The notes beneath the pieces were generated by a model. That model made no database searches. It was given only the letters and a program-made list of their open reading frames with translations, and was not told where the DNA came from. The position numbers and the translations under genes were made by a program. Of a DNA stretch of 64,000 nt, positions 1-64,000 are shown in pieces. Source of the DNA: Boseongicola sp. H5. Lineage in GTDB: Bacteria > Pseudomonadota > Alphaproteobacteria > Rhodobacterales > Rhodobacteraceae. The stretch lies in NCBI GenBank assembly GCA_020622165.1, contig JACNMN010000007.1:1-64000 (forward strand), written 5' to 3'. Position 1 is the stretch's first letter. Every line of letters begins with the position of its first letter.

Positions 1-2
1 TT

Positions 3-116
3 GCCGACCTGACCCAGCAGGGCACCGATGTGCTGCTCGCCGACAGCGGCGTAACAATCACCTTCCTCGACACCGACATCGCGGACATCACGACAGATAT
101 CTTCCAAATCATCTGA
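3..116 (+). CDS. C-terminal end of a probable RTX / calcium-binding secreted protein (partial)
   Basis: Only the last 37 codons are in the window, with the TGA at 114-116; the start lies upstream. The residues read like the tail of haemolysin-type (RTX) proteins of Rhodobacterales: a DVLLADSGVTITFLDTDIAD-like stretch, resembling the terminal beta-roll segments that precede a type I secretion signal, with a short hydrophobic end (DIFQII). No glycine-rich nonapeptide is visible because so little is present, so the family call is an inference from composition and pattern. It lies 82 bases before motB on the same strand but is probably unrelated to motility. Confidence 0.45.
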   Translation, partial: ADLTQQGTDVLLADSGVTITFLDTDIADITTDIFQII

Positions 117-198
117 ATAGAGAGGTCAAAGACCCTTTAGGGAGTTTTTCAGATTTTGTCCCTATCCATACGGGGAAACCGCAGCATGAGTATCTGAA

Positions 199-1035
199 AT
201 GTCCGGCCAGAACGACGCCCGTCCGATCATCATCAAACGCAAGAAAGTAGTCGGCGGAGATGGGCATCATGGCGGTGCATGGAAGGTCGCCTATGCGGAT
301 TTCGTGACCGCGATGATGGCATTTTTCCTGTTGATGTGGCTGCTCAACGCCACCACGGAACAGCAGCGCAAAGGTCTTGCGGATTACTTCAGCCCGACGG
401 TGCCGATTGCGCGGATTTCCGGCGGCGGGGACGGGGCATTCGGCGGCGAAAGCGTGTTTTCCGAGCGGGTCGAGGCGCAGAACGGAACCGGCGCCACCGA
501 CCGCCGCCCGACCGAAGGGCGGCAAAGCATGGGAATGACCGGCGTAGGGCACACCGAAGAAGAGGAAGAGGCGATGCTGGCCGCATTGGAAGACGCCCTG
601 ATGGCCGGCGGCGGCGACAGCATGGTGACGGATCTGGCCCTGCGCCATGTCCAGACCCGCCTTTCCGACGAGGGGCTGATCATCGAGGTTTTTGCCCGCC
701 CGGGCGCGCCGCTCTTCGATGAAGACACGGGTGCGCCTGCGGATTGGCTGGTCGCTCTCGCCGGGGTCATGGTGGAGCTTTTCGATACCGTCACCAATCG
801 CGTGGCGATCATCGGGCATGTCCGGTCCGAACCGATCACGGTGGTCGAGGAAAGCCGCTGGATGCAGTCCACCTCCCACGCCCATAGGGTCCGCATTCTC
901 TTGGAAGATGTCGGCCTGCCCGCGACACGGCTCCAACGGATCACCGGCCATGCGGACAGGCGCCCGGTGGATGACGACCCGATGTCGGTACGCAATGACC
1001 GGATCGAGATCATCCTGCTGCGCAACCGGATCTGA
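199..1035 (+). CDS. motB: Flagellar motor stator protein MotB
   Basis: This is the peptidoglycan-anchored stator subunit, which with MotA forms the proton channel that drives the rotor. The 278-residue product starts with a basic cytoplasmic tail and a glycine- and histidine-rich stretch, followed by one membrane segment (about residues 30-50, YADFVTAMMAFFLLMWLLN). Its Asp34 is the expected proton-binding residue. The C-terminal half (about 150-278) is OmpA/MotB-like, with a GHADRRP and RNDRIEI pattern near the end that fits peptidoglycan binding. MotB is separated from motA, which lies about 11 kb downstream; this is unusual against the enteric motAB pair. The length is typical of the family. 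Confidence 0.93.
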   Translation: MSGQNDARPIIIKRKKVVGGDGHHGGAWKVAYADFVTAMMAFFLLMWLLNATTEQQRKGLADYFSPTVPIARISGGGDGAFGGESVFSERVEAQNGTGATDRRPTEGRQSMGMTGVGHTEEEEEAMLAALEDALMAGGGDSMVTDLALRHVQTRLSDEGLIIEVFARPGAPLFDEDTGAPADWLVALAGVMVELFDTVTNRVAIIGHVRSEPITVVEESRWMQSTSHAHRVRILLEDVGLPATRLQRITGHADRRPVDDDPMSVRNDRIEIILLRNRI

Positions 1036-1085
1036 GCAACCGGTCCTGACGGACGGGCTGCGAAAACTAGCTCGGATTTTATCTG

Positions 1086-1100
1086 TTAGCCTGTCCTTAA
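1086..1100 (+). promoter_or_regulatory. CtrA-like box upstream of flgE
   Basis: The bases read TTAG, seven bases, TTAA, one mismatch from the CtrA consensus TTAA-N7-TTAA known from Caulobacter. It lies 57 bases before the flgE start in the 121-base gap after motB. The same spacing recurs in four other intergenic regions of this cluster. CtrA control is an inference. Confidence 0.45.
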
Positions 1101-1156
1101 GCCGCCTCTGCCAAAGCTGCCTGCAAATCGAGACATGCAGCAGAAAGGCGCATTTG

Positions 1157-2461
1157 ATGACCATCTCATCCTCTCTGAATGCCGGCGTGGCCGGCCTGAA
1201 CGTAAATGCCAGCCGCCTGGCAACGATCGCCGACAACATCGCGAACTCGGGCACCTACGGATACAAGCGCGAAGTGGCGGATTTTCAGTCTATGGTCATC
1301 AGCCAGGGTCAGGGCAGTTACTCCGCGGGGGGTGTACGCGTCACGACAGGGCGGATGATCGACCAGCGCGGCACCCTGATCACCACCGACAACCCGACCG
1401 ATCTGGCGATCGGCGGACGTGGGATGCTGCCGGTGACATCAATCACCGCGCTGGATCAGGGGGATACTCCGACGATGCTGACCACGACCGGGTCCTTTCG
1501 ACCGGATGCCGAAGGGTTTCTGCGAACCGATTCCGGACTGGTTCTGATGGGATGGCCCGCCGATGCCGATGGCGTGATCGCCGGTTTCCCGCGCGACTCC
1601 TTCGAAGGGTTGGAACCGATTCAGATCAACTCGAACCAGTTCTCCGGCGACCCGACGACGAGAATGCAACTCAGCGTGAACCTGCCCGCCACGGCAACCG
1701 AGGCCGGCGCATCGGGTGACCCGCTGAACATGACGGCGGAGTATTACGACAATCTCGGGACATCCAAAAGCATCGAGATCTCCTTTACCCCGACCGTGCC
1801 GGCCAGCGGCACCTCCCATGAATGGACGATGACCATCCGCGACTCGGCCACCGGCGCAACGCCGATTGGCGAATACACCCTGACCTTCGATGACACACGG
1901 GGCAATGGTGGCAACCTTCTCTCTGCCACACTTGTCACGGGCGCTGCGGGCGGTGCCTATGACCCGGCGAACGGCACCCTGTCGGTTGATGTGGTCGGCG
2001 GCCCGATCGAGCTTTCCATCGGCGGTATCGGGGATCCATCGGGTCTGACGCAGTTGTCGGATACCTTTGCCCGCGCGCCTGTCGTCAAAAACGGCTCTCC
2101 GGTCGGTAATCTGGACTCCGTCGAAGTCGACGCGGACGGTCACGTGAACGCGATTTACAACAGCGGCTTCACCCGCACGATCTATCAGATTCCCCTGGTC
2201 GATGTCCCGAACCCGAACAAGCTGATATCGCTGAACAGCCAAGCCTATCAGGTCTCCCCCGAAAGCGGCCCATTCTTCCTGTGGGATGCGGGCGACGGGC
2301 CAACGGGCGATGTGATCGGCTTTTCACGTGAGGAATCCGCGACGGATGTCGCCGGGGAACTGACCCAGCTGATCCAGACGCAGCGCGCCTATTCCTCGAA
2401 CGCGAAGGTGATCCAGACGGTCGATGAGATGCTCCAGGAAACGACCAACATCAAACGTTGA
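1157..2461 (+). CDS. flgE: Flagellar hook protein FlgE
   Basis: This protein polymerises into the hook, the universal joint between rod and filament. The 434-residue product has the N-terminal rod/hook signature (SSLNAGVAGLNVNASRLATI, then DNIANSGTYGYKR), a central beta-rich FlgE D2-like region, and the C-terminal helix TQLIQTQRAYSSNAKVIQTV shared by rod and hook proteins. The frame is open much further upstream, through motB. The ATG at 1157 is chosen because the conserved MTISSSLN start lies there, preceded by AGAAAGG. It is followed 26 bases later by flgK, consistent with an operon flgE-flgK-flgL-flgI. Confidence 0.95.
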   Translation: MTISSSLNAGVAGLNVNASRLATIADNIANSGTYGYKREVADFQSMVISQGQGSYSAGGVRVTTGRMIDQRGTLITTDNPTDLAIGGRGMLPVTSITALDQGDTPTMLTTTGSFRPDAEGFLRTDSGLVLMGWPADADGVIAGFPRDSFEGLEPIQINSNQFSGDPTTRMQLSVNLPATATEAGASGDPLNMTAEYYDNLGTSKSIEISFTPTVPASGTSHEWTMTIRDSATGATPIGEYTLTFDDTRGNGGNLLSATLVTGAAGGAYDPANGTLSVDVVGGPIELSIGGIGDPSGLTQLSDTFARAPVVKNGSPVGNLDSVEVDADGHVNAIYNSGFTRTIYQIPLVDVPNPNKLISLNSQAYQVSPESGPFFLWDAGDGPTGDVIGFSREESATDVAGELTQLIQTQRAYSSNAKVIQTVDEMLQETTNIKR

Positions 2462-2487
2462 TGCAGGGTTGATCCGAAGGTCCCGCC

Positions 2488-3945
2488 ATGAGCATCTCAA
2501 CCGCACTTTCCAACGCCCTGTCGGGGCTGACCGCAACCAGCCGTGCGGCGCAGATCGTATCGTCAAACGTGGCGAACGCGTCCACGGACGGGTACGGTGT
2601 AAGACGATTGGTAACCTCGGCGGCGGTTCTGGGCGGGCAAGGCACCGGCGTCCGGATCGTCGGTGTCGACCGCCAGGTCGACACCGTGTTGATCAGCGCG
2701 CGCCGCGATGCGGATGCTTCCCTGGGGCAAGCGGCAACTCAGGCCGATTTCACCCGCCGGATCGAGGCGGCGATCGGATCTCCGGACGACCCGTTCAGCC
2801 TGACCGCGCATATCGCGAATTTCGAGGCGAGCCTCATCAATGCGGCCAACCGCCCGGAGAGCCAGACCAGACTTGCAGGCGTTCTCGACACGGCGGAGCG
2901 GCTTGCCGGCAAGCTCAATACGCTTTCGGAAACCGTGCAATCCGCAAGGCTGGACGCGGACAAAGGCATCGTCCGCGACGTTGCCTATCTGAACAGCACG
3001 CTCGCAGACATTCATGAGATCAATATCGAGATCCGCCGAAATCAGGGCGCCGGGCGCGACAGCTCGGCGCTCTTCGACCAGCAACAGGCCTTGATTGACG
3101 GACTTGCGCCGCTGATCCCGGTGCGCGAATTGCGGGACAATACCGGGCAGGTGTCCCTTTACAGCGCCGACGGACTGACCTTGCTGGATGGGCGGCCCGC
3201 AACCTTCGGCTTCGATGGCGCGACGGTGATGGCGGCGGATCTGACGCTCGCCAATGCGGGATTGTCCGGCCTCAGCCTGAATGGGCGGCCCGTCGAGATG
3301 AGCGGCTCCTTTCCCGCATTGCAGGGCGGCGGTCTTGCGGCGCGGTTCACGGTGCGGGATGATCTTGCAATCACAGCGCAGGCGCAACTTGATGCCGTCG
3401 CCCGCGATCTTGCCAGCCGCATGGATGACCCCGCATTGGATCCGACGGTCGCAAGCGGAGACCCGGGGCTGTTTACCGATGCCGGAAATCTGGTGGTCGC
3501 GGCAAATGAGATCGGCCTGTCGGGGCGGCTTCGCGTGAACGCGCAGGTCGATCCCGCCCGGGGCGGCGCGGTCTGGCGGCTGCGCGATGGGCTGGGCGCA
3601 ACGGTGGAAGGTCCCGCCGGTCAGGCCGGCTTGCTACAGGACATGCTGACCGCTCTTCAGGCCGTGACTCCCACCCAATCGGGAGGATTTTCCGGGGCCG
3701 GCCGCAGCCTTGGTACGCTCGCGGCGGATTTCCTGTCGATGGCTGGCCTCGCCCGGCAATCGGCGGAAAACGATGAAGTCTTTGCCACGTCCCGGCACGG
3801 CACCCTGCGCGAGGCCGAGCTGAGCACCGGCGTCGATACCGACCGGGAGATGCAGGAGCTGCTCCTGATCGAACAGGCCTACGCGGCCAACGCCCGGATT
3901 GTTCAAACGGTCGAAGAGCTGCTTGACCAGTTGCTGAGGATCTGA
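2488..3945 (+). CDS. flgK: Flagellar hook-associated protein 1 FlgK
   Basis: This is the first hook-filament junction protein, added to the hook tip before flagellin. The 485-residue product carries the N-terminal junction signature (SISTALSNALSGLTATSRAA followed by SSNVANASTDGYGVRR) and a C-terminal helix ending LLLIEQAYAANARIVQTVEE, as in FlgK and FlgE. The middle is larger and more variable, as in the family. It sits 2 bases before flgL in the same operon. No filament cap gene (fliD) is visible in the window. Confidence 0.93.
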   Translation: MSISTALSNALSGLTATSRAAQIVSSNVANASTDGYGVRRLVTSAAVLGGQGTGVRIVGVDRQVDTVLISARRDADASLGQAATQADFTRRIEAAIGSPDDPFSLTAHIANFEASLINAANRPESQTRLAGVLDTAERLAGKLNTLSETVQSARLDADKGIVRDVAYLNSTLADIHEINIEIRRNQGAGRDSSALFDQQQALIDGLAPLIPVRELRDNTGQVSLYSADGLTLLDGRPATFGFDGATVMAADLTLANAGLSGLSLNGRPVEMSGSFPALQGGGLAARFTVRDDLAITAQAQLDAVARDLASRMDDPALDPTVASGDPGLFTDAGNLVVAANEIGLSGRLRVNAQVDPARGGAVWRLRDGLGATVEGPAGQAGLLQDMLTALQAVTPTQSGGFSGAGRSLGTLAADFLSMAGLARQSAENDEVFATSRHGTLREAELSTGVDTDREMQELLLIEQAYAANARIVQTVEELLDQLLRI

Positions 3946-3947
3946 AG

Positions 3948-4958
3948 ATGAGCTGGATCTCAACGGGCGACAGGGCGCAGGCATTTCACATGTATCAACG
4001 CAGCGCCGAGGTGAAAACGGAAATGCTGCGGCTTACTTCCGAGCTCAGCAGCGGCCGGAAATCCGATCTGGGCAAGGCGTTGGGCGGCGATTTTGCAGGC
4101 CTCGCCGCGGTTGAACGCGGGCTCCGCCTCGGGCTGGTCTACAAGGCCGCCGCCGAAGAGGCGGCGCTTCATACCTCCGTGATGCAAGACGCGCTGCAGA
4201 CGGTCCAGACGCAGCTTGACGAAACGGGTCCTACCCTGCTGGCGGCCGTCGGTGCGGGATCGTCGAGCAATCTCGGCATTCTCGCGGTGGATAGCGGCGC
4301 CAAGCTTGATCTTGTCGTGAACGCGCTGAACGGCAGGATTGCGGGGCGCAGCCTGTTCAGCGGCGACAGGCCGGACCAGATCCCGTTGATCAGCGGCGAC
4401 GAAATGCTGGCGAATCTGGGCCCGTTGGTGGCCGGCGCCGCTACGGCACAGGACATGATCGCGATTGTGGAGGATTGGTTTCTGGCTCCGGGCGGCGGGT
4501 TCGAAACGACCGCCTATCGGGGCGGCACGTCTTCGGCGGCCGGCTTTACGGTCGGAGATGGCGACGTGATCGATGCAGATGTGTCGGCGCTTGCCCCGGA
4601 GATACGCGGAGCATTGGCCGCTTTCGCGCTGAGTGCGCTGGTCGGCAACGATCTGGGCCCCGCGGATGAGGCATCGCGGCGCACGCTCCTCGAAGCGGCT
4701 GCGACACGCATGATCGGCAGCCAGGGCGGATTGTCGAAGATCCGGGCCGAACTCGGCGCCGCCGAAGCCAGGATCGAAACCGCGCGCGTCCGGAATTCGG
4801 CGACGGAGACGGCACTGTCGATCGAGCACAACCGCCTGGTGAGGGCGGACCCCTATACGACCGCGACCGAACTGGAAGCGGTGCAAATGCAATTGGAAAG
4901 CCTCTTTGTCCTCACCTCGCGCATGGCGCGTCTTAACCTTACGGAGTTCCTGAGATGA
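3948..4958 (+). CDS. flgL: Flagellar hook-associated protein 3 FlgL
   Basis: This is the second hook-filament junction protein, the adaptor between FlgK and flagellin. The 336-residue product begins with a flagellin-like amphipathic helix (about residues 1-60, including LTSELSSGRKSDLGKALGGD) and ends with a coiled-coil-type helix (YTTATELEAVQMQLESLFVLTSRM) typical of FlgL and flagellin C-termini. It starts 2 bases after the flgK stop and its last codons overlap the flgI start by 4 bases, indicating translational coupling. Confidence 0.88.
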   Translation: MSWISTGDRAQAFHMYQRSAEVKTEMLRLTSELSSGRKSDLGKALGGDFAGLAAVERGLRLGLVYKAAAEEAALHTSVMQDALQTVQTQLDETGPTLLAAVGAGSSSNLGILAVDSGAKLDLVVNALNGRIAGRSLFSGDRPDQIPLISGDEMLANLGPLVAGAATAQDMIAIVEDWFLAPGGGFETTAYRGGTSSAAGFTVGDGDVIDADVSALAPEIRGALAAFALSALVGNDLGPADEASRRTLLEAAATRMIGSQGGLSKIRAELGAAEARIETARVRNSATETALSIEHNRLVRADPYTTATELEAVQMQLESLFVLTSRMARLNLTEFLR

Positions 4959-6058
4959 TGCGCATGCTTGCTTCCGCAATTCTGTTGATGCTGATGGCGG
5001 CCCAGGTCACGGCTTCTCCCATCCGCATCCGCGACCTTGTGGAATTCGACGGGGTCCGCGGGAATGATCTGATCGGCTATGGTCTCGTGGTGGGGCTGAA
5101 CGGTACCGGAGATGGTATTCGCAATGCGCCGTTCACCGAAGAAATCATGACCAACATCCTGGAACGCCTGGGCGTCAATGTCTCCGGAGAGCAATTCCGG
5201 CCACAGAATGTCGCGGCGGTCTTCGTCACCGCAAGCTTGCCGCCGTTTTCCCGTGCCGGCAGCCAGATCGATATCACCGTGTCGGCGATCGGCGATGCCG
5301 ACAGCCTCCTGGGGGGGACGCTGGTCATGACGCCGCTCACCGCGGCCGACGGCGAAATCTATGCCGTCGCACAAGGCACGGTCATCGCTGGCGGCGCTTC
5401 GGCGGAAGGGGATGGGGCGCGTGTGGTGCAAGGCGTGCCCACCGCGGGCGTCGTCCCCTCAGGGGCGCGGATCGAGCGCGAGGTCGAGTTCGACTTTTCC
5501 GCCCTTCAGGATATCCGCCTCGCCCTCCGCACGCCCGATTTCACCACAGCCGCCAGGATCGAAGGGGCAATCAATGCGGAATTTGGTCGCCGCGTCGCCG
5601 TCATGCTGGATTCGGGCACCGTCACCCTGGATGTGGCCGCCACCAGATCGGCCTCCCCGGCCCATGCGCTCAGCCGGGTCGAAAACCTGTTTGTCGAACC
5701 GGAAATCCGGGCCCGCGTGGTTGTCGATCAGCGCTCCGGCACAATCGTGATGGGCGAAGATGTACGGATTTCACGCGTGGCGATTGCGCAAGGAAACCTG
5801 ACCCTGCGGATCGAGGAGCGCCCGATCGCGGTGCAACCGAACCCGTTCGCGGAGGGCGAAACCGTGATCGTTCCCCGGACCAACGTGGATCTCGTCGAAG
5901 AGCCCGGAACAGGGCTTGCCGAAATCAGCGGCGGCACGTCCCTGTCGGAAGTTGTCGCGGGCCTGAATGCGCTTGGCGTGTCGCCCCGGGACATGATCGA
6001 CATTCTGAACAGCATCCAGGCGGCCGGCGCATTGCACGCCGAGTTCATCGTCCGCTGA
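4955..6058 (+). CDS. flgI: Flagellar basal body P-ring protein FlgI
   Basis: This periplasmic protein assembles into the P-ring around the rod. The 367-residue product has a Sec signal peptide (about residues 1-21, ending VTASP) followed by the highly conserved family start RIRDLVEFDGVRGNDLIGYG and GLVVGLNGTGD. Full family length is present, including the C-terminal INSIQAAGALHAE-like segment. It overlaps the flgL stop by 4 bases (ATGA) and is the last gene of the flgE-K-L-I block. It converges with the fliF operon across a 245-base gap. P-ring assembly also needs FlgA, encoded at 21258-21686. Confidence 0.96.
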   Translation: MMRMLASAILLMLMAAQVTASPIRIRDLVEFDGVRGNDLIGYGLVVGLNGTGDGIRNAPFTEEIMTNILERLGVNVSGEQFRPQNVAAVFVTASLPPFSRAGSQIDITVSAIGDADSLLGGTLVMTPLTAADGEIYAVAQGTVIAGGASAEGDGARVVQGVPTAGVVPSGARIEREVEFDFSALQDIRLALRTPDFTTAARIEGAINAEFGRRVAVMLDSGTVTLDVAATRSASPAHALSRVENLFVEPEIRARVVVDQRSGTIVMGEDVRISRVAIAQGNLTLRIEERPIAVQPNPFAEGETVIVPRTNVDLVEEPGTGLAEISGGTSLSEVVAGLNALGVSPRDMIDILNSIQAAGALHAEFIVR

Positions 6059-6198
6059 TATCCGGACGCGGCGTACCGTCTGCGCCCCCGCCCGGGGCTG
6101 GTCGGCCGGCAACCGCGCGGGAGGTCGTGCTCAATCATCGCCCCCCGTTTGCCGGCATCCGGACGGCGGATGAGGCATTCAGGACGGCGGAGCATGAA

Positions 6199-6227
6199 AT
6201 GGGTCCGATCCCGAAGGGCGGACCCAT
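6199..6227. terminator. Hairpin between convergent flgI and fliG-like gene
   Basis: A perfect 9-base inverted repeat, ATGGGTCCG (6199-6207) and CGGACCCAT (6219-6227), encloses an 11-base loop that can itself form CCC-GAA-GGG. It sits between two convergent transcription units, where a bidirectional terminator is expected. There is no strong T run on either strand, so terminator function is inferred. Confidence 0.4.
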
Positions 6228-6278
6228 CGACATGATACACTGAGCGGTACTTTTTCGAACATTTTGATCGGCAGGGCC

Positions 6279-6294
6279 CGCCTGTTTTCAGGCG
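6279..6294 (-). terminator. Small hairpin just after the fliG-like gene
   Basis: CGCCTG, TTTT, CAGGCG forms a perfect 6-base stem with a 4-base loop, 9 bases beyond the stop of the minus-strand gene ending at 6304. No U tract follows directly, so it may be a stabilising 3' hairpin rather than an intrinsic terminator. Confidence 0.3.
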
Positions 6295-6303
6295 CGCCCC
6301 GCT

Positions 6304-6789
6304 CTACAGGGCCTTCAAGACCCGCATGACGGCGCGGGCCTGCGCCCCCGGCAACTGCCGCAGAACCCGCGCGCGCAGAGCGGTGCTTTGCGGTTTGAGA
6401 AGATGCGCGATGACTGCGGGATGTTCGTTCATCAATGTTGCGTCATCGAGATTATCCGCCAACCGCGCCACCAGTGCGGGGGCCCCCGAAGGTGGATCGA
6501 GCGCGGGCGCAAGGGCGCGCACGAGTGCGTCGTCGGCATCCTCACCGGCCAGCAGACCCCGGTCGCGAAACCTCTGTATCAGACGGTTGCGTTGCCACTC
6601 GGTCACATCGCTGTCCGTCGGAGAGGATGTGTCGATGTTCAGGCTTGCCGCATCGGGGGAGCCTTTCCGAAAAGCCTCGAAGCGTTCCGGGCCCAGAAGA
6701 CCCAGCAGAACCCTCGCTTTGTCGGCCTTCCACTTGGAATCGCCGGCCGGGGCGGCGCTGGATCGTGGCTGCTCTGGATGCTGCACCAT
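6304..6789 (-). CDS. Short FliG-like flagellar protein lacking the torque domain
   Basis: The product is 161 residues and I know no named family of this size. Two stretches look like flagellar switch protein FliG. Near the N-terminus ADKARVLLGLLGPERFEAF resembles the FliG start (alanine-rich helix, then LG-E). At the C-terminus NEHPAVIAHLLKPQS with the following RQLPGAQARAVMR resembles the FliG middle domain, including the EHPQ motif that in known FliG contacts FliM. The charged C-terminal torque domain is missing, and FliG is normally about 330 residues. It is the last gene of the fliF-fliH-fliN-fliP operon, 12 bases after fliP, while the usual fliG place between fliF and fliH is empty. It could be a diverged mini-FliG or an unrelated helical protein. 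Homology rests on motif reading only. Confidence 0.55.
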   Translation of the reverse strand: MVQHPEQPRSSAAPAGDSKWKADKARVLLGLLGPERFEAFRKGSPDAASLNIDTSSPTDSDVTEWQRNRLIQRFRDRGLLAGEDADDALVRALAPALDPPSGAPALVARLADNLDDATLMNEHPAVIAHLLKPQSTALRARVLRQLPGAQARAVMRVLKAL

Positions 6790-6801
6790 GGTGATGTCCC
6801 T

Positions 6802-7539
6802 TCAGAAATAGCTGCGTACCAGCGCGCTGGTGATCAATGCCCAGCCATCCGCCACAACGAAAAACGCCAGCTTGAACGGCATCGAGACAATGGCCGGCGG
6901 CACCATCATCATGCCCATGGACATGAGGATCGCGGCAACGACCAGATCAATGATCAGAAACGGCAGGAAGATGAGGAATCCGATCTGGAAGGCGCGCTCG
7001 ACCTCGCTGAGCATGAAGGACGGGATCAGCACCGACGGGTCCGGCGACGCGTCGACCGGTGCGTTGCGCAACTCCATCATGCCCCGCAGGGTTTCGGGGT
7101 CGACTCGCGCCTCCATGAACGCGCGGAACGGCGCATAGGCCAGCGGGATCGCACTCTCCGGCGTCAGGGTGCCGTCGATCAACGGGGCGATACCTTGCGT
7201 GTAGGCATCCTGGAAAACGGGCGCCATCACGAAATAGGTCAGAAACAGGGCCAGGCTGACGATCAGCATGTTGGGGGGCGACTGCTGCAGGCCGATTGCC
7301 TGACGGAGGATCGAAAGAACGGTCACCACGAAGGGAAAGCACGTGATCATGACCGCAAGGCCGGGCGCAAGGCTGAGCACGGTAATCAGCGCAATCAGCT
7401 GAAGCGCGCGGGCGGTAAGAGAACCGCCATCGCCCATGTCGATGGAGATTTCCTGCGCCTGCGCGGTCTGGGTCGCAAGCAGCATGGCCAGCAGACCAAG
7501 GCAGGCGAGACAAAGCCCTTTATGCAGCATCGCCGGCAT
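6802..7539 (-). CDS. fliP: Flagellar type III export protein FliP
   Basis: This is a core membrane subunit of the FliPQR export gate. The 245-residue product has an N-terminal cleavable-type hydrophobic segment (about 1-29) and then the family hallmarks LQLIALITVLSLAPGLAVMI, CFPFVVTVLSILRQAIG and the C-terminal LIIDLVVAAILMSMGMMMVP. The length is normal. Its start overlaps the fliN end by 20 bases. FliR and FliQ, its partners, are encoded elsewhere in the cluster (17761-18537 and 23215-23481). Confidence 0.95.
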   Translation of the reverse strand: MPAMLHKGLCLACLGLLAMLLATQTAQAQEISIDMGDGGSLTARALQLIALITVLSLAPGLAVMITCFPFVVTVLSILRQAIGLQQSPPNMLIVSLALFLTYFVMAPVFQDAYTQGIAPLIDGTLTPESAIPLAYAPFRAFMEARVDPETLRGMMELRNAPVDASPDPSVLIPSFMLSEVERAFQIGFLIFLPFLIIDLVVAAILMSMGMMMVPPAIVSMPFKLAFFVVADGWALITSALVRSYF

Positions 7540-7798
7540 CCACGACCTTGGTCAGACGGACGGCGAGTTGCCCGCCATTGTCGCCATCCAGCTCGACCAG
7601 TTCGCCGATCGCCACCAGCCGGTCGCCGACAATCACCTCGACCTCGTCTTCGATCCGCCGATCCAGCGGCAGGACCGTATCGCGTTCCATCGACAGAAGC
7701 TCGGCGATTGTCGGGTGCGCGCGCCCGACGCAAACCCGCATCTCGATGGGGACGCCGCGCAATGCGCCTTTGGCGGGAAGGGCGGTGGGATCGGACAT
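7520..7798 (-). CDS. fliN: Flagellar motor switch protein FliN
   Basis: This is a C-ring component that works with FliM and FliG in switching and export. The 92-residue product is essentially one SpoA-type domain: GVPIEMRVCVGRAHPTIAEL, followed by LDRRIEDEVEVIVGDRLVAIGELVE, the typical FliN core. The short length fits alphaproteobacterial FliN. It lies between fliH and fliP with 1-base and 20-base overlaps. It is the only unambiguous switch component in the window, since no fliM and no full-length fliG are present. Confidence 0.92.
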   Translation of the reverse strand: MSDPTALPAKGALRGVPIEMRVCVGRAHPTIAELLSMERDTVLPLDRRIEDEVEVIVGDRLVAIGELVELDGDNGGQLAVRLTKVVDAGDAA

Positions 7799-8415
7799 CA
7801 GGCTGATCTCTCGTGTTGCTGAGGTAGGTCGTCGTCACTGTTCAGGGTGAAATCGCGGATGGCTTGCGCAATCCGTTCGGTCGCGGCGCCCAGGTCGATT
7901 TCGCGCAACTCGGCTCCGAACCGCAGGGTGACATGGCCCTCGAAATAGGCAGGCTCGGGGACAATCCGGATCTCGGCCTCCGCGTGTTCGGCGACAAGGG
8001 CCTCCAGAGCCGGACAGGCCGCGGGCGATGCCAGGATTTCACATGTCTCATCCGGCAGCGTTCCGAGAATCGATGCCAGTTCGGCGCGCACCATGGGAAC
8101 CATTGCGGCGGCCGCGACCTCCGGCACCAGACGCTCGATGATCCCGTCCAGCAGCGCCTGAAGACCTTTCAGAACATCGTTCCGGGCCTCCAGATATGTG
8201 AAGCTGAGATCCTTCAGGTTTCGGCTCAGGTCGGCACCGATCTGCGCCCGTCCCTGCTGCTCCGCACTCAGGCAATCGTCCCACCCGTCGCGATACCCGC
8301 TCTCGAACGCATCGAGCTTTATCGCCTCAAGATCGTGATGCACCGACGCGGGCGCCACGCTTTCCGGCGCGGGCGGTTGCCCGAACTCCTCCAGGTCCAG
8401 CCGGCGGGCGCTCAT
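7798..8415 (-). CDS. fliH: Flagellar assembly protein FliH-like
   Basis: This is probably the FliH regulator of the FliI export ATPase, linking it to the C-ring. The 205-residue product has a helical middle (about 35-110, rich in Glu, Asp and Leu, including YRDGWDDCLSAEQQGRAQIG) and an alpha/beta C-terminal half with FEGHVTLRFG near the end, as in FliH/YscL proteins. Sequence conservation in this family is low, so the call leans on position: it directly follows fliF (4-base ATGA overlap) and precedes fliN. FliI itself is at 24656-25978. Confidence 0.75.
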   Translation of the reverse strand: MSARRLDLEEFGQPPAPESVAPASVHHDLEAIKLDAFESGYRDGWDDCLSAEQQGRAQIGADLSRNLKDLSFTYLEARNDVLKGLQALLDGIIERLVPEVAAAAMVPMVRAELASILGTLPDETCEILASPAACPALEALVAEHAEAEIRIVPEPAYFEGHVTLRFGAELREIDLGAATERIAQAIRDFTLNSDDDLPQQHERSA

Positions 8416-10088
8416 GCGGGTTCCTCGTCTTCTTCCATCCAGCCCCGCAGGATTTCGACGGTTTCGTCTTCACGTTCTTCGATAAGTCGCCGCAGGCGTT
8501 CCACGGGGTCGGCCACCGCATTGGAAACAGCCGGCAATCCCGGCGTGCCCGCCTCGGTATCGGCTGCGGCAACGTCCGAACCAGAGCCGTCCGAGGGTGA
8601 TTGCGACGGATCGTATCCAAGCATCTGGGCCGAAGCGGCGCCGTCCGCCGCGGATTGCGTGGGGACAAGCGCCCCTTGCGACAGGGCGGGCGTCAATGGC
8701 AGGCCACGGGGGCTCTCCGCCGCGGCCATTGGCGGGCGGCTCAGGATCGGCCGGATCAGTCCGAACGCGATGGCCAGTGCAACAGCCGCAAGGATCATCA
8801 GCTGGGCAAGCCGCATCATGTCGAGTTGCGCAAGCAGGCCGTTGCCACCGCCCTCGATCAGCTCACCGGCGGGCAATTCCTCGAATGCCATGGAGCGGAT
8901 CGTCACCTGGTCGCCGCGCTCGGCGTCATACCCGATCGCGGACCGCACGAGTTGTTCCAGCGCATCTATTTCTTCCGGGTCGCGCGGCTCGATCACCTCA
9001 AGCCCGTCAGCGTTCACACGCGGGACGCCATTGACCAGAACGGCCACGCTGATCCGGCGAATGCCACCGGGTTCCAGCTCGATTTCGCGCTGGGTTTCGG
9101 ATACGTCGAAAGTCACGCGCTCACGGGTTTCGCTTGTCTCCGCCCGCGAGTTTTGGCCCTCCCCGGCCGCATCGCCATCGGGCAGGTTGGAGGCCACGGT
9201 GACCGCGCCCGATGCCGCGTCGCTGGAACTGTTCGACATTTCCTCCGTATCGGTGGCGATGATGATCCGGCTTTCGGGATCGATCCGCCGCTCGACAATC
9301 GTCTCATGGGCGGTGTTCAGATCCACGCTGACTTCGACCACCGCATTGTCCCGGCCCACACGCGCCGCCAGCAATCGTTCGATATTGCGCCGCAACTCCT
9401 CGGAGCGATTCGCCGCATCGGCGCCCGGCATGTCCAATTCGCTTGCACCGAGGATCTGCCCGCTATCCGCGTCGATGACGGTTACGTTTTCCGGAAGAAG
9501 GCCCGGCACGGAGGAGGCGACCAGAAATCGCAGGGCGCGAGCATGACCCGACCCGATGCCGCCGGCCGCCGGGCGGACTGCGACAGAGGCGGTGACCTCG
9601 GCGCGGTCCTGAAACGGATCGTTGCCGGGGTTGGCAAGATGCACGCGGGCGGCGCGGATTTGCGGGCTGGCCAGGATGGTGCGGGCCAGTTCCCCTTCCT
9701 TGGCGCGCCAATACGCGGCATCGAACATCTGCGACGTCGTCCCGAAACCGGAAAGCGAATCAAGCAGCTCGTATCCGGCGGCGCCATTTGCCGGCAGTCC
9801 CTCGCCAGCCAGGGACATCCGCAATTCGTCGCGCCGCGCCTGATCGACATAGATGGCGTCGCCCCGAATCGAATGGGCGACCCCGCGCGCTTCCAGCGCT
9901 GCGATGACCTCTCCTGCGGCAGTTGGCTCCAGACCGGAATACAGCAGGACATAGCTGGGTGTCGTCGCAAGGCGGGACAAGATAATCAGCACCACCACAA
10001 GGGCCGCCAACCCGCCCAGGAAAAGTGCCTTTCGGCGTGTTTCCAACGTCATCCAATAGAGACTGAGCTGCTCCACCTGAAACCTCAT
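8412..10088 (-). CDS. fliF: Flagellar MS-ring protein FliF
   Basis: This protein forms the membrane-supramembrane ring that templates the basal body. The 558-residue product has a first membrane helix at about residues 20-42 (FLGGLAALVVVLIILSRLAT), the YscJ/FliF ring-building region (YVLLYSGLEPTAAGEVIAAL, then YWRAKEGELARTI), a variable linker, and a second membrane helix near residue 440 (RLAQLMILAAVALAIAFGLI). The last residues are acidic (ETVEILRGWMEEDEEPA), the usual FliG-binding tail. It heads a minus-strand operon and is divergent from fliL across 113 bases that hold a CtrA-like site. Confidence 0.95.
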   Translation of the reverse strand: MRFQVEQLSLYWMTLETRRKALFLGGLAALVVVLIILSRLATTPSYVLLYSGLEPTAAGEVIAALEARGVAHSIRGDAIYVDQARRDELRMSLAGEGLPANGAAGYELLDSLSGFGTTSQMFDAAYWRAKEGELARTILASPQIRAARVHLANPGNDPFQDRAEVTASVAVRPAAGGIGSGHARALRFLVASSVPGLLPENVTVIDADSGQILGASELDMPGADAANRSEELRRNIERLLAARVGRDNAVVEVSVDLNTAHETIVERRIDPESRIIIATDTEEMSNSSSDAASGAVTVASNLPDGDAAGEGQNSRAETSETRERVTFDVSETQREIELEPGGIRRISVAVLVNGVPRVNADGLEVIEPRDPEEIDALEQLVRSAIGYDAERGDQVTIRSMAFEELPAGELIEGGGNGLLAQLDMMRLAQLMILAAVALAIAFGLIRPILSRPPMAAAESPRGLPLTPALSQGALVPTQSAADGAASAQMLGYDPSQSPSDGSGSDVAAADTEAGTPGLPAVSNAVADPVERLRRLIEEREDETVEILRGWMEEDEEPA

Positions 10089-10136
10089 CCTTGCGCCATT
10101 CTGGCCCGTTCGACCCCGGTGATAGACCGGCTGCGA

Positions 10137-10151
10137 TTAACATTCGGTTAG
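10137..10151. promoter_or_regulatory. CtrA-like box in the divergent fliF / fliL control region
   Basis: TTAA, seven bases (CATTCGG), TTAG: one mismatch from TTAA-N7-TTAA. It sits 48 bases upstream of the fliF start and 50 bases upstream of fliL, so one bound regulator could control both divergent operons. The regulator identity is an inference from the consensus. Confidence 0.5.
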
Positions 10152-10201
10152 TTCTGAGCGGATAGAACAAACCCAGATCAAATCAGCAGGAGCCGCACAG
10201 A

Positions 10202-10711
10202 ATGGCCGCCGCAGCAGATCCGGATATTGACGAGGCGCCGAAAAAGCGGGGCCTGATGATGCCATTGTTGATTGGCCTGTTTCTGGCCGCAGCGGCAGGG
10301 GGCGGTGGGTTCTGGGCGGTTACCCAGGGGCCGCTTGCCGGGATGTTCTCCCATTCCGAAACGGATGACGAGGAGGCCCATGACGAGGCCGAGCGTCCGG
10401 CCGAGTACACGCCCGTGGCATTCGTTCCGCTTGAGACGCTGATCGTCTCCCTGGGGTCGGAGGCCGCGGGCCAGCATCTTATCGTATCCGCCGAACTGGA
10501 GGTGGATCCCGCCTATGCAGATGAGGTCACGACCCTGTCGCCACGGGTTCTGGACGTGCTCAACAGCTATCTCCGGGTCATCGACCTGCGGGAGCTGAGT
10601 GAACCGACCAGCCTGATCCGGTTGCGCGCGCAGATGTTGCGCCGGGTGCAGGTCGTGACCGGGGACGGTCGTGTGCGTGACCTCCTGATAACCCAATTCG
10701 TGGTGAACTGA
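10202..10711 (+). CDS. fliL: Flagellar basal body-associated protein FliL
   Basis: FliL surrounds and stabilises the stator units at the basal body. The 169-residue product has a short cytoplasmic N-terminus, one membrane helix (about 19-40, MMPLLIGLFLAAAAGGGGFW), an acidic linker, and a periplasmic stomatin/SPFH-like domain with LETLIVSLGSEAAGQHLIVS and a C-terminal VRDLLITQFVVN, as expected for FliL. It is first in an operon with a DUF6468-like gene, motE and motA, and its stop overlaps the next start by one base (TGATG). A second FliL-like gene is at 19954-20490. Confidence 0.9.
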   Translation: MAAAADPDIDEAPKKRGLMMPLLIGLFLAAAAGGGGFWAVTQGPLAGMFSHSETDDEEAHDEAERPAEYTPVAFVPLETLIVSLGSEAAGQHLIVSAELEVDPAYADEVTTLSPRVLDVLNSYLRVIDLRELSEPTSLIRLRAQMLRRVQVVTGDGRVRDLLITQFVVN

Positions 10712-11229
10712 TGACGGTTTTTCTGACTTTTCTCGCAGATGCTCTCATGGTGGTCGCCGCCCTTGGCGCAGCGCTCTATTGCTTCATTCTGTCCCGCCGG
10801 CTGATCCGGCTGAGCAGTATCGACAAGGGTCTTGGCGGGGCGATTGCCGTCCTGTCCGCCCAAGTCGACGATATGAACAAGGCGCTGGAAGCGGCGAAGT
10901 CGGAGTCTGACTCCGCCGCCTCCCATCTTCAGGATCTGACACACCAGGCTCGCGAGATCGCAAGTGATCTGGAACTGATGATCGCCGCCTGCCACGATGT
11001 GGCGGCCCCCGAACCAACCGGTGACGCCGTGCTTGCCGATGACGCTCAGCCGCATCCGGGGGAGGAGTTCTCCGCACTCCCCGAAGAGGACACGGACCCG
11101 GAGGCCGAAGACCCCGCAACGGAAATTCCGCTTTTCGCCCGCCGACGGCCCGCGCCCGAACCGGAAGAGCAGAGCGCGCAGCCTGTGTTCCGCCATCGCC
11201 GCTCCGGGCAGGTCGAGGCCGCACAATGA
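10711..11229 (+). CDS. DUF6468-like membrane protein of the flagellar operon
   Basis: The 172-residue product has one N-terminal membrane helix (about 5-28, LTFLADALMVVAALGAALYC), an RRLIRLS turn, and a long coiled-coil-type helix (about 45-95) followed by a disordered Pro/Glu-rich tail. This architecture matches what I recall as DUF6468, a domain found beside fliL and motE in alphaproteobacterial flagellar operons; no biochemical function is known to me. It is coupled to fliL (1-base overlap) and motE (4-base overlap), so a role at the stator or basal body is inferred from context. Confidence 0.7.
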   Translation: MTVFLTFLADALMVVAALGAALYCFILSRRLIRLSSIDKGLGGAIAVLSAQVDDMNKALEAAKSESDSAASHLQDLTHQAREIASDLELMIAACHDVAAPEPTGDAVLADDAQPHPGEEFSALPEEDTDPEAEDPATEIPLFARRRPAPEPEEQSAQPVFRHRRSGQVEAAQ

Positions 11230-11840
11230 GTGGCGCCAAGATCCTCCGGCGAAGCCGCTGGCGCCAGAGAAGCGTTTTGCTCGTGCTCGCGCTCGCCTTC
11301 GTGACCTCCGGCATCCTTCGCCTTGGCACAATGGATATCGCATGGGCGTCGGCCACCGAAACGCACGACATGACGGGCGATGAAACCGGCCTCATGTGCC
11401 CGACAACCGCACCACTCAGCGAAGCCCTTGCATTGGTCCACCGGCGGGCGGAAATGCTGGACCGGCGGGAAGCCGAACTTGACGGACGCGAGCAGGCGAT
11501 TGCCGCTGCGCAAACCCTGGTCGAAGATCGCCTTGCCGAGCTGGCAGATCTGGAAGCGCGGCTGGAAACGCTTCTGGCCCTGTCCGACAGCGCGGCTGAG
11601 AACGATCTTGGCCAACTGACACAGGTCTATGAGACCATGCGCCCCGAAACCGCCGCGGCCTTGTTCGAACAGATGGAGCCCAGTTTCGCCGCAGGGTTTC
11701 TGGCCCGAATGCGGCCCGAAGCAGGTGCGGCTCTTCTCGCCGAGATGCCACCCGAAACCGCCTATTCCATCTCGGTGCTCATGGCCACGCGCAACGCCTC
11801 CGCGCCGCGATTTGCCGAGGGCGACGACACTGAAAATTAA
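11226..11840 (+). CDS. motE: MotE-family protein (MgtE N-domain-like)
   Basis: MotE is a periplasmic chaperone-like partner of the stator in alphaproteobacteria, first described as stabilising MotC in rhizobia. The 204-residue product has an N-terminal signal or anchor helix (about 15-38), a coiled-coil region (about 70-120, AEMLDRREAELDGREQAIAA) and a C-terminal MgtE-N-like helical module: YETMRPETAAALFEQMEP, then ARMRPEAGAALLAEMPPETA. It overlaps its upstream neighbour by 4 bases and lies 48 bases before motA, consistent with stator function. Confidence 0.82.
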   Translation: MSGAKILRRSRWRQRSVLLVLALAFVTSGILRLGTMDIAWASATETHDMTGDETGLMCPTTAPLSEALALVHRRAEMLDRREAELDGREQAIAAAQTLVEDRLAELADLEARLETLLALSDSAAENDLGQLTQVYETMRPETAAALFEQMEPSFAAGFLARMRPEAGAALLAEMPPETAYSISVLMATRNASAPRFAEGDDTEN

Positions 11841-11888
11841 GCCTTATCCGGCAATCTATCGCTCAACATCCTTCACGAGGACCTCCGC

Positions 11889-12761
11889 ATGATCGGCCTT
11901 GTTGGCATTCTCATCGTTTTCGCAACCGTGTTCGGCGGCTATCTCGCCGCGGGCGGGAAGCTGGGCATTATCCTCAAATCGCTGCCTTACGAATTCACCA
12001 TGATCGCCGGGGCGGCGGCGGGCGCCTTCGTCATTTCGAACCATACATCGGGCGTGAAACACACGATGAAGGATATGAAGAAGGTCTTCAAAGGGCCGCA
12101 TTGGAAACCGGATGACTACCGGGATCTTCTGTGCCTGCTGTTCGAACTGATCCGCCTTGGCCGACAGAATGCCGTCGCGCTGGAAGAACACACAGAATCG
12201 CCGGAGACGTCCGAGATATTCGGCCGCTACCCCAAGATCCTTGCCGACCACGAAGCGGTCGACATGATTTGCGATACCCTGCGCTCGGCCTCGATGAATT
12301 ACGACGATCCGCATCAGGTAGAAGAAGTTCTGGAAAAAAGGCTCGAGTCAAAGCTCCATCATGCAATGCATTCGACCCACGCGCTGCAATCGGTGGCCGA
12401 CGGGCTCCCGGCTCTGGGTATCGTGGCGGCGGTTCTTGGGGTGATCAAGACAATGAGTTCGATCGACCAGCCGCCCGAGATTCTCGGCAAGATGATCGGC
12501 GGGGCGCTGGTCGGCACGTTTCTGGGTGTGTTTCTCGCCTACGGACTCGTGGGGCCATTTTCGACCCGGCTCAAATCCGTGGTCGAAGACGATCAGAACT
12601 TCTATGTCCTGATCCGCGAGGTTCTGGTCGCCAATCTGTTCAATCACGCCACGAATATCTGCATCGAGGTCGGGCGCCAGAACACGCCAAGCCACATTCG
12701 CCCGTCCTTCAACGAACTCGAAGACTCCCTGAAATCCTTGAAACAGGCCGCCGCGGCATGA
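11889..12761 (+). CDS. motA: Flagellar motor stator protein MotA
   Basis: This is the channel-forming stator subunit that converts proton flow to torque with MotB. The 290-residue product shows the MotA pattern: N-terminal helices (GLVGILIVFATVFGGYLAAG, then GKLGIILKSLPYEFTMIAG), a cytoplasmic charged loop with ALEEHTESPE, and the C-terminal pair of membrane helices (GLPALGIVAAVLGVIKTM and MIGGALVGTFLGVFLAYGLV). It has the family length. Its stop overlaps the start of the next gene (ATGA), tying the downstream unknown protein to the stator. Confidence 0.95.
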   Translation: MIGLVGILIVFATVFGGYLAAGGKLGIILKSLPYEFTMIAGAAAGAFVISNHTSGVKHTMKDMKKVFKGPHWKPDDYRDLLCLLFELIRLGRQNAVALEEHTESPETSEIFGRYPKILADHEAVDMICDTLRSASMNYDDPHQVEEVLEKRLESKLHHAMHSTHALQSVADGLPALGIVAAVLGVIKTMSSIDQPPEILGKMIGGALVGTFLGVFLAYGLVGPFSTRLKSVVEDDQNFYVLIREVLVANLFNHATNICIEVGRQNTPSHIRPSFNELEDSLKSLKQAAAA

Positions 12762-14875
12762 TCCGCGCAGCCGTCAGTCTGACGGTCTGGCTATTTGGGG
12801 CCGGGCTGGCATGGGGGCAGGCAGCGGCGGTTCAGTCGGGCGAACATGACGGCTATACCCGGTTGGTCCTGCCGATCGGAAGTGAGCGGGACTGGGACGT
12901 CGGCGGGGAGGGAGAGATCCGCCGGATCACCTTCACCCCGGATGTACCCGTGCTCGATCTCTCCCGCGTTTTCGACCGGGCCAGCCGCAACCGCCTTGCC
13001 GATATCGCCCTTGCAGACGAACTCACGCTTTCGCTTGCCTGCGATTGCGAGCTGCGTCTGTTCCGGTATCGCGACCGGTTCCTCGTGGTCGATATCGTCG
13101 ATGCGGAGCCCGGGCCGCCCGCCGGAACGGAAGACCCCGCGCTGACGGACACATCGACGGGGACGGGTGCGGAACTTCCGATCCTCCCAAATCCCTTTGG
13201 CGCGCGGCAGATGACGCTGGACATCGCCCAGGATGCAGCTTCGCCCCTGCGAACCGGCCCGGAACAAGACCGTCAACTCGATCAGGCCGCAAATCTGCTG
13301 GCCGAGCAATTGGCGCGGGCCTCGTCCGCCGGGCTGCTGGAGGTTGCCCCGATGCAGCCACTTTCGGCGGCGGATCCGACGCCTTCGATCGGGACGGAAC
13401 CCGGTGAACCGGCACCGGCTGATGACCACGTCGCAACTGAGGAGGGGTCACATCCGACGGTCGAAGATGAACAGACGGCGGCGGCGCCTGAACCCGGCCT
13501 CGCCTTGCGGGCCGAAACCGCCTTCGATCTGAGCCGTCACGCCCGTGACGATCCCGCACCGATAGAGAGACCCCTGTCCTGCGCGCCAGGCAGTGAACTC
13601 GATATCTCAAGCTGGGCCAGCGGGACCGGGTTTGAGCAGGAGATCGGCTGGCTTCGGGCCAGGCTATATGACGAGCGGGATCAATTGGTAACCGAGGCGG
13701 CCGTCGATCTTGCACAATATTACATCTACCACGGCTTCGGTGCAGAGGCGGTTTTCTGGCTCGGTCAGGTCCAGGACGCTCCGCCCGCGCTGATGTCCAT
13801 GGCGCTGTATCTGACGGATGCCGAAGGGCCCGTCTTCAGCGAGATCGAAACCACAGCCGCTTGTAGCAGTACCGAGATTCTGTGGCGTTATCTCGACAAT
13901 CCGGACGGGCCGGCTCCCGGCGAGGAGGAAACCCGTTTTCTGCTGCGCGCCTTCGCCAGCCTGCCGCGCGGGTTGCGCGATATTCTCGGACCGCGACTTG
14001 TGCGCAAGTTTCTCGCCGATGATCGCACCGCATCTGCCCAAGAGGTGCGCAACGCTCTGCTCCGCGGCGACCGCTTGTCCGACACGGAGCAATTCCTGGT
14101 CGATATGGATGTGGCGCAAACACCGGATCCGGAGACGACACGAGTGAATCTGGAAGAGGTGATGCGCAGCGATACCCGAAACGCCCCCGAAGCGATGCGG
14201 CGCTATCTTGCATTGCACCGCGAAGACGGAAGTGTCGTTGGCCCTGAAAGGCTGACCGTGGCGGATGCCTTGCTGCGAGAGACCGGCGGGAGGCCGGAGC
14301 CGGGCACGCTTTGGCATGAAACACTTCTGGCGCACGCCGCGGCGGGCAATCTCGGGCGCGCGCTCGAACTGGCCGCGCTGGCGACCGATCCCGATATCGA
14401 GCAGGGGATACTTTCGGATCTTTTCGCGCAACACGCTGCAAATGCGGATCTGGCGGGGCTTGTCCTGCTGGCGACGGCACGCGCGGATCAATGGGATCAG
14501 GATCGCGCGACTGCGCCTCTTCGTCAGGAGATTGCGCGCCGGTTTCTGGAGGCCGGTTTACAGGAACTGGCCTTCAGGGTCGCGCCCCCCGGGGTTCCGA
14601 TCGACCCGCCTGAAACCGTACCAACGGACACACCGGCCGAGAGTGGTCTGGCATCGGCATGGCGTCGCGGCGACTGGTCCGCCGTTGCCGGAATGCCTGC
14701 CGGCCCACATGCGGAGTTCGCGGGACTGGTCGCCACCCTGCCCGCAGACGGCACGCCCGCACCCTCGATCCAGGATCTGACGGTCGTCAGCCGAACAGTC
14801 TCCGATAGCGCGGCGACCCGGGCCCTTGTCGAAACCATCCTGAACAGCCCGCCCACGATTTCAGTGCCGGACTAA
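12758..14875 (+). CDS. Large secreted protein of unknown function, cotranscribed with motA
   Basis: I do not recognise this 705-residue product. It has a Sec signal peptide (about 1-20, ending GLAWGQ), then a beta-rich N-terminal domain (about 27-115) with GYTRLVLPIGS and ELRLFRYRDRFLVVDIVD that resembles an AMIN-type fold. A disordered Pro/Glu/Thr-rich linker follows (about 120-255), then a long helical region (about 285-705) with TPR- or Sel1-like periodicity. The open frame extends far upstream through motA; the ATG at 12758 is chosen because it gives a clean signal peptide and a 4-base ATGA overlap with motA. AMIN domains are known to bind the cell wall, so a periplasmic stator or peptidoglycan role is plausible but unproven. 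Confidence 0.7.
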   Translation: MIRAAVSLTVWLFGAGLAWGQAAAVQSGEHDGYTRLVLPIGSERDWDVGGEGEIRRITFTPDVPVLDLSRVFDRASRNRLADIALADELTLSLACDCELRLFRYRDRFLVVDIVDAEPGPPAGTEDPALTDTSTGTGAELPILPNPFGARQMTLDIAQDAASPLRTGPEQDRQLDQAANLLAEQLARASSAGLLEVAPMQPLSAADPTPSIGTEPGEPAPADDHVATEEGSHPTVEDEQTAAAPEPGLALRAETAFDLSRHARDDPAPIERPLSCAPGSELDISSWASGTGFEQEIGWLRARLYDERDQLVTEAAVDLAQYYIYHGFGAEAVFWLGQVQDAPPALMSMALYLTDAEGPVFSEIETTAACSSTEILWRYLDNPDGPAPGEEETRFLLRAFASLPRGLRDILGPRLVRKFLADDRTASAQEVRNALLRGDRLSDTEQFLVDMDVAQTPDPETTRVNLEEVMRSDTRNAPEAMRRYLALHREDGSVVGPERLTVADALLRETGGRPEPGTLWHETLLAHAAAGNLGRALELAALATDPDIEQGILSDLFAQHAANADLAGLVLLATARADQWDQDRATAPLRQEIARRFLEAGLQELAFRVAPPGVPIDPPETVPTDTPAESGLASAWRRGDWSAVAGMPAGPHAEFAGLVATLPADGTPAPSIQDLTVVSRTVSDSAATRALVETILNSPPTISVPD

Positions 14876-14886
14876 CGGATTGGTAA
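14872..14886 (+). promoter_or_regulatory. Weak CtrA-like box upstream of the lytic transglycosylase gene
   Basis: CTAA, seven bases, GTAA: the TAA-N8-TAA skeleton of the other sites with two mismatches to TTAA-N7-TTAA. It overlaps the stop codon of the preceding gene and lies 54 bases before the start at 14940, the only break of more than 60 bases in this part of the operon. Confidence 0.3.
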
Positions 14887-14939
14887 ACACTGCACCCTAG
14901 TCTGGTCAGGTGTGTTGACTTGCAAGAATTGCGAGACCG

Positions 14940-15680
14940 ATGATGCCAGAACAGGATTTGCGACCCACGCGCCGTATCCTCGCGATACCTCTCAGGCTGT
15001 GCCTTCTGGCAATCGGTCTGCTCGCGCCGCTCCCGGCGATCGGGTCAGCGAACATCTCTGAAGCTTATGAAAGCTGCGACCGCGCGGCCGAGATGGCCAG
15101 TCACCAGACCGCCGTCCCGGTGCAGGTGTTGATGGCAATAACAAGAACGGAAACCGGACGGCACAGGAACGGAGAAACCCGGCCTTGGCCGTGGACCGTC
15201 AACATGGAGGGAACGGGGGCGTGGTTCTCCACCCGGGCCGAGGCGCTGAACTATGCCATTCGGCACCACGCGACCGGCGCAATCAGCTTCGATATCGGGT
15301 GCTTCCAGATCAATCACCGCTGGCACGGGCGAGCATTCACCTCGATTGATGCCATGTTCGATCCGGTCGCAAATGCGCGCTACGCAGCGGAATTTCTTGC
15401 GGACCTCCATGCCGAGCTTGGAACGTGGGACGCGGCCGCCGGGGCCTATCATTCCCGCACACCGGAACACGCCACGCGCTATCTGGCCAGCTATCGCCGG
15501 CATCTGGCGGCTCTGCAGACCTCCGAACCGGCATCTTCGGCTGGCGCCTTGTCCGGGCCGCGGCCTATCCGGCAAAACCGGTTTCCGCTGTTACAGGCGG
15601 GGGCAGCACCGGGCGCGACCCCCGGCTCGCTGGTGCCACGTCTGCCCGGCGGCGTCCAAGCCCTCTTTCAGGACATGTGA
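14940..15680 (+). CDS. Lytic transglycosylase (SLT domain), probable flagellum-specific murein hydrolase
   Basis: The 246-residue product has a signal peptide (about 1-37) and a goose-type / SLT lysozyme domain (about 40-190): VPVQVLMAITRTETGRHRNG contains the catalytic Glu region, followed by FDIGCFQINHRWHG and NARYAAEFLADLH. FlgJ in this cluster (29918-30229) has only the rod-binding part and no muramidase, so this enzyme is a good candidate to open the wall for the rod, like SltF of Rhodobacter sphaeroides. It overlaps the flhA start by one base. Confidence 0.85.
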   Translation: MMPEQDLRPTRRILAIPLRLCLLAIGLLAPLPAIGSANISEAYESCDRAAEMASHQTAVPVQVLMAITRTETGRHRNGETRPWPWTVNMEGTGAWFSTRAEALNYAIRHHATGAISFDIGCFQINHRWHGRAFTSIDAMFDPVANARYAAEFLADLHAELGTWDAAAGAYHSRTPEHATRYLASYRRHLAALQTSEPASSAGALSGPRPIRQNRFPLLQAGAAPGATPGSLVPRLPGGVQALFQDM

Positions 15681-17764
15681 TGGACAATCTCCGCTCCCTT
15701 TTTCAGCCGACGATACTCTTCGCGCTCGCACTGATGGCGGTCATCGTGATGATGATCCTGCCGGTTCCGTCCTGGGTGCTGGATGTGGGGCTGGCCGCAT
15801 CCTTCGGGCTCGCGATCCTTATCTTCACGGTGACATTGTTCGTCGAGCGGCCGCTTGATTTTTCCTCCTTCCCGACGGTGCTTCTGGCGTCTCTGATGCT
15901 GCGCCTGTCGCTCAACGTCTCCTCCACCAAGCTGATCATCGGGGAGGGACACACGGGCACCTCCGCCGCAGGCGGCGTGATCGAAGGGTTCGCGATGTTC
16001 GTGATGGGCGGCAGCGTGGTGATGGGGCTGGTGATTTTCGGGGTCCTGCTGATCGTGAATTTCATCGTCATCAACAAGGGCGCCGCGCGCATGGCGGAGG
16101 TCGGCGCGAGATTTGCGCTGGACGGCATGCCCGGCAAGCAATTGGCGATTGATGCCGATATGTCGGCCGGCGCCATCGACCACACCGAAGCCAAGGAGCG
16201 ACGGGAGCGGGAACAGGCCGAAACCACGTTTTTCGGCTCGCTCGATGGGGCCTCGAAATTCGTCAAGGGCGATGCGATCGCGGGGCTGCTGATCACGCTC
16301 TTGAATCTTGTCATGGGTCTGATCATCGGGACTGTCATTCATGACATGCCCCTAGGGCGCGCCTTCGAAACCTATTCCATTCTGACCGTAGGCGATGGGC
16401 TGGTCTCTCAGATCCCAGCGGTCATCATCGCGATTGCCTCGGCACTCCTGCTCGCGCGCGGCGGTGCCACGGGCGCCACGGATATCGCGCTTTTCGGGCA
16501 GCTTGGGCGGCATCCCTCGGCGCTGGCGACGGTCGCGATTCTGATGGGCGTGTTCGCCCTTGTCCCCGGTCTGCCTTTTCTGCCTTTCGTCATCGGGTCG
16601 ATCGCGCTTGGAACGGCCGCGTTCATGAAATTCGCGACCCTGAAGCGCGAGGAAACGACGGCCCGGACCGACGCCGCGGATGCCGATGCCCGCGAGCCAC
16701 AGGAGAAGATCGGCGATATCCTGGAACTGGACGATATTCATGTGGAGTTTGCGCCCGACCTCGTGAGCCTCGCCCTCGATCCGGCCACCGGGCTTGATGC
16801 GCGGATCCGCAACATGCGGGACCACGTGGCGCGGGGGTTCGGTGTGATCCTGCCCGAAATGCGCCTGACCGATCGGGCCGATTTGCCCCCCGGCACATAT
16901 GCGATCCGCATTCACGGCGTCGAGCATGCGCGTGATCGGCTGGACACAAACGGTGTGCTGGTCTTGAAAGGCGAAACCGACGTGGGGCTGCCCCCGGGCA
17001 CGGATGTGGAGGAACCGGTTTACGGCGCACCGGCCAGATGGATATCGACCGCGGATAGAGAGCAGGCGACGATGCTGGGACTGACGGCCGTTGCGCCGTC
17101 CGAGGTGCTTGCGACCCACCTTCTGGAGACCCTCAAGCGCAATCTCTCCCGGCTTTTGACCTTCAAGGCCCTTCAACGCCAGTTGGATGCATTCGTGACA
17201 TTGAGCGATGCCGGAAGATCCGAGGAAAATCGCCGCCTTCTGGAAGAACTGGTGCCCGACAAGGTGCCGCTTGATCTGCTGCATGCGATCCTGCGGCTGC
17301 TGTTGTCAGAACAGGTCTCGATCCGCAATCTGCCGTTGATCCTGGAAGCGATCGCGGAGATCCGTCCCTCTACGCCGCAACCCGACCTGATCTGCGAGCA
17401 TGTGCGTCAGCGGCTCGGATTTCAGTTGATCGCCGATCTGCGCCGCGCTGACGGAAGCCTGCCCCTCATCCAGCTGGCCGGTCAGTGGGAGGACGTGTTT
17501 CAGCAGCATCAGCTGCCGGGCGATGGCGGCCTGCCCGAGATCGCCCTGCCGCCCGAGGAATTCAACAGACTGGCGAAAAGCGTCGGCGACAAGGTCTCTC
17601 AGGCCAGCGAAAACGGCACCTATGCGGCAATCGTGACCTCGGCCTTGCGGCGGCGTTTCCTGCGCACGGTGCTGACAGCGCGCGGCATCACCAATCCGGT
17701 CCTCTCCTTCGAGGAAATCGGACTGGATGGCAAACCGGCCCTTGTCGGCCTGGCGGCGCCATGA
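15680..17764 (+). CDS. flhA: Flagellar type III export protein FlhA
   Basis: This is the large export-gate subunit with a membrane channel region and a cytoplasmic ring that docks chaperone-substrate complexes. The 694-residue product has about eight N-terminal membrane helices, the FHIPEP-type core (RLSLNVSSTKLIIGEGHTG, then FVKGDAIAGLLITLLN), and a C-terminal cytoplasmic domain from about residue 330 on, including VILPEMRLTDRADLPPG. The frame is open upstream. The ATG at 15680 overlaps the previous stop (TGATG) and gives the conserved start MDNLRSLFQPT. FliR follows with a 4-base overlap. Confidence 0.96.
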   Translation: MDNLRSLFQPTILFALALMAVIVMMILPVPSWVLDVGLAASFGLAILIFTVTLFVERPLDFSSFPTVLLASLMLRLSLNVSSTKLIIGEGHTGTSAAGGVIEGFAMFVMGGSVVMGLVIFGVLLIVNFIVINKGAARMAEVGARFALDGMPGKQLAIDADMSAGAIDHTEAKERREREQAETTFFGSLDGASKFVKGDAIAGLLITLLNLVMGLIIGTVIHDMPLGRAFETYSILTVGDGLVSQIPAVIIAIASALLLARGGATGATDIALFGQLGRHPSALATVAILMGVFALVPGLPFLPFVIGSIALGTAAFMKFATLKREETTARTDAADADAREPQEKIGDILELDDIHVEFAPDLVSLALDPATGLDARIRNMRDHVARGFGVILPEMRLTDRADLPPGTYAIRIHGVEHARDRLDTNGVLVLKGETDVGLPPGTDVEEPVYGAPARWISTADREQATMLGLTAVAPSEVLATHLLETLKRNLSRLLTFKALQRQLDAFVTLSDAGRSEENRRLLEELVPDKVPLDLLHAILRLLLSEQVSIRNLPLILEAIAEIRPSTPQPDLICEHVRQRLGFQLIADLRRADGSLPLIQLAGQWEDVFQQHQLPGDGGLPEIALPPEEFNRLAKSVGDKVSQASENGTYAAIVTSALRRRFLRTVLTARGITNPVLSFEEIGLDGKPALVGLAAP

Positions 17765-18537
17765 TCCCGCTCTTGTCGGAGCTCTTTCCCGCCCTGCAGG
17801 CCTGGCTTGGCGTGGCTGCGGCGGTTTTCCTCCGCGTGGGGGCGGCGTTTCTTGCCCTGCCCGCCTTCGGGGAGGCGTTTATTCCCATGCGGGTGCGACT
17901 GGCCGCAGCGGTGGCCTTCACCGCGATTCTCGTTCCCGCCATCGGTCCGGATCTTCTTTCGCTGCCTGCCGGCAACATGCCGCCCACGCGGTTTTTCCTG
18001 ACCGAGGCGACCGTCGGGCTGATGATCGGGGTTGCGCTGCGTCTGGTCGTACACGGTTTGCAGATCGCCGGTGTCATGGCGGCTCAGGCGACGTCCCTGT
18101 CCCAGATCATGGGTGGCGCGCTGCCGGAGGCGCAGCCCGCGATGAGCAACCTTCTGATGCTCGCCGGCTTGACGCTCGCCATCATGTCCGGGCTTCACGT
18201 GCATCTGGCCGAAGCTTTCCTGCGCTCCTATCAGGTATTGCCGGCAGGCGAGTTTCCGTTCAGCGGCGATACCGGCGCCTGGATCGTGGCTCAGGTCGCC
18301 GCAACCTTTTCGCTCGCCTTCTCGCTTGCCGCGCCGTTTCTGATCGCCTCGCTGCTCTATAACGTCGCCTTGGGCGTCATCAACAAGGCAATGCCGCAAT
18401 TGATGGTCGCGTTTGTCGGGGCGCCGGCGATCACCTGGGGCGGTCTGGTGCTGCTGCTGGTCACGACACCCTTCATCCTGCCTGTCTGGGTTGCGGTCTT
18501 CGAGGCGCGGCTGGCCAATCCGTTCGGATCTCCGTGA
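17761..18537 (+). CDS. fliR: Flagellar type III export protein FliR
   Basis: This is a membrane subunit of the FliPQR export gate. The 258-residue, very hydrophobic product shows the family pattern: VFLRVGAAFLALPAFGEAF near the N-terminus, RLVVHGLQIAGVMAAQATSL in the middle and FNVALGVINKAMPQL-like (here YNVALGVINKAMPQLMVAF) toward the end. The frame is open upstream inside flhA. The ATG at 17761 gives the normal length and a 4-base ATGA overlap with the flhA stop. FlhB follows immediately. Confidence 0.94.
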   Translation: MIPLLSELFPALQAWLGVAAAVFLRVGAAFLALPAFGEAFIPMRVRLAAAVAFTAILVPAIGPDLLSLPAGNMPPTRFFLTEATVGLMIGVALRLVVHGLQIAGVMAAQATSLSQIMGGALPEAQPAMSNLLMLAGLTLAIMSGLHVHLAEAFLRSYQVLPAGEFPFSGDTGAWIVAQVAATFSLAFSLAAPFLIASLLYNVALGVINKAMPQLMVAFVGAPAITWGGLVLLLVTTPFILPVWVAVFEARLANPFGSP

Positions 18538-19625
18538 TGAGTGACGACCAGCCAAGCTCCGACAAACCATATGACCCAACACCGAAGAAACTGGAAGACG
18601 CGCGCCAGAAAGGCGAGATTGTCCGCTCCACCGATCTGAACACGGCTGTTGTCTATGGCGGCATGCTTCTGGGCGCGGCCCTCTTCGGGCAGACGACAGG
18701 CGTGGATATCGGGCACCTGAGCCAGGTGGTGTTCGGTCGGGCCGATACGCTTGCCGCGCTGATCCTCGCCCCGGGCGGTCAGGCGCTCAGCGGGGGGATG
18801 ATCTGGGTCGTCATGGTCGGGTTTCTCACCCTGATCGCGGTTCCGGCCGCGCTCCTCATCGCGTCGCTGTTTGCGCAACGGGCAATTCTCTTCACCCCGA
18901 GCAAGCTTGCTCCCAAGCTGTCGCGCATTTCCCCCATCGCCAACGCGAAGAACAAGTTCGGGGCCAACGGCCTGTTCGAATTCGCCAAATCCAGCGCCAA
19001 GCTGGCGATCTATTCGATCCTTCTGGGGGCCTTCCTGTGGGTGCGATCCGACAAGATCCTGACCTCGATCTATGCCTCTGACGGGCAGGTGATCGGCGCT
19101 CTCGGCCAGCTGGTCATGGAGTTTCTGGCCTTTGTCTTCATCATCGCGCTGATGATGGGCGCCGTCGACTATCTCTGGCAATGGGGCGAGCATCAGAAGA
19201 AGAACCGGATGAGCCGTCAGGAACTGGTTGATGAGACCAAGCAAAGCGAGGGCGACCCGCACATGAAGCAGCAGCGCCGCCAGCGCGGCTATGATCTGGC
19301 CATGAACCAGATGCTTCAGGACGTCCCGAATGCCGATGTCGTGGTCGTGAACCCGACGCATTATGCGGTGGCGCTGAAATGGGATCGGGGAAAGGGCACG
19401 GTGCCTGTCTGCGTGGCGAAAGGTGTGGACGAAATCGCCGCAAGAATCCGGGAGCTTGCGGCCGAGCACGGCGTGCCGATTTTCCATGACCCGCCAACGG
19501 CGCGGGCGCTGCATGCCACGATCGAGATCGGTGCGCCGATTGCGCCCGACCATTTCCGCGCCGTCGCGGCCGCCATCCGTTTTGCCGACACGATGCGCTG
19601 CAAGGCGCGCTCGGTGATGTCTTGA
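18537..19625 (+). CDS. flhB: Flagellar type III export switch protein FlhB
   Basis: This protein switches export from rod/hook to filament substrates. The 362-residue product starts with the conserved cytoplasmic motif (KPYDPTPKKLEDARQKGEI), has four membrane helices, and a cytoplasmic domain with the autocleavage motif NPTH (Asn at about residue 272, in VVVNPTHYAVALKW). A GTG three bases upstream (18534) is an alternative start; the ATG at 18537 overlaps the fliR stop as TGATG and is preferred. FliK, its ruler partner, is at 30347-32320. Confidence 0.95.
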   Translation: MSDDQPSSDKPYDPTPKKLEDARQKGEIVRSTDLNTAVVYGGMLLGAALFGQTTGVDIGHLSQVVFGRADTLAALILAPGGQALSGGMIWVVMVGFLTLIAVPAALLIASLFAQRAILFTPSKLAPKLSRISPIANAKNKFGANGLFEFAKSSAKLAIYSILLGAFLWVRSDKILTSIYASDGQVIGALGQLVMEFLAFVFIIALMMGAVDYLWQWGEHQKKNRMSRQELVDETKQSEGDPHMKQQRRQRGYDLAMNQMLQDVPNADVVVVNPTHYAVALKWDRGKGTVPVCVAKGVDEIAARIRELAAEHGVPIFHDPPTARALHATIEIGAPIAPDHFRAVAAAIRFADTMRCKARSVMS

Positions 19626-19966
19626 GACACGCGGCCGATCCCAAGCTGATCGGGCTTTTGCAGATCGCAGAGGTTCTGGCGGACCGGGCCTGCATGGAGC
19701 TGTCTGCGGCAACCAAGGCGTGTTCTGACCTGGAGGCGGAGTTGCAGAAGCTGAAGGACGCTCATGCCATGACACTGGCCGCGCCCGTCGACCCGGCCAA
19801 TGGCGCGATCCTCGCAAATCTCCAGAAGCATCAGAGCCTGCGCCGCATCGCATTGATGCAGAAGCTGGCGGCGAAGCAGGCCGTCAGGCTGGAGAAACTG
19901 AGGCTGGCCCAGCAGGCCGAAGGGCGCAGGCAGGCACTTCAGGAGTTGATCAGTCACGCATCCTGA
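19622..19966 (+). CDS. FliJ-like small coiled-coil protein after flhB
   Basis: The 114-residue product is nearly all helix with heptad-like leucine and alanine spacing (VLADRACMELSAATKACSDL, then MQKLAAKQAVRLEKLRLAQQ). Its size and coiled-coil character suit FliJ, the export chaperone-escort that sits in the FliI ring, and no other fliJ candidate is seen near fliI. It starts with TTG at 19622, overlapping the flhB stop by 4 bases, so translation is probably coupled. Its last 13 bases overlap the end of the convergent FliL-like gene. The function is inferred from size, fold and context. Confidence 0.6.
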   Translation: MRHAADPKLIGLLQIAEVLADRACMELSAATKACSDLEAELQKLKDAHAMTLAAPVDPANGAILANLQKHQSLRRIALMQKLAAKQAVRLEKLRLAQQAEGRRQALQELISHAS

Positions 19967-20490
19967 CGGACGATATCCACAATCAGAACGTCGCTTGCGA
20001 TGTCGCCCAGAACCCCGACCGCCGCCTCCCGCAACCCTTCGCGAAGCGGCATCATGGCGGCGGCTTCGGTAAAGCTGCCATCAAATCCGCCGGCATTCGC
20101 ATGGGCGAACATGACGCGCAGAAACGCGTCCCGCAGCCGTGGTTCCCGCTGGAAAACCGCCTCGTTCTGGCCCGGTGCGACCTCGACCGTCAGCGATAGG
20201 ACCACCATCGAGCGGACGGTGCCATGACGCACGATCGGCACCACGAACTGGTTGTTCAGCCTTACATACTCAAGCTCGGTCGAGCTTTCGCCGTGGCCGT
20301 CATCTCCGCCGTGGTCGTCCCCGTGGCTGTCGTCTTCGCCATGGTCATCGCCACTGTGGTCATCCGCGGCATCCTCTGCATGGGTGTCCTCTCCCGCAGT
20401 CTCGTCGCTGCCGGACATCATCGCGCCAACCGCGATACCGCCGCCGAGGCCCACGATCAGAAGAACAACCGGGATCAGAATGCGGATCAT
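19954..20490 (-). CDS. Second FliL-like membrane protein with a His/Asp-rich linker
   Basis: The 178-residue product has one N-terminal membrane helix (about 2-26, ILIPVVLLIVGLGGGIAVGA), a linker of about 40 residues made almost only of His, Asp, Glu, Gly and Ser (DDHSGDDHGEDDSHGDDHGG), and a C-terminal domain (about 70-178) with VRSMVVLSLTVEVAPGQN resembling FliL periplasmic domains. It is the last gene of the minus-strand flgB-to-flgH operon, 9 bases after flgH. The canonical fliL is at 10202-10711, so this is a paralogue or distant relative. The histidine-rich linker could bind metal, which is speculation. Confidence 0.68.
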   Translation of the reverse strand: MIRILIPVVLLIVGLGGGIAVGAMMSGSDETAGEDTHAEDAADDHSGDDHGEDDSHGDDHGGDDGHGESSTELEYVRLNNQFVVPIVRHGTVRSMVVLSLTVEVAPGQNEAVFQREPRLRDAFLRVMFAHANAGGFDGSFTEAAAMMPLREGLREAAVGVLGDIASDVLIVDIVRQDA

Positions 20491-20499
20491 CTTTGCACC

Positions 20500-21261
20500 T
20501 CAGAACGGCAGGAGAATATCGGCAACCTGCTGGCCATAGCGCGGTTGCTGCACATCGGTGATCTGACCGCGACCGCCATAGGAAATCCGCGCGGCAGCAA
20601 TCTTGTCATAGGTGATTTCGTTCACGCGGGAGATGTCTTCGGGCCGCACGAAACCGGAGATCAGCAGCTCGCGGATCTCGAAGTTCACCCGCACCTCCTG
20701 CGATCCTTCGATCCGCAGCACCCCGTTCTGGAGCACATCCGTAACGGTGGCCGCAATCCGCAATGTCAGCTCTTCGTTCCGGCGCACGGAGCCGTCGCCG
20801 CCGGAACTGCTGGAGGAGTTGGTGCTAACCGCGTCGGCCATGCTCGCACCGTCGGGCAGACGCTCGTCAAGCCGTTGCGGGATGCCGAAAAGCGATGGCA
20901 GCGACATCTGCTCGGAGCCGTTCCGCGAACGAGCGGTACTGTTGGAAATCTCGGCACTTTCGTCGATCTCGATCACGACGGTCACGATATCCCCCCGCGT
21001 TCCGGCGCGCCGGTCGCCCAGCAGCGATCGCCGCCCGGCCGTCCAGAGCGAAGCGCGCTCCAGAGGGTCCAGAGACGGCGCGCCGACCGGAAACGGAGCC
21101 GAGGTCATCGCCAGAATCTCATTGCCGCCGGTCGGGGAGCTCAGCGCCGGAGCACGCCCGACATCCTCCAACCGGGCGCATCCGGCCACAATCAGCACAA
21201 GACCAAGAAGAACGGGAAGGCCCAGACGGGCAAACGGCAGGGACATGACTGTATTCCTCAT
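20500..21261 (-). CDS. flgH: Flagellar L-ring lipoprotein FlgH
   Basis: This outer-membrane lipoprotein forms the L-ring bushing around the rod. The 253-residue product has a lipoprotein signal with lipobox LIVAGC (Cys at about residue 28), then the family core: SLWTAGRRSLLGDRRAGTRG, IVTVVIEIDESAEISNST and the C-terminal GRGQITDVQQPRYGQQVADI. The start at 21261 is chosen because its ATG overlaps the flgA stop (ATGA); an internal Met 5 codons later is an alternative. It belongs to the operon flgB to flgH. Confidence 0.95.
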   Translation of the reverse strand: MRNTVMSLPFARLGLPVLLGLVLIVAGCARLEDVGRAPALSSPTGGNEILAMTSAPFPVGAPSLDPLERASLWTAGRRSLLGDRRAGTRGDIVTVVIEIDESAEISNSTARSRNGSEQMSLPSLFGIPQRLDERLPDGASMADAVSTNSSSSSGGDGSVRRNEELTLRIAATVTDVLQNGVLRIEGSQEVRVNFEIRELLISGFVRPEDISRVNEITYDKIAAARISYGGRGQITDVQQPRYGQQVADILLPF

Positions 21262-21686
21262 TGAAGATGTCCGACCCCGACCAGACCCGGTGACAGGACG
21301 GTGCCCGTGATCGTGTTGCGCGAGGCAAGATTGAGGACCCGCAGGCGGTCCCCCACGCCGCCGCGTTCCAGCGCGCGGCCTTCGGTGACGATCAGCAGGC
21401 CGTTTTGATTGTACTGCAGCGTGACGATCTCGTTTCGGTCCACAACGGCGGGCGCCCGCAGATCCGAAGGACGGATCGGGCGGCCCGGATAGAGATTGAC
21501 ACGCGCCTCCATCCCGATTGCGGAAACCGGGTCGGTTATGGCGCCGGGCACATTGCCTTCGGCCAGCCGCACGTCGGCGGGGCCGATGATGGTCTGGCTG
21601 CGGATCGTGCCATTGGCCACCAGCGTCTGGGACCAGGCCTGCCCGGTCAGGCCAAGCAGAAACAGGATCAGAAGAAACCGTATCAT
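21258..21686 (-). CDS. flgA: Flagellar P-ring assembly chaperone FlgA
   Basis: This periplasmic chaperone is needed for FlgI polymerisation into the P-ring. The 142-residue product has a signal peptide (about 1-20, ending AWSQ) and a SAF-type C-terminal half: YPGRPIRPSDLRAPAVVDRN, then GDRLRVLNLASRNTITGTV. It is short compared with enteric FlgA (about 220) but usual for Rhodobacterales. It lies between flgG (1-base gap) and flgH (4-base overlap), separate from its target gene flgI at 4955-6058. Confidence 0.92.
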   Translation of the reverse strand: MIRFLLILFLLGLTGQAWSQTLVANGTIRSQTIIGPADVRLAEGNVPGAITDPVSAIGMEARVNLYPGRPIRPSDLRAPAVVDRNEIVTLQYNQNGLLIVTEGRALERGGVGDRLRVLNLASRNTITGTVLSPGLVGVGHLQ

Positions 21687-21687
21687 C

Positions 21688-22473
21688 TCAGCGGATCTGC
21701 GTTGTGGCGCTGAGCATCTGATCGGCCGCGGTGATTACCTTGGCGTTCAGCTCATACCCGCGCTGCGCCTCGATGAGGTCGGTGATCTCGCGCACCGCAT
21801 CGACGGAACTGTCCTCCAGATACCCCTGCCGGAGCATGCCAAGGCCATCCTGCCCGGGTTGACCGACAAGGGCCGGGCCCGAGGCCGCCGTCTCCACAAA
21901 GAGGTTGGAGCCGATCGCCTCCAACCCGCGCTGGTTGGCAAATCCCGCCAGCGTGAACTGGCCCAGCACCTCCGGCTCCACGCGGTCGGAGAAATAGGCA
22001 TAGACCTCTCCGTCGGCATTGATCGAAATGCTGCGTGCATCATTCGGAATGGTGATACCGGGCGCCACGGTGTAGCCGTCAGACGTGACGATCAGCCCGT
22101 CGCCGGTGCGGTTCAGCCCGCCATCCCGCGTATAGGCGGGAAGGCCTGAGGGGAGCGTGACCTCAAGATACCCCAGCCCTTCGATGGCCACATCCAGATC
22201 GCCGCTTGTCTGCGACAGGCTGCCCTGGGCCACATTGACCGACACCGCCGCCGGCCGCACCCCCAGACCAAGCTGCACCCCTGCCGGCACCACGGTGCCA
22301 TCGGCGGCATTGATGCTGCCCGCGCGGGTCATCTGCTGGTAATGCAGATCGGAAAACTCGGCACGCCGGGCGTTGTAGCCCGTGGTGTTCATGTTCGCGA
22401 GATTGTTCGAGATGACCTCGACCCGCATCTGCTGTGCGCTCATGCCGGTCGCGGCGATGTTCAGGGCTCTCAT
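21688..22473 (-). CDS. flgG: Flagellar distal rod protein FlgG
   Basis: This is the main subunit of the distal rod. The 261-residue product begins MRALNIAATGMSAQQMRVEV followed by SNNLANMNTTGYNARRAEF, the classic FlgG start, and ends with the rod/hook terminal helix (EAQRGYELNAKVITAADQML). The frame is open 99 bases further upstream. The ATG at 22473 is chosen because of this conserved start and an AAGGAG ribosome binding site 9 bases before it. It is the expected 260-residue length. Confidence 0.96.
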   Translation of the reverse strand: MRALNIAATGMSAQQMRVEVISNNLANMNTTGYNARRAEFSDLHYQQMTRAGSINAADGTVVPAGVQLGLGVRPAAVSVNVAQGSLSQTSGDLDVAIEGLGYLEVTLPSGLPAYTRDGGLNRTGDGLIVTSDGYTVAPGITIPNDARSISINADGEVYAYFSDRVEPEVLGQFTLAGFANQRGLEAIGSNLFVETAASGPALVGQPGQDGLGMLRQGYLEDSSVDAVREITDLIEAQRGYELNAKVITAADQMLSATTQIR

Positions 22474-22492
22474 ATCGGCAACTCCTTGGATG

Positions 22493-23215
22493 TCATGATC
22501 GTGCACCCACCGTGCGCAGGAAGGAGCGCATTCGCTCGTCTTCCTTGTCGAGAAAGCTCTGGCCCAGCTCATAGGAGCGCTGGACCTCGATCATGCGGGT
22601 GATCTGGCCAACCGGGTTGACATTGCTTTCCTCAAGAAAGCCCTGCAGCAAAGTCGCGGGCGGCGCCGGTTCCACACCGCCATCGGCCACGAATTGAACA
22701 CCGGTCTGATGCCGCAGGTCATTCGGATCAACAGGCTGCCACAGGCCGATGACCGTCAGCGGCTGACCATCCGCGCTGAGCGTGCCATCCGTGGCGAGCG
22801 TTATGCTGCGCGCGTCAGGGGGAATGAAAACCGGCGCGCCCCCGGCATCCAGCAGAAGCTGCCCATCGGGGTTGACCAGCTCCCCTTGACCATTCGGCAT
22901 GAAATGCCCCGCGCGCGTCAGCGCCTCGCCCTCGGGGGTCTGTATCAGGAAGAACCCGTCTCCCTCGATCGCGAAATCCAGACTGCCGCCGGTCTGGGTC
23001 AGGGCCCCCTGCTCCAGCCGGATATGGCGCCCGACGGCCGAAGCCATGGAGAGGCTTTCGTGATCCGCGCCCAAAGCGGCCACATGTTCCGCAAAGACGA
23101 CGCCTTCGCCACGGAACCCGGTGGTCGAGATATTCGCGATATTGTTCGCGACGGTCTGCATTTCCCGCAAGAGGCCCGACTGGCGGGTCAGCGTGGCGTA
23201 AGTCGCATTGTCCAT
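22493..23215 (-). CDS. flgF: Flagellar proximal rod protein FlgF
   Basis: This is a rod subunit placed between FlgB/FlgC and FlgG. The 240-residue product has the N-terminal rod signature (YATLTRQSGLLREMQTVANN, then IANISTTGFRGEGVVF), the central GDGFFLIQTPEGEALTRAGH typical of FlgF/FlgG, and a C-terminal rod helix (RMIEVQRSYELGQSFLDKED). The frame is open upstream through fliQ. The ATG at 23215 overlaps the fliQ stop (ATGA) and gives family length. Order fliQ-flgF-flgG is usual in this order of bacteria. Confidence 0.93.
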   Translation of the reverse strand: MDNATYATLTRQSGLLREMQTVANNIANISTTGFRGEGVVFAEHVAALGADHESLSMASAVGRHIRLEQGALTQTGGSLDFAIEGDGFFLIQTPEGEALTRAGHFMPNGQGELVNPDGQLLLDAGGAPVFIPPDARSITLATDGTLSADGQPLTVIGLWQPVDPNDLRHQTGVQFVADGGVEPAPPATLLQGFLEESNVNPVGQITRMIEVQRSYELGQSFLDKEDERMRSFLRTVGARS

Positions 23216-23481
23216 CACATCGCCTCGATCAGTGGGACGAGGCGATCGGCGAAATAGGAGCTGAGGCTCTCGGTCATGAATCCCATCGAAACCCAGAACA
23301 CCGCGACGATCGCGGCGAGCTTGGGCACGAAGGTGAGGGTCATCTCCTGGATCGATGTCAGCGCCTGAAACAGGCCAACGACAACACCGCTCATCAGGGC
23401 CACGAACAGGATCGGCGTGGAGATGACGACGGAAATCCACAGGCCCTGCCGCAAGGTATCGTAGAAAACAACATCTTCCAT
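23215..23481 (-). CDS. fliQ: Flagellar type III export protein FliQ
   Basis: This is a small two-helix membrane subunit of the FliPQR export gate. The 88-residue product starts MEDVVFYDTLRQGLWISVVI and contains the family pattern GVVVGLFQALTSIQEMTLTF followed by VPKLAAIVAVFWVSMGFM. The frame is open upstream through fliE. The ATG at 23481 overlaps the fliE stop by one base and gives exact family length. FliE and flgF flank it with overlapping codons. Confidence 0.95.
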   Translation of the reverse strand: MEDVVFYDTLRQGLWISVVISTPILFVALMSGVVVGLFQALTSIQEMTLTFVPKLAAIVAVFWVSMGFMTESLSSYFADRLVPLIEAM

Positions 23482-23783
23482 CAGACGGGCATCCTCAGAA
23501 TTTCCTGATACGCCTCGACCACGCGGTCGCGCACGGTAACGGCAGTCTGAACCGCCAGTTCGGTCTGGGCCAACGCGGTGACCAGAGAATGCGGATCGGC
23601 ACCGGTCGTCAGCGCGGCCTGGGCCATCCGCTCGCCGTTTTGCACCGTATCGGTGAAGCTCCGGATCGCCTCCGAAAACGCCTCGCCCGCATCGCTCTGC
23701 GACGGGCTGGCGCCTGGAGCCGGCCGCGTCGCGCCTTGAGCGAGACCATAACCCTGGGCGGCAAGTGAGCTGCGTACATCCAT
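23481..23783 (-). CDS. fliE: Flagellar hook-basal body protein FliE
   Basis: FliE joins the MS-ring/export gate to the rod. The 100-residue product has a variable, disordered N-terminus and the conserved C-terminal core: MAQAALTTGADPHSLVTALA, then QTAVTVRDRVVEAYQEILRM, ending with the usual PV. The length and the place between flgC and fliQ match the standard flgB-flgC-fliE-fliQ order of alphaproteobacteria. Confidence 0.93.
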   Translation of the reverse strand: MDVRSSLAAQGYGLAQGATRPAPGASPSQSDAGEAFSEAIRSFTDTVQNGERMAQAALTTGADPHSLVTALAQTELAVQTAVTVRDRVVEAYQEILRMPV

Positions 23784-23801
23784 CTCGAGATTTCCCTACC
23801 T

Positions 23802-24194
23802 TCAACGCCGAAGCAGATCGTTCAGCGACGATGACATCTGCCGGACCTGATCGAAGATCTTCAGATTGGCTTCATAGCTGCGCTGCGCCTCCCGGGCGTC
23901 CGCAAGCTCGATCACCAGATCCACGTTGGACCCTGCATAATGCCCGCTTTCATCGGCCATCGGATGACTGGGGTCGTAAATCTCCGGCAGCGCCGTCTGA
24001 TCCAGCCGCACCGGGCCCGGGGCGACCGCGCCGGAGACCTGACCCGCGCTGCGATCCGCCTGGAAGCTGATCAGCTTGCGGCGGTATCCCGGCGTATCCG
24101 CATTTGCGATGTTCTCCGAAAGATGCTGCAACCGGTGGGTCTGGCTGCGCATCCCGCTTGCGGCCACGGACAATGCTGTACTGAAATCCGTCAT
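23802..24194 (-). CDS. flgC: Flagellar proximal rod protein FlgC
   Basis: This is a subunit of the proximal rod. The 130-residue product carries the rod signature (FSTALSVAASGMRSQTHRLQ, then SENIANADTPGYRRKLISF) and ends with a rod helix (DAREAQRSYEANLKIFDQVR). The middle includes DPSHPMADESGHYAGSNVDL, very typical of FlgC. It lies 18 bases after flgB and 18 bases before fliE. Confidence 0.96.
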   Translation of the reverse strand: MTDFSTALSVAASGMRSQTHRLQHLSENIANADTPGYRRKLISFQADRSAGQVSGAVAPGPVRLDQTALPEIYDPSHPMADESGHYAGSNVDLVIELADAREAQRSYEANLKIFDQVRQMSSSLNDLLRR

Positions 24195-24212
24195 CGGCTT
24201 CTCCGATCACTG

Positions 24213-24566
24213 CTAGCGGCCCAGGGACGTCCGAAGGACGCTCAGGGCGGATTGATAGACCGTCAGCGCACGGCTGTGGGCGCGCTGCGCCTCGACCGAG
24301 CGGAGCATCTCCGCTTCGAGCGAGACCGAATTTCCATTGGGTGAGGGCGCCCCTGCGGCATCGAATGTGGTGAAATCCATGTTGCGCGCAGCCTCTGCCG
24401 CACTGCCGCCGCCACGCCGGAACGCATCCTCGAAGGCAGCGATATCCTGTGCGCGGTAGCCGGGCGTATCCGCATTGGCCACGTTCGTTGCAGTCACGGC
24501 CTGCCGGGCCGCCGCGTGACGGGCACGGGCCTCGGCCAGGCCAAAGATCTCAAGATTGTCGAACAT
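24213..24566 (-). CDS. flgB: Flagellar proximal rod protein FlgB
   Basis: This is a subunit of the proximal rod. The 117-residue product contains ARHAAARQAVTATNVANADT followed by PGYRAQDIAAFEDAF, the FlgB signature, and a C-terminal segment SLEAEMLRSVEAQRAHSRAL. It is the first gene of the long minus-strand operon that ends with the FliL-like gene at 19954. It is divergent from fliI over an 89-base gap. Confidence 0.93.
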   Translation of the reverse strand: MFDNLEIFGLAEARARHAAARQAVTATNVANADTPGYRAQDIAAFEDAFRRGGGSAAEAARNMDFTTFDAAGAPSPNGNSVSLEAEMLRSVEAQRAHSRALTVYQSALSVLRTSLGR

Positions 24567-24655
24567 CGGGGCTTCTCCCTCGTGCGCTTACACCAAGGCT
24601 TAACCGTGATTCCTTTAGAAACGGTAAGTGCAGGCCAGAGCCCCAAGGAAAATCC
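24567..24655. promoter_or_regulatory. Divergent flgB / fliI control region
   Basis: This 89-base gap must hold promoters for the flgB operon (-) and fliI (+). It contains a TTAACC half-site at 24600-24605, but not the full TAA-N8-TAA arrangement seen upstream of the other flagellar operons. No clear sigma-54 or sigma-28 elements were found by eye. Confidence 0.35.
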
Positions 24656-25978
24656 ATGCCCCAAGATGTCTTCGAACCGCTCGTCGCGCGCATCCGGCAG
24701 GTGCGCCCCTGTTACTCCGTCGGCAAGGTGGTGGAGGTGTCGACCAACGCGCTGCAAGTGGTCGGCTTGAATCGCGTTGCGGCGCTCGGCGATGTGATCG
24801 ACCTGGGCGACGGGCTGAGCGGGGAAGTCGTCCGGGTCGATCCGGCCGGATGTCTGGTGATGGCCGAGGGCACCACCGCGGGCCTGCGCCTGGGTGCCCC
24901 GGCCCGCCATCTGGGTCCACGCCTGATCGCGCCCGGCAAGCACTGGATCGGGCGCGTGATAGACCCGGATGGCAGGCCGATCGATGGCCGCCCGCTCTTT
25001 CCCGGAACGACAGCCCGGGCCCTTCACGCCCCGCCGCCGTCGCCCACCGCGCGGCGCGGGCTCGGCCAGCGGCTGGACACGGGGCTGGCCGTGTTCGATA
25101 CGGTTTTGCCCCTCGCCCAAGGTCAGCGGATCGGGCTTTTCGCAGGCTCCGGCGTGGGCAAGTCGCGTCTTTTGTCGCGGCTGGCCCGTGGCGTCGGCGC
25201 CGACGTGGTGGTGATCGGGCTGATCGGCGAGCGTGGACGCGAGGTACGGGATTTTTTGGAGGACACTCTGGGCGCCGAAGGTCTGGCGCGGTCCGTGGTG
25301 GTCGCCGCGACGTCGGATCGCTCGGCTCTGACCCGCGCCCGGGCGGCCCATACAATGATGACGGTGGCGGAATACTTCCGGGATCAGGGCGCGCATGTGC
25401 TGATGCTGGCCGACAGCATCACCCGTTTTGCCGAAGCGCAGCGGGAAGTCGCGGCGGCCACGGGCGAGGCCGCCAGCCTGCGCGGTTTTCCACCCTCCAT
25501 GGCGCAGCAGATCATGTCGCTGTGCGAACGTGCCGGTCCCGGGGCTGAGGGTCAGGGCGACATCACGGCGATCCTTTCGGTTCTCGTCGCCGGGTCGGAT
25601 ATGGAGGAACCCGTCGCGGATGTGATGCGCGGCGTACTTGACGGGCATGTCGTGCTGGACCGGAAAATCGCCGAACGCGGGCGCTATCCGGCGGTCAGCC
25701 TGCTGCGCTCGGTCTCCCGCTCGCTTCCGGGTGTCGCGACCGAGGAGGAAAACCGGCTCATCGCGCTGGTGCGGCGTTATCTGGGGGCATATGACAAGAC
25801 CGAGTTGATGCTGCAGGCCGGCCTTTATGCCGAAGGGCATGACCCGGTGACCGATACCGCGGTCAGGCTTTGGCCCGCGTTGGACGCCTTTCTTGCCTCA
25901 GACAGCCAAGGCGGTGCCGCGGAAGCCTTTGCGACGCTGCAAAGCCTGTTGGAGCCCGAAGCTTCTCCTGCCGACTGA
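24656..25978 (+). CDS. fliI: Flagellum-specific export ATPase FliI
   Basis: This ATPase energises export by releasing chaperones at the type III gate. The 440-residue product has an F1-beta-like fold: Walker A AGSGVGKS at about residues 163-170, then VIGLIGERGREVRDFLED, the Walker B region HVLMLADSITRFAEAQREV and RGFPPSMAQQIMSLCERAG. The frame is open upstream into flgB antisense. The ATG at 24656 gives the conserved length and lies after AAGGAAAATCC. It is a single-gene block between two minus-strand operons, with FliH encoded 16 kb away. Confidence 0.95.
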   Translation: MPQDVFEPLVARIRQVRPCYSVGKVVEVSTNALQVVGLNRVAALGDVIDLGDGLSGEVVRVDPAGCLVMAEGTTAGLRLGAPARHLGPRLIAPGKHWIGRVIDPDGRPIDGRPLFPGTTARALHAPPPSPTARRGLGQRLDTGLAVFDTVLPLAQGQRIGLFAGSGVGKSRLLSRLARGVGADVVVIGLIGERGREVRDFLEDTLGAEGLARSVVVAATSDRSALTRARAAHTMMTVAEYFRDQGAHVLMLADSITRFAEAQREVAAATGEAASLRGFPPSMAQQIMSLCERAGPGAEGQGDITAILSVLVAGSDMEEPVADVMRGVLDGHVVLDRKIAERGRYPAVSLLRSVSRSLPGVATEEENRLIALVRRYLGAYDKTELMLQAGLYAEGHDPVTDTAVRLWPALDAFLASDSQGGAAEAFATLQSLLEPEASPAD

Positions 25979-26012
25979 TCAACACGAGCCTCGAAAGAGG
26001 AGGCCGAACCCG

Positions 26013-26150
26013 ATGATTAGATCACCCGTCATACGCAACATCAGCGCAGGAGGATCTGCGGCATCCTGCGTGCCTCAAATCAACGGCAACGCAAGCACGA
26101 GAGCAAATGCTAACCAAGCGACTCCGTCAATGTCAGAGCGCACCTTGTAG
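26013..26150 (+). CDS. Possible small protein gene after fliI (uncertain)
   Basis: This is an open frame of 45 codons starting ATG at 26013, with an unusually good ribosome binding site (GAGGAGG at 25997-26003, 9 bases before the start). The product would be polar and Ser/Asn/Ala-rich (RNISAGGSAASCVPQINGNA) with no signal or membrane segment. Its last 18 bases overlap the 3' end of the convergent gene ending at 26133. I recognise no family; it could be chance. Confidence 0.2.
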   Translation: MIRSPVIRNISAGGSAASCVPQINGNASTRANANQATPSMSERTL

Positions 26151-26930
26151 CAATGTGAGCGCGATCGCAGCAGGCGAATTGACGCCGGCAAAGCTGTTGA
26201 GCTGTGATCGGGTCAGAAACGCCTGGATCAGCTCTTCGACCTGTTCCGGTTCGCGAAACTGCGCGATGTCGGAATCGCCCAGGACCTGATCGCTCCGCTC
26301 TTTGAACGTGTTCAACTGCTGGTCGAGATCGAGACCACCAACACCGGATGGCAGACCAAGCGCGGTTTCGAAGATCTTGCGCAGGGGCGGATTGCCCATG
26401 ATGGTAAACCACGCCGCATCATTGGTAAGATCTCGCCCGGCAATCTCGGGCAACTCACGTGTCGCCGTAAGCGCCAGGCGCATGTCCTCGTTTTGGGTAC
26501 CGATGGCCCTTTCGAACTCCTGCCGCTCGAATCTCGCCAGAATCCGGTCGGCAAATCCGGGCGTCCCGGATTTGGGCGGCAAAGAGGTCCCAAAGCCGAA
26601 TGCTTCCGAAAAGGCACGATATCTCTTGTCCGCCAAACGGTTCGCCAATGCATCGCCCTCGGCGGCACCTTCGGCCAGAACCGTGCGAATGAAGGCCTTG
26701 TTCGGCACGTCGTCCTGAAGGCCGAAGGCGCCAAGCGCCACCCGCAGCAGCCGGAAATCACCAACGAGGTCATCGGCGCTTTTGACCGCGCCGATGTTTT
26801 CCCGAAAGTACGCCATGTCCCGGTCAAGAGCGGGCGATGCCGCGAAGGCCGCCGTTTGCTCCGGCAGCGTACGGCTCAGGAACGTCCAACCGGAATAGCC
26901 GGCAAATGGCACGAAAGGCTGAAAGGTCAT
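26133..26930 (-). CDS. DUF1217-type flagellar protein
   Basis: The 265-residue product begins with a short hydrophobic or aromatic stretch (FQPFVPFAGYSGWTFLSRTL) and is then helical, with DVPNKAFIRTVLAEGAAEGD, LADKRYRAFSEAFGFG and a C-terminal EQVEELIQAFLTRSQLNSFA. This pattern is what I know as DUF1217, found once or more in alphaproteobacterial flagellar clusters, usually near flbT/flaF; some relatives were proposed to be secreted or rod/hook-associated. Its start overlaps the flbT stop by 4 bases, so it is cotranscribed with flbT-flaF. Molecular role unknown. Confidence 0.75.
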   Translation of the reverse strand: MTFQPFVPFAGYSGWTFLSRTLPEQTAAFAASPALDRDMAYFRENIGAVKSADDLVGDFRLLRVALGAFGLQDDVPNKAFIRTVLAEGAAEGDALANRLADKRYRAFSEAFGFGTSLPPKSGTPGFADRILARFERQEFERAIGTQNEDMRLALTATRELPEIAGRDLTNDAAWFTIMGNPPLRKIFETALGLPSGVGGLDLDQQLNTFKERSDQVLGDSDIAQFREPEQVEELIQAFLTRSQLNSFAGVNSPAAIALTLLQGAL

Positions 26931-27331
26931 GTGGGACCGGCAGCGAGATATCGATCTTCCCGTGGCAGCAAAGTACGCAGCGCTTTCAGGGCCTGATATG
27001 TCTGGCCATTCACCAGATGATCGGTCGCGGCGGCCAGCTGGGCACGGCTGTCAGGATCCGTGAAGACCTGGCTCAGCTGTTCCATCCCGCGCAGGATCTG
27101 CAGCTTGGCGTCTTCAAAATCCGCATCTCCGGACAGCACCAGTTGCGCGATGTAGCAAACCCTTCGAACGGGTGTATTCACCTCCTCGGGATGAATCGCA
27201 TCGCGAAGACGAAGGATATGGGCGTTCGGCGTCATGATGGACAGCCGCGATCTCCGGTCACCGTTTTCTACAACCGCGCCATTGATCAGAACCCGTTCCT
27301 TCGGGCTCAGTTTCAGGACAAGACCACTCAT
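26927..27331 (-). CDS. flbT: Flagellin synthesis regulator FlbT
   Basis: FlbT acts after transcription on flagellin mRNA in Caulobacter and relatives, coupling filament synthesis to hook completion. The 134-residue product starts GLVLKLSPKERVLINGAVVE followed by NGDRRSRLSI, which is the family signature, and continues with HPEEVNTPVRRVCYIAQLVL. It overlaps flaF (4 bases) and the DUF1217 gene (4 bases). Together with FlaF and the flagellin gene just upstream of flaF, it forms a dedicated flagellin-control module. Confidence 0.93.
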   Translation of the reverse strand: MSGLVLKLSPKERVLINGAVVENGDRRSRLSIMTPNAHILRLRDAIHPEEVNTPVRRVCYIAQLVLSGDADFEDAKLQILRGMEQLSQVFTDPDSRAQLAAATDHLVNGQTYQALKALRTLLPREDRYLAAGPT

Positions 27332-27702
27332 GCCGCTTCCGCCTCGCCTCTCAACCCGCGCATCACGGCAGTGTTGATGTCGATCAGTGGAGCCAGCGAG
27401 GCCCCCTCTTTCAGAACCTTGCGACTATGGCTCAGCGTGAATTCGCAGAGGTAGAATATCTGCGCTCTCAGTGCCTGTGGCAGCGCGTTTCCCTCTGTCG
27501 CCACGTCGCCTGCGAGCAGCGTCCAGAGCTGGCGGTTATCATGGATCGCCGCAGCTTTCTGGCCAACTCCGCGTGTGGAGTTTTCAGCCTGGACCAAACG
27601 TGCCGTGACTTTTTCGAAAACGGCGTATTCGGTGCCACGATCTGTACGTACGGGTGAGGCCGGCTGGGCGTAGGCGGATCTGGCCATGTAGGTTGTGTTC
27701 AC
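27328..27702 (-). CDS. flaF: Flagellar biosynthesis regulator FlaF
   Basis: FlaF works opposite to FlbT and is needed for flagellin synthesis or secretion in alphaproteobacteria. The 124-residue product has YAQPASPVRTDRGTEYAVFE near the start, then LVQAENSTRGVGQKAAAIHD and LTHSRKVL-like (here EFTLSHSRKVLKEGASLAP), typical of the family. It is the first gene after the flagellin gene on the same strand, with a strong hairpin between them. Confidence 0.92.
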   Translation of the reverse strand: MNTTYMARSAYAQPASPVRTDRGTEYAVFEKVTARLVQAENSTRGVGQKAAAIHDNRQLWTLLAGDVATEGNALPQALRAQIFYLCEFTLSHSRKVLKEGASLAPLIDINTAVMRGLRGEAEAA

Positions 27703-27747
27703 GAGCGAGGTTCCTTCCGGGGGTATGGGACATCGTTAACCGTTGGA

Positions 27748-27779
27748 GATCGCCGGGGCCGCGATGAACCCCGGCGATC
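27748..27779 (-). terminator. Strong hairpin between flagellin and flaF
   Basis: A perfect 11-base inverted repeat (GATCGCCGGGG and CCCCGGCGATC) with a 10-base loop lies 7 bases after the flagellin stop and 45 bases before the flaF start. There is no U run, so it may end flagellin transcription with Rho, or act as a 3' stabiliser that lets flagellin mRNA exceed flaF-flbT mRNA. Confidence 0.6.
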
Positions 27780-27785
27780 CTGACT

Positions 27786-29351
27786 TTACCGGAAGAGCGA
27801 CAGGATACTCTGCGGTGCCTGGTTGGCGATGGACAGCGACTGCGTTGCCAGCTGCTGTTGCACCTGCAATGCCTGCAACCGAGCCGAGGCTTCCTCCATA
27901 TCCGCATCAACCAGCGTACCGATACCGGATTTCAGTGAGTCGATCAGCTTGCCGACAAAGTCCGACTGGGTTTCGATCCGGCCCTGAGCGGAGCCGAACG
28001 ACGCAGCCGCATCGATCGACGTCTGGATCATCGTTTCGATGTTATCCAGCGCGGCATCCGCGCCGGCATTGCTGGTCACATCAATGGAGTCGAGACCGAA
28101 CAGACCACCCGATGCCGTGCCACCATCCATGGCGGCCGTCGCGAGGGAGAGGTCCGAACCGCTGTTGTCGATCTTCAGGCTGGCCTGCCCCGTGGCGCTG
28201 TCGATGGCGACCTGGGTGGAGATGCCGTCGATGCCTGCGCTGTCGATTGCAGTTTTCAGACCGCGCGCAACGTCTTCAAAGGTCTCCCCCTTGCCGGCGG
28301 TATAGAAGTACGCCGTGCCACCGATCGACGCCTGATAGCTATTGCCTTCGGCAACACTTGCGCCCGCGGTGAAGAAGATCTCTTCGGCACGCTGATCGAT
28401 CGAACCGGTTTCGGTTGTCGTGTTGCCGGTCGTCGCGCCGTTGATCGCCTGGATGTAAGTGTTGCCGTCGCCGCCCGAGACCGAGTCGGTGATTGCGATA
28501 TCCAAAGCTTCGAACGGTCGGGTCGACGTCACCACGATCTGGTTGGTGCTGTTGGAGGAGAAGCTGACCCCATCGAGATCGAGAGCCTGGAGACTGCTCA
28601 GCAACGCGTCACGCACATTGGTCTCGGTCTGGTCGGCGGCGGCAGAGGTATAGCCGACGCTCAGGCCAGCAACGCTGATCGTGGTCGAATCGTTCGCATC
28701 CCAGCCCGTGGTCTGGGCAAATTCGATCACGGCAGTGTTGCCCGTCGCCGACAGGGTGCCGCCCGCATAGGTCGAGCCGCCGGCGGCATCGAGAATCTGC
28801 CCGGACAGGTCCGTGCCCCCGCTGCCGACGCCGTTGGTCCCTGCACCCGTCCCCAGGTCCTGGCGACTGATGGTGATGTTGGACGCATTCACGGTGCTTG
28901 TGCCCGTGCGGTCCAGCGATGACAGGATGTTTACGTCATCGGTGCCCTTGACGAGGTTGAGGCCGTTGAACTGGGCAGCGCTCACCACGGAATTGATCTG
29001 ATCCCGCAGCGCCTTGATATCGGTCTGGATCTTGTCTCGATCCACGTTCTGTTCCTGCGCGGCGACGATCTTGCCTTTGATTTCGGTCAACAGATCGGTG
29101 ACGGTTTCCGATGCACTGCGCGCCACGGAGACAGTCGACTCACCGAGGCTGAGGCTTTCAGAGATCGCCTTGAACCCCTTCACATCCGATTCCATCACCT
29201 TGGAGATCGACCAGACCGCGGAGTTGTCTCTGGCCGAGGCGATGGACTTGCCGGTGGAGATTTCGCCCTGCACTTTTTGCAGGTTCGAATTGACAGACTT
29301 GAGTGTCTGCAATGCAACCATTGCACTGTTATTCGTCAGAATACTGGACAT
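27786..29351 (-). CDS. fliC: Flagellin
   Basis: This is the filament subunit, exported through the flagellar type III system. The 521-residue product has the conserved N-terminal D0/D1 region (about 1-150: MSSILTNNSAMVALQTLKSV, then IASARDNSAVWSISKVMESD) and C-terminal D1/D0 region (about 430-521, ending QQQLATQSLSIANQAPQSIL and SLFR). The middle 270 residues are Ser/Thr/Gly-rich and beta-type, larger than in many roseobacter flagellins of about 280-420 residues. Ribosome binding site AAGGAAGG precedes the start. It is the only flagellin gene in the window. A CtrA-like box lies 158 bases upstream. Confidence 0.96.
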   Translation of the reverse strand: MSSILTNNSAMVALQTLKSVNSNLQKVQGEISTGKSIASARDNSAVWSISKVMESDVKGFKAISESLSLGESTVSVARSASETVTDLLTEIKGKIVAAQEQNVDRDKIQTDIKALRDQINSVVSAAQFNGLNLVKGTDDVNILSSLDRTGTSTVNASNITISRQDLGTGAGTNGVGSGGTDLSGQILDAAGGSTYAGGTLSATGNTAVIEFAQTTGWDANDSTTISVAGLSVGYTSAAADQTETNVRDALLSSLQALDLDGVSFSSNSTNQIVVTSTRPFEALDIAITDSVSGGDGNTYIQAINGATTGNTTTETGSIDQRAEEIFFTAGASVAEGNSYQASIGGTAYFYTAGKGETFEDVARGLKTAIDSAGIDGISTQVAIDSATGQASLKIDNSGSDLSLATAAMDGGTASGGLFGLDSIDVTSNAGADAALDNIETMIQTSIDAAASFGSAQGRIETQSDFVGKLIDSLKSGIGTLVDADMEEASARLQALQVQQQLATQSLSIANQAPQSILSLFR

Positions 29352-29508
29352 GTTTTGCCCTTCCTTTTTGCGTTCATGGCACCTGTTCTGCGCCTGGATT
29401 ATCCAATGCCCGAACGGGCAATTCGGAACGTCTTTCTGACGCTTGCAACCTGACCGTGGGCCGGGTCACGCCACCATTTGGTGCAGGCGCGACACTCGCG
29501 GCAAAGCG

Positions 29509-29523
29509 CTAACAAGCTCCTAA
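29509..29523 (-). promoter_or_regulatory. CtrA-like box upstream of flagellin
   Basis: On the minus strand it reads TTAG, seven bases (GAGCTTG), TTAG. The spacing equals the CtrA consensus, with one mismatch in each half. It is in the 222-base gap between flgN and the flagellin start. By eye I found no convincing sigma-54 (GG-N10-GC) or sigma-28 promoter in this gap. Confidence 0.4.
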
Positions 29524-29573
29524 GGTTTCAGGCTCTTTGTCTTGGATTTTAGATGAACGACACGTGAACGAGG

Positions 29574-29921
29574 TTAGCTGCGGCGCTCCAGGTTCGGCCG
29601 CGCGGCCCCTATCGGCGCCGTGCGGCCGGTTGCATCGTAACCGGTAAAACTGGCGTCAGGTTTCTGCGCCAGCATCGCACGTGCGGCCTTCACGCCGCGC
29701 AGGGCGGCCGCCATGAGCTCGGCATTCTGCCGGGCCGCGCGGCGCAAGCTCTGCAACGCTTCTTCGTCCGTCTCCGCAGGCCGTGTCCGGCCCAGTTGCT
29801 CCAGAGCCCGTGCCAAGGCCGGTGTGGATCTGGCAAGACCGGCCAGATCGCCGTTCCGCAGATCTTCGCCCTGTCGGGTCACCAATGCCATCAGGGCCCG
29901 GCTGCGATGGGTCAATGTCAT
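29574..29921 (-). CDS. flgN: FlgN-like flagellar export chaperone
   Basis: FlgN binds FlgK and FlgL and delivers them to the export gate. The 115-residue product is helical (SLRRAARQNAELMAAALRGV) and ends with a tail containing TGYDATGRTAPIG, similar to the tyrosine-glycine motif near the C-terminus of FlgN proteins. Its start overlaps the flgJ stop by 4 bases. Low sequence conservation in the family makes this a probable rather than firm call; clients FlgK and FlgL are at 2488-4958. Confidence 0.65.
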   Translation of the reverse strand: MTLTHRSRALMALVTRQGEDLRNGDLAGLARSTPALARALEQLGRTRPAETDEEALQSLRRAARQNAELMAAALRGVKAARAMLAQKPDASFTGYDATGRTAPIGAARPNLERRS

Positions 29922-30229
29922 GACGAGGCGCCCCCCTGATGACGCGCAGCCAGCGAACGGAAGAGATTCTCCGCCAGCCCAATTCCACCGCTTGCCGCCA
30001 TCTGCCGCGCATGCTCAAGCCGCAGGAAAGAGGCGAACTGTTCCTCCCCCGCGCCGCCGCCGAACGCGCCGCGGGCTTCCCCGAACTTGGCCTGTTTGAG
30101 CATTTCGGCGAGAAAGCTGGCTTCCAGATCTACCGCAGCCTGACGCAGCCGCGCCTCCGCGTCCGGGGGCATCGGGGACGACGCCGGCTGCGCTTGCGAC
30201 GTTACGGAAGGGGTCGGGGCTACGCTCAT
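29918..30229 (-). CDS. flgJ: Rod-binding protein FlgJ (N-terminal domain only)
   Basis: This protein caps or scaffolds rod assembly. The 103-residue product has a disordered start and a single rod-binding domain: AAVDLEASFLAEMLKQAKFG, then LEHARQMAASGGIGLAENLF. The muramidase domain of enteric FlgJ is absent; a separate transglycosylase is encoded at 14940-15680. The frame is open 132 bases further upstream, but the ATG at 30229 gives the conserved start and avoids an implausible Cys/Arg-rich leader. Divergent from fliK. Confidence 0.82.
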   Translation of the reverse strand: MSVAPTPSVTSQAQPASSPMPPDAEARLRQAAVDLEASFLAEMLKQAKFGEARGAFGGGAGEEQFASFLRLEHARQMAASGGIGLAENLFRSLAARHQGGASS

Positions 30230-30278
30230 CGGAATACACTCAATTCGAAACACTTCGGAGCAAGCATGGCCGCTGCGG

Positions 30279-30293
30279 GTAAAGAATTGGTAA
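30279..30293. promoter_or_regulatory. CtrA-like box in the divergent flgJ / fliK control region
   Basis: GTAA, seven bases (AGAATTG), GTAA: the same TAA-N8-TAA skeleton as at 10137-10151, with one mismatch per half to TTAA-N7-TTAA. It lies 50 bases upstream of flgJ and 54 bases upstream of fliK, the same geometry as in the fliF/fliL region. Confidence 0.4.
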
Positions 30294-30346
30294 CGCGGAC
30301 AAGGGATGTTGCGGGCAGTCGACCTCATTATCGGACAGCATAGAAC

Positions 30347-32320
30347 ATGCAACCGTCTCAAATCTTCCCGGCCCCGCCCGCGACCCCCGGGTCACGTGGT
30401 ACGGTCACTGCGGAAACTGCCGATAGTCAGGATGAGAGATTTGCCGCTCTGGTCCAGAACGGTCAGTCGGTTATCCCGGCTTCGGGCCAGGGGGATGAAA
30501 GCTGGCCGATTCCGCCGTCCCGGATCGCCGGCAAGACAATCGGCTCCGCGCCCGGTTTGCCGATGCGGGGCGAGGCCACCGATATTCGTCAGGAGGAACT
30601 GGAGGCAACCCCGAAACCCGTCATTCAGGAAAGGACGGAGCGCCCGTTGCGAAACATGACGCCGCCGCCGGAGCCATGGCGCGCTGTCACCGGTCAGGAT
30701 GAGCTACCGGCAGAGCCCCCTGCTGATACGATAGCCAGCGCCACCTTCCATGGCGTTCCCACCAGTCAGACGCAGCCGGCTGCCACTGCCCGCAGCGTCC
30801 GGCCAAATCCTGATGTACCGGCCACGGCCGATCTACCTGCTAAACCCGATGGTGCCCCTCGTGTTGAAAAGCGGGCAATGTCGGTGGCGTCAGCAGCGCA
30901 AGAACGCAGCTTTGGTACTCCCGTCGATCTGCCGAAACCATCCCCCTCGGGTCAAGTGATCGGCGATCTGGTAACCCCCCTCCCTGCGGTGGCATCCAAT
31001 CCACCGACAAACAGGGTGCCCGCACCGGAACCGGCGGGACGTCCGGACCCGAGCGCATCGACACTGAACACGCCCGTCGAGTCAGCGATCCCGGCGGACA
31101 CGCGTCAGTCACAGATTGGTTCAGCGGCGGGAAAGGAGAACCGGCCGGCGCGAACAGATCTCCGGCCCGCGCCGCAGACGCCCCTCAACGCGTCTGAGAC
31201 CGCGAAGACATCGGCTGTTCCTCTAGAAGAATCCTCACCGGAGGCTCAGCTTATCCGGACGCGCGAGGCGGGCCTTGCGCCGGTTCCTCCAACCGAGGTG
31301 AAGAACCTGTCCGGCCCCATCCCGAACAGCGCAGAGATGGTGGCCCAATCGGCCATCTCCGGTCCCGCTCCGGTGGTGCGTCAAACCCCGCCCGCACCGG
31401 CCGCGACGGAACAGACGCCCGATCGGAAGCCCTCCGGGTTGGCGCCTGCCTTCGCCGCAAGGGGCCCTGATCGGGGTGTTCTGCCCGAGCCAAAGCCGTC
31501 AGGAAAACAGCCCGTGGCATCCGCACCGCAAAGCCCCGCGAGCCCGCTTGCGCCGCCTGTTTCCAACCGGCTGCCAGTGGCGGCGCACCCGCCCGCACCC
31601 CTAACCGCGCCGCTGAATCCAAGCAAAGAGATGACCGTGGCCACCGGGCGTATCCTGACCGAAGTCGATGTGAAGGCGCTGCCGGCAACGCCGACCACCC
31701 AGGCTTTCACGCCACCAATGCCACCGGCTTCAGTTGCGCCCACAGGTCTGTCGGCTGTCGATCCGCAGACGCCTATCCGCGTTTTGCAAACCGGTCTCCC
31801 ATCCGGTGAACTGCCTTTTGAGCTTGCGGCGATACCGGAGCTTGCGGCAAACGGTGCCGGCACCGGAACGGCGGCGCAGCTGAGCCCGTCCGGCCCGCCC
31901 GCGCCTCAGGCCGCCACCGCGCAAAATGCGGCCGCACAGATGGCCGCAGCCATGCAGGCACAGGCCGGCGCCCGAATGCCCGATCAGCCGATCGAGATCG
32001 CCCTCGACCCGCCGGAACTGGGCCGCGTGCGCATGGTTTTCAGCCATGTGGACGGAGGCCTGGTGCTGGCAATCACGGCCGACCGGCCCGAAACGCTCGA
32101 CCTGATGCGGCGGCACGCGGATCTGCTCGCCCGCGAATTCTCCGACGCGGGTCTTGGCGGCACTGCGTTCAGCTTTCAGGGCCAGCAGAACGGAGACAGT
32201 CCGAAAACGGACCACAAAGCCACCCGCATGACCGGACCGGGTGAGCCACACGCCGCGACTGGCCCGCAACCCCGGCCCGGCCCGCGCGCCCATGACGGCG
32301 CGCTGGATCTGCGTCTTTAG
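30347..32320 (+). CDS. fliK: Flagellar hook-length control protein FliK
   Basis: FliK is the exported ruler that measures hook length and triggers the FlhB specificity switch. The 657-residue product is mostly Pro/Ala/Thr-rich disordered sequence (about 1-530), as expected for the ruler part. It has a folded C-terminal hook domain (about 545-620) with IEIALDPPELGRVRMVFSHV and DLLAREFSDAGLGGTAFSFQ, the family hallmark. It is long for FliK (405 in Salmonella), which may relate to a different hook length. FlgD follows after 14 bases. Confidence 0.9.
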   Translation: MQPSQIFPAPPATPGSRGTVTAETADSQDERFAALVQNGQSVIPASGQGDESWPIPPSRIAGKTIGSAPGLPMRGEATDIRQEELEATPKPVIQERTERPLRNMTPPPEPWRAVTGQDELPAEPPADTIASATFHGVPTSQTQPAATARSVRPNPDVPATADLPAKPDGAPRVEKRAMSVASAAQERSFGTPVDLPKPSPSGQVIGDLVTPLPAVASNPPTNRVPAPEPAGRPDPSASTLNTPVESAIPADTRQSQIGSAAGKENRPARTDLRPAPQTPLNASETAKTSAVPLEESSPEAQLIRTREAGLAPVPPTEVKNLSGPIPNSAEMVAQSAISGPAPVVRQTPPAPAATEQTPDRKPSGLAPAFAARGPDRGVLPEPKPSGKQPVASAPQSPASPLAPPVSNRLPVAAHPPAPLTAPLNPSKEMTVATGRILTEVDVKALPATPTTQAFTPPMPPASVAPTGLSAVDPQTPIRVLQTGLPSGELPFELAAIPELAANGAGTGTAAQLSPSGPPAPQAATAQNAAAQMAAAMQAQAGARMPDQPIEIALDPPELGRVRMVFSHVDGGLVLAITADRPETLDLMRRHADLLAREFSDAGLGGTAFSFQGQQNGDSPKTDHKATRMTGPGEPHAATGPQPRPGPRAHDGALDLRL

Positions 32321-32334
32321 AAAGGAGATCGCGC

Positions 32335-33000
32335 ATGGATGTCATCCAGACCGCCCAACAACGCACCAACACCCCGTCGCTCAGCTCTGCCGAGCCTGAA
32401 ACCGGGTCCATGATCAACTCGGATTTTCAGACATTTCTCACCATGCTGACCACGCAGATGGAAAACCAGGATCCGCTGAACCCGATGGAATCCACGGATT
32501 TCGCCACGCAGCTCGCCACCTTCTCGGGCGTCGAACAGCAGGTTCGCACCAACGAGCTTCTGGGCGATCTGCAAACCGGAATGACGATGATGGGCATGGG
32601 CCAACTCAGCGGCTGGGTCGGGATGGACGCGCGCGCGGAGATGCCGGTGGCCTTCACCGGCAGCCCCATCACCCTCACCGCCCCGCCGCACAACCTTGCC
32701 GACCGGATGGAACTGGTGGTGCGGAACGAGGCGGGCCGCGAAGTTCAGCGCCTGAACCTCACCATCAGCGATGATCCGTTCACCTGGGCCGGGGTTGGCC
32801 CCGACGGCGACCCGCTGCCCGAAGGCATCTACAGCTTCACCACCGAAGCGTTTGCCGATGACACCCTGCTGGAAGAGCGCCCCGCGCAGGCCTATGCCCG
32901 CGTGGAGGAGGCCATGATTCGGGACGGGCAGACATGGCTGAACATGTCCGGCGGGATCAGCATTCCGGCAGATCTGGTTCAGGGCATCCGCAATCCGTAA
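32335..33000 (+). CDS. flgD: Flagellar hook assembly (cap) protein FlgD
   Basis: FlgD caps the growing hook and guides FlgE polymerisation. The 221-residue product has the N-terminal motif FQTFLTMLTTQMENQDPLNP followed by MESTDFATQLATFSGVEQQV, the diagnostic FlgD sequence, and a beta-rich C-terminal half. Ribosome binding site AAAGGAG precedes the start. It is the last gene of the flagellar cluster; the next gene, ubiB, converges on it over 48 bases. Confidence 0.95.
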   Translation: MDVIQTAQQRTNTPSLSSAEPETGSMINSDFQTFLTMLTTQMENQDPLNPMESTDFATQLATFSGVEQQVRTNELLGDLQTGMTMMGMGQLSGWVGMDARAEMPVAFTGSPITLTAPPHNLADRMELVVRNEAGREVQRLNLTISDDPFTWAGVGPDGDPLPEGIYSFTTEAFADDTLLEERPAQAYARVEEAMIRDGQTWLNMSGGISIPADLVQGIRNP

Positions 33001-33048
33001 AGCGCGGGGAAACACCGGCCAGCCTGCGACCGCGTCCCAGCCGCTCCG

Positions 33049-34572
33049 CTACGACAGAAGCGCCAGCAATCCCGCACCCGCCAGAAGGCCGATCGCCGCG
33101 AACAGCGCCCGGTCCGGCCAGCGGGACGGCGCGGGGTCCGGTCGCGGGGCGTTTTGCGCCAGCAGCGCCGCTTCGGCCAGTTGCGGCAGGCGCGGACCGA
33201 AGCGCGACAACACGCGGGCGGTTTTCAGCAAATCCGAGACCAGCGCCTTCGGGCCGATATTGCGAGTGATGTAATCCTCCACCACCGGGCGCGCCACGTC
33301 CCAGATGTTGATATTCGGATCAAGGGATCGCGCCACCCCCTCGACCACCACCATGGTGCGTTGCAGCAGGATCAGCTCGGTCCGCGTTTCCATGCCGAAC
33401 TGCTCTGTCACATCGAACAGATAGGCGAGCAGCCGCGCCATGGAGATACGGCTGGCATCCATCCCGAAAATCGGCTCTCCGACGCTGCGGAGCGCCTGCG
33501 CGAACTCGTCGATATCGCGATCCGCGGGGACGTATCCGGCCTCGAAATGCACCTCGGCCACGCGGCGGTAATCCTTGCGAATGAAACCCATCAGGATCTC
33601 CGCATAGACCCGGCGGGTATATTCATCGAGCCGACCCATGATGCCGAAATCAAGCGCCACGATATCTCCCGTCGGCCCGACCTTCAGGTTGCCCTGATGC
33701 ATATCCGCGTGGAAAAACCCGTCGCGCAGCGCATGGGTCAGGAACATCTGCAAGGTTCGCGCGGCAATCGCTTTTCGATTATGCCCGGCGGCAATCACCG
33801 CCTCGGTGTCGCCATAGGGAATGCCCTTGGCCCAGCCAAGCGTCAGCACCTGACGGGAGCACAGAAACCACTCCACCGGCGGCACGGTAAAGCCTTCGTC
33901 CCGGGCCGTGTTTGCGGCGAACTCGCCGGCAGCAGCCGCTTCGATCCGCAGATCCAGCTCGCGCAGGACAACCCCTTCGAAATGCGCGACAACGTCATTG
34001 GGTCGCAACCGCCGCGAGTTGGGGGACAATGTCTCCACCAGCCAGGCAATCAGATAGAAGGCGTCGATATCCTTGCGGAAGGCGCGTTCGATATTCGGGC
34101 GCAGCACCTTGACGGCCACCTCCTGCCCGGTCCCCGCGAGGCGCGCCCGATGGACCTGCGCGATGGAGGCCGCCGCGACCGGTTCGGAAAACTCGGAAAA
34201 CATCTGCGCGACGGGCATTTCCAGTTCCCGCGCCACCACCTGCTTGGCGCGTTCGGTCGGGAATGGCGGCAGCTTGTCCTGCAAAACCCGCAATTGCGTC
34301 GCCAGTTCCCCGCCCACCACGTCGGGCCGGGTCGACAGGATCTGGCCGAACTTGATGTAGGCCGGGCCAAGTGCTGTCAGCGCCCGGGTCACCGGCGGCA
34401 GGTTGGTGTCGCCCTTCAGGCCAAGCCAGGCAAAGGGCCAGCCAAGGACACGCGCCGCGATCCGCAGGCTGCGCGGCGCATCCAGTGCCTCCAGCGCGAC
34501 ACGCATCGCACCCGTCCGCTCGAATGTGGCGCCGGTGCGGATCACGCGCCAGATGTTATGGGGGCCTCGCAT
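33049..34572 (-). CDS. ubiB: Ubiquinone biosynthesis regulatory protein kinase UbiB
   Basis: This is an atypical (ABC1/ADCK) kinase-like ATPase needed for coenzyme Q synthesis at the inner membrane. The 507-residue product contains LGPAYIKFGQILSTRPDVVG with the family KFGQ motif, AAASIAQVHRARLAGTGQEV and VALDFGIMGRLDEYTRRVYA (the DFG metal-binding motif), and ends with a hydrophobic anchor (about 488-506, DRALFAAIGLLAGAGLLALL). It lies 3 bases after ubiE on the same strand, an arrangement common in alphaproteobacteria. Confidence 0.95.
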   Translation of the reverse strand: MRGPHNIWRVIRTGATFERTGAMRVALEALDAPRSLRIAARVLGWPFAWLGLKGDTNLPPVTRALTALGPAYIKFGQILSTRPDVVGGELATQLRVLQDKLPPFPTERAKQVVARELEMPVAQMFSEFSEPVAAASIAQVHRARLAGTGQEVAVKVLRPNIERAFRKDIDAFYLIAWLVETLSPNSRRLRPNDVVAHFEGVVLRELDLRIEAAAAGEFAANTARDEGFTVPPVEWFLCSRQVLTLGWAKGIPYGDTEAVIAAGHNRKAIAARTLQMFLTHALRDGFFHADMHQGNLKVGPTGDIVALDFGIMGRLDEYTRRVYAEILMGFIRKDYRRVAEVHFEAGYVPADRDIDEFAQALRSVGEPIFGMDASRISMARLLAYLFDVTEQFGMETRTELILLQRTMVVVEGVARSLDPNINIWDVARPVVEDYITRNIGPKALVSDLLKTARVLSRFGPRLPQLAEAALLAQNAPRPDPAPSRWPDRALFAAIGLLAGAGLLALLS

Positions 34573-34575
34573 CGG

Positions 34576-35328
34576 TTAGATCTTCCACCCCGAATGCAGC
34601 GCCGCGATACCCATGCTGAGATTGCGGTATTTCACCTGGTCGAAGCCGGCCTGCCGGATCATCTCGGCAAACACCTCCTGCTCGGGAAAATTGCGGATCG
34701 ACTCGACGAGATACTGATAGCTGTCCCGGTCGTTCGCAATCATCTGCCCCATGCGCGGGATCACGTTGAAGGAATAGAGATCGTAGAGTTTCTGAAGGCC
34801 CTCATTCGGCAACTGGCTGAATTCCAGCACCATCAGGCGGCCTCCCGGCTTCAGGACGCGAAACGCCTCGGCCAGCGCATCGGGGATGCGGGTCACGTTT
34901 CTTATGCCGAAGCTGATCGTGTAGACATCGAAGCTGTTCGCCTCGAAGGGCAGGGCCATGGCATCGCCGACGACCCAGTCGAGCTTCTCCGCCAGTTGCG
35001 CGGCTTCGGCCCGTTTCTGCCCCTCCAGCAGCATCGATTCCGTCATATCCAGCACGGTCGCCCCGGCCCCGGGTGCGCGTTTGAGAAACCGGAAGGCGAT
35101 ATCGCCGGTCCCGCCCGCCACATCAAGCAGGGATTGCCCGTCGCGCGGGGCCAGCCAATCCATCATCGCGTCTTTCCAGACCCGGTGGATGCCGACCGAC
35201 ATGACATCGTTCATCACGTCGTAGCGCGAAGCGACATTGGTAAAGACGCCATGGACCATGCCCGCCTTGTCATCCTCGCCCACGGTCTGGAAGCCGAAAT
35301 GGGTGGTGCGGGTGTCGTTCTCGCTCAT
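34576..35328 (-). CDS. ubiE: Demethylmenaquinone / 2-polyprenyl-methoxybenzoquinol methyltransferase UbiE
   Basis: This is the SAM-dependent C-methyltransferase of ubiquinone (and menaquinone) synthesis. The 250-residue product has the UbiE start ([20 protein letters not shown], then [20 protein letters not shown]), the SAM-binding motif [14 protein letters not shown] and [20 protein letters not shown], ending with [13 protein letters not shown]. The frame stays open over 300 codons upstream (antisense to mutM). The ATG at 35328 gives the conserved start. It is divergent from mutM across 90 bases. Confidence 0.96.
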
Positions 35329-35418
35329 GGGCTCTTGCCCTCCTGATCGGTCTGCCCTTGTAATGGTGGGCTCTGCCCCCGCGGATACACCGCCCGCCCC
35401 ACACAAGGAAAGCCCGCT

Positions 35419-36282
35419 TTGCCCGAACTTCCAGAGGTCGAGACAGTGCGTCGCGGGCTGGCCCCTGTGATGGAGCATGTCCGGATCGCCCGAGCCGAGG
35501 CGCGCAGGCCCGATCTGCGCTGGCCGCTGCCGCCGGATATGGCCGCCCGGCTCAAGGACGCGACGGTCACGGCCCTGCGGCGCCGCTCGAAATACATCCT
35601 GGCCGATCTCGACAGCGGCGAAACGCTGATCATCCATTTGGGCATGTCGGGCCGGATGCTGATCTCGGGAGATGCCGGGCAGAGCGTTCCGGGGCAGTTT
35701 CATCACAGTCACCCCCTGCCTGAAAAGCATGACCATGTAGTGATCGACATGGCAAATGGCGTGCGGGTGACCTTCAACGATGCAAGGCGTTTCGGCGCGA
35801 TGGACCTGACCGCCACCGCCGATCTGGCCTCGCATTGGCTTCTGGCCGGTCTCGGCCCCGAGCCGCTTGGCAACCGGTTCAACGAAACCTATCTCGCCGA
35901 ACGCCTGAGCGGGCGCAGAACCCCGATCAAGACCGCGCTGCTGGACCAGCGTATCATTGCCGGGCTGGGCAATATCTATGTCTGCGAGGCGCTTCACCGG
36001 GCACGCATTTCGCCAAAACGTCTGGCGGGCCGGATCTCGGCGGCGCGCATCGCGGAGCTGGTTCCGGTAATCCGCGATGTCATCTCCGAAGCGATCGAAG
36101 CCGGCGGTTCCTCGCTGCGCGATCACCGGCAAACCAACGGCGAGCTCGGGTATTTCCAACATAACTTCCGGGTCTATGACAGGGCCGGCGAACCCTGCCC
36201 AACCCCCGGATGTCACGGGGAAATCCGCCGGATCGTGCAATCCGGACGATCCTCTTTTTACTGCGCGTCATGCCAAAGATAG
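35419..36282 (+). CDS. mutM: Formamidopyrimidine-DNA glycosylase (Fpg)
   Basis: This base-excision repair enzyme removes 8-oxoguanine and FaPy lesions and nicks the AP site. The 287-residue product starts [19 protein letters not shown] after the initiator, with the catalytic N-terminal proline, and has a C-terminal zinc finger with CPTPGC (about 260-265) and CASC (about 283-286). The start codon is TTG at 35419; the processed N-terminal Pro-Glu fixes it. It is divergent from ubiE and followed by a crotonase gene. Confidence 0.95.
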
Positions 36283-36349
36283 CTTGAACCCGCGCATCAG
36301 ACTGCTAACCCTAACGCCTTAAGTTGAACAACCAGAGGCGCTCGCCCGC

Positions 36350-37126
36350 ATGGCCTATGAGACCCTGATCGTCGATATCGAAGATCATATTGCCCTGATC
36401 AAGCTGAACCGTCCCGACGCGATGAACGCGCTCAACAGTCAGCTTTTGGGGGAGCTGTCGAAAGCACTGAAAGCCGTCGAGCAGAATGACAAGGTTCGCG
36501 TCATCGTGCTGACGGGATCGGACAAGGCTTTCGCCGCCGGCGCCGATATCAAGGAGATGTCGACCAAGACCTTCGTCGAGGCCTTCACCGACAATCTGTT
36601 CGGCGACGAGGTCGACCAGATCTTGAAATGCCGCAAACCGATCATAGCCGCCGTGGCGGGGTATGCGCTTGGCGGCGGATGCGAACTGGCGATGATGTGC
36701 GACTTCATCATCGCCGCCGACACCGCCAAATTCGGCCAGCCCGAGATCAATCTGGGCACTGTCGCCGGCATCGGCGGAACCCAGCGCCTGACCCGGTTCG
36801 TGGGCAAGTCGAAATCCATGGACATGCATCTGACCGGCCGGTTCATGACCGCCGAAGAGGCCGAGCGTTCGGGTCTCGTGTCCCGGGTGGTGCCCGCCAA
36901 GAAGCTCATGGATGAGGCGATGGGTGCCGCGGCCAAGATCGCCGAGAAATCCGCGCTGACCGCCATGGCCGTCAAGGAAGCGGTCAATCGCAGCTACGAA
37001 ACGACACTGCGCGAAGGTCTGCTCTTTGAGCGCCGCCTGTTCCACGCGCTTTTCGCGACCGAGGATCAGAAAGAGGGCATGGCCGCCTTCCTGGAAAAGC
37101 GCGAGGCGCAATTCCGCGACAAGTAG
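36350..37126 (+). CDS. Enoyl-CoA hydratase (crotonase family)
   Basis: This enzyme probably hydrates trans-2-enoyl-CoA in fatty-acid beta-oxidation. The 258-residue product has the crotonase motifs [11 protein letters not shown] (oxyanion hole region), [20 protein letters not shown] and [20 protein letters not shown], with the two glutamates (CELAMM and PEINLG regions) expected for hydratases. The length is typical. It stands alone between mutM and rpsT, a position conserved in Rhodobacterales; the exact chain-length preference cannot be read from sequence. Confidence 0.92.
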
Positions 37127-37330
37127 GGTCTTGGTCGGCATCGGCGGTGATGGCGCAACGCCGGAGCCGCTCGGGCCCGAAACCTCTTCCCTTCGCGGAG
37201 CGAATCCCTTAGATGGCGCCGATACATGCGCGTGAGGCCCGCTCTGGCCAGATTTGCCCGGTTCGCAAACCCGGGGTGCGGTTTCGTTGCGCGACAGATA
37301 TTCAACAGACCCATCCGAAAGGAAACCGAC

Positions 37331-37597
37331 ATGGCAAATTCGCCTCAAGCCAAGAAACGCGCCCGTCAGAACGAGCGCCGCTTCGCCATCAACAAAGCCC
37401 GCCGCTCGCGCATCCGCACCTACCTGCGCAAGGTCGAGGAAGCCATCGCATCCGGCGACCAGGCTGCTGCACAAACCGCCCTGCGCGAGGCCCAGCCCGA
37501 ATTGATGCGGGGCGTCACCAAAGGGGTGTTGCACAAGAACACTGTCGCACGGAAAATGTCGCGGCTATCCGCTCGCGTTAAGGCGCTTGGCGCCTGA
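37331..37597 (+). CDS. rpsT: 30S ribosomal protein S20
   Basis: This protein binds 16S rRNA early in 30S assembly. The 88-residue, lysine/arginine-rich helical product begins [20 protein letters not shown] and ends [14 protein letters not shown], full family length. The frame is open upstream; the ATG at 37331 is fixed by the conserved MANS start. A hairpin with a T run follows at 37624-37653. rpsT just before dnaA is also seen in Caulobacter. Confidence 0.97.
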
Positions 37598-37623
37598 TAA
37601 AGCGATTGGTTAACCCTTGTTTT

Positions 37624-37653
37624 AAAGGCGCTCCGGCAGGGGCGCTTTTTTTT
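37624..37653 (+). terminator. Intrinsic terminator of rpsT
   Basis: AAAG(G)CGCTCC, loop GGCA, GGGGCGCTTT forms a G+C-rich stem with one bulged G and one G-U pair, followed directly by a run of T. It starts 27 bases after the rpsT stop. Confidence 0.85.
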
Positions 37654-37874
37654 GGAATGAAAATATGACGTGGGATCAAGGCGCTAAATTCCCACACCCA
37701 GATTCGATTGCCGGAATGGCCGGAGTCAAGCACGAAGAGATGTTGCGAGGCGTCCCGGACTCCCGCTAGCTTGCCCTTGTGATTCAGATTGTCTGGGGGG
37801 ACAGAACGGATGGGCACGGGCCTTGGACGGGCATCCAGACGCTTCGGCGGATTGATGTGCGGTGGTGTTTTTCA

Positions 37875-37892
37875 AGCACCGGTCAGGGTTCC
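37875..37892 (+). repeat. Direct repeat copy 1 upstream of dnaA
   Basis: This copy is AGCACCGGTCAGGGTTCC. It matches the copy at 38034-38051 in 16 of 18 bases, including an exact 11-base GTCAGGGTTCC. The copies are 159 bases apart. Function unknown. Confidence 0.6.
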
Positions 37893-38033
37893 CTCATCGG
37901 CATGATGACAGCGGCCGGACGGGCATATGTCGGCCGCTCTGAAATGTCGTCTCACGGGCTGGAAGGCGCTTGTCGCCCAAGGCCAGGTGAGGCCAGCGAT
38001 GTCTCAGTACCCGCAGAGCGTCAAAGCGCTGTA

Positions 38034-38051
38034 AGCACGTGTCAGGGTTCC
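38034..38051 (+). repeat. Direct repeat copy 2 upstream of dnaA
   Basis: This copy is AGCACGTGTCAGGGTTCC, the second copy of the repeat at 37875-37892, differing at positions 6-7. It lies 229 bases before the dnaA start. Confidence 0.6.
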
Positions 38052-38144
38052 TGTGTTTTCGGGCCTTGATCGTTAGTTCGGGCTTTGTCGTGAGGTCTGT
38101 GCCGTTGGCATGGACCCTTGTCGACGTGATCCGGCGATTGGGCA

Positions 38145-38160
38145 TGATGCTTTTGCATCA
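38145..38160. promoter_or_regulatory. Perfect inverted repeat upstream of dnaA
   Basis: TGATGC, TTTT, GCATCA forms a perfect 6-base inverted repeat, 120 bases before dnaA. It could be a hairpin in the dnaA leader or an operator. It is too weak and not followed by T for a terminator. Confidence 0.35.
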
Positions 38161-38279
38161 ATGTCGCCGGGTTTTGTCGCAGACCGTCAGATCACACGTG
38201 AACGCATAACAGAGCCGTCCGGCGGGGCGGCTCGCGGGTTGGCTTGGCAGCGATCCGATAACAAAAAGACGGGTATAAA

Positions 38280-39665
38280 ATGACTGATGAAACCTGGGGA
38301 CATGTCCGCGGCGAATTGATGAAGTCGATTGGGAAGAACAATTTTTCAGCCTGGATCGAACCGATTACCTTCCACAGTTTTGAAGATGGCATTGTCCGCT
38401 TTCTGGTTCCCGCAAAATTCATCGGCTCATGGGTGTCGCAGAACTTTGGCGACGTGATCCTCCGTCATCTGATTTCCGCCGGGATCGGCGCGGACCGGAT
38501 CGAATTCACCGTCGATCCCGCCGCCAAGGCAAAACCCGCCCCGCATTCCGCAGGCAAGACACCCGATGCCACCCCGTCGCCGGAGCCCGTCAATGTGGGC
38601 GGCAATAACGGCAACGGCAATGGGCTGCTCAACGCCTCGCTCAACCAGAATTTCACGTTCGATGCCTTCGTTGTGGGCAAGCCGAACGAGTTGGCCCATG
38701 CCGCGGCCCGGCGCGTGGCCGAAGGTGGCCCGGTCTCCTTCAACCCGCTGTTTCTTTACGGCGGCGTCGGCCTCGGCAAGACGCATCTGATGCATGCCAT
38801 CGCGTGGGAGTTGCAGACCCGCCAGCCACAGTTGCGCATTCTTTACGTTTCGGCCGAGCAGTTCATGTATCGCTTCGTCCGCGCGCTTCGCGAAAAGGAC
38901 ACGATCGGCTTCAAGGAGATGTTCCGCTCGGTCGATGTGCTGATGGTCGACGATGTTCAGTTCATCGCCGGAAAGAACTCCACACAGGAAGAGTTTTTCC
39001 ATACATTCAATGCCTTGATCGAGATGGGCAAGCAAATCGTGATCTCCGGAGATCGGGCTCCGGTGGATATGGAAAATCTCGACAACCGCATTGCCTCACG
39101 GCTGGCCTGCGGCCTTGTCGTCGATCTCCACCCCACCGATTACGAGTTGCGGCTTGGCATCCTGCAAACCAAGGCGGAGACCTATCGGGAACGCTACCCC
39201 AAACTGCAGATCGCCCCGGGCGTACTGGAATTCGTGGCGCATCGCATCTCCACCAATGTCCGGGTTCTGGAAGGCGCGCTGACCCGGCTTTTCGCCTTTG
39301 CCGATCTGATCGGGTCCGAGATCACCATGGATCTGACCCAGGAATGCCTGTCCGACATCCTGCGCGCGACGGACCGCAAGGTGACGATGGACGAAATCGT
39401 CAAAAAGGTGTGCGAGCACTACCATATCCGCCAGGCGGATCTACTTGGGCCCAGCCGTGCGCGCAACAATGCCCGCCCCAGGCAGATGGCGATGTATCTG
39501 TGCAAGAAGCTGACCACGCGCTCCCTGCCCGAGATCGGGCTCAAGCTTGGCCGACGCGATCACACGACCATCCTGCACGGCGTCCGCAAGATCGAGGAAC
39601 TGATGGCCATCGACAGCCAGATCGCCGAGGATGCGGAGTTGCTGCGCCGGATGCTGGAGGCGTAG
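38280..39665 (+). CDS. dnaA: Chromosomal replication initiator DnaA
   Basis: DnaA binds and opens oriC. The 461-residue product has an N-terminal helicase-loading domain (WGHVRGELMKSIGKNNFSAW), a Pro/Asn-rich linker, the AAA+ core with Walker A GGVGLGKTHL (about 159-168) and Walker B LMVDDVQFIAG (about 220), and the C-terminal DNA-binding signature GRRDHTTILHGVRKIEE (about 424-440). It heads the dnaA-dnaN-recF-gyrB series, with gaps of 189, 64 and 164 bases that leave room for separate promoters. Confidence 0.97.
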   Translation: MTDETWGHVRGELMKSIGKNNFSAWIEPITFHSFEDGIVRFLVPAKFIGSWVSQNFGDVILRHLISAGIGADRIEFTVDPAAKAKPAPHSAGKTPDATPSPEPVNVGGNNGNGNGLLNASLNQNFTFDAFVVGKPNELAHAAARRVAEGGPVSFNPLFLYGGVGLGKTHLMHAIAWELQTRQPQLRILYVSAEQFMYRFVRALREKDTIGFKEMFRSVDVLMVDDVQFIAGKNSTQEEFFHTFNALIEMGKQIVISGDRAPVDMENLDNRIASRLACGLVVDLHPTDYELRLGILQTKAETYRERYPKLQIAPGVLEFVAHRISTNVRVLEGALTRLFAFADLIGSEITMDLTQECLSDILRATDRKVTMDEIVKKVCEHYHIRQADLLGPSRARNNARPRQMAMYLCKKLTTRSLPEIGLKLGRRDHTTILHGVRKIEELMAIDSQIAEDAELLRRMLEA

Positions 39666-39854
39666 CGCCTTTTGGCGGGCGCGCCCGGGAAACCGGCAGG
39701 CGGGAACCTGAATCCGTTTTAAGTGCCTCATATCGCGGGAAATCGGGCCCAACCCCATTGACGCCGGGGCCCGATCCGCGACACTCAATAAAACACTTGA
39801 GCCTGCGGGCGGAGGGGATACTCTCTGCGCCCCGCAATCTGTCGGAGCCTGGGC

Positions 39855-40973
39855 ATGAAAATCTCGATCGAACGCGCCACCTTGTTGAGCGCGGTAAGCC
39901 AAGCGCAATCCGTGGTCGAACGCCGCAACACCATCCCGATCCTCGCCAATGTGCTGATCGAGGCCGAGGGCGATACGGTCTCGTTCCGCGCCACGGATCT
40001 GGATATCGAGGTCGTCGACAAGATCAACGCCCAGGTCGAGCGGGCGGGTGCAACCACGGTCAATGCGGTCACGCTGCACGAGATCGTGCGCAAGCTGCCC
40101 GATGGCGCCCTGGTGCGGCTGACAGACGATGGCGCGTCGGGGCGGTTGTCGGTCGAGGCCGGACGCTCGAACTTCTCGCTGGCGACGCTTCCGAAAGAGG
40201 ATTTTCCGGTGATGACCTCGTCGGAATACTCGGCCAATTTCTCCGCGCCCGCTCCGGTCCTCCGGCGCCTCTTCGACAAATCGAAATTCGCCATCTCGAC
40301 CGAGGAAACCCGCTACTATCTGAACGGCGTCTATTTCCATGTCGCCGATGGCGAGACCGGCAAGGTGCTGCGGGCCGTGGCGACCGATGGTCATCGTCTG
40401 GCGCGGGTCGACGCGGCTCTGCCCGATGGCGCGGAAACGCTGCCCGGCGTGATCGTGCCGCGGAAAACCGTCGGCGAATTGCGCAAGCTTCTGGAAGATG
40501 ATGAGGCCGAGATCGCCGTTTCGGTTTCTGAGACGAAAATCCGCTTCGCCACGCCGGAGATCACCCTGACATCGAAGGTCATCGACGGGACGTTCCCGGA
40601 TTATTCCCGCGTCATTCCCACCGGCAACACCCGCAAGATGGAAGTCGATGCGAAGGATTTCGCCAAGGCGGTCGACCGGGTCGCCACCGTGTCTTCGGAA
40701 CGCTCGCGCGCGGTCAAGCTGCAACTTGACGAGGACAGGCTGGTCCTGTCCGTCAATGCCCCCGACAGCGGGAATGCCGAAGAGGAACTGGCCGTGGCCT
40801 ATGCCGACGAGCGGCTGGAGATCGGGTTCAACGCGAAGTACCTGCTGGAAATCGCGTCGCAGGTCGACCGGGAAAACGCCGTGTTCCTGTTCAACTCCGC
40901 CGGTGACCCGACGCTGATGCAGGAAGGCGGCGACAGTTCCGCAGTCTATGTCGTCATGCCGATGCGCGTCTGA
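39855..40973 (+). CDS. dnaN: DNA polymerase III beta sliding clamp
   Basis: This is the ring-shaped processivity clamp. The 372-residue product begins MKISIERATLLSAVSQAQSV and keeps the three-domain pattern: VVERRNTIPILANVLIEAEG, the middle TRYYLNGVYFHVADGETGKV followed by ATDGHRLARVDAALP, and the C-terminal VDRENAVFLFNSAGDPTLMQ with VVMPMRV at the end. The family length is normal. It follows dnaA after 189 bases. Confidence 0.97.
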   Translation: MKISIERATLLSAVSQAQSVVERRNTIPILANVLIEAEGDTVSFRATDLDIEVVDKINAQVERAGATTVNAVTLHEIVRKLPDGALVRLTDDGASGRLSVEAGRSNFSLATLPKEDFPVMTSSEYSANFSAPAPVLRRLFDKSKFAISTEETRYYLNGVYFHVADGETGKVLRAVATDGHRLARVDAALPDGAETLPGVIVPRKTVGELRKLLEDDEAEIAVSVSETKIRFATPEITLTSKVIDGTFPDYSRVIPTGNTRKMEVDAKDFAKAVDRVATVSSERSRAVKLQLDEDRLVLSVNAPDSGNAEEELAVAYADERLEIGFNAKYLLEIASQVDRENAVFLFNSAGDPTLMQEGGDSSAVYVVMPMRV

Positions 40974-41037
40974 CAGGTGAGGGGCCGGCGATCCGCGTCT
41001 CCGGCGGGGATATCTCGAAAACAGAGAAGCGGCTGAT

Positions 41038-42141
41038 ATGAGCGCGCTCTACCTCTCCTCACTGGTCCTGTCGCATTTCCGGTCTCACAGGCAGGCAAGG
41101 CTCGTTCTGGATGGGCGCCCTGTCGCGCTTCATGGCCCCAATGGCGCGGGCAAGACCAATATTCTTGAAGCGGTGTCGCTGCTGTCCCCCGGTCGGGGGT
41201 TGCGTCGGGCCAGCGCCGAAGAGATCGCGCGCAGGCCCGAAAGACTGGGGTGGAAGATCAGGGCCGAAGTGGCCGGTGATCTGACCCATGACCTTGAAAC
41301 CGGGGCCGAGGCCGCCCAGCCCCGCACGCTTCGCATCGACGGCAAACCGGCCCCGCAGACCCGGCTGGCGCGCATCCTGCGTATGGTCTGGCTCGTCCCC
41401 TCCCAGGACCGGCTCTGGATCGAGGGAGCCGAGGGGCGGCGGCGGTTCTTCGACAGGATGACGATGAGTTTCACGCCGGACCATGCGGAGACCGTGCTGG
41501 CCTATGACAAGGCCATGCGGGAGCGGAACCGGCTTCTGAAAGACATGGTAAGGGATGCGCACTGGTATGACGCCGTGGAAGCGCAGATGGCCGACAATGC
41601 GTCGAAAATCGTCGCCAACCGCCGCGCCGCGCTGGACCGGATCGCATCCGCGCAGGCCAATGCCGAAACCGCGTTTCCCACCGCGGATCTTGCCCTGGGC
41701 GAGGCCGAGGGCGGCGAGGCGCTTGTTTCGCCCGACGATTTTGCGGCGGCATTCGCGCGGTTCCGCAGCCGCGACATGGCGGCGGGGCGGACCCTGATCG
41801 GGCCTCATCGCAGCGACATCGCGGCGGTCTACGGCGCGAAGGGTGTGCCCGCGCCGCAATGCTCCACCGGCGAGCAGAAGGCGCTTCTGATCTCGCTCGT
41901 TCTCGCCAATGCGCGCGCGCTCCGCGAAGATACCGGCACCGCCCCGCTCGTCCTGCTCGATGAGGTCGCGGCGCATCTGGACGCCACCCGCCGCGCCGCG
42001 CTGTTCGACGAGATTTGTGCTCTCGACACCCAGGCCTGGATGACCGGCACGGGGCCGGAGCTGTTCGCGGAGCTGGGCGCCCGCGCCCAGCATATCGCGG
42101 TGACCGAAGAGCACGGCGAAAGCGTGGTGCACGGGCCCTGA
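41038..42141 (+). CDS. recF: DNA replication and repair protein RecF
   Basis: RecF loads RecA at single-strand gaps with RecO and RecR. The 367-residue product is an ABC/SMC-like ATPase: Walker A GPNGAGKTNILEAVSLLSPG (about 33-52), signature STGEQKALLISLVLANARAL, and Walker B APLVLLDEVAAHLDATRRAA. The length is normal. It lies 64 bases after dnaN and 164 bases before gyrB in the common dnaA-dnaN-recF-gyrB order. Confidence 0.96.
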   Translation: MSALYLSSLVLSHFRSHRQARLVLDGRPVALHGPNGAGKTNILEAVSLLSPGRGLRRASAEEIARRPERLGWKIRAEVAGDLTHDLETGAEAAQPRTLRIDGKPAPQTRLARILRMVWLVPSQDRLWIEGAEGRRRFFDRMTMSFTPDHAETVLAYDKAMRERNRLLKDMVRDAHWYDAVEAQMADNASKIVANRRAALDRIASAQANAETAFPTADLALGEAEGGEALVSPDDFAAAFARFRSRDMAAGRTLIGPHRSDIAAVYGAKGVPAPQCSTGEQKALLISLVLANARALREDTGTAPLVLLDEVAAHLDATRRAALFDEICALDTQAWMTGTGPELFAELGARAQHIAVTEEHGESVVHGP

Positions 42142-42302
42142 GCGCATTTGGCCCTGCCCGTTGCGCGCCCGCTTGGCCCCGGACCCGCACCGTTCCGGTC
42201 ACGCCCGGGACGGGCGCCATCTCGCACCCCAAATCTTGTGCCATTTGCGTGACATCACCCACTCCAATGCGTATATATTGCGCAGCAGAACGGGAAGAAT
42301 AA

Positions 42303-44723
<2,421 letters not shown>

Positions 44724-44945
44724 GGCCGTTCCGGGCCGTCCGGCGACCATGGCGTTTTTTTGCGTCGCGCTTCCTTGGTTTCCGCCCGACATCACCTCGC
44801 GGGTGTCTGGCCGGACCTTGTCTCAGCACAAATCCGTGCTGCTCGCCCGAAGCACCGGCGCGCGCCTCGGCGCAACGTGACCGCAATTGCCCGAACTCAT
44901 GGGTCGCGGGAGGCCGCGACAATCGGGATGGATATGCAGAAAAAA

Positions 44946-45021
44946 TGGTGAGCCCTGCAGGATTCGAACCTGCGACCCACTGATTAAAAGTCAGTTGCTC
45001 TACCAACTGAGCTAAGGGCCC
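44946..45021 (-). tRNA. tRNA-Lys (anticodon UUU)
   Basis: The minus strand folds as a complete 76-base tRNA: acceptor GGGCCCT pairs with AGGGCTC (one G-U), D-arm GCTCAGTTGGTAGAGC, anticodon arm CTGACTTTTAATCAG with TTT, T-arm CGCAGGTTCGAATCCTGC, and encoded CCA. It lies between gyrB and dapF; no integrated element flanks it. Confidence 0.97.
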
Positions 45022-45118
45022 ACACGAAGCGTCTACCTAGAAAAGCAGGTCCAAGCCGTCAAGCGGAAATCAATGCAGGGGATTTCAAATAAGGTACGAT
45101 GCGTCTATATCCGCGCCC

Positions 45119-46003
45119 ATGACCGTCAATGGGGCTGATATGGGCCTGCCTTTCATGAAAATGCATGGGCTGGGCAACGATTTCGTGGTGATCGACTCAC
45201 GGCGCGACGGGGCCGTGATCACACCGGATCTGGCGCAGGCCCTGGCGGATCGGCATCGCGGTATCGGTTTTGACCAGCTCGCCATCATCGAAAACGACCG
45301 GCCGCCCGGCCCGCTGAACGAAGGCGACGAGCCTCTGCCTGACGCGGAGAGGCCTCACCTCGCGCTCCGTTTTCTGAATGCGGACGGATCCATCTCTGCC
45401 GCCTGCGGAAACGCGACCAGATGTATCGCCCGATGGGTGATGGATACCGAGCGGCTTTCCGATCTGAGGATTCGCACCGAACGCGGGCTGTTGCGCGCGG
45501 TGGATGCGGGCAATGGGCTGACTTCCGTCAACATGGGCCAGCCGCAACTGGGCTGGCGCGAGATACCTCTGGCGGAGGATCTGGACACGCTGCACCTGCC
45601 GGTGGAGGGCGATCCGGTCGCCACCGGCATGGGCAATCCGCATTGCACCTTTTTCGTTGCAGACGCGGAAGCGGTCGATCTGGAAGCGCGAGGCGCGGAA
45701 ATGGAGCGTCACCCGCTCTACCCGGAGCGGACGAATGTGCAGTTTGCCCATCTGATCGCACCCGATCATCTGCGGATGCGGGTCTGGGAACGGGGGGTCG
45801 GGGTGACGCTTGCCTCGGGCTCTTCCTCCTGCGCGGTCGCGGTTGCGGCCGCGCGCCGCGGGCTGACGGGGCGCGCGGTGAAGATCACCCTTGATGGCGG
45901 AGAGATCGCGGTGGACTGGCGCGAGGATGGCGTCTGGATGACCGGCCCCACGACACATGTGTTCACCGGCACGATCACGCCTGAATTTCTGGAGACGCTC
46001 TGA
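45119..46003 (+). CDS. dapF: Diaminopimelate epimerase
   Basis: This enzyme converts LL- to meso-diaminopimelate for lysine and peptidoglycan. The 294-residue product has [20 protein letters not shown], the first catalytic Cys in [15 protein letters not shown] and the second in [17 protein letters not shown]. The ATG at 45119 has no ribosome binding site and sits a few bases after TATATC, so the message could be leaderless; an in-frame ATG at 45140 is an alternative start. It overlaps mtaB by one base. Confidence 0.95.
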
Positions 46004-47265
46004 TGGATCGCCGCGCGCCCGTGTTCCATACGCTTGGATGCCGCCTGAACGCGTATGAGACCGAAGCGATGAAAGAGCTGTCGGCAAATGCGGGTCTGGG
46101 CGACACCGTCGTCGTCAATACCTGCGCCGTGACCGGCGAGGCGGTGCGCAAGGCCCGTCAGGAAATACGCAAACTTCGCCGGGAAAACCCCGATGCGATG
46201 CTGATCGTGACCGGATGCGCGGCGCAGACCGAACCGCAGACCTTCGCCCGGATGACGGAGGTGGATCGCGTCATCGGGAATACCGAAAAGATGCAGCCGC
46301 AAACCTGGCGCAACCTGGCCGGCGCAAATTTCATCGGCGCGACGGAAAAGGTGCAGGTGGACGACATCATGTCGGTGACCGAAACCGCCGGCCATCTGAT
46401 CGACGGATTCGGCACCCGCTCCCGCGCCTACGTGCAGGTCCAGAACGGTTGCGATCATCGGTGCACGTTTTGCATCATCCCCTACGGGCGGGGCAATTCG
46501 CGCTCCGTGCCGGCGGGTGTGGTGGTCGACCAGATCAAACGGCTTGTCGGGCGCGGATATAACGAGGTTGTGCTGACGGGGGTCGATCTGACCTCCTGGG
46601 GGTCGGATTTGCCGGCAACGCCACGGCTTGGCGATCTTGTCATGCGGATCCTGAAACTGGTGCCCGATCTGCCGCGCCTCCGGATCAGTTCCATCGACTC
46701 GATCGAGGTGGATCCGAACCTGATGCAGGCCATCGCGACCGAAAACCGGCTGATGCCGCATCTGCATCTGAGCCTTCAGCATGGCGACGACCTGATCCTG
46801 AAGCGGATGAAACGGCGCCATCTGCGGGACGATGCGATCCGGTTCTGCGAAGAGGCGCGTCGCCTGCGCCCGGAGATGACCTTTGGCGCCGACATCATCG
46901 CGGGCTTTCCGACCGAGAGCGAAGCGCATTTCGAAAACTCGCTCAGGCTGATCGACGATTGTGGCCTGACATGGCTGCATGTCTTTCCCTATTCGCCACG
47001 TGAAGGGACGCCGGCCGCGCGCATGCCGGCGGTGGATGGGCGGGATATCAAGGCCCGCGCCGCCCGTCTTCGCGCAGCCGGTGCGGCGCGCGTAGAGGCG
47101 CATCTGAGCGCGCAGATCGGACAGGCGCATCAGGTCTTGATGGAATCTCCGCGCATGGGCCGGACCGAGCAGTTCGCGGAAGTGGCCTTCACCAGCGACC
47201 AGCCGGAAAGCCGGATCGTGACCGCGACGATCAAGGGCAAGTCGGGCAACCAGCTTTTGGCGTAA
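46003..47265 (+). CDS. mtaB: tRNA t6A37 methylthiotransferase MtaB
   Basis: This radical-SAM enzyme adds the methylthio group to t6A37, giving ms2t6A in ANN-decoding tRNAs. The 420-residue product has the N-terminal UPF0004 domain (VFHTLGCRLNAYETEAMKEL), the radical-SAM triad in GCDHRCTFCIIPYGRG (about 149-164), and a C-terminal TRAM-like part. The CIIPYGRGNSRSVP form separates MtaB from MiaB (which has FCVVPYTRG). It starts on the last base of dapF (TGATG), so the pair is cotranscribed. Confidence 0.94.
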   Translation: MDRRAPVFHTLGCRLNAYETEAMKELSANAGLGDTVVVNTCAVTGEAVRKARQEIRKLRRENPDAMLIVTGCAAQTEPQTFARMTEVDRVIGNTEKMQPQTWRNLAGANFIGATEKVQVDDIMSVTETAGHLIDGFGTRSRAYVQVQNGCDHRCTFCIIPYGRGNSRSVPAGVVVDQIKRLVGRGYNEVVLTGVDLTSWGSDLPATPRLGDLVMRILKLVPDLPRLRISSIDSIEVDPNLMQAIATENRLMPHLHLSLQHGDDLILKRMKRRHLRDDAIRFCEEARRLRPEMTFGADIIAGFPTESEAHFENSLRLIDDCGLTWLHVFPYSPREGTPAARMPAVDGRDIKARAARLRAAGAARVEAHLSAQIGQAHQVLMESPRMGRTEQFAEVAFTSDQPESRIVTATIKGKSGNQLLA

Positions 47266-47269
47266 GCCC

Positions 47270-47905
47270 GTGCCGTTTCCCATTCTCTATTCCTTCCGCC
47301 GCTGCCCCTACGCAATCCGCGCACGGCTGGCGATTTCCAGCGCAGGCGTCAGAGTGGCGCTTCGCGAGGTGGCTCTGCGCAGCAAGCCGGCGGCATTTCT
47401 CGCCGCATCCCCTTCCGCCACGGTGCCCTGTCTGGTGAGGGATGACGGCGAGAGCATCGATGAAAGCCTCGATATCATGCTCTGGGCGCTTGACCGGAAC
47501 GATCCGGAAAAATTGCTGGATATGCCAGACGCCGGGATGACGCTGATCGCCGAGTGTGACGGCCCGTTCAAATCAGCGCTGGACCATACGAAATACGCCA
47601 GCCGCTATCCCGATCTCGACGCCGAGGCGGAAAGAGCGCGGGCGATGGCGTTCATCGCGGCGCTCGATGCGCATCTGGACGGCAGTGCATGGCTCTTCGG
47701 TGAAACGCCCAGTCTGGCCGATCTGGCGATCCTGCCGTTCATCCGCCAGTTCGCGATGATCGACAAGACGCGGTTCGATGCGGAGGCGGGTGCGGATGTG
47801 CGCGGCTGGCTGGACAGCTTTCTGGCGTCCGAGCGCCTTGCAGCGGTCATGGCGAAACATCCTCAATGGGCGCCGGATGATGCGGAGATCGTCTTTCCCG
47901 CCTGA
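47270..47905 (+). CDS. Glutathione S-transferase family protein
   Basis: The 211-residue product has an N-terminal thioredoxin-like domain beginning FPILYSFRRCPYAIRARLAI with a CPYA motif (Cys about residue 12), as in glutaredoxin-like and omega-type GSTs, and an all-helical C-terminal domain with LFGETPSLADLAILPFIRQF. The substrate cannot be read from sequence; the active-site cysteine suggests thiol-transferase chemistry rather than classic conjugation. It starts 4 bases after mtaB. Confidence 0.85.
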   Translation: MPFPILYSFRRCPYAIRARLAISSAGVRVALREVALRSKPAAFLAASPSATVPCLVRDDGESIDESLDIMLWALDRNDPEKLLDMPDAGMTLIAECDGPFKSALDHTKYASRYPDLDAEAERARAMAFIAALDAHLDGSAWLFGETPSLADLAILPFIRQFAMIDKTRFDAEAGADVRGWLDSFLASERLAAVMAKHPQWAPDDAEIVFPA

Positions 47906-47962
47906 GCCGCTCTTGCCTATACGGCACCGATCGGCAAGGTCATGAGAAGAGGAGACCCCGCG

Positions 47963-48589
47963 ATGCATCCCAACCCCGCCTTCCGGTCCGAGCCCCGGAC
48001 GCGCAATCTGACTTTCGCCCGCGAGCGTGGGTTCGGGACCCTCAGCATCAATGCGGACCAGGGCCCCCTGATCTCCCATATTCCGTTCATTCTGAACGAG
48101 ACCGGGGAGGAGGCTGAGCTGCATCTGGTGCGCTCCAACCCGATTGCGCGCGCGGTGACCGCGCCGACGCCGGCGGTAATCGCGGTCACCGGGGCTGACG
48201 GGTACATATCGCCCGACTGGTACGCGGTGGCCGATCAGGTTCCGACATGGAATTACGTGGCCGTGCATCTGCGCGGAACGCTGCACCCGACGGATCACGG
48301 GTTGATGCGGGCGCAGCTGGACAAGCTCTCGGGCCATTTCGAGGAAATGCTGCACCCCAAACCCGTCTGGACCGCCGACAAGATGACGAAAGACGTGCTG
48401 GAGCGGATGATGCGGCAGATCTTGCCGTTTCGCTTCGATATCGCGGAGGTGCACGGGACATGGAAGCTCGGGCAGAACAAGCCGGACGCGGTGCGCGAGG
48501 CGGCGGCCCGGCATCTAAATGCATCGCCCGTTGGTCAGGAGACCGCCCTATTGGCCGCCCTGATGCTGGGTGTCCGGACTGCGGAATAG
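47963..48589 (+). CDS. PaiB-like FMN-binding protein
   Basis: The 208-residue product has the PaiB / split-barrel flavin-binding pattern: ERGFGTLSINADQGPLISHI, then VTGADGYISPDWYAVADQVP followed by TWNYVAVHLRG, and a C-terminal GTWKLGQNKPDAVREAAARH. Bacillus PaiB is a FMN-binding negative regulator. The start at 47963 is chosen for its GAGGAGA ribosome binding site 8 bases upstream; an in-frame ATG at 47942 would add 7 residues. A GNAT acetyltransferase gene lies three genes on, recalling the paiA-paiB pair, but regulation is unproven. Confidence 0.85.
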   Translation: MHPNPAFRSEPRTRNLTFARERGFGTLSINADQGPLISHIPFILNETGEEAELHLVRSNPIARAVTAPTPAVIAVTGADGYISPDWYAVADQVPTWNYVAVHLRGTLHPTDHGLMRAQLDKLSGHFEEMLHPKPVWTADKMTKDVLERMMRQILPFRFDIAEVHGTWKLGQNKPDAVREAAARHLNASPVGQETALLAALMLGVRTAE

Positions 48590-48645
48590 ACAGCCACGCG
48601 CTTGCGTCCTACATATGAACAAACGCCAAAAAGCAGGAGGATCCC

Positions 48646-48927
48646 ATGCCGCTTCCCGTTGCCCCGATCGCCGGATTCGCCCTCCGTTACGGGTCCGTGG
48701 CTCTGGTCGCCTATGCCGCCGCGCGCTATGCAGCGCCGGCGCGCCGGGATCAGCGCGTCGAAGACGCGATGGACGAAACTCCCGAAGGCTTGTGCCTGCG
48801 CCGCGATGACGAGCAGGTCAACGGCTCCGCCCGCTGGACCCGCACCTACCGGTTCGGGCAGACCGGCCCGGGCGTGGAAATCGATGCAACCGGCTTCGCC
48901 CGTATCAAGGTCAGGCGTCTGAAATGA
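48646..48927 (+). CDS. Small conserved-type hypothetical membrane-anchored protein
   Basis: I do not recognise this 93-residue product. It has an N-terminal hydrophobic helix (about 5-30, PIAGFALRYGSVALVAYAAA) followed by a small charged domain with NGSARWTRTYRFGQTGPGVE and ending RIKVRRLK. The hydrophobic part could be an uncleaved anchor with the domain in the periplasm or cytosol. A GCAGGAGG-type ribosome binding site precedes it. Its stop overlaps the start of the next GST gene by 4 bases, so the two are coupled. Confidence 0.7.
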   Translation: MPLPVAPIAGFALRYGSVALVAYAAARYAAPARRDQRVEDAMDETPEGLCLRRDDEQVNGSARWTRTYRFGQTGPGVEIDATGFARIKVRRLK

Positions 48928-49532
48928 TGGAACTTCTCGGCTCTCCGGCCTCTCCTTTCGTCCGCAAATGCCTTGTTGTTCTGGCCGAAACGGGGCAGGA
49001 CGACGTGATCTTCACGGAAGTGGCGACGACGCCGATGGATACCGCCGCGGCGGCGGCCGCGGCCAACCCGCTTGGTAAAATCCCGTCCCTGATCCGCGAT
49101 GGCGGCCCGACGCTTTATGACAGCCGGGTCATCACACGATTTCTGGACCACCGGGCGCAGGCGGGCCTTTATCCCGAAACCCGGCTTTGGGAGACGCTGA
49201 CACTGGAGGCGACGGCCGAAGGCATCATGGATGCCGCAGTGACCTCGGTCTACGAAAAGCGCCTCCGCCCGGAAGAGTTTTGGTATCAACCCTGGCTCGA
49301 TGCGCAGTGGGCCAAGATCACCCGGGCTCTCGACGCGCTCGAAAGCCGATGGATGAGCCATCTTCACGGCCCCCTGGATATGGGGCAGATCGCCGTGGCC
49401 TGCGCCCTTGGGTATCTCGATTTCCGCCATGGGGCCAACGACTGGCGCAAGGGTCGGGACGGTCTGGCCGCCTGGTATGAAGCCTTTGCCGAACGTCCGT
49501 CCATGCAAGGCACGGTGCAACCGGCTGCATGA
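48924..49532 (+). CDS. Glutathione S-transferase family protein
   Basis: The 202-residue product has an N-terminal thioredoxin-like domain (MELLGSPASPFVRKCLVVLA, with SPFV at the usual active-site place and NPLGKIPSLIRDGGPTLYDS forming the glutathione site) and a helical C-terminal domain. This second GST differs from the one at 47270 in having Ser rather than Cys at the active-site motif, suggesting conventional GST chemistry. It overlaps both neighbours by 4 bases. Substrate unknown. Confidence 0.88.
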   Translation: MMELLGSPASPFVRKCLVVLAETGQDDVIFTEVATTPMDTAAAAAAANPLGKIPSLIRDGGPTLYDSRVITRFLDHRAQAGLYPETRLWETLTLEATAEGIMDAAVTSVYEKRLRPEEFWYQPWLDAQWAKITRALDALESRWMSHLHGPLDMGQIAVACALGYLDFRHGANDWRKGRDGLAAWYEAFAERPSMQGTVQPAA

Positions 49533-49954
49533 GAGTGTTCCGCGTTACGACCGCCGATGACATGGCCGGATGCCATATGGTCCGCCAGACGGTCTTCATA
49601 GACGAGCAAGGGGTCACCGCGGCCGAGGAATGGGACGGGCTGGACGACCAGTGCCTGCATTTCCTTGCCGAGAATGACGACGGCCCCGCAGCCACCGCGC
49701 GGGTGCTGCCGATGGGCGATGGCGTGGCCAAGATCCAGCGCGTGGCCGTTGTGCGGGCCCATCGCGGCACGGGCCTCGGCATGCAGCTGATGCAGGCGAT
49801 CCTGGAGGATCTGAAGGCCGGCGGCATCGCGACCGCAAAACTGGATTCGCAAACCTACGCGATCCCGTTTTACGAAAGGCTGGGCTTTGTCGCCGAAGGG
49901 CCGGAGTTCGAGGATGCCGGCATTCCGCACCGGCATATGACCCGCCCGCTCTAG
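49529..49954 (+). CDS. GNAT family N-acetyltransferase
   Basis: The 141-residue product has the GNAT fold signature: FIDEQGVTAAEEWDGLDDQC near the N-terminus, acetyl-CoA binding IQRVAVVRAHRGTGLGMQLM (about 71-90) and FYERLGFVAEGPEFEDAGIP toward the end. The pattern resembles the ElaA/YjcF group. It is the last gene of the mtaB-to-GNAT run and overlaps the preceding GST by 4 bases and the convergent matB by 4 bases. The substrate is not predictable. Confidence 0.85.
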   Translation: MRVFRVTTADDMAGCHMVRQTVFIDEQGVTAAEEWDGLDDQCLHFLAENDDGPAATARVLPMGDGVAKIQRVAVVRAHRGTGLGMQLMQAILEDLKAGGIATAKLDSQTYAIPFYERLGFVAEGPEFEDAGIPHRHMTRPL

Positions 49955-51468
49955 CCGTCGAACAGGCTGGCATGCGTCTCGCGCAGGGCCGCCTTTTGCA
50001 CCTTTCCCATCGTGTTGCGCGGCAGGGCATCGACGAAGATCATCTTTTTGGGGTGCTTGAACCTGGCCAGATCCCCGGCGATACCCGCAAGCAGCCCGGA
50101 CCCGGTCAGGTCTGCCGATCCGTCCGCCACGACAATGGCCACCACCGCCTCCCCGAAATCCGGATGCGGCACCCCGATCACGGCGCTTTCCAGCACGCCG
50201 GGCAGATCGTCTATCAGGCTTTCCACTTCCTTCGGATAGATGTTGAAACCGCCGGAAATGATCAGATCCTTCGCGCGGCCCACGATCGTTATGTATCCAT
50301 CCGCATCCACCCGGCCCAGATCGCCGGTGATGAACCAACCGTCCGGGCGCAGCTCTTCGGCGGTTTTCTCGGGCATCCGCCAATAGCCGGAAAAGACATT
50401 CGGGCCGCGCACTTCGATCATGCCCGTTTCGCCGGTAGGTACTTCGGCCCCGCCCTCGCCCGTGATCCGCAGCTCGACATCGGGCAGGGCGAACCCCACG
50501 GTGCCCGGGCGACGCTCGCCGTCATAGGGGTTGGATGTGTTCATGTTTGTTTCCGTCATCCCGTATCGCTCCAGAATGCGATGGCCGGTGCGCCGCTCCC
50601 AGTCTCGATGCGTTTCTGCCAGAAGCGGAGCCGAACCCGAGATGAAAAGGCGCATATTGGCCGCGCGGTCCGGCGTCAGGCGCGGATCGGCGAGGAGCCG
50701 GGTGTAGAAGGTCGGCACACCCATCATCGTGGTGGCGTTCGGCATCGCCTCCAGAATGGTATCGGCGTCGAACCCGGGCAGAAAGATCAGGGACGCCCCG
50801 GACAGCAGCGCCACATTGCTCGCCACGAACAGACCATGGGTATGAAAGATCGGCAGCGCGTGGATCAGCACGTCGCTTTCCGTGAACCGCCAGAGATCGG
50901 CAAGGGTCCGGCTGTTCGACAGCAGCGCATGATGGCTGAGCATCGCGCCCTTGCTGCGGCCCGTGGTCCCGGAGGTGTAGAGGATCGCGGCCATGTCGTC
51001 GGGGCCGCGCGGAACGGGCGATGCCAGCGGGGCGGCCTGGCCTTGCGCATCGGTCAGCGTACCCTGACCCCGCCGGTCAAGGGTCAGGAGGGTCTGCGTA
51101 CCCGCCTGCCTGGCGGCGGCGCGCAGCGTCTCCGATTTCGCGGGATCGCAGACAAAGACCCGTGGCGTGGCATCGTTCAGAAAATAGGAAAGCTCCGTCT
51201 CGGTATAGGCCGTGTTGAGCGGCAGAAAGAGACCTCCCGCCATGACCGTTCCAAGATAGAGCTCCAGCGCCGAAAGCGATTTGTCCACCTGCACCGCGAC
51301 GCGCTCGCCGGGAGAAACGCCGAACCCGCGCAGCACGCCTGCCATGCGCGCCGCCCCGTCCGCCAGTTCCCCGAGTGTCTGAACCCGGCCATCGGCATCC
51401 GTCGCAAAAATGGCCTCCGGCCGACAGGATGCGTGCCGCAAAAGCGCGTCGCAAAGATGATTGGCCAT
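49951..51468 (-). CDS. matB: Malonyl-CoA synthetase
   Basis: This enzyme ligates malonate to CoA using ATP. The 505-residue product is an ANL-superfamily acyl-CoA synthetase: AILYTSGTTGRSKGAMLSHH, RYGMTETNMNTSNPYDGERR and DGWFITGDLGRVDADGYI, followed by GRAKDLIISGGFNIYPKEVE and the terminal lysine motif MGKVQKAALRE. The MTETNMNTSNPY form is typical of MatB. No malonyl-CoA decarboxylase or malonate transporter gene is beside it. Divergent from petA over 288 bases; converges on the GNAT gene with a 4-base overlap. Confidence 0.92.
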   Translation of the reverse strand: MANHLCDALLRHASCRPEAIFATDADGRVQTLGELADGAARMAGVLRGFGVSPGERVAVQVDKSLSALELYLGTVMAGGLFLPLNTAYTETELSYFLNDATPRVFVCDPAKSETLRAAARQAGTQTLLTLDRRGQGTLTDAQGQAAPLASPVPRGPDDMAAILYTSGTTGRSKGAMLSHHALLSNSRTLADLWRFTESDVLIHALPIFHTHGLFVASNVALLSGASLIFLPGFDADTILEAMPNATTMMGVPTFYTRLLADPRLTPDRAANMRLFISGSAPLLAETHRDWERRTGHRILERYGMTETNMNTSNPYDGERRPGTVGFALPDVELRITGEGGAEVPTGETGMIEVRGPNVFSGYWRMPEKTAEELRPDGWFITGDLGRVDADGYITIVGRAKDLIISGGFNIYPKEVESLIDDLPGVLESAVIGVPHPDFGEAVVAIVVADGSADLTGSGLLAGIAGDLARFKHPKKMIFVDALPRNTMGKVQKAALRETHASLFDG

Positions 51469-51756
51469 GTTGCGCCTCTTTTTCCGGGGTCGCGCCTGCG
51501 CCCGGATATGCTCTTATCAAACCAGACAATTGGAACGAAACAGGCAAAGAACCCCGAAATCCGCCCCGATATCGTCATTTCCCGCGAAAAAGCGTGATTT
51601 TCCCTGCGACACTTCGGCCCGGCTGCGCGCGTTTGTCCGCTGGACGGCTATACTCGCATTCCATAAACACCTCCAAGATGGGCGGCGGACGGATTCCGTC
51701 GCCCTACAGCCTATTCCGGCCCGCGTACCGGGCCCATGATGAGGGAGACGCGCACC

Positions 51757-52338
51757 GTGTCACATGCAGAAGATCCTCACAGCTCGCGCCGCGACTTTCT
51801 GTTCTATGCAACAGGCGGTGTAGGTGCCGTCGCGACGGGCGCCGCTGTCTGGCCGCTGGTCAACCAGATGAACCCTTCGGCCGACGTGCAGGCCGCGTCC
51901 ACTCTGCGGGTGGATATCGCCGACGTTCCGGTCGGCTCCCAGCTTACGGTTCTGTTCCTCGGCAAACCGATCTTCATCCGTCACCGGGCCGAAGACGAGA
52001 TCGAGGCAGCCCGGGCCGTCCCGCTGGACGATCTTGTCGACCCGATCGCGCGGAACCCGAATATCGAGGGAGAGGTCGAGGCGCTGGATGAAAACCGCGC
52101 CCTGGCCCCCTTCGGCGACAGCGAGAACACCGGCGAGTGGCTGGTGATGTGGGGCGTGTGCACCCACCTCGGCTGCGTCCCGCTTGGCGACGGCGCGGGC
52201 GATTTCGGCGGCTGGTTCTGCCCCTGCCACGGGTCTCACTACGATACATCCGGCCGCATCCGTCGCGGCCCCGCTCCGGAAAACCTTCCGGTTCCTGTCG
52301 CGTCCTTCGTGGACGAAACAACCATTCTATTGGGTTAA
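51757..52338 (+). CDS. petA: Rieske iron-sulfur subunit of cytochrome bc1
   Basis: This is the 2Fe-2S electron-transfer subunit of ubiquinol-cytochrome c reductase. The 193-residue product has a twin-arginine signal/anchor ([20 protein letters not shown]) and the two cluster motifs CTHLGC (about 134-139) and CPCHGSHYD (about 155-163), followed by [19 protein letters not shown] at 51757 is the preferred start: it gives the normal MSHAED-like N-terminus and lies 9 bases after AGGGAG, whereas ATG at 51736 would add 7 residues. First gene of petABC. Confidence 0.95.
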
Positions 52339-52348
52339 GGAGGAAGAC

Positions 52349-53698
52349 ATGTCCGGAATTCCCCACGACCATTACGAGCCCAAGTCCAACGGCGAAAAGT
52401 GGCTCCACCGGCGCCTGCCGATCGTGTCGCTCATGTACGACACCCTGATGATCCCCACACCCAAGAACCTCAACTGGATGTGGATCTGGGGGATCGTGCT
52501 GGTGTTCTGCCTCGTGATGCAGATCATCACCGGCGTCGTGCTTGTCATGCACTACACACCCCATGTGGACATGGCCTTCGCCTCGGTCGAGCACATCATG
52601 CGCAACGTGAACGGCGGATGGGCTCTGCGCTATATCCACCAGAACGGCGCGTCGCTGTTCTTCATCGCGGTTTACATGCATATCTTCCGTGGTCTCTATT
52701 ACGGCTCCTACAAGGCCCCGCGTGAAATCACATGGATCATCGGCATGCTGATCTACCTGCTGATGATGGCCACGGCCTTCATGGGCTATGTTCTGCCCTG
52801 GGGTCAGATGTCGTTCTGGGGGGCCACGGTCATCACCGGTCTCTTCGGCGCCATCCCCTTCGTGGGCGACGCGATCCAGACCTGGCTTCTGGGCGGGCCC
52901 GCGGTGGACAACGCCACGCTGAACCGCTTCCTGTCGCTGCATTACCTGCTGCCCTTCGTGATCCTGGGCCTGGTGATCGTGCATGTCTGGGCCTTCCACA
53001 CCACGGGCAACAACAACCCGACAGGTGTCGAAGTTCGCCGCACGTCGCGAAAAGAGGCCGATGCGGACACGCTGCCGTTCTGGCCATATTTCGTGATCAA
53101 GGACCTGTTTGCGCTCGCCGTGATCCTGATCGGCTTCTTCGCCGTGGTGGGCTTCATGCCCAACTTCCTCGGCCACCCCGATAACTATATCGAGGCGAAC
53201 CCGATGATTACGCCCGCGCATATCGTGCCGGAATGGTACTTCCTGCCGTTCTATGCGGTTCTGCGGGCCTTCGACGGCGATGTCTGGGTCGTGATCGCGG
53301 CCAGCTTCCTGACCGGTGGTATCGTGAACGCGGCCTTCTTCGGCGTCATCGCGATGTTCGGCGCGATCGTGGTCCTGGCACTCGTGCCATGGCTCGACAC
53401 CTCTTCGGTGCGCTCGGGCCGCTACCGGCCGATGTTCAAGTGGTTCTTCTGGATCTTCATCCTGAACTTCTTCCTTCTGATGTGGGTTGGAGCAAGACCG
53501 GCGGAAGGGATCTATCCCTATATCGCGCTTGTTGGCTCGGCTTACTGGTTTGCGTATTTCCTGCTCATCCTGCCGATCCTCGGCGTGATCGAGAAACCGC
53601 TGCCGCAGCCGGAGACGATCGAAGAAGACTTCAATGCCCATTACGGCCCCGAGGCACAGGGCGGCACGTCCGCTCCGGTCTCCAACCCGGCTGAGTGA
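52349..53698 (+). CDS. petB: Cytochrome b subunit of cytochrome bc1
   Basis: This membrane subunit carries haems bL and bH and the quinone sites. The 449-residue product starts [20 protein letters not shown] and has eight membrane helices with the haem-ligand histidines ([40 protein letters not shown]) and the Qo motif [15 protein letters not shown]. The frame is open upstream inside petA; ATG at 52349 has a strong AAGGAGGAAG site. It is longer than mitochondrial cytochrome b by a C-terminal extension, as usual in Rhodobacterales. Confidence 0.96.
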
Positions 53699-53716
53699 AG
53701 AAAGGACGACGCTGAC

Positions 53717-54520
53717 ATGTTCAGGAACCTTGCCCTTAGCACGCTGACGGCGCTGGCCCTTTCAACCGGGGGGGCCATCGCGGCAGGCGGCGCAGGTCAT
53801 GTGACCGATTACGACTTCTCCTTCGAGGGGCCGTTCGGAACCTATGACCAGAACCAGCTGCAGCGCGGATTGCAGATCTACACCGAGGTCTGCGCGGCCT
53901 GCCACGGCTTGCAGTTCGTGCCGATCCGCACCCTTGGGGATGAAAACGGCCCGGGACTGCCCGAGGAACAGGTGCGCGCCTATGCCGAGTTCTTCGAAAT
54001 CTATGACCCGGCCATCGAAGACTGGCGCCCGGCCACGCCGAACGACCACTTCCCGGGCTCCAACCTGGAAACCGCGCCCGATCTCAGCCTGATGGCCAAG
54101 GCACGCGCCGGGTTTCACGGGCCTGCGGGGCTTGCGCTGAACCCGCTCTTCCGGGGGATCGGCGGCGCGGAATACATCGCGTCCCTGCTGGTCTATTACA
54201 CCGGTGAGGAGGTCGAGCAGGCCGGAACCATCCTCTACGAGAACGAGACGTTCGAGGGGGGTCTGATCTCCATGGCGCCGCCGCTTTGGGACGGGGCCGT
54301 GGAGTTCAACGACGGCTCTCCCAATGATGTGGTGAGCATGTCACAGGACGTGGCCGCATTCCTGATGTGGACGGCGGAGCCGAAGATGATGGAGCGCAAG
54401 CAGATGGGTTTTGTATCCGTCATCCTTCTCACGATCCTGTCCGTTCTGTTGTACCTTACCAACAAACGCATCTGGGCCCCGGTCAAGCACCGGACCAGGT
54501 CGGATACACCGGCCGAGTAA
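53717..54520 (+). CDS. petC: Cytochrome c1 subunit of cytochrome bc1
   Basis: This is the c-type haem subunit that passes electrons to cytochrome c. The 267-residue product has a signal peptide (about 1-22), haem-binding CAACH (about 59-63, in [17 protein letters not shown]), the [15 protein letters not shown] segment and a C-terminal membrane anchor (about 233-253, [20 protein letters not shown]) that keeps it on the periplasmic side. It lies 18 bases after petB and is followed by a perfect terminator at 54545-54568. Confidence 0.96.
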
Positions 54521-54544
54521 GCAAACTCCCGGATCGGAAGAAGA

Positions 54545-54568
54545 CGCGCCCCCCGGGGGGCGCGTTTT
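54545..54568 (+). terminator. Intrinsic terminator of petABC
   Basis: A perfect 20-base palindrome, CGCGCCCCCC then GGGGGGCGCG (54545-54564), is followed by TTTT. It ends the petABC operon, 25 bases after the petC stop, and lies just before the end of the convergent thiQ. Confidence 0.88.
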
Positions 54569-54572
54569 GCAT

Positions 54573-55262
54573 TCAGAGCCAGGGCCGGATCAGCGCCGGC
54601 GGGTCGGCCAGAATATCATCCAGCGGGCCCTGAAGCACGATCCGTCCGTTTTCCAGCAGGCAAAGATCGGTGCACAGACCGGAAACATCCCGCAGGTCGT
54701 GCGTCACCATCACAAGGGTCAGCTTTGTCCGGTCGCACAATGCGGCAACCAGATCCAGCATCTCGCGCCGCAGGCCCGGATCAAGCGCCGAAAACGGCTC
54801 GTCCATCAGAGCCAGCGGCTTGTCCCTGAGCAGCATCCGGGCCAGCGCCACCCGCGATTGCTGCCCGCCCGACAGAGACCCGGGCAAGCGGCTCTCCATT
54901 CCGTCCATTCCCACCTGCGCAAGGCTGTCCGACACGCAGGCGCGTTGATCGCCATCCAGCCGCAGATCGCTGCGCAGGCCAAGGGCGACATTGTCGAAAA
55001 CACTCAGATGCGGAAACAGGTTGCTGTCCTGAAACAGAATGCTCAACGGCCGGTCCGCGACGCTGGCCCGGCTACGGTCCAACCCACCGATGATGACGTT
55101 CCCCTCATCCGGCAGCACGAAACCGGCAATCAGGTTCAACAGCGTGGATTTCCCGCTGCCCGATGCGCCCAGAATGGCCAGCCGGCGGCCGGGTTTCACC
55201 GTCAGATCGGCCCGCAGCGTGAAGCCATCCAGCTTCGTGACAGTATGTTCAAGCCGTAGCAC
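54573..55262 (-). CDS. thiQ: Thiamine ABC transporter ATP-binding protein ThiQ
   Basis: This is the ATPase of the thiamine/TPP uptake system. The 229-residue product has Walker A GASGSGKSTLL (about 32-42), Q-loop region LFQDSNLFPHLSVFDNVALG, signature LSGGQQSRVALARML and Walker B LALMDEPFSALDPG. The frame is open further upstream inside thiP; a GTG at 55262 gives the conserved start (LRLEHTVTKLDG) with a 14-base overlap of thiP. Last gene of thiBPQ. Confidence 0.92.
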   Translation of the reverse strand: MLRLEHTVTKLDGFTLRADLTVKPGRRLAILGASGSGKSTLLNLIAGFVLPDEGNVIIGGLDRSRASVADRPLSILFQDSNLFPHLSVFDNVALGLRSDLRLDGDQRACVSDSLAQVGMDGMESRLPGSLSGGQQSRVALARMLLRDKPLALMDEPFSALDPGLRREMLDLVAALCDRTKLTLVMVTHDLRDVSGLCTDLCLLENGRIVLQGPLDDILADPPALIRPWL

Positions 55263-56811
55263 GCAACCGCCCTCCCCGGTCGAAAACCCAGAACAGGGCG
55301 AGACTGAGCGCCAGAAGCAGCAACGCCGCACCCTGCGCGTCGTCGGTGCGATACGATCCCATAAGCCGGTACATCTCCAGAGGCAGCGTTCCTTGAGCGG
55401 GCGACGAGAAAAGCGCAATCACCCCCAGATCCCCCATCGACAGAGCCGCCGAGAGGCCCGCGCCAAATCCCAGAGACGGCCAGATGCGCGGCAGGATCGC
55501 ATGACGCAAACGGTCGACCCCTTTCAGCCCGAGCGCATCGGCCAGACGGCCCTGAGAGGCTTCGGCCTGCTGAATGGCCGGAAGCAGGGCGCGCAGCAGG
55601 AAGGGCAGACTCATCAGCGCATTGACAAGGCCAGTGATCGGCAAGGCCAGCGCCACGGGGTTCGCGATCGGGTTCAGGATCAGGAATGCCCCGGTGCCGA
55701 TCACCAGTGGCGAGATCGCGATGCTGAGCGCGCCGATCAACTCCAGCCCCGTGCGTGTCCGCCGCGCCATCAGGGCGGCCATGGGCAGCGCAAGCGCAAG
55801 GGCCAGCGCCGCCGATGCCGTGGCCAGAACAAGAGAACGGAGAGCCGCGTACCAGACCGAAGGCGGCAGCCCCGCCATCGCATCCACGCCCCGGCCCACA
55901 AGCGCCAGAAGCGGCAAGACCAGAAAAAGCGCGGCCAGCAGAATGATCAGCCCGTCGGCAAACCGCCCGCGCCCCGCAAACGCCTCCCATTGCATCGGCT
56001 CGCGATCCAGACTGCCGCCAAGGGCACGCGGGATTGCGAAACGCAGAACCAGAAGTGCGGCCACGGCACAGATGCCGACCTGCACGGCACCCAGCATCGC
56101 CGCCCGGCCGAGATCGAAATCGAACCGGAAGGCCTGATAGATCGCCAGTTCTATCGTGGTCGCCCGGGGCCCGCCGCCAAGGATCAGGGCCACGGCAAAG
56201 CTGCTGGTGCAGATCAGAAAAATCACGAGAAAGGCGCCGGGCGCGGTGGCGCGCAGCATCGGCAGCTCGAAGTGACGCCGGATATCCCGAGCCGTGAAGC
56301 CAAGGGAGGATGCAAGCCGCACCCGCTCCGTCGGGATCGCCAGCCAGCTTTGCAGGAACAGCCGCACGGCGAGCGGCAGGTTGAAGAAGACATGTGCCAG
56401 AACGACGCCATGCAGCCCGTAGATCTCGATCGGCGGTAAACCCACCAGATCCAGGGCCTGGCTGAACCAGCCATTCCGTCCGAACACCGCAAGCAAGCCG
56501 AAAACGGCCACAATCACCGGGAGGATGAACGGCGCGCCCATGAGCGTCACCAGAAGCCGCCGGCCCGGAAACACACGCCGTGCAAGCGCACGCGCGACCG
56601 GAATTGCCAGACCAACACTCAAAGCCGCGGACAGAAGCGCCTGAAGAACCGTAAATCGGATCGCGGCCCAGTCAGCGCCGGTCAGCCGCGCGGCCTCCTC
56701 AGCCCGCAGCGCGACGGCTGCGAGCGGCCCCAGAAGAACGAGCGCGACCCCGGCGGCAACGCATCCGCCGAGGCCTTGCTGGAATGTCAGCGGCTGAGCG
56801 CGGTCAGCCAT
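55249..56811 (-). CDS. thiP: Thiamine ABC transporter permease ThiP
   Basis: This is the membrane channel of the thiamine transporter. The 520-residue product is hydrophobic with about 12 helices in two BPD-type halves, each with an EAA-like loop (LGFTARDIRRHFELPMLRAT in the first, ALGLKGVDRLRHAILPRIWP in the second), the pattern of a fused-dimer permease of the ThiP/FbpB type. It overlaps the thiB end by 25 bases and the thiQ start by 14 bases, consistent with one transcript controlled by the TPP riboswitch upstream of thiB. Confidence 0.93.
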   Translation of the reverse strand: MADRAQPLTFQQGLGGCVAAGVALVLLGPLAAVALRAEEAARLTGADWAAIRFTVLQALLSAALSVGLAIPVARALARRVFPGRRLLVTLMGAPFILPVIVAVFGLLAVFGRNGWFSQALDLVGLPPIEIYGLHGVVLAHVFFNLPLAVRLFLQSWLAIPTERVRLASSLGFTARDIRRHFELPMLRATAPGAFLVIFLICTSSFAVALILGGGPRATTIELAIYQAFRFDFDLGRAAMLGAVQVGICAVAALLVLRFAIPRALGGSLDREPMQWEAFAGRGRFADGLIILLAALFLVLPLLALVGRGVDAMAGLPPSVWYAALRSLVLATASAALALALALPMAALMARRTRTGLELIGALSIAISPLVIGTGAFLILNPIANPVALALPITGLVNALMSLPFLLRALLPAIQQAEASQGRLADALGLKGVDRLRHAILPRIWPSLGFGAGLSAALSMGDLGVIALFSSPAQGTLPLEMYRLMGSYRTDDAQGAALLLLALSLALFWVFDRGGRLRATA

Positions 56812-57773
56812 GTATTCACCGCATCATCCCGAAGAGCTGCCGCGGTGGCCGGGTCGAAGAGCAACGCCCGCTCCGGCATGATCAGGGTATCGAACCCGTC
56901 CGGCAGGGCATCCACAGGCAAGGCTGCCGGATACATCCAGTTCGTGGTCGGAATGATGGACTGAAATCTTTCCGTCAGCATGAAGTCAAGAAACGCGCGG
57001 GCCAGATCGGGCTGATCGCTGCCTGCGAGCATGCCGGCCACCTCGATCTGAAGATAATGCCCTTCCTCGAAGGCGGCGGCGGCCTTGCTGTCATCCTCTT
57101 CCGCGATCAGGTGATAGGCCGGAGAGGTGGTGTAGGACAGCACCATATCCGCCTCCCCCTCAAGAAACAGATCATAGGCCTCGGACCAGCCGGGCGTGAC
57201 GGTCACGATATTGTCCGCAAGGCCGCTCCATATCGCGCCGGCCTCGTCACCATGGGCCGCCTCGACCCACATCAGCAGGCCCAGACCGGGGGTGGAGGAG
57301 CGCGGATCCTGGATCACGATCCGCGCCTCACTTTCCGCAAGCTCGGCAAAGCTGCCGGGCACGTCTTGCATATCGGTGTTGTGAACGAAGGCGAAGTAAC
57401 CCCAGTCATAGGGAAGAAACGTCTCGCTTTCCCACTCCACGGGCAGGGTCAGCTCCGGGACGGTCACATTATGGGGGGCGAAAAGGCCGGATTGCATGGC
57501 CGCATCCATCAGATTCGTATCCAGGCCCAGAACCACATCGGCATCCGAATTCGTGCCCTCAAGCCGGACCCGCGCCAGCAGTGCCGCGCCGTCGCCCGCG
57601 CCCGTGAACTGCACGTCGCAGCCACAGGTTTCTTCGAAAGCCTGCTCGATCTGCGGGCCGGGCCCCCATTCGGCGACAAAACTGTCATAGGAATAAATCG
57701 ACAATACGGGAGTATCCGCCGCAGCCGCCGCTGCGATCAGGGAAAACGCCGTTGCCATGATGGTGTGTCTCAT
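56787..57773 (-). CDS. thiB: Thiamine-binding periplasmic protein ThiB
   Basis: This periplasmic protein captures thiamine and its phosphates for ThiPQ. The 328-residue product has a signal peptide (about 1-19) and the ThiB start TPVLSIYSYDSFVAEWGPGP, then DADVVLGLDTNLMDAAMQSG, DWGYFAFVHNTDMQDVPGSF and a C-terminal MYPAALPVDALPDGFDTL. It is first in thiBPQ, with a GGAGG ribosome binding site at 57780-57784. A TPP riboswitch lies 50 bases upstream, so uptake is probably reduced when TPP is plentiful. Confidence 0.94.
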   Translation of the reverse strand: MRHTIMATAFSLIAAAAAADTPVLSIYSYDSFVAEWGPGPQIEQAFEETCGCDVQFTGAGDGAALLARVRLEGTNSDADVVLGLDTNLMDAAMQSGLFAPHNVTVPELTLPVEWESETFLPYDWGYFAFVHNTDMQDVPGSFAELAESEARIVIQDPRSSTPGLGLLMWVEAAHGDEAGAIWSGLADNIVTVTPGWSEAYDLFLEGEADMVLSYTTSPAYHLIAEEDDSKAAAAFEEGHYLQIEVAGMLAGSDQPDLARAFLDFMLTERFQSIIPTTNWMYPAALPVDALPDGFDTLIMPERALLFDPATAAALRDDAVNTWLTALSR

Positions 57774-57823
57774 CTCACGCCTCCATTGCGCCGGGCGAAG
57801 TGAGGCTGAGACCCTGGGCCTTT

Positions 57824-57905
57824 ACCTTCCCTCCGCCGGTCCTAACCGGTTCAGGTTCTACGGGTTCGCATGCTGCATCTCAGGCCCGATGGGCCACCCC
57901 GAGGT
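57824..57905 (-). promoter_or_regulatory. TPP riboswitch (THI element) controlling thiBPQ
   Basis: On the minus strand the 82 bases show the conserved parts in order: CGGGGTG, CTGAGATG, then ACCCGTAGAACCTGA, GGTTAGGACCGGCGGAGGGA, with a P1 stem formed by ACCT (57905-57902) and AGGT (57827-57824). It ends 50 bases before the thiB start. The thiB ribosome binding site (57780-57784) lies in the downstream leader, so control of translation or early termination are both possible. Confidence 0.93.
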
Positions 57906-57968
57906 GGCTCTAGCGGTATCCGCGATACCCGCGGACCGCAAGGCGAATCTTGCTCCCCAGGAAAGTAG

Positions 57969-57980
57969 TTTAACGTTAAA
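57969..57980. promoter_or_regulatory. Perfect 12-base palindrome between the TPP riboswitch and aroC
   Basis: TTTAACGTTAAA is a perfect palindrome in an AT-rich pocket of the divergent thiB/aroC intergenic region, 82 bases before aroC and 64 bases upstream of the riboswitch. Such a symmetrical site could be an operator; no regulator is identified. Confidence 0.35.
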
Positions 57981-58061
57981 CAAGTTTTGAGGAACCGGTT
58001 GACCCTTGGCATTCCGGCTTTCTGCGGCTAACTCCGGAAAGCAACCTAGGGCAGTTTTCCG

Positions 58062-59162
58062 ATGTCACTGAACAGCTTTGGCCATCTCTTCCGCGTCACG
58101 ACCTGGGGCGAAAGCCACGGGCCCGCACTTGGCGCAACGATCGACGGCTGCCCGCCCGGTGTCCCGGTCGCGCCGGCCGATCTGCAACGCTGGCTGGACC
58201 GGCGCAAACCCGGACAGAGCAAATACACCACCCAACGGCGCGAAGCCGATGCGGTCGAGATTCTCTCGGGCGTCTATGAAGGCCGCAGCACCGGCACACC
58301 GATCCAGCTGATGATCCGCAACACCGACCAGCGATCCAAGGATTATGGCGATATCGCCGAGAAGTTCCGCCCCGGCCATGCGGACATCACCTACTGGCAG
58401 AAATACGGCATCCGGGATCCGCGCGGCGGCGGGCGATCCTCCGCGCGCGAGACGGCAGCGCGGGTGGCCGCAGGCGGTGTCGCCCGCGCGGCGCTCAACA
58501 TGCTGCTGCCCGACGTGAAGATCACCGGATACATGGTGCAGATGGGCCCGCATCCCATCGACCGTACCCGGATCGATCTTGCCGAGATCGACCGGAACCC
58601 GTTCTGGACGCCAGATGCGCAGGCCGCCGAGCTTTGGGCCGGCTACCTTGATGCGCTGCGCAAATCCGGCGACAGCGTCGGCGCCGTGATCGAGGTGACG
58701 GCCTCGGGCCTGCCCGCCGGTCTGGGCGCGCCGGTTTATGGCAAGCTGGATACCGATCTGGCCGCTGCCTGCATGTCGATCAACGCGGTCAAAGCCGTCG
58801 AGATCGGAGACGGGATGGCCGCCGCGGTCCTGACCGGCAGCGAGAATGCCGACGAGATTTCCATGGGCCCCGATGGCCCGATCTACAGTTCCAACCACGC
58901 TGGCGGCATTCTGGGCGGCATTTCGACAGGTCAGGATGTTGTCGTGCGCTTTGCGGTCAAGCCCACCTCCAGCATTCTCACCCCGCGCAAGACCATCACC
59001 AAATCGGGCGAAGCGACGGAGATCGTCACCAAGGGGCGTCATGACCCCTGCGTCGGTATCCGCGCGGTCCCCGTGGGGGAGGCGATGGTGGCCTGTGTCC
59101 TGCTGGACCATCTCCTGCTGCATCGCGGGCAGGTGGGCGATGCCGGGGGACGTATCGGGTGA
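58062..59162 (+). CDS. aroC: Chorismate synthase
   Basis: This is the last enzyme of the shikimate pathway, converting EPSP to chorismate with reduced FMN. The 366-residue product starts [20 protein letters not shown] with the first signature (GESHGPALG), continues with [20 protein letters not shown] (the Arg/Ser FMN region) and [20 protein letters not shown], and has family length. It stands alone as a plus-strand gene divergent from thiBPQ. Confidence 0.97.
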
Positions 59163-59256
59163 GCGCCGCTTTCATCTGCCGGCCATACCAGCCACATGAT
59201 TTCGCCCGAATCTGAGGGCATGACTGCGGCCAGGGGCGGCTGGCTGGAGCGGTAAA

Positions 59257-59466
59257 TTGCGAATTGCAGATTTCATTCTGTCGGAGGCCGGCGCGCTGAA
59301 ACTCAGATGGACCGTGCTGACGGTTGCCTGCGTAGGCGTTGCCCTCGTGACGGTTTCGGCGGTCGCATCCGGTGTCGAAGACCTGTCGATCGGACTTCAG
59401 ACCGATCTCGCATCGCCGGGACTGTTCAGGGATCTGACACGAGCCATTGTTTCCGGTATCGGCTGA
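59257..59466 (+). CDS. Small pilin-like membrane protein
   Basis: I recognise no named gene. The 69-residue product starts with TTG at 59257 and has a short charged N-terminus (MRIADFILSEAGALKLRW) followed by one hydrophobic helix (about 19-38, VLTVACVGVALVTVSAVASG) and a polar tail beginning VEDLSIGLQ. It looks like Flp/TadE-type pilin N-termini or the small proteins of Rhodobacterales with a DGAVTVDWVVLTA-like start, without their conserved glutamate at +5. No prepilin peptidase is nearby. A weak start codon and no clear Shine-Dalgarno site leave some doubt. Confidence 0.5.
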   Translation: MRIADFILSEAGALKLRWTVLTVACVGVALVTVSAVASGVEDLSIGLQTDLASPGLFRDLTRAIVSGIG

Positions 59467-59680
59467 AGCCGCGTGACGGGGAAGGCCCTGCGCGGTCTGA
59501 GAAAGCCCGCCGAATATCTCCGTAAACAGTTCGTTTCCACGGAGTTCACCTACAGTCCCGAGCGTTAAGGTTAACGGTTTCCGTTGCGACGACAATGCGC
59601 GGAATGCGCCATCTTCTTGCCTTTATTTGGCCATGTTTCGACGAAATGCGTCGAAATTGGGGTATATTAAAGGATGTCTT

Positions 59681-60406
59681 ATGTTGTTTTTGAGTAATGC
59701 CGCGCGGCGGGCTGGCGCCGTGTCGGTGGATTGGTCCCTGGCATTTGCAGGTCTTGTGGCTCTTGGTCTGGCTTCCGGCGCAGCGATCAAATCGGGGTTT
59801 GGCGGGGCGGATGCCGCCATCGGATGGAACCTGAGCGGTGTTCCCATTCTCAGTGAGGCCGACAGCCTTGTCGCGGCAGAGGATTTCGCCTCGGGCGCGC
59901 CCGGCTGGCAGGGCGGCCATTTCGAGGACAGCGCCCTTGGCTTCGGCGGCATACTGGGGCGCTTCGGCGGCAGCAATGGCGTCGAAACCGTGTCCAAGAC
60001 CTACGATCTCGACACAAGCCGCTCCCATGTTCTGATCAGTTTCGACCTCCACGCCATAGACGACTGGGCCTTGGAGGAGGTCGTGTTTTACATGAACGGC
60101 ACCGCCATTGCACGGCGCAGCTTCACCACGCGGCCGGAAATGATGGCCCGGCAATCCTTGTCGCTGCACGCTGTCGACGGCGTGAGGGTCGAAACCAGCA
60201 CCCGGCCCGCCAACCGCCCGGACCGGGGCTATGCAAGCGGAACCCCCGGGGCCGAGGATCAAACGGTTCAGGTTCAGGTGATTGCCGAAACCCCCGGCGA
60301 AACCTTGCGGATCGGTTTCGGCTCCACCCTGTCGGAGGATATCGGCATCGCGAGCTGGGCGATCGACAATCTGCGGGTGATCTCGACCGATGCGCCCCCG
60401 GTTTGA
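59681..60406 (+). CDS. Pilin-like anchor fused to a beta-rich extracellular-type domain
   Basis: I do not recognise this 241-residue product. Its start resembles the small protein at 59257: LFLSNAARRAGAVSVDW, then a hydrophobic helix (about 18-34, SLAFAGLVALGLASGAA). The rest (about 60-241) is beta-rich with GGILGRFGGSNGVETVSKTY, LISFDLHAIDDWALEEVVFY and SWAIDNLRVIS, a pattern seen in carbohydrate-binding-like or adhesin domains of marine bacterial surface proteins. ATG at 59681 is chosen because of AAAGGA 7 bases upstream; earlier starts at 59633 or 59627 would add a basic leader. Probably exported and anchored; function unknown. Confidence 0.6.
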   Translation: MLFLSNAARRAGAVSVDWSLAFAGLVALGLASGAAIKSGFGGADAAIGWNLSGVPILSEADSLVAAEDFASGAPGWQGGHFEDSALGFGGILGRFGGSNGVETVSKTYDLDTSRSHVLISFDLHAIDDWALEEVVFYMNGTAIARRSFTTRPEMMARQSLSLHAVDGVRVETSTRPANRPDRGYASGTPGAEDQTVQVQVIAETPGETLRIGFGSTLSEDIGIASWAIDNLRVISTDAPPV

Positions 60407-60575
60407 TCCCGGGCCGCGCCACATTCCATACCGGCCGCCGGAGGCGCCGGGCAGGTCTGCCACAATTCAGCCGAATTGTACCTGGTGTTCGACCATCAGC
60501 GCCGCCATGGGGACCCCTGCAGGCGTCCAACTCTCCGGACTTTGCGGGGCGCGGACGGGTCTCCGGTTGCGGCCG

Positions 60576-61445
60576 CTAAGCCTTCACCCGGGCCAGTTGA
60601 ACGGCCAGAATACCGCCTGCGATGATTGCCACACCGATCACATCGGCCAGCCCCAGACGCTCGCTGAGCAGCAGTGCGGCTATGGCGACACCGAAAAACG
60701 GGTTGAGGAAATGAAAAGTCGCGGCGCGTGTCGGTCCGATGCGGCCCACCAGAATGAACCAGATCCATGTGGCCAGAAGACCGGGGACAAAGCTGGTGTA
60801 GAGGAACGCGACGATCAGCTGCCAGGACCAGATCACCGACCAGGGCTCCAGCGCCGCAGCAAAGGGCAGAAGCGCCAGACCGCCCACGAGAATCTGCAGC
60901 GACACGATCATCAGCAGGTTCTTCCCGTCCGACGACGCGCTGCGCACGGCCAGGGTCGCAACGGTCAAGGCCACCGCACCCAGCAGGCAAAGGGCCAGAC
61001 CAACCCCGTCCGCGCCCATGGTCAGACGATCGCCCATGATCAGAGCGACTCCGCCAAACCCCGCACACAGGCCGAGTACCCCCATGAGCGGCAATCTTTC
61101 GCGAAACACGATCCAGTTCGCGGCCGCAACCATAAGCGGCATGGTCGATGCGATGATCGCGGCCAGCGACGCCTCGATCCATTGCATCGCCACGAAATTC
61201 AGACCCAGGTAAATCGCGTTCTGACACACCCCGAAAATCAGCACCGCCCGCCACTGGCCGCGGCTGATCCGCCATGTCTGTCCAAGCCAGACCGCCAGAC
61301 CGACACCGACAAGTCCGGAAAGCGCGTATCGCAGCACGAGGGCGGTCAGCGGCGGCGCAGCCTCCACGATGATCCGGGCCGAGGTAAAGGCCGATGACCA
61401 GATCAGCGCAAAGCCAAGACCAAGCAGGATCGCTCGCAGGTCCAT
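60576..61445 (-). CDS. EamA-family (DMT superfamily) membrane transporter
   Basis: The 289-residue product has about ten membrane helices in two EamA repeats: first half with LGLGFALIWSSAFTSARIIV and ALVLRYALSGLVGVGLAVWL, second half with TSFVPGLLATWIWFILVGRI and TFHFLNPFFGVAIAALLLSE. These are typical of DMT exporters of metabolites or amino acids; the substrate is not predictable. It stands alone on the minus strand, starting just beyond the terminator of the hup gene. Confidence 0.9.
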   Translation of the reverse strand: MDLRAILLGLGFALIWSSAFTSARIIVEAAPPLTALVLRYALSGLVGVGLAVWLGQTWRISRGQWRAVLIFGVCQNAIYLGLNFVAMQWIEASLAAIIASTMPLMVAAANWIVFRERLPLMGVLGLCAGFGGVALIMGDRLTMGADGVGLALCLLGAVALTVATLAVRSASSDGKNLLMIVSLQILVGGLALLPFAAALEPWSVIWSWQLIVAFLYTSFVPGLLATWIWFILVGRIGPTRAATFHFLNPFFGVAIAALLLSERLGLADVIGVAIIAGGILAVQLARVKA

Positions 61446-61468
61446 CGTGATTGCCTTACCTCAATGAA

Positions 61469-61498
61469 AAAGGGTCGCCCGCAACCGGGCGACCCTTT
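61469..61498 (-). terminator. Intrinsic terminator of the HU gene
   Basis: A perfect 13-base stem, AAAGGGTCGCCCG and CGGGCGACCCTTT, has a CAAC loop. On the minus strand the stem ends in CTTTTT, giving the U run. It starts 22 bases after the HU stop. Confidence 0.9.
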
Positions 61499-61520
61499 CA
61501 TGTCTTGCCTGCGTCGGCAA

Positions 61521-61811
61521 TCAGCCGTTCACACTGTCTTTCAGGGCTTTCGCGATAGTCACCTTGACCACCTTGTCGGCATCCTTGTGGATCTGCTCGC
61601 CCGTTGCGGGGTTGCGCACCATACGGGCGGGCCGTTCACGGCAATAGACCTTGCCAACACCGGGGATGGTGGCGGCGCCACCATTGGAAACTTCTTTCGT
61701 CACGACCGAAGCGATTGCATCCAGCGCAGCGCTTGCGGTTTTCTTGTCGCTGCCCATCTCGTCGGCCAGGGCGGCAACCAGTTGGGTCTTGGTCATGGGT
61801 TTCTGTGCCAT
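61521..61811 (-). CDS. HU-family DNA-binding protein
   Basis: This is a nucleoid-associated histone-like protein that bends DNA. The 96-residue product has MTKTQLVAALADEMGSDKKT (helical dimer part) and the DNA-binding beta arm GVGKVYCRERPARMVRNPAT followed by GEQI. It is of the HU rather than IHF type, with the RNPATGE form. The frame is open 24 codons upstream; the ATG at 61811 is chosen for its AAGGAG ribosome binding site and the conserved length. Single gene with its own terminator. Confidence 0.93.
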   Translation of the reverse strand: MAQKPMTKTQLVAALADEMGSDKKTASAALDAIASVVTKEVSNGGAATIPGVGKVYCRERPARMVRNPATGEQIHKDADKVVKVTIAKALKDSVNG

Positions 61812-61943
61812 GGGTTTGTTCTCCTTTACTGCCCGAACCCTAGGGCTCGTTGGCGCAAAACTACCCGAATATTGTAGGAACACACAACGCTTTGTGTGTC
61901 GATTTCTGCAGAATCAGCCCGAAAATCGGGCTTTTTCGCCGAA

Positions 61944-63428
61944 TCACAGGAATGCCGTCTCCTCAAACGAGCGCAATTTCCGGGAATGCAGCCGTTCAAG
62001 GGGCATCTCCCTGAGATTTTCCATCGCCCGGATGCCGATCAGAAGATGGCGCGAGACCTGCGTTTTATAGAACGCGCTCGCCATTCCGGGCAGTTTCAGT
62101 TCTCCGTGCAGCGGCTTGTCCGAAACGCAAAGCAGCGTTCCGTAGGGCACGCGGAAACGGAACCCGTTGGCCGCAATCGTGGCACTCTCCATATCCAGCG
62201 CGATCGCGCGCGACTGGCTGAGGCGCTGCACCGGGCCGCTATGATCCCTGAGTTCCCAGTTGCGGTTGTCGATGGTGGCCACCGTTCCCGTCCGCATGAT
62301 CCGCTTCAGGTCATAACCTTCCACATCGCTCACATCGGCCACGGCTTCCTCAAGCGCGATCTGCACCTCCGCCAGCGCCGGGATCGGCACCCAGACCGGC
62401 AGGTCGTCATCAAGCACGTGGTCTTCCCGCAGATAGGCATGGGCCAGAACGAAATCGCCAAGCGATTGCGAGTTCCGCAACCCCGCGCAATGCCCCACCA
62501 TCAGCCAGACATGGGGGCGCAGGACCGCGATATGATCCGTCGCGGTTTTCGCGTTCGAGGGGCCGACGCCGATATTGACCAGCGTGATGCCGGCCCCGCC
62601 CGGGCGGGTCAGGTGATAGGTCGGCATCTGTGGCAGTTTTGGCGGCGTGTTCAGCGCTTGGTCGGGATCGGTGATCACGTCATTCCCGGGGCCGACAAGT
62701 GCGGTGTAGCCGCTATCGGGGTCACGAAGTGCGGCCCGGCCGAACTCCACGAACTCCTCCACATAGAACTGGTAGTTGGTGAAAAGCACGTGGTTCTGGA
62801 AATGCTCGGGCGCTGTTGCGGTGTAATGGGCAAGGCGCGCCAGCGAATAGTCGATGCGCTGCGCGGTGAAGGGCGCCAGCGCCCCGGATCCGTCCTCGTT
62901 ATGGTAGCCGAAGCCGTTGACGATCTCGTCATTGGTGGTGCCCAGATCGGGCACGTCGAACACATCGCGCAGCGGGAAGGCCAGCGCGCCATCCTGCGGC
63001 ACCTGCATATCCGCATCGTTCAGCACCGCGAAATGGACCGGGATCGGTGTCATCGACGGGCCGATACTGACCGGAACCTGATGATTTTCGATCAGCAGGC
63101 CGATCTGCTGGGTCAGATAATGCTTGAAGAGGTCAGGGCGGGTCACGGTCGTGGAGTAGGTTCCCGGCTCCGCCACGTGCCCGAAGGACAGGCGGCTGTC
63201 GATCTGTCCGAAGCTCGTCGTCGTGATACGGATCTCCGGATAAAACGCGCGGAAGCGTTTGTCGGGCATCTCGCCCATGACCACCTCGGCGAAATGCGCG
63301 CTCAGGAATGACGTCGCGGTCTCGTACAACTCGCGCAGATAGGCCACGGCCTCCTTGGGGTCGGTGAAGCTTTTCACACCCTGATCGGCGGGGCTTTCCA
63401 CCGGCAAATGTATCATGGGCGCGGTCAT
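61944..63428 (-). CDS. amn: AMP nucleosidase
   Basis: This enzyme hydrolyses AMP to adenine and ribose 5-phosphate. The 494-residue product has the Amn N-terminal domain (EAVAYLRELYETATSFLSAH, then RAFYPEIRITTTSFGQIDSR) and the PNP-like catalytic domain (ITLVNIGVGPSNAKTATDHI, DVEGYDLKRIMRTGTVATID, IALDMESATIAANGFRFRVP). The length fits the family. Its start overlaps the stop of the upstream adenine deaminase gene by 4 bases (ATGA), so they are translated from one message. Confidence 0.95.
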   Translation of the reverse strand: MTAPMIHLPVESPADQGVKSFTDPKEAVAYLRELYETATSFLSAHFAEVVMGEMPDKRFRAFYPEIRITTTSFGQIDSRLSFGHVAEPGTYSTTVTRPDLFKHYLTQQIGLLIENHQVPVSIGPSMTPIPVHFAVLNDADMQVPQDGALAFPLRDVFDVPDLGTTNDEIVNGFGYHNEDGSGALAPFTAQRIDYSLARLAHYTATAPEHFQNHVLFTNYQFYVEEFVEFGRAALRDPDSGYTALVGPGNDVITDPDQALNTPPKLPQMPTYHLTRPGGAGITLVNIGVGPSNAKTATDHIAVLRPHVWLMVGHCAGLRNSQSLGDFVLAHAYLREDHVLDDDLPVWVPIPALAEVQIALEEAVADVSDVEGYDLKRIMRTGTVATIDNRNWELRDHSGPVQRLSQSRAIALDMESATIAANGFRFRVPYGTLLCVSDKPLHGELKLPGMASAFYKTQVSRHLLIGIRAMENLREMPLERLHSRKLRSFEETAFL

Positions 63429-64000
63429 AAGGTATCCTTTTCGAACAAATCCGTCAGCTCAAAGCGGGTCACGTCGACCAGACCCAGATCGGATATCCGA
63501 AGTTCCGGGATGACCACCAGCGCCAGAAGCGAATGCTGCATATAGGCATTGTTGAGCGTGCAGCCACAGGCCACCATCGCTTCGACCATCGCCTGTGCTT
63601 TCGCGGCCACCTCCGCGGCCGGGCGGTCGGACATCAATCCGGCGATCGGCAGGTCCACCAGCGCCAGCTCCGCGCCATCCCTGAAAACGGTCACACCGCC
63701 GCCAACCTCCGCCAGCCGCATGCTGGCTCTGGCCATGCTGTCCCGATCCGTGCCGACCACGATCATGTGATGGCTGTCATGGGCCACGGTCGAGGCAACG
63801 GCGACATTGCCCTGATATCCGAAGCCCGAGACGAACCCGTTGACCACGCCGCCCGTGCCCTTGTGCCGTTCGACCAATGCGATCTGGCAGACGTCGCCCG
63901 CCCCCTCCACCACGCCATCGCGCACCGGCAGATCGGCGGTCAGCGCCCTGGTCGGCGCCTGGTTCTCCACCACGCCGATCACCTTGGCCTTGACCTGATT
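63425..64000 (-). CDS. ade: Adenine deaminase, C-terminal part (runs off window)
   Basis: This enzyme deaminates adenine to hypoxanthine. The last 191 codons are visible; the 5' part lies beyond 64000. Present are GVVENQAPTRALTADLPVRD, VSGFGYQGNVAVASTVAHDS followed by HHMIVVGTDRDSMARA, and ACGCTLNNAYMQHSLLALVV, the C-terminal pattern of the Ade family (amidohydrolase). It is coupled to amn by a 4-base overlap, so adenine made by Amn is passed to hypoxanthine salvage. Confidence 0.93.
   Translation of the reverse strand, partial: NQVKAKVIGVVENQAPTRALTADLPVRDGVVEGAGDVCQIALVERHKGTGGVVNGFVSGFGYQGNVAVASTVAHDSHHMIVVGTDRDSMARASMRLAEVGGGVTVFRDGAELALVDLPIAGLMSDRPAAEVAAKAQAMVEAMVACGCTLNNAYMQHSLLALVVIPELRISDLGLVDVTRFELTDLFEKDTL

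What the first reader, a model, noticed from the sequence alone, without database searches (positions are those of the whole stretch)
6304..6789. Mini-FliG candidate: FliG-like ends, no torque domain, at an unusual place
The 161-residue product carries a FliG-like N-terminal stretch and a FliG middle-domain stretch with an EHPQ-like motif (EHPA), which in known FliG contacts FliM, but it ends before the C-terminal charged torque domain. Full-length fliG is missing from its normal position between fliF and fliH and from the whole cluster, and fliM is missing too. Either the true fliG and fliM are elsewhere and this is an accessory switch-binding protein, or rotor architecture is rearranged. No downstream frame on the minus strand continues it, so it does not look like a simple frameshift.
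Basis: partly seen in the sequence, partly recalled or inferred. Interest (0 to 1): 0.7.

Follow-up and report, generated by a model that had tools for sequence, protein, structure and literature searches.

The report
Shrunken flagellar rotor gene (mini-FliG)
The small gene looks like a cut-down, still conserved copy of the flagellar rotor gene fliG, sitting where some relatives carry the full-length gene while this genome's full-length copy lies elsewhere; what it does in the motor is untested.

Summary
The 161-aa ORF (6304-6789, minus) is real, conserved and FliG-derived. Its family profile aligns colinearly with FliG N and M domains (hhalign 52.6; 20 of 20 column shuffles at most 15.5) and finds full-length FliGs elsewhere in the class. 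It ends inside the M domain; there is no torque domain. Full-length FliG and a divergent FliM lie elsewhere in the same genome.

The position is not odd: in 18 family genomes full-length fliG sits directly after fliP. In 12 of 394 (plus Rhodophyticola porphyridii) a mini-FliG sits there and FliG lies elsewhere.

In-slot FliGs keep the FliM-docking motif EHPQ (17 of 18) and their FliMs keep GG (17 of 18); relocated FliGs lack EHPQ (0 of 45) and the FliMs checked lack that GG (0 of 16). Minis keep E-H/N-P-A (13 of 13). dN/dS is 0.19 in one species pair.

Best reading: a stub left when fliG was duplicated and moved, kept as a small C-ring accessory. The direction of the move, binding and phenotype are inferred, not shown. 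New variant of a known kind.

The parts
6304..6789 (-). mini-FliG ORF, 161 aa
   Evidence: 12 other family members at the same site; dN/dS 0.19 against R. porphyridii
6550..6732 (-). FliG_N-like segment, about residues 20-80 (approximate bounds)
   Evidence: hhalign with in-slot FliG starts in the N domain; profile aligned to 3hjl FliG from residue 4; not seen by Pfam
6322..6435 (-). FliG_M-like segment, residues 119-156 (profile positions 8-45 of 76)
   Evidence: Pfam FliG_M E 3.6e-4, below cut-off; 12 of 13 members match at E <= 1
6415..6426 (-). EHPA, residues 122-125, at the place of FliG's EHPQ
   Evidence: E, P and A invariant in 13 of 13, H in 12 of 13
6796..6801 (-). AGGGAC, possible ribosome-binding site directly after the fliP stop codon
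   Evidence: sequence read; inference from sequence
6802..7539 (-). fliP, gene immediately upstream of the mini-FliG ORF
   Evidence: named from recall of the family and its similarity across genomes; anchor of the slot survey
7520..7798 (-). fliN (FliMN_C, E 1.2e-17)
7798..8415 (-). fliH by position and similarity in relatives
   Evidence: no FliH match in Pfam
8412..10088 (-). fliF
   Evidence: Pfam YscJ_FliF 8e-47
4955..6058 (+). flgI, convergent neighbour closing the slot

Best explanation
The ORF is a shortened FliG paralogue, most likely the stub of a fliG that once stood in this slot (order fliF-fliH-fliN-fliP-fliG). In an ancestor fliG was duplicated and the full-length copy came to lie elsewhere; the copy in the slot lost the second half of the M domain and the torque-bearing C domain, and kept about half of N plus the EHP-bearing half of M, joined by a variable linker. 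It was kept as the last gene after fliP in the window genome and 11 other sampled genera, and is absent from most others with relocated FliG. Shown here: homology to FliG N+M, shared slot, distribution, constraint between two species. Inferred: the direction and order of events; that it is made together with fliF-fliP; [quoted passage not shown] It cannot carry torque.
For: Homology: profile-profile score 52.6 (E 5.4e-7, prob 92%) against in-slot FliG across N and M; 43.6 and 44.4 against relocated and fla2 FliGs, M only; 20 of 20 column shuffles at most 15.5. The 13-member profile matches 35 genomes outside the family; in 28 of 29 loci read the same ORF is full-length FliG, mostly aligned from its N end. 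Top PDB sequence hit is full-length FliG 3hjl, profile 10-163 to residues 4-164, E 0.0056. Slot: 18 genomes carry full-length FliG directly after fliP; G101 shows fliF-fliN-fliP-fliG then convergent flgI; G170 and G321, of a distant flagellar type, also have fliP-fliG (G170). All 12 mini genomes have a full-length FliG elsewhere, and these 12 FliGs form one clade (94/94). Relocated FliGs nest beside the in-slot FliGs of G004 and G338 (98/86). G169 has a 187-aa N+M-like stub in the slot plus a full FliG elsewhere. Shared letters: the Gly and Arg of LPGxxAR are in 13 of 13 minis and in 32 and 33 of 45 relocated FliGs, against 2 and 2 of 18 in-slot and 0 of 9 fla2 FliGs. Constraint: dN/dS 0.19; residues 99-161 identical between the two species.
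Against: Members alone score poorly: FliG_M below cut-off and no FliG_N for the window protein, no NCBIfam match, and no FliG match at all in Pfam for the G169 stub (its match to the mini profile is E 0.003). The AlphaFold model is too poor to use (pLDDT 53, pTM 0.39, two-sequence alignment); Foldseek gave nothing below E 0.8. The FliP tree does not show the in-slot state as ancestral: in-slot genomes form one clade (94/86) inside an unresolved set, the root lies on a very long outgroup branch, and minis need three changes there, whereas the FliG tree has in-slot FliGs in two groups and minis' FliGs in one; fliG moving into the slot in one lineage is not excluded. In the mini genomes' own FliGs the Gly/Arg letters are in only 1 and 1 of 12. 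The M-domain tree placing minis near relocated FliGs has 63 columns and long branches and disagrees with the hhalign ranking. No unrelated helical family was run as an hhalign control. No binding, expression or phenotype data. Most sampled relatives do without the gene. dN/dS is from one pair.
Confidence: 0.55

Rival explanations
1. Split switch: the mini supplies the EHP docking surface that the relocated FliG has lost, so the FliM-contacting function now sits on a separate chain.
For: E-H/N-P-A kept in 13 of 13 minis while the 12 relocated FliGs of the mini genomes searched lack EHPQ.
Against: The 33 relocated FliGs read from other genomes also lack EHPQ, and where their slots were examined (77 of 90 fliP loci with neither mini nor FliG) no mini was found; FliM has changed its GG as well. 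So the loss does not depend on the mini.
Confidence: 0.2
2. An MgtE_N or MotE-like helical-repeat protein recruited to the slot, resembling FliG_M by convergence.
For: 3 of 13 members weakly match MgtE_N (best 0.0013).
Against: Colinear N+M alignment with FliG, position where fliG sits in relatives, N+M-like stub in G169, FliG_M match in 12 of 13.
Confidence: 0.07
3. Decaying pseudogene remnant with no function.
For: Truncated, faster evolving than most neighbours, absent from most relatives sampled.
Against: Open frame in 13 of 13, eight invariant residues, dN/dS 0.19 similar to the gene at the CP2 position (0.20), no change in the last 63 residues between two species.
Confidence: 0.1
4. The slot was not the original home of fliG: fliG entered it once in the in-slot lineage, and the mini arose from a separate duplication that also landed after fliP.
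For: On the FliP tree the in-slot genomes are one clade, not shown to be basal (94/86).
Against: Needs two arrivals at the same place; the distant type in G170 and G321 also has fliP-fliG; relocated FliGs nest next to in-slot ones in the FliG tree (98/86).
Confidence: 0.15

Closest known systems
FliG, in-slot type (e.g. locus L026/L161 of genome G276)
   Same: Same place after fliP, same order of N and M segments, EHP motif
   Different: 362 aa with full N, M and C domains; the mini lacks the rest of M and all of C
Relocated FliG of the same genome (L001)
   Same: FliG family
   Different: Full length (355 aa), ESAE instead of EHPQ, no fliP beside it
Spirochaete FliG1, a second FliG (recalled, not tested)
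   Same: A second FliG copy with a role apart from torque
   Different: Recalled as near full length
CP1-CP4 of Rhodobacterales fla1 clusters (PMC12363192: abstract, sections 7 and 9, and passages seen)
   Same: Lineage-specific small proteins of the same flagellar system
   Different: In the locus tags given there flgI and fliP carry consecutive numbers, so no gene is listed between them; by position the mini is none of CP1-4

Membership tests
FliG | FliG_N domain | tested here: inconclusive
   No Pfam FliG_N match; profile-profile and 3hjl alignments cover it
FliG | FliG_M domain with EHPQ | tested here: inconclusive
   First half of M only, EHPA, below Pfam cut-off for the window protein; 12 of 13 members match at E <= 1
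FliG | C-terminal torque domain with charged helix | tested here: not met
   No FliG_C match; none in the 245 bp that follow
FliG | Binds FliF and FliM in the C ring | not testable with these tools
   No binding assay; one-chain structure model too poor
FliG-derived paralogue (kinship only) | Colinear homology and shared genomic slot | tested here: met
MgtE_N / MotE-like | MgtE_N domain above cut-off | tested here: not met
   No match for the window protein at E <= 10; 3 of 13 members match weakly, best 0.0013

The most novel reading that the evidence does not exclude
A rotor whose FliG has been split by gene duplication: the torque-bearing FliG lost the FliM-docking EHPQ motif, while a separate small protein after fliP keeps an EHP-bearing half M domain and docks on FliM or caps the FliG ring.
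Probability: 0.2. Interest if true: 0.8.

Novelty: new variant of a known kind. Interest (0 to 1): 0.5.

Why it matters
FliG is usually treated as one fixed three-domain rotor protein. Within one bacterial family the slot after fliP is seen in three states: full-length FliG with EHPQ (and FliM with GG), mini-FliG with FliG elsewhere, and neither with FliG elsewhere. That gives a natural series for asking how the FliG-FliM contact, described in print as EHPQ with GGXG (PMC4642947, passages), can be lost or rewired, and whether part of FliG can serve as a separate accessory. The mini gene is a small target for a motility test.

Tried and rejected
Frameshifted or broken full-length fliG: rejected, no room and no FliG_C trace before flgI. 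Missing fliG/fliM: rejected. A PF02154 FliM search of the own genome found nothing; the FliMN_C search and homology to the FliM of G276, which matches PF02154 (6.9e-17), point to the divergent FliM. Plasmid collection: no match. Structure: a two-sequence alignment gave pLDDT 53; Foldseek listed haemoglobins first and FliG or C-ring chains at ranks 11, 13, 14, 24 and 27, all E 1.5 or worse; counted as inconclusive. PDB sequence search with the window protein alone gave no FliG. Mini as CP1: rejected by position. Literature: no paper describing a truncated FliG in this slot was seen in the listings; one search returned unrelated 'flight' papers, so it is a weak search. CP2, CP3 and CP4 in the window are named by gene order only. 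Gene names fliP, flgI, fliH, motA and so on in the window rest on recall and cluster position except where a Pfam call is given.

Counting notes. Of 27 matching genomes, 12 carry minis, 1 an in-slot FliG (G276), 12 matched FliG elsewhere and 2 matched neither. The 90 fliP loci are the 30 best matches plus 60 fetched out of about 155 listed places (308 genomes had fliP), so they lean towards closer relatives: 10 hold a mini, 1 a weak stub (G169), 2 an in-slot FliG, 77 neither. flgI was seen as neighbour in 9 of the 12 mini genomes; in 3 the fetched flank did not show it. The 45 relocated FliGs are 12 of mini genomes, 12 others, G169 and 20 fetched by match coordinates only, whose surroundings I did not read; one of the 45, in G344, has EHPA. 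G093 (EHAQ, no fliP in its flank) was kept apart, as were G170 and G321 (EHEQ, EHDQ). Of the 16 FliMs without the GG, 12 are from mini genomes and 4 from others; G344 there reads TGG, one place off; the in-slot exception is G101 (TG), whose FliG has EHPQ. These counts follow the tree and are not independent events. A second family search with the 13-member profile (183 genomes, drawn from the same sample) found the 4 minis already known there plus 8 longer frames that I did not read. L210 was not confirmed as FliG. Trees: FliP bootstrap had not settled; G169's FliG is a long branch and two rows had odd make-up.

Full report
The ORF. Window 6304-6789 (minus) encodes 161 aa, starting 12 bp after the fliP stop with AGGGAC in between. 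The gene order is fliF-fliH-fliN-fliP-ORF, then the convergent flgI. This resembles the fla1-type cluster described for Rhodobacterales; in Phaeobacter inhibens fliG lies outside that cluster and its transposon mutants do not swim (PMC12363192: abstract, sections 7 and 9, passages).

fliG and fliM are present. The own genome has a FliG_C match over cut-off in a 355-aa protein on contig C1 with FliG_N, FliG_M and FliG_C. A 362-aa FliMN_C protein, also on C1, has homologues in all 17 genomes searched, its own included. The homologue in G276 matches the Pfam FliM model; the window genome's does not.

The mini family. A profile of five members searched against 394 family genomes gave 27 matching genomes; 12 carry a short ORF directly after fliP. 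With R. porphyridii this makes 13 members. L70, E122, P124, A125, L143, L146, G148 and R152 are invariant; H123 is kept in 12 of 13. Much of the length variation lies in the linker and the ends.

It is FliG-derived. The mini alignment matches in-slot FliG over N and M (score 52.6), and relocated and fla2 FliG over M only (43.6, 44.4); 20 column-shuffled versions reached at most 15.5. Searched against 385 genomes of the class, the 13-member profile matched 35 besides the window's own, all in frames of 338 aa or more; of 29 loci read, 28 are full-length FliG. The best solved-structure match by sequence is full-length FliG 3hjl, E 0.0056. Evidence from single sequences is weak, and the structure model is not usable.

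The slot. Searching with the FliG of G276 separates a group of 18 genomes whose FliG lies directly after fliP. Longer stretches of five of these show fliF-fliN-fliP-fliG, with convergent flgI seen in G101; G170, of a distant flagellar type, has the same order. In the FliG tree (55 rows, rooted on fla2) in-slot FliGs are not one clade. The relocated FliGs nest beside those of G004 and G338 (98/86), with a long stem, and the 12 FliGs from mini genomes form one clade (94/94). G169 has both a relocated FliG and a 187-aa stub in the slot; its FliP joins the in-slot clade (99/99). The simplest history is duplication and relocation of fliG, shortening of the copy left behind, and loss of the stub in most lineages. 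Against this, the FliP tree puts all 18 in-slot genomes in one clade (94/86), does not resolve its place, and needs three changes for the minis, so the direction is not settled. A 63-column M-domain tree groups the 13 minis (97/93) on the side of the relocated FliGs, but long branches make this weak.

The docking motifs. EHPQ is present in 17 of 18 in-slot FliGs (the other has EHAQ), in 9 of 9 fla2 FliGs and in 0 of 45 relocated ones. At the matching FliM place GG is kept in 17 of 18 in-slot genomes (exception G101) and in 0 of 16 other genomes checked, 12 with a mini and 4 without. EHPQ and GGXG are described in print as the FliG-FliM contact (PMC4642947, passages). Since genomes without a mini show the same change, the mini does not explain it. 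The minis keep E-H/N-P-A in 13 of 13, and share the Gly and Arg of LPGxxAR with 32 and 33 of 45 relocated FliGs, though with only 1 and 1 of the 12 in their own genomes.

Selection and function. Against R. porphyridii dN/dS is 0.19, close to the gene at the CP2 position (0.20) and higher than fliP (0.04). The last 63 residues are identical in the two species. The protein is therefore probably made and used. Its closeness to fliP and its EHP-bearing half M domain make a role at the C ring the most likely one, as an accessory touching FliM or FliG; this step is inference.

Noticed in passing
G000 contig C1:129.7-130.7 kb (L005): Divergent FliM homologue that the Pfam FliM model misses. That R. 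sphaeroides has different FliM proteins for its two flagella is in print; I saw only the title in a reference list.
   Followed up: partly
window 11226-11837: Gene at the CP3 position matches MgtE_N over cut-off (6.9e-7) and FliG_M weakly (0.0016): another FliG_M-like stretch in the cluster.
   Followed up: partly
window 10711-11226: Gene at the CP2 position matches DUF6468 (1.5e-8).
   Followed up: no
window 26136-26930: DUF1217 protein (5.2e-44).
   Followed up: no
window 12758-14875: 705-aa protein at the CP4 position with no Pfam match at E 0.01.
   Followed up: no
L179 (G093): FliG with EHAQ and no fliP in its flank, branching beside the relocated FliGs; a possible intermediate of the motif loss.
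   Followed up: no
G267:C10 and G344:C363: In these two genomes the divergent fliM and the relocated fliG lie within about 2 kb of each other, unlike the window genome, where they are about 56 kb apart.
   Followed up: no
G167: The one other genome of the window's genus in the sample has no match to the mini, FliP or FliG queries.
   Followed up: no
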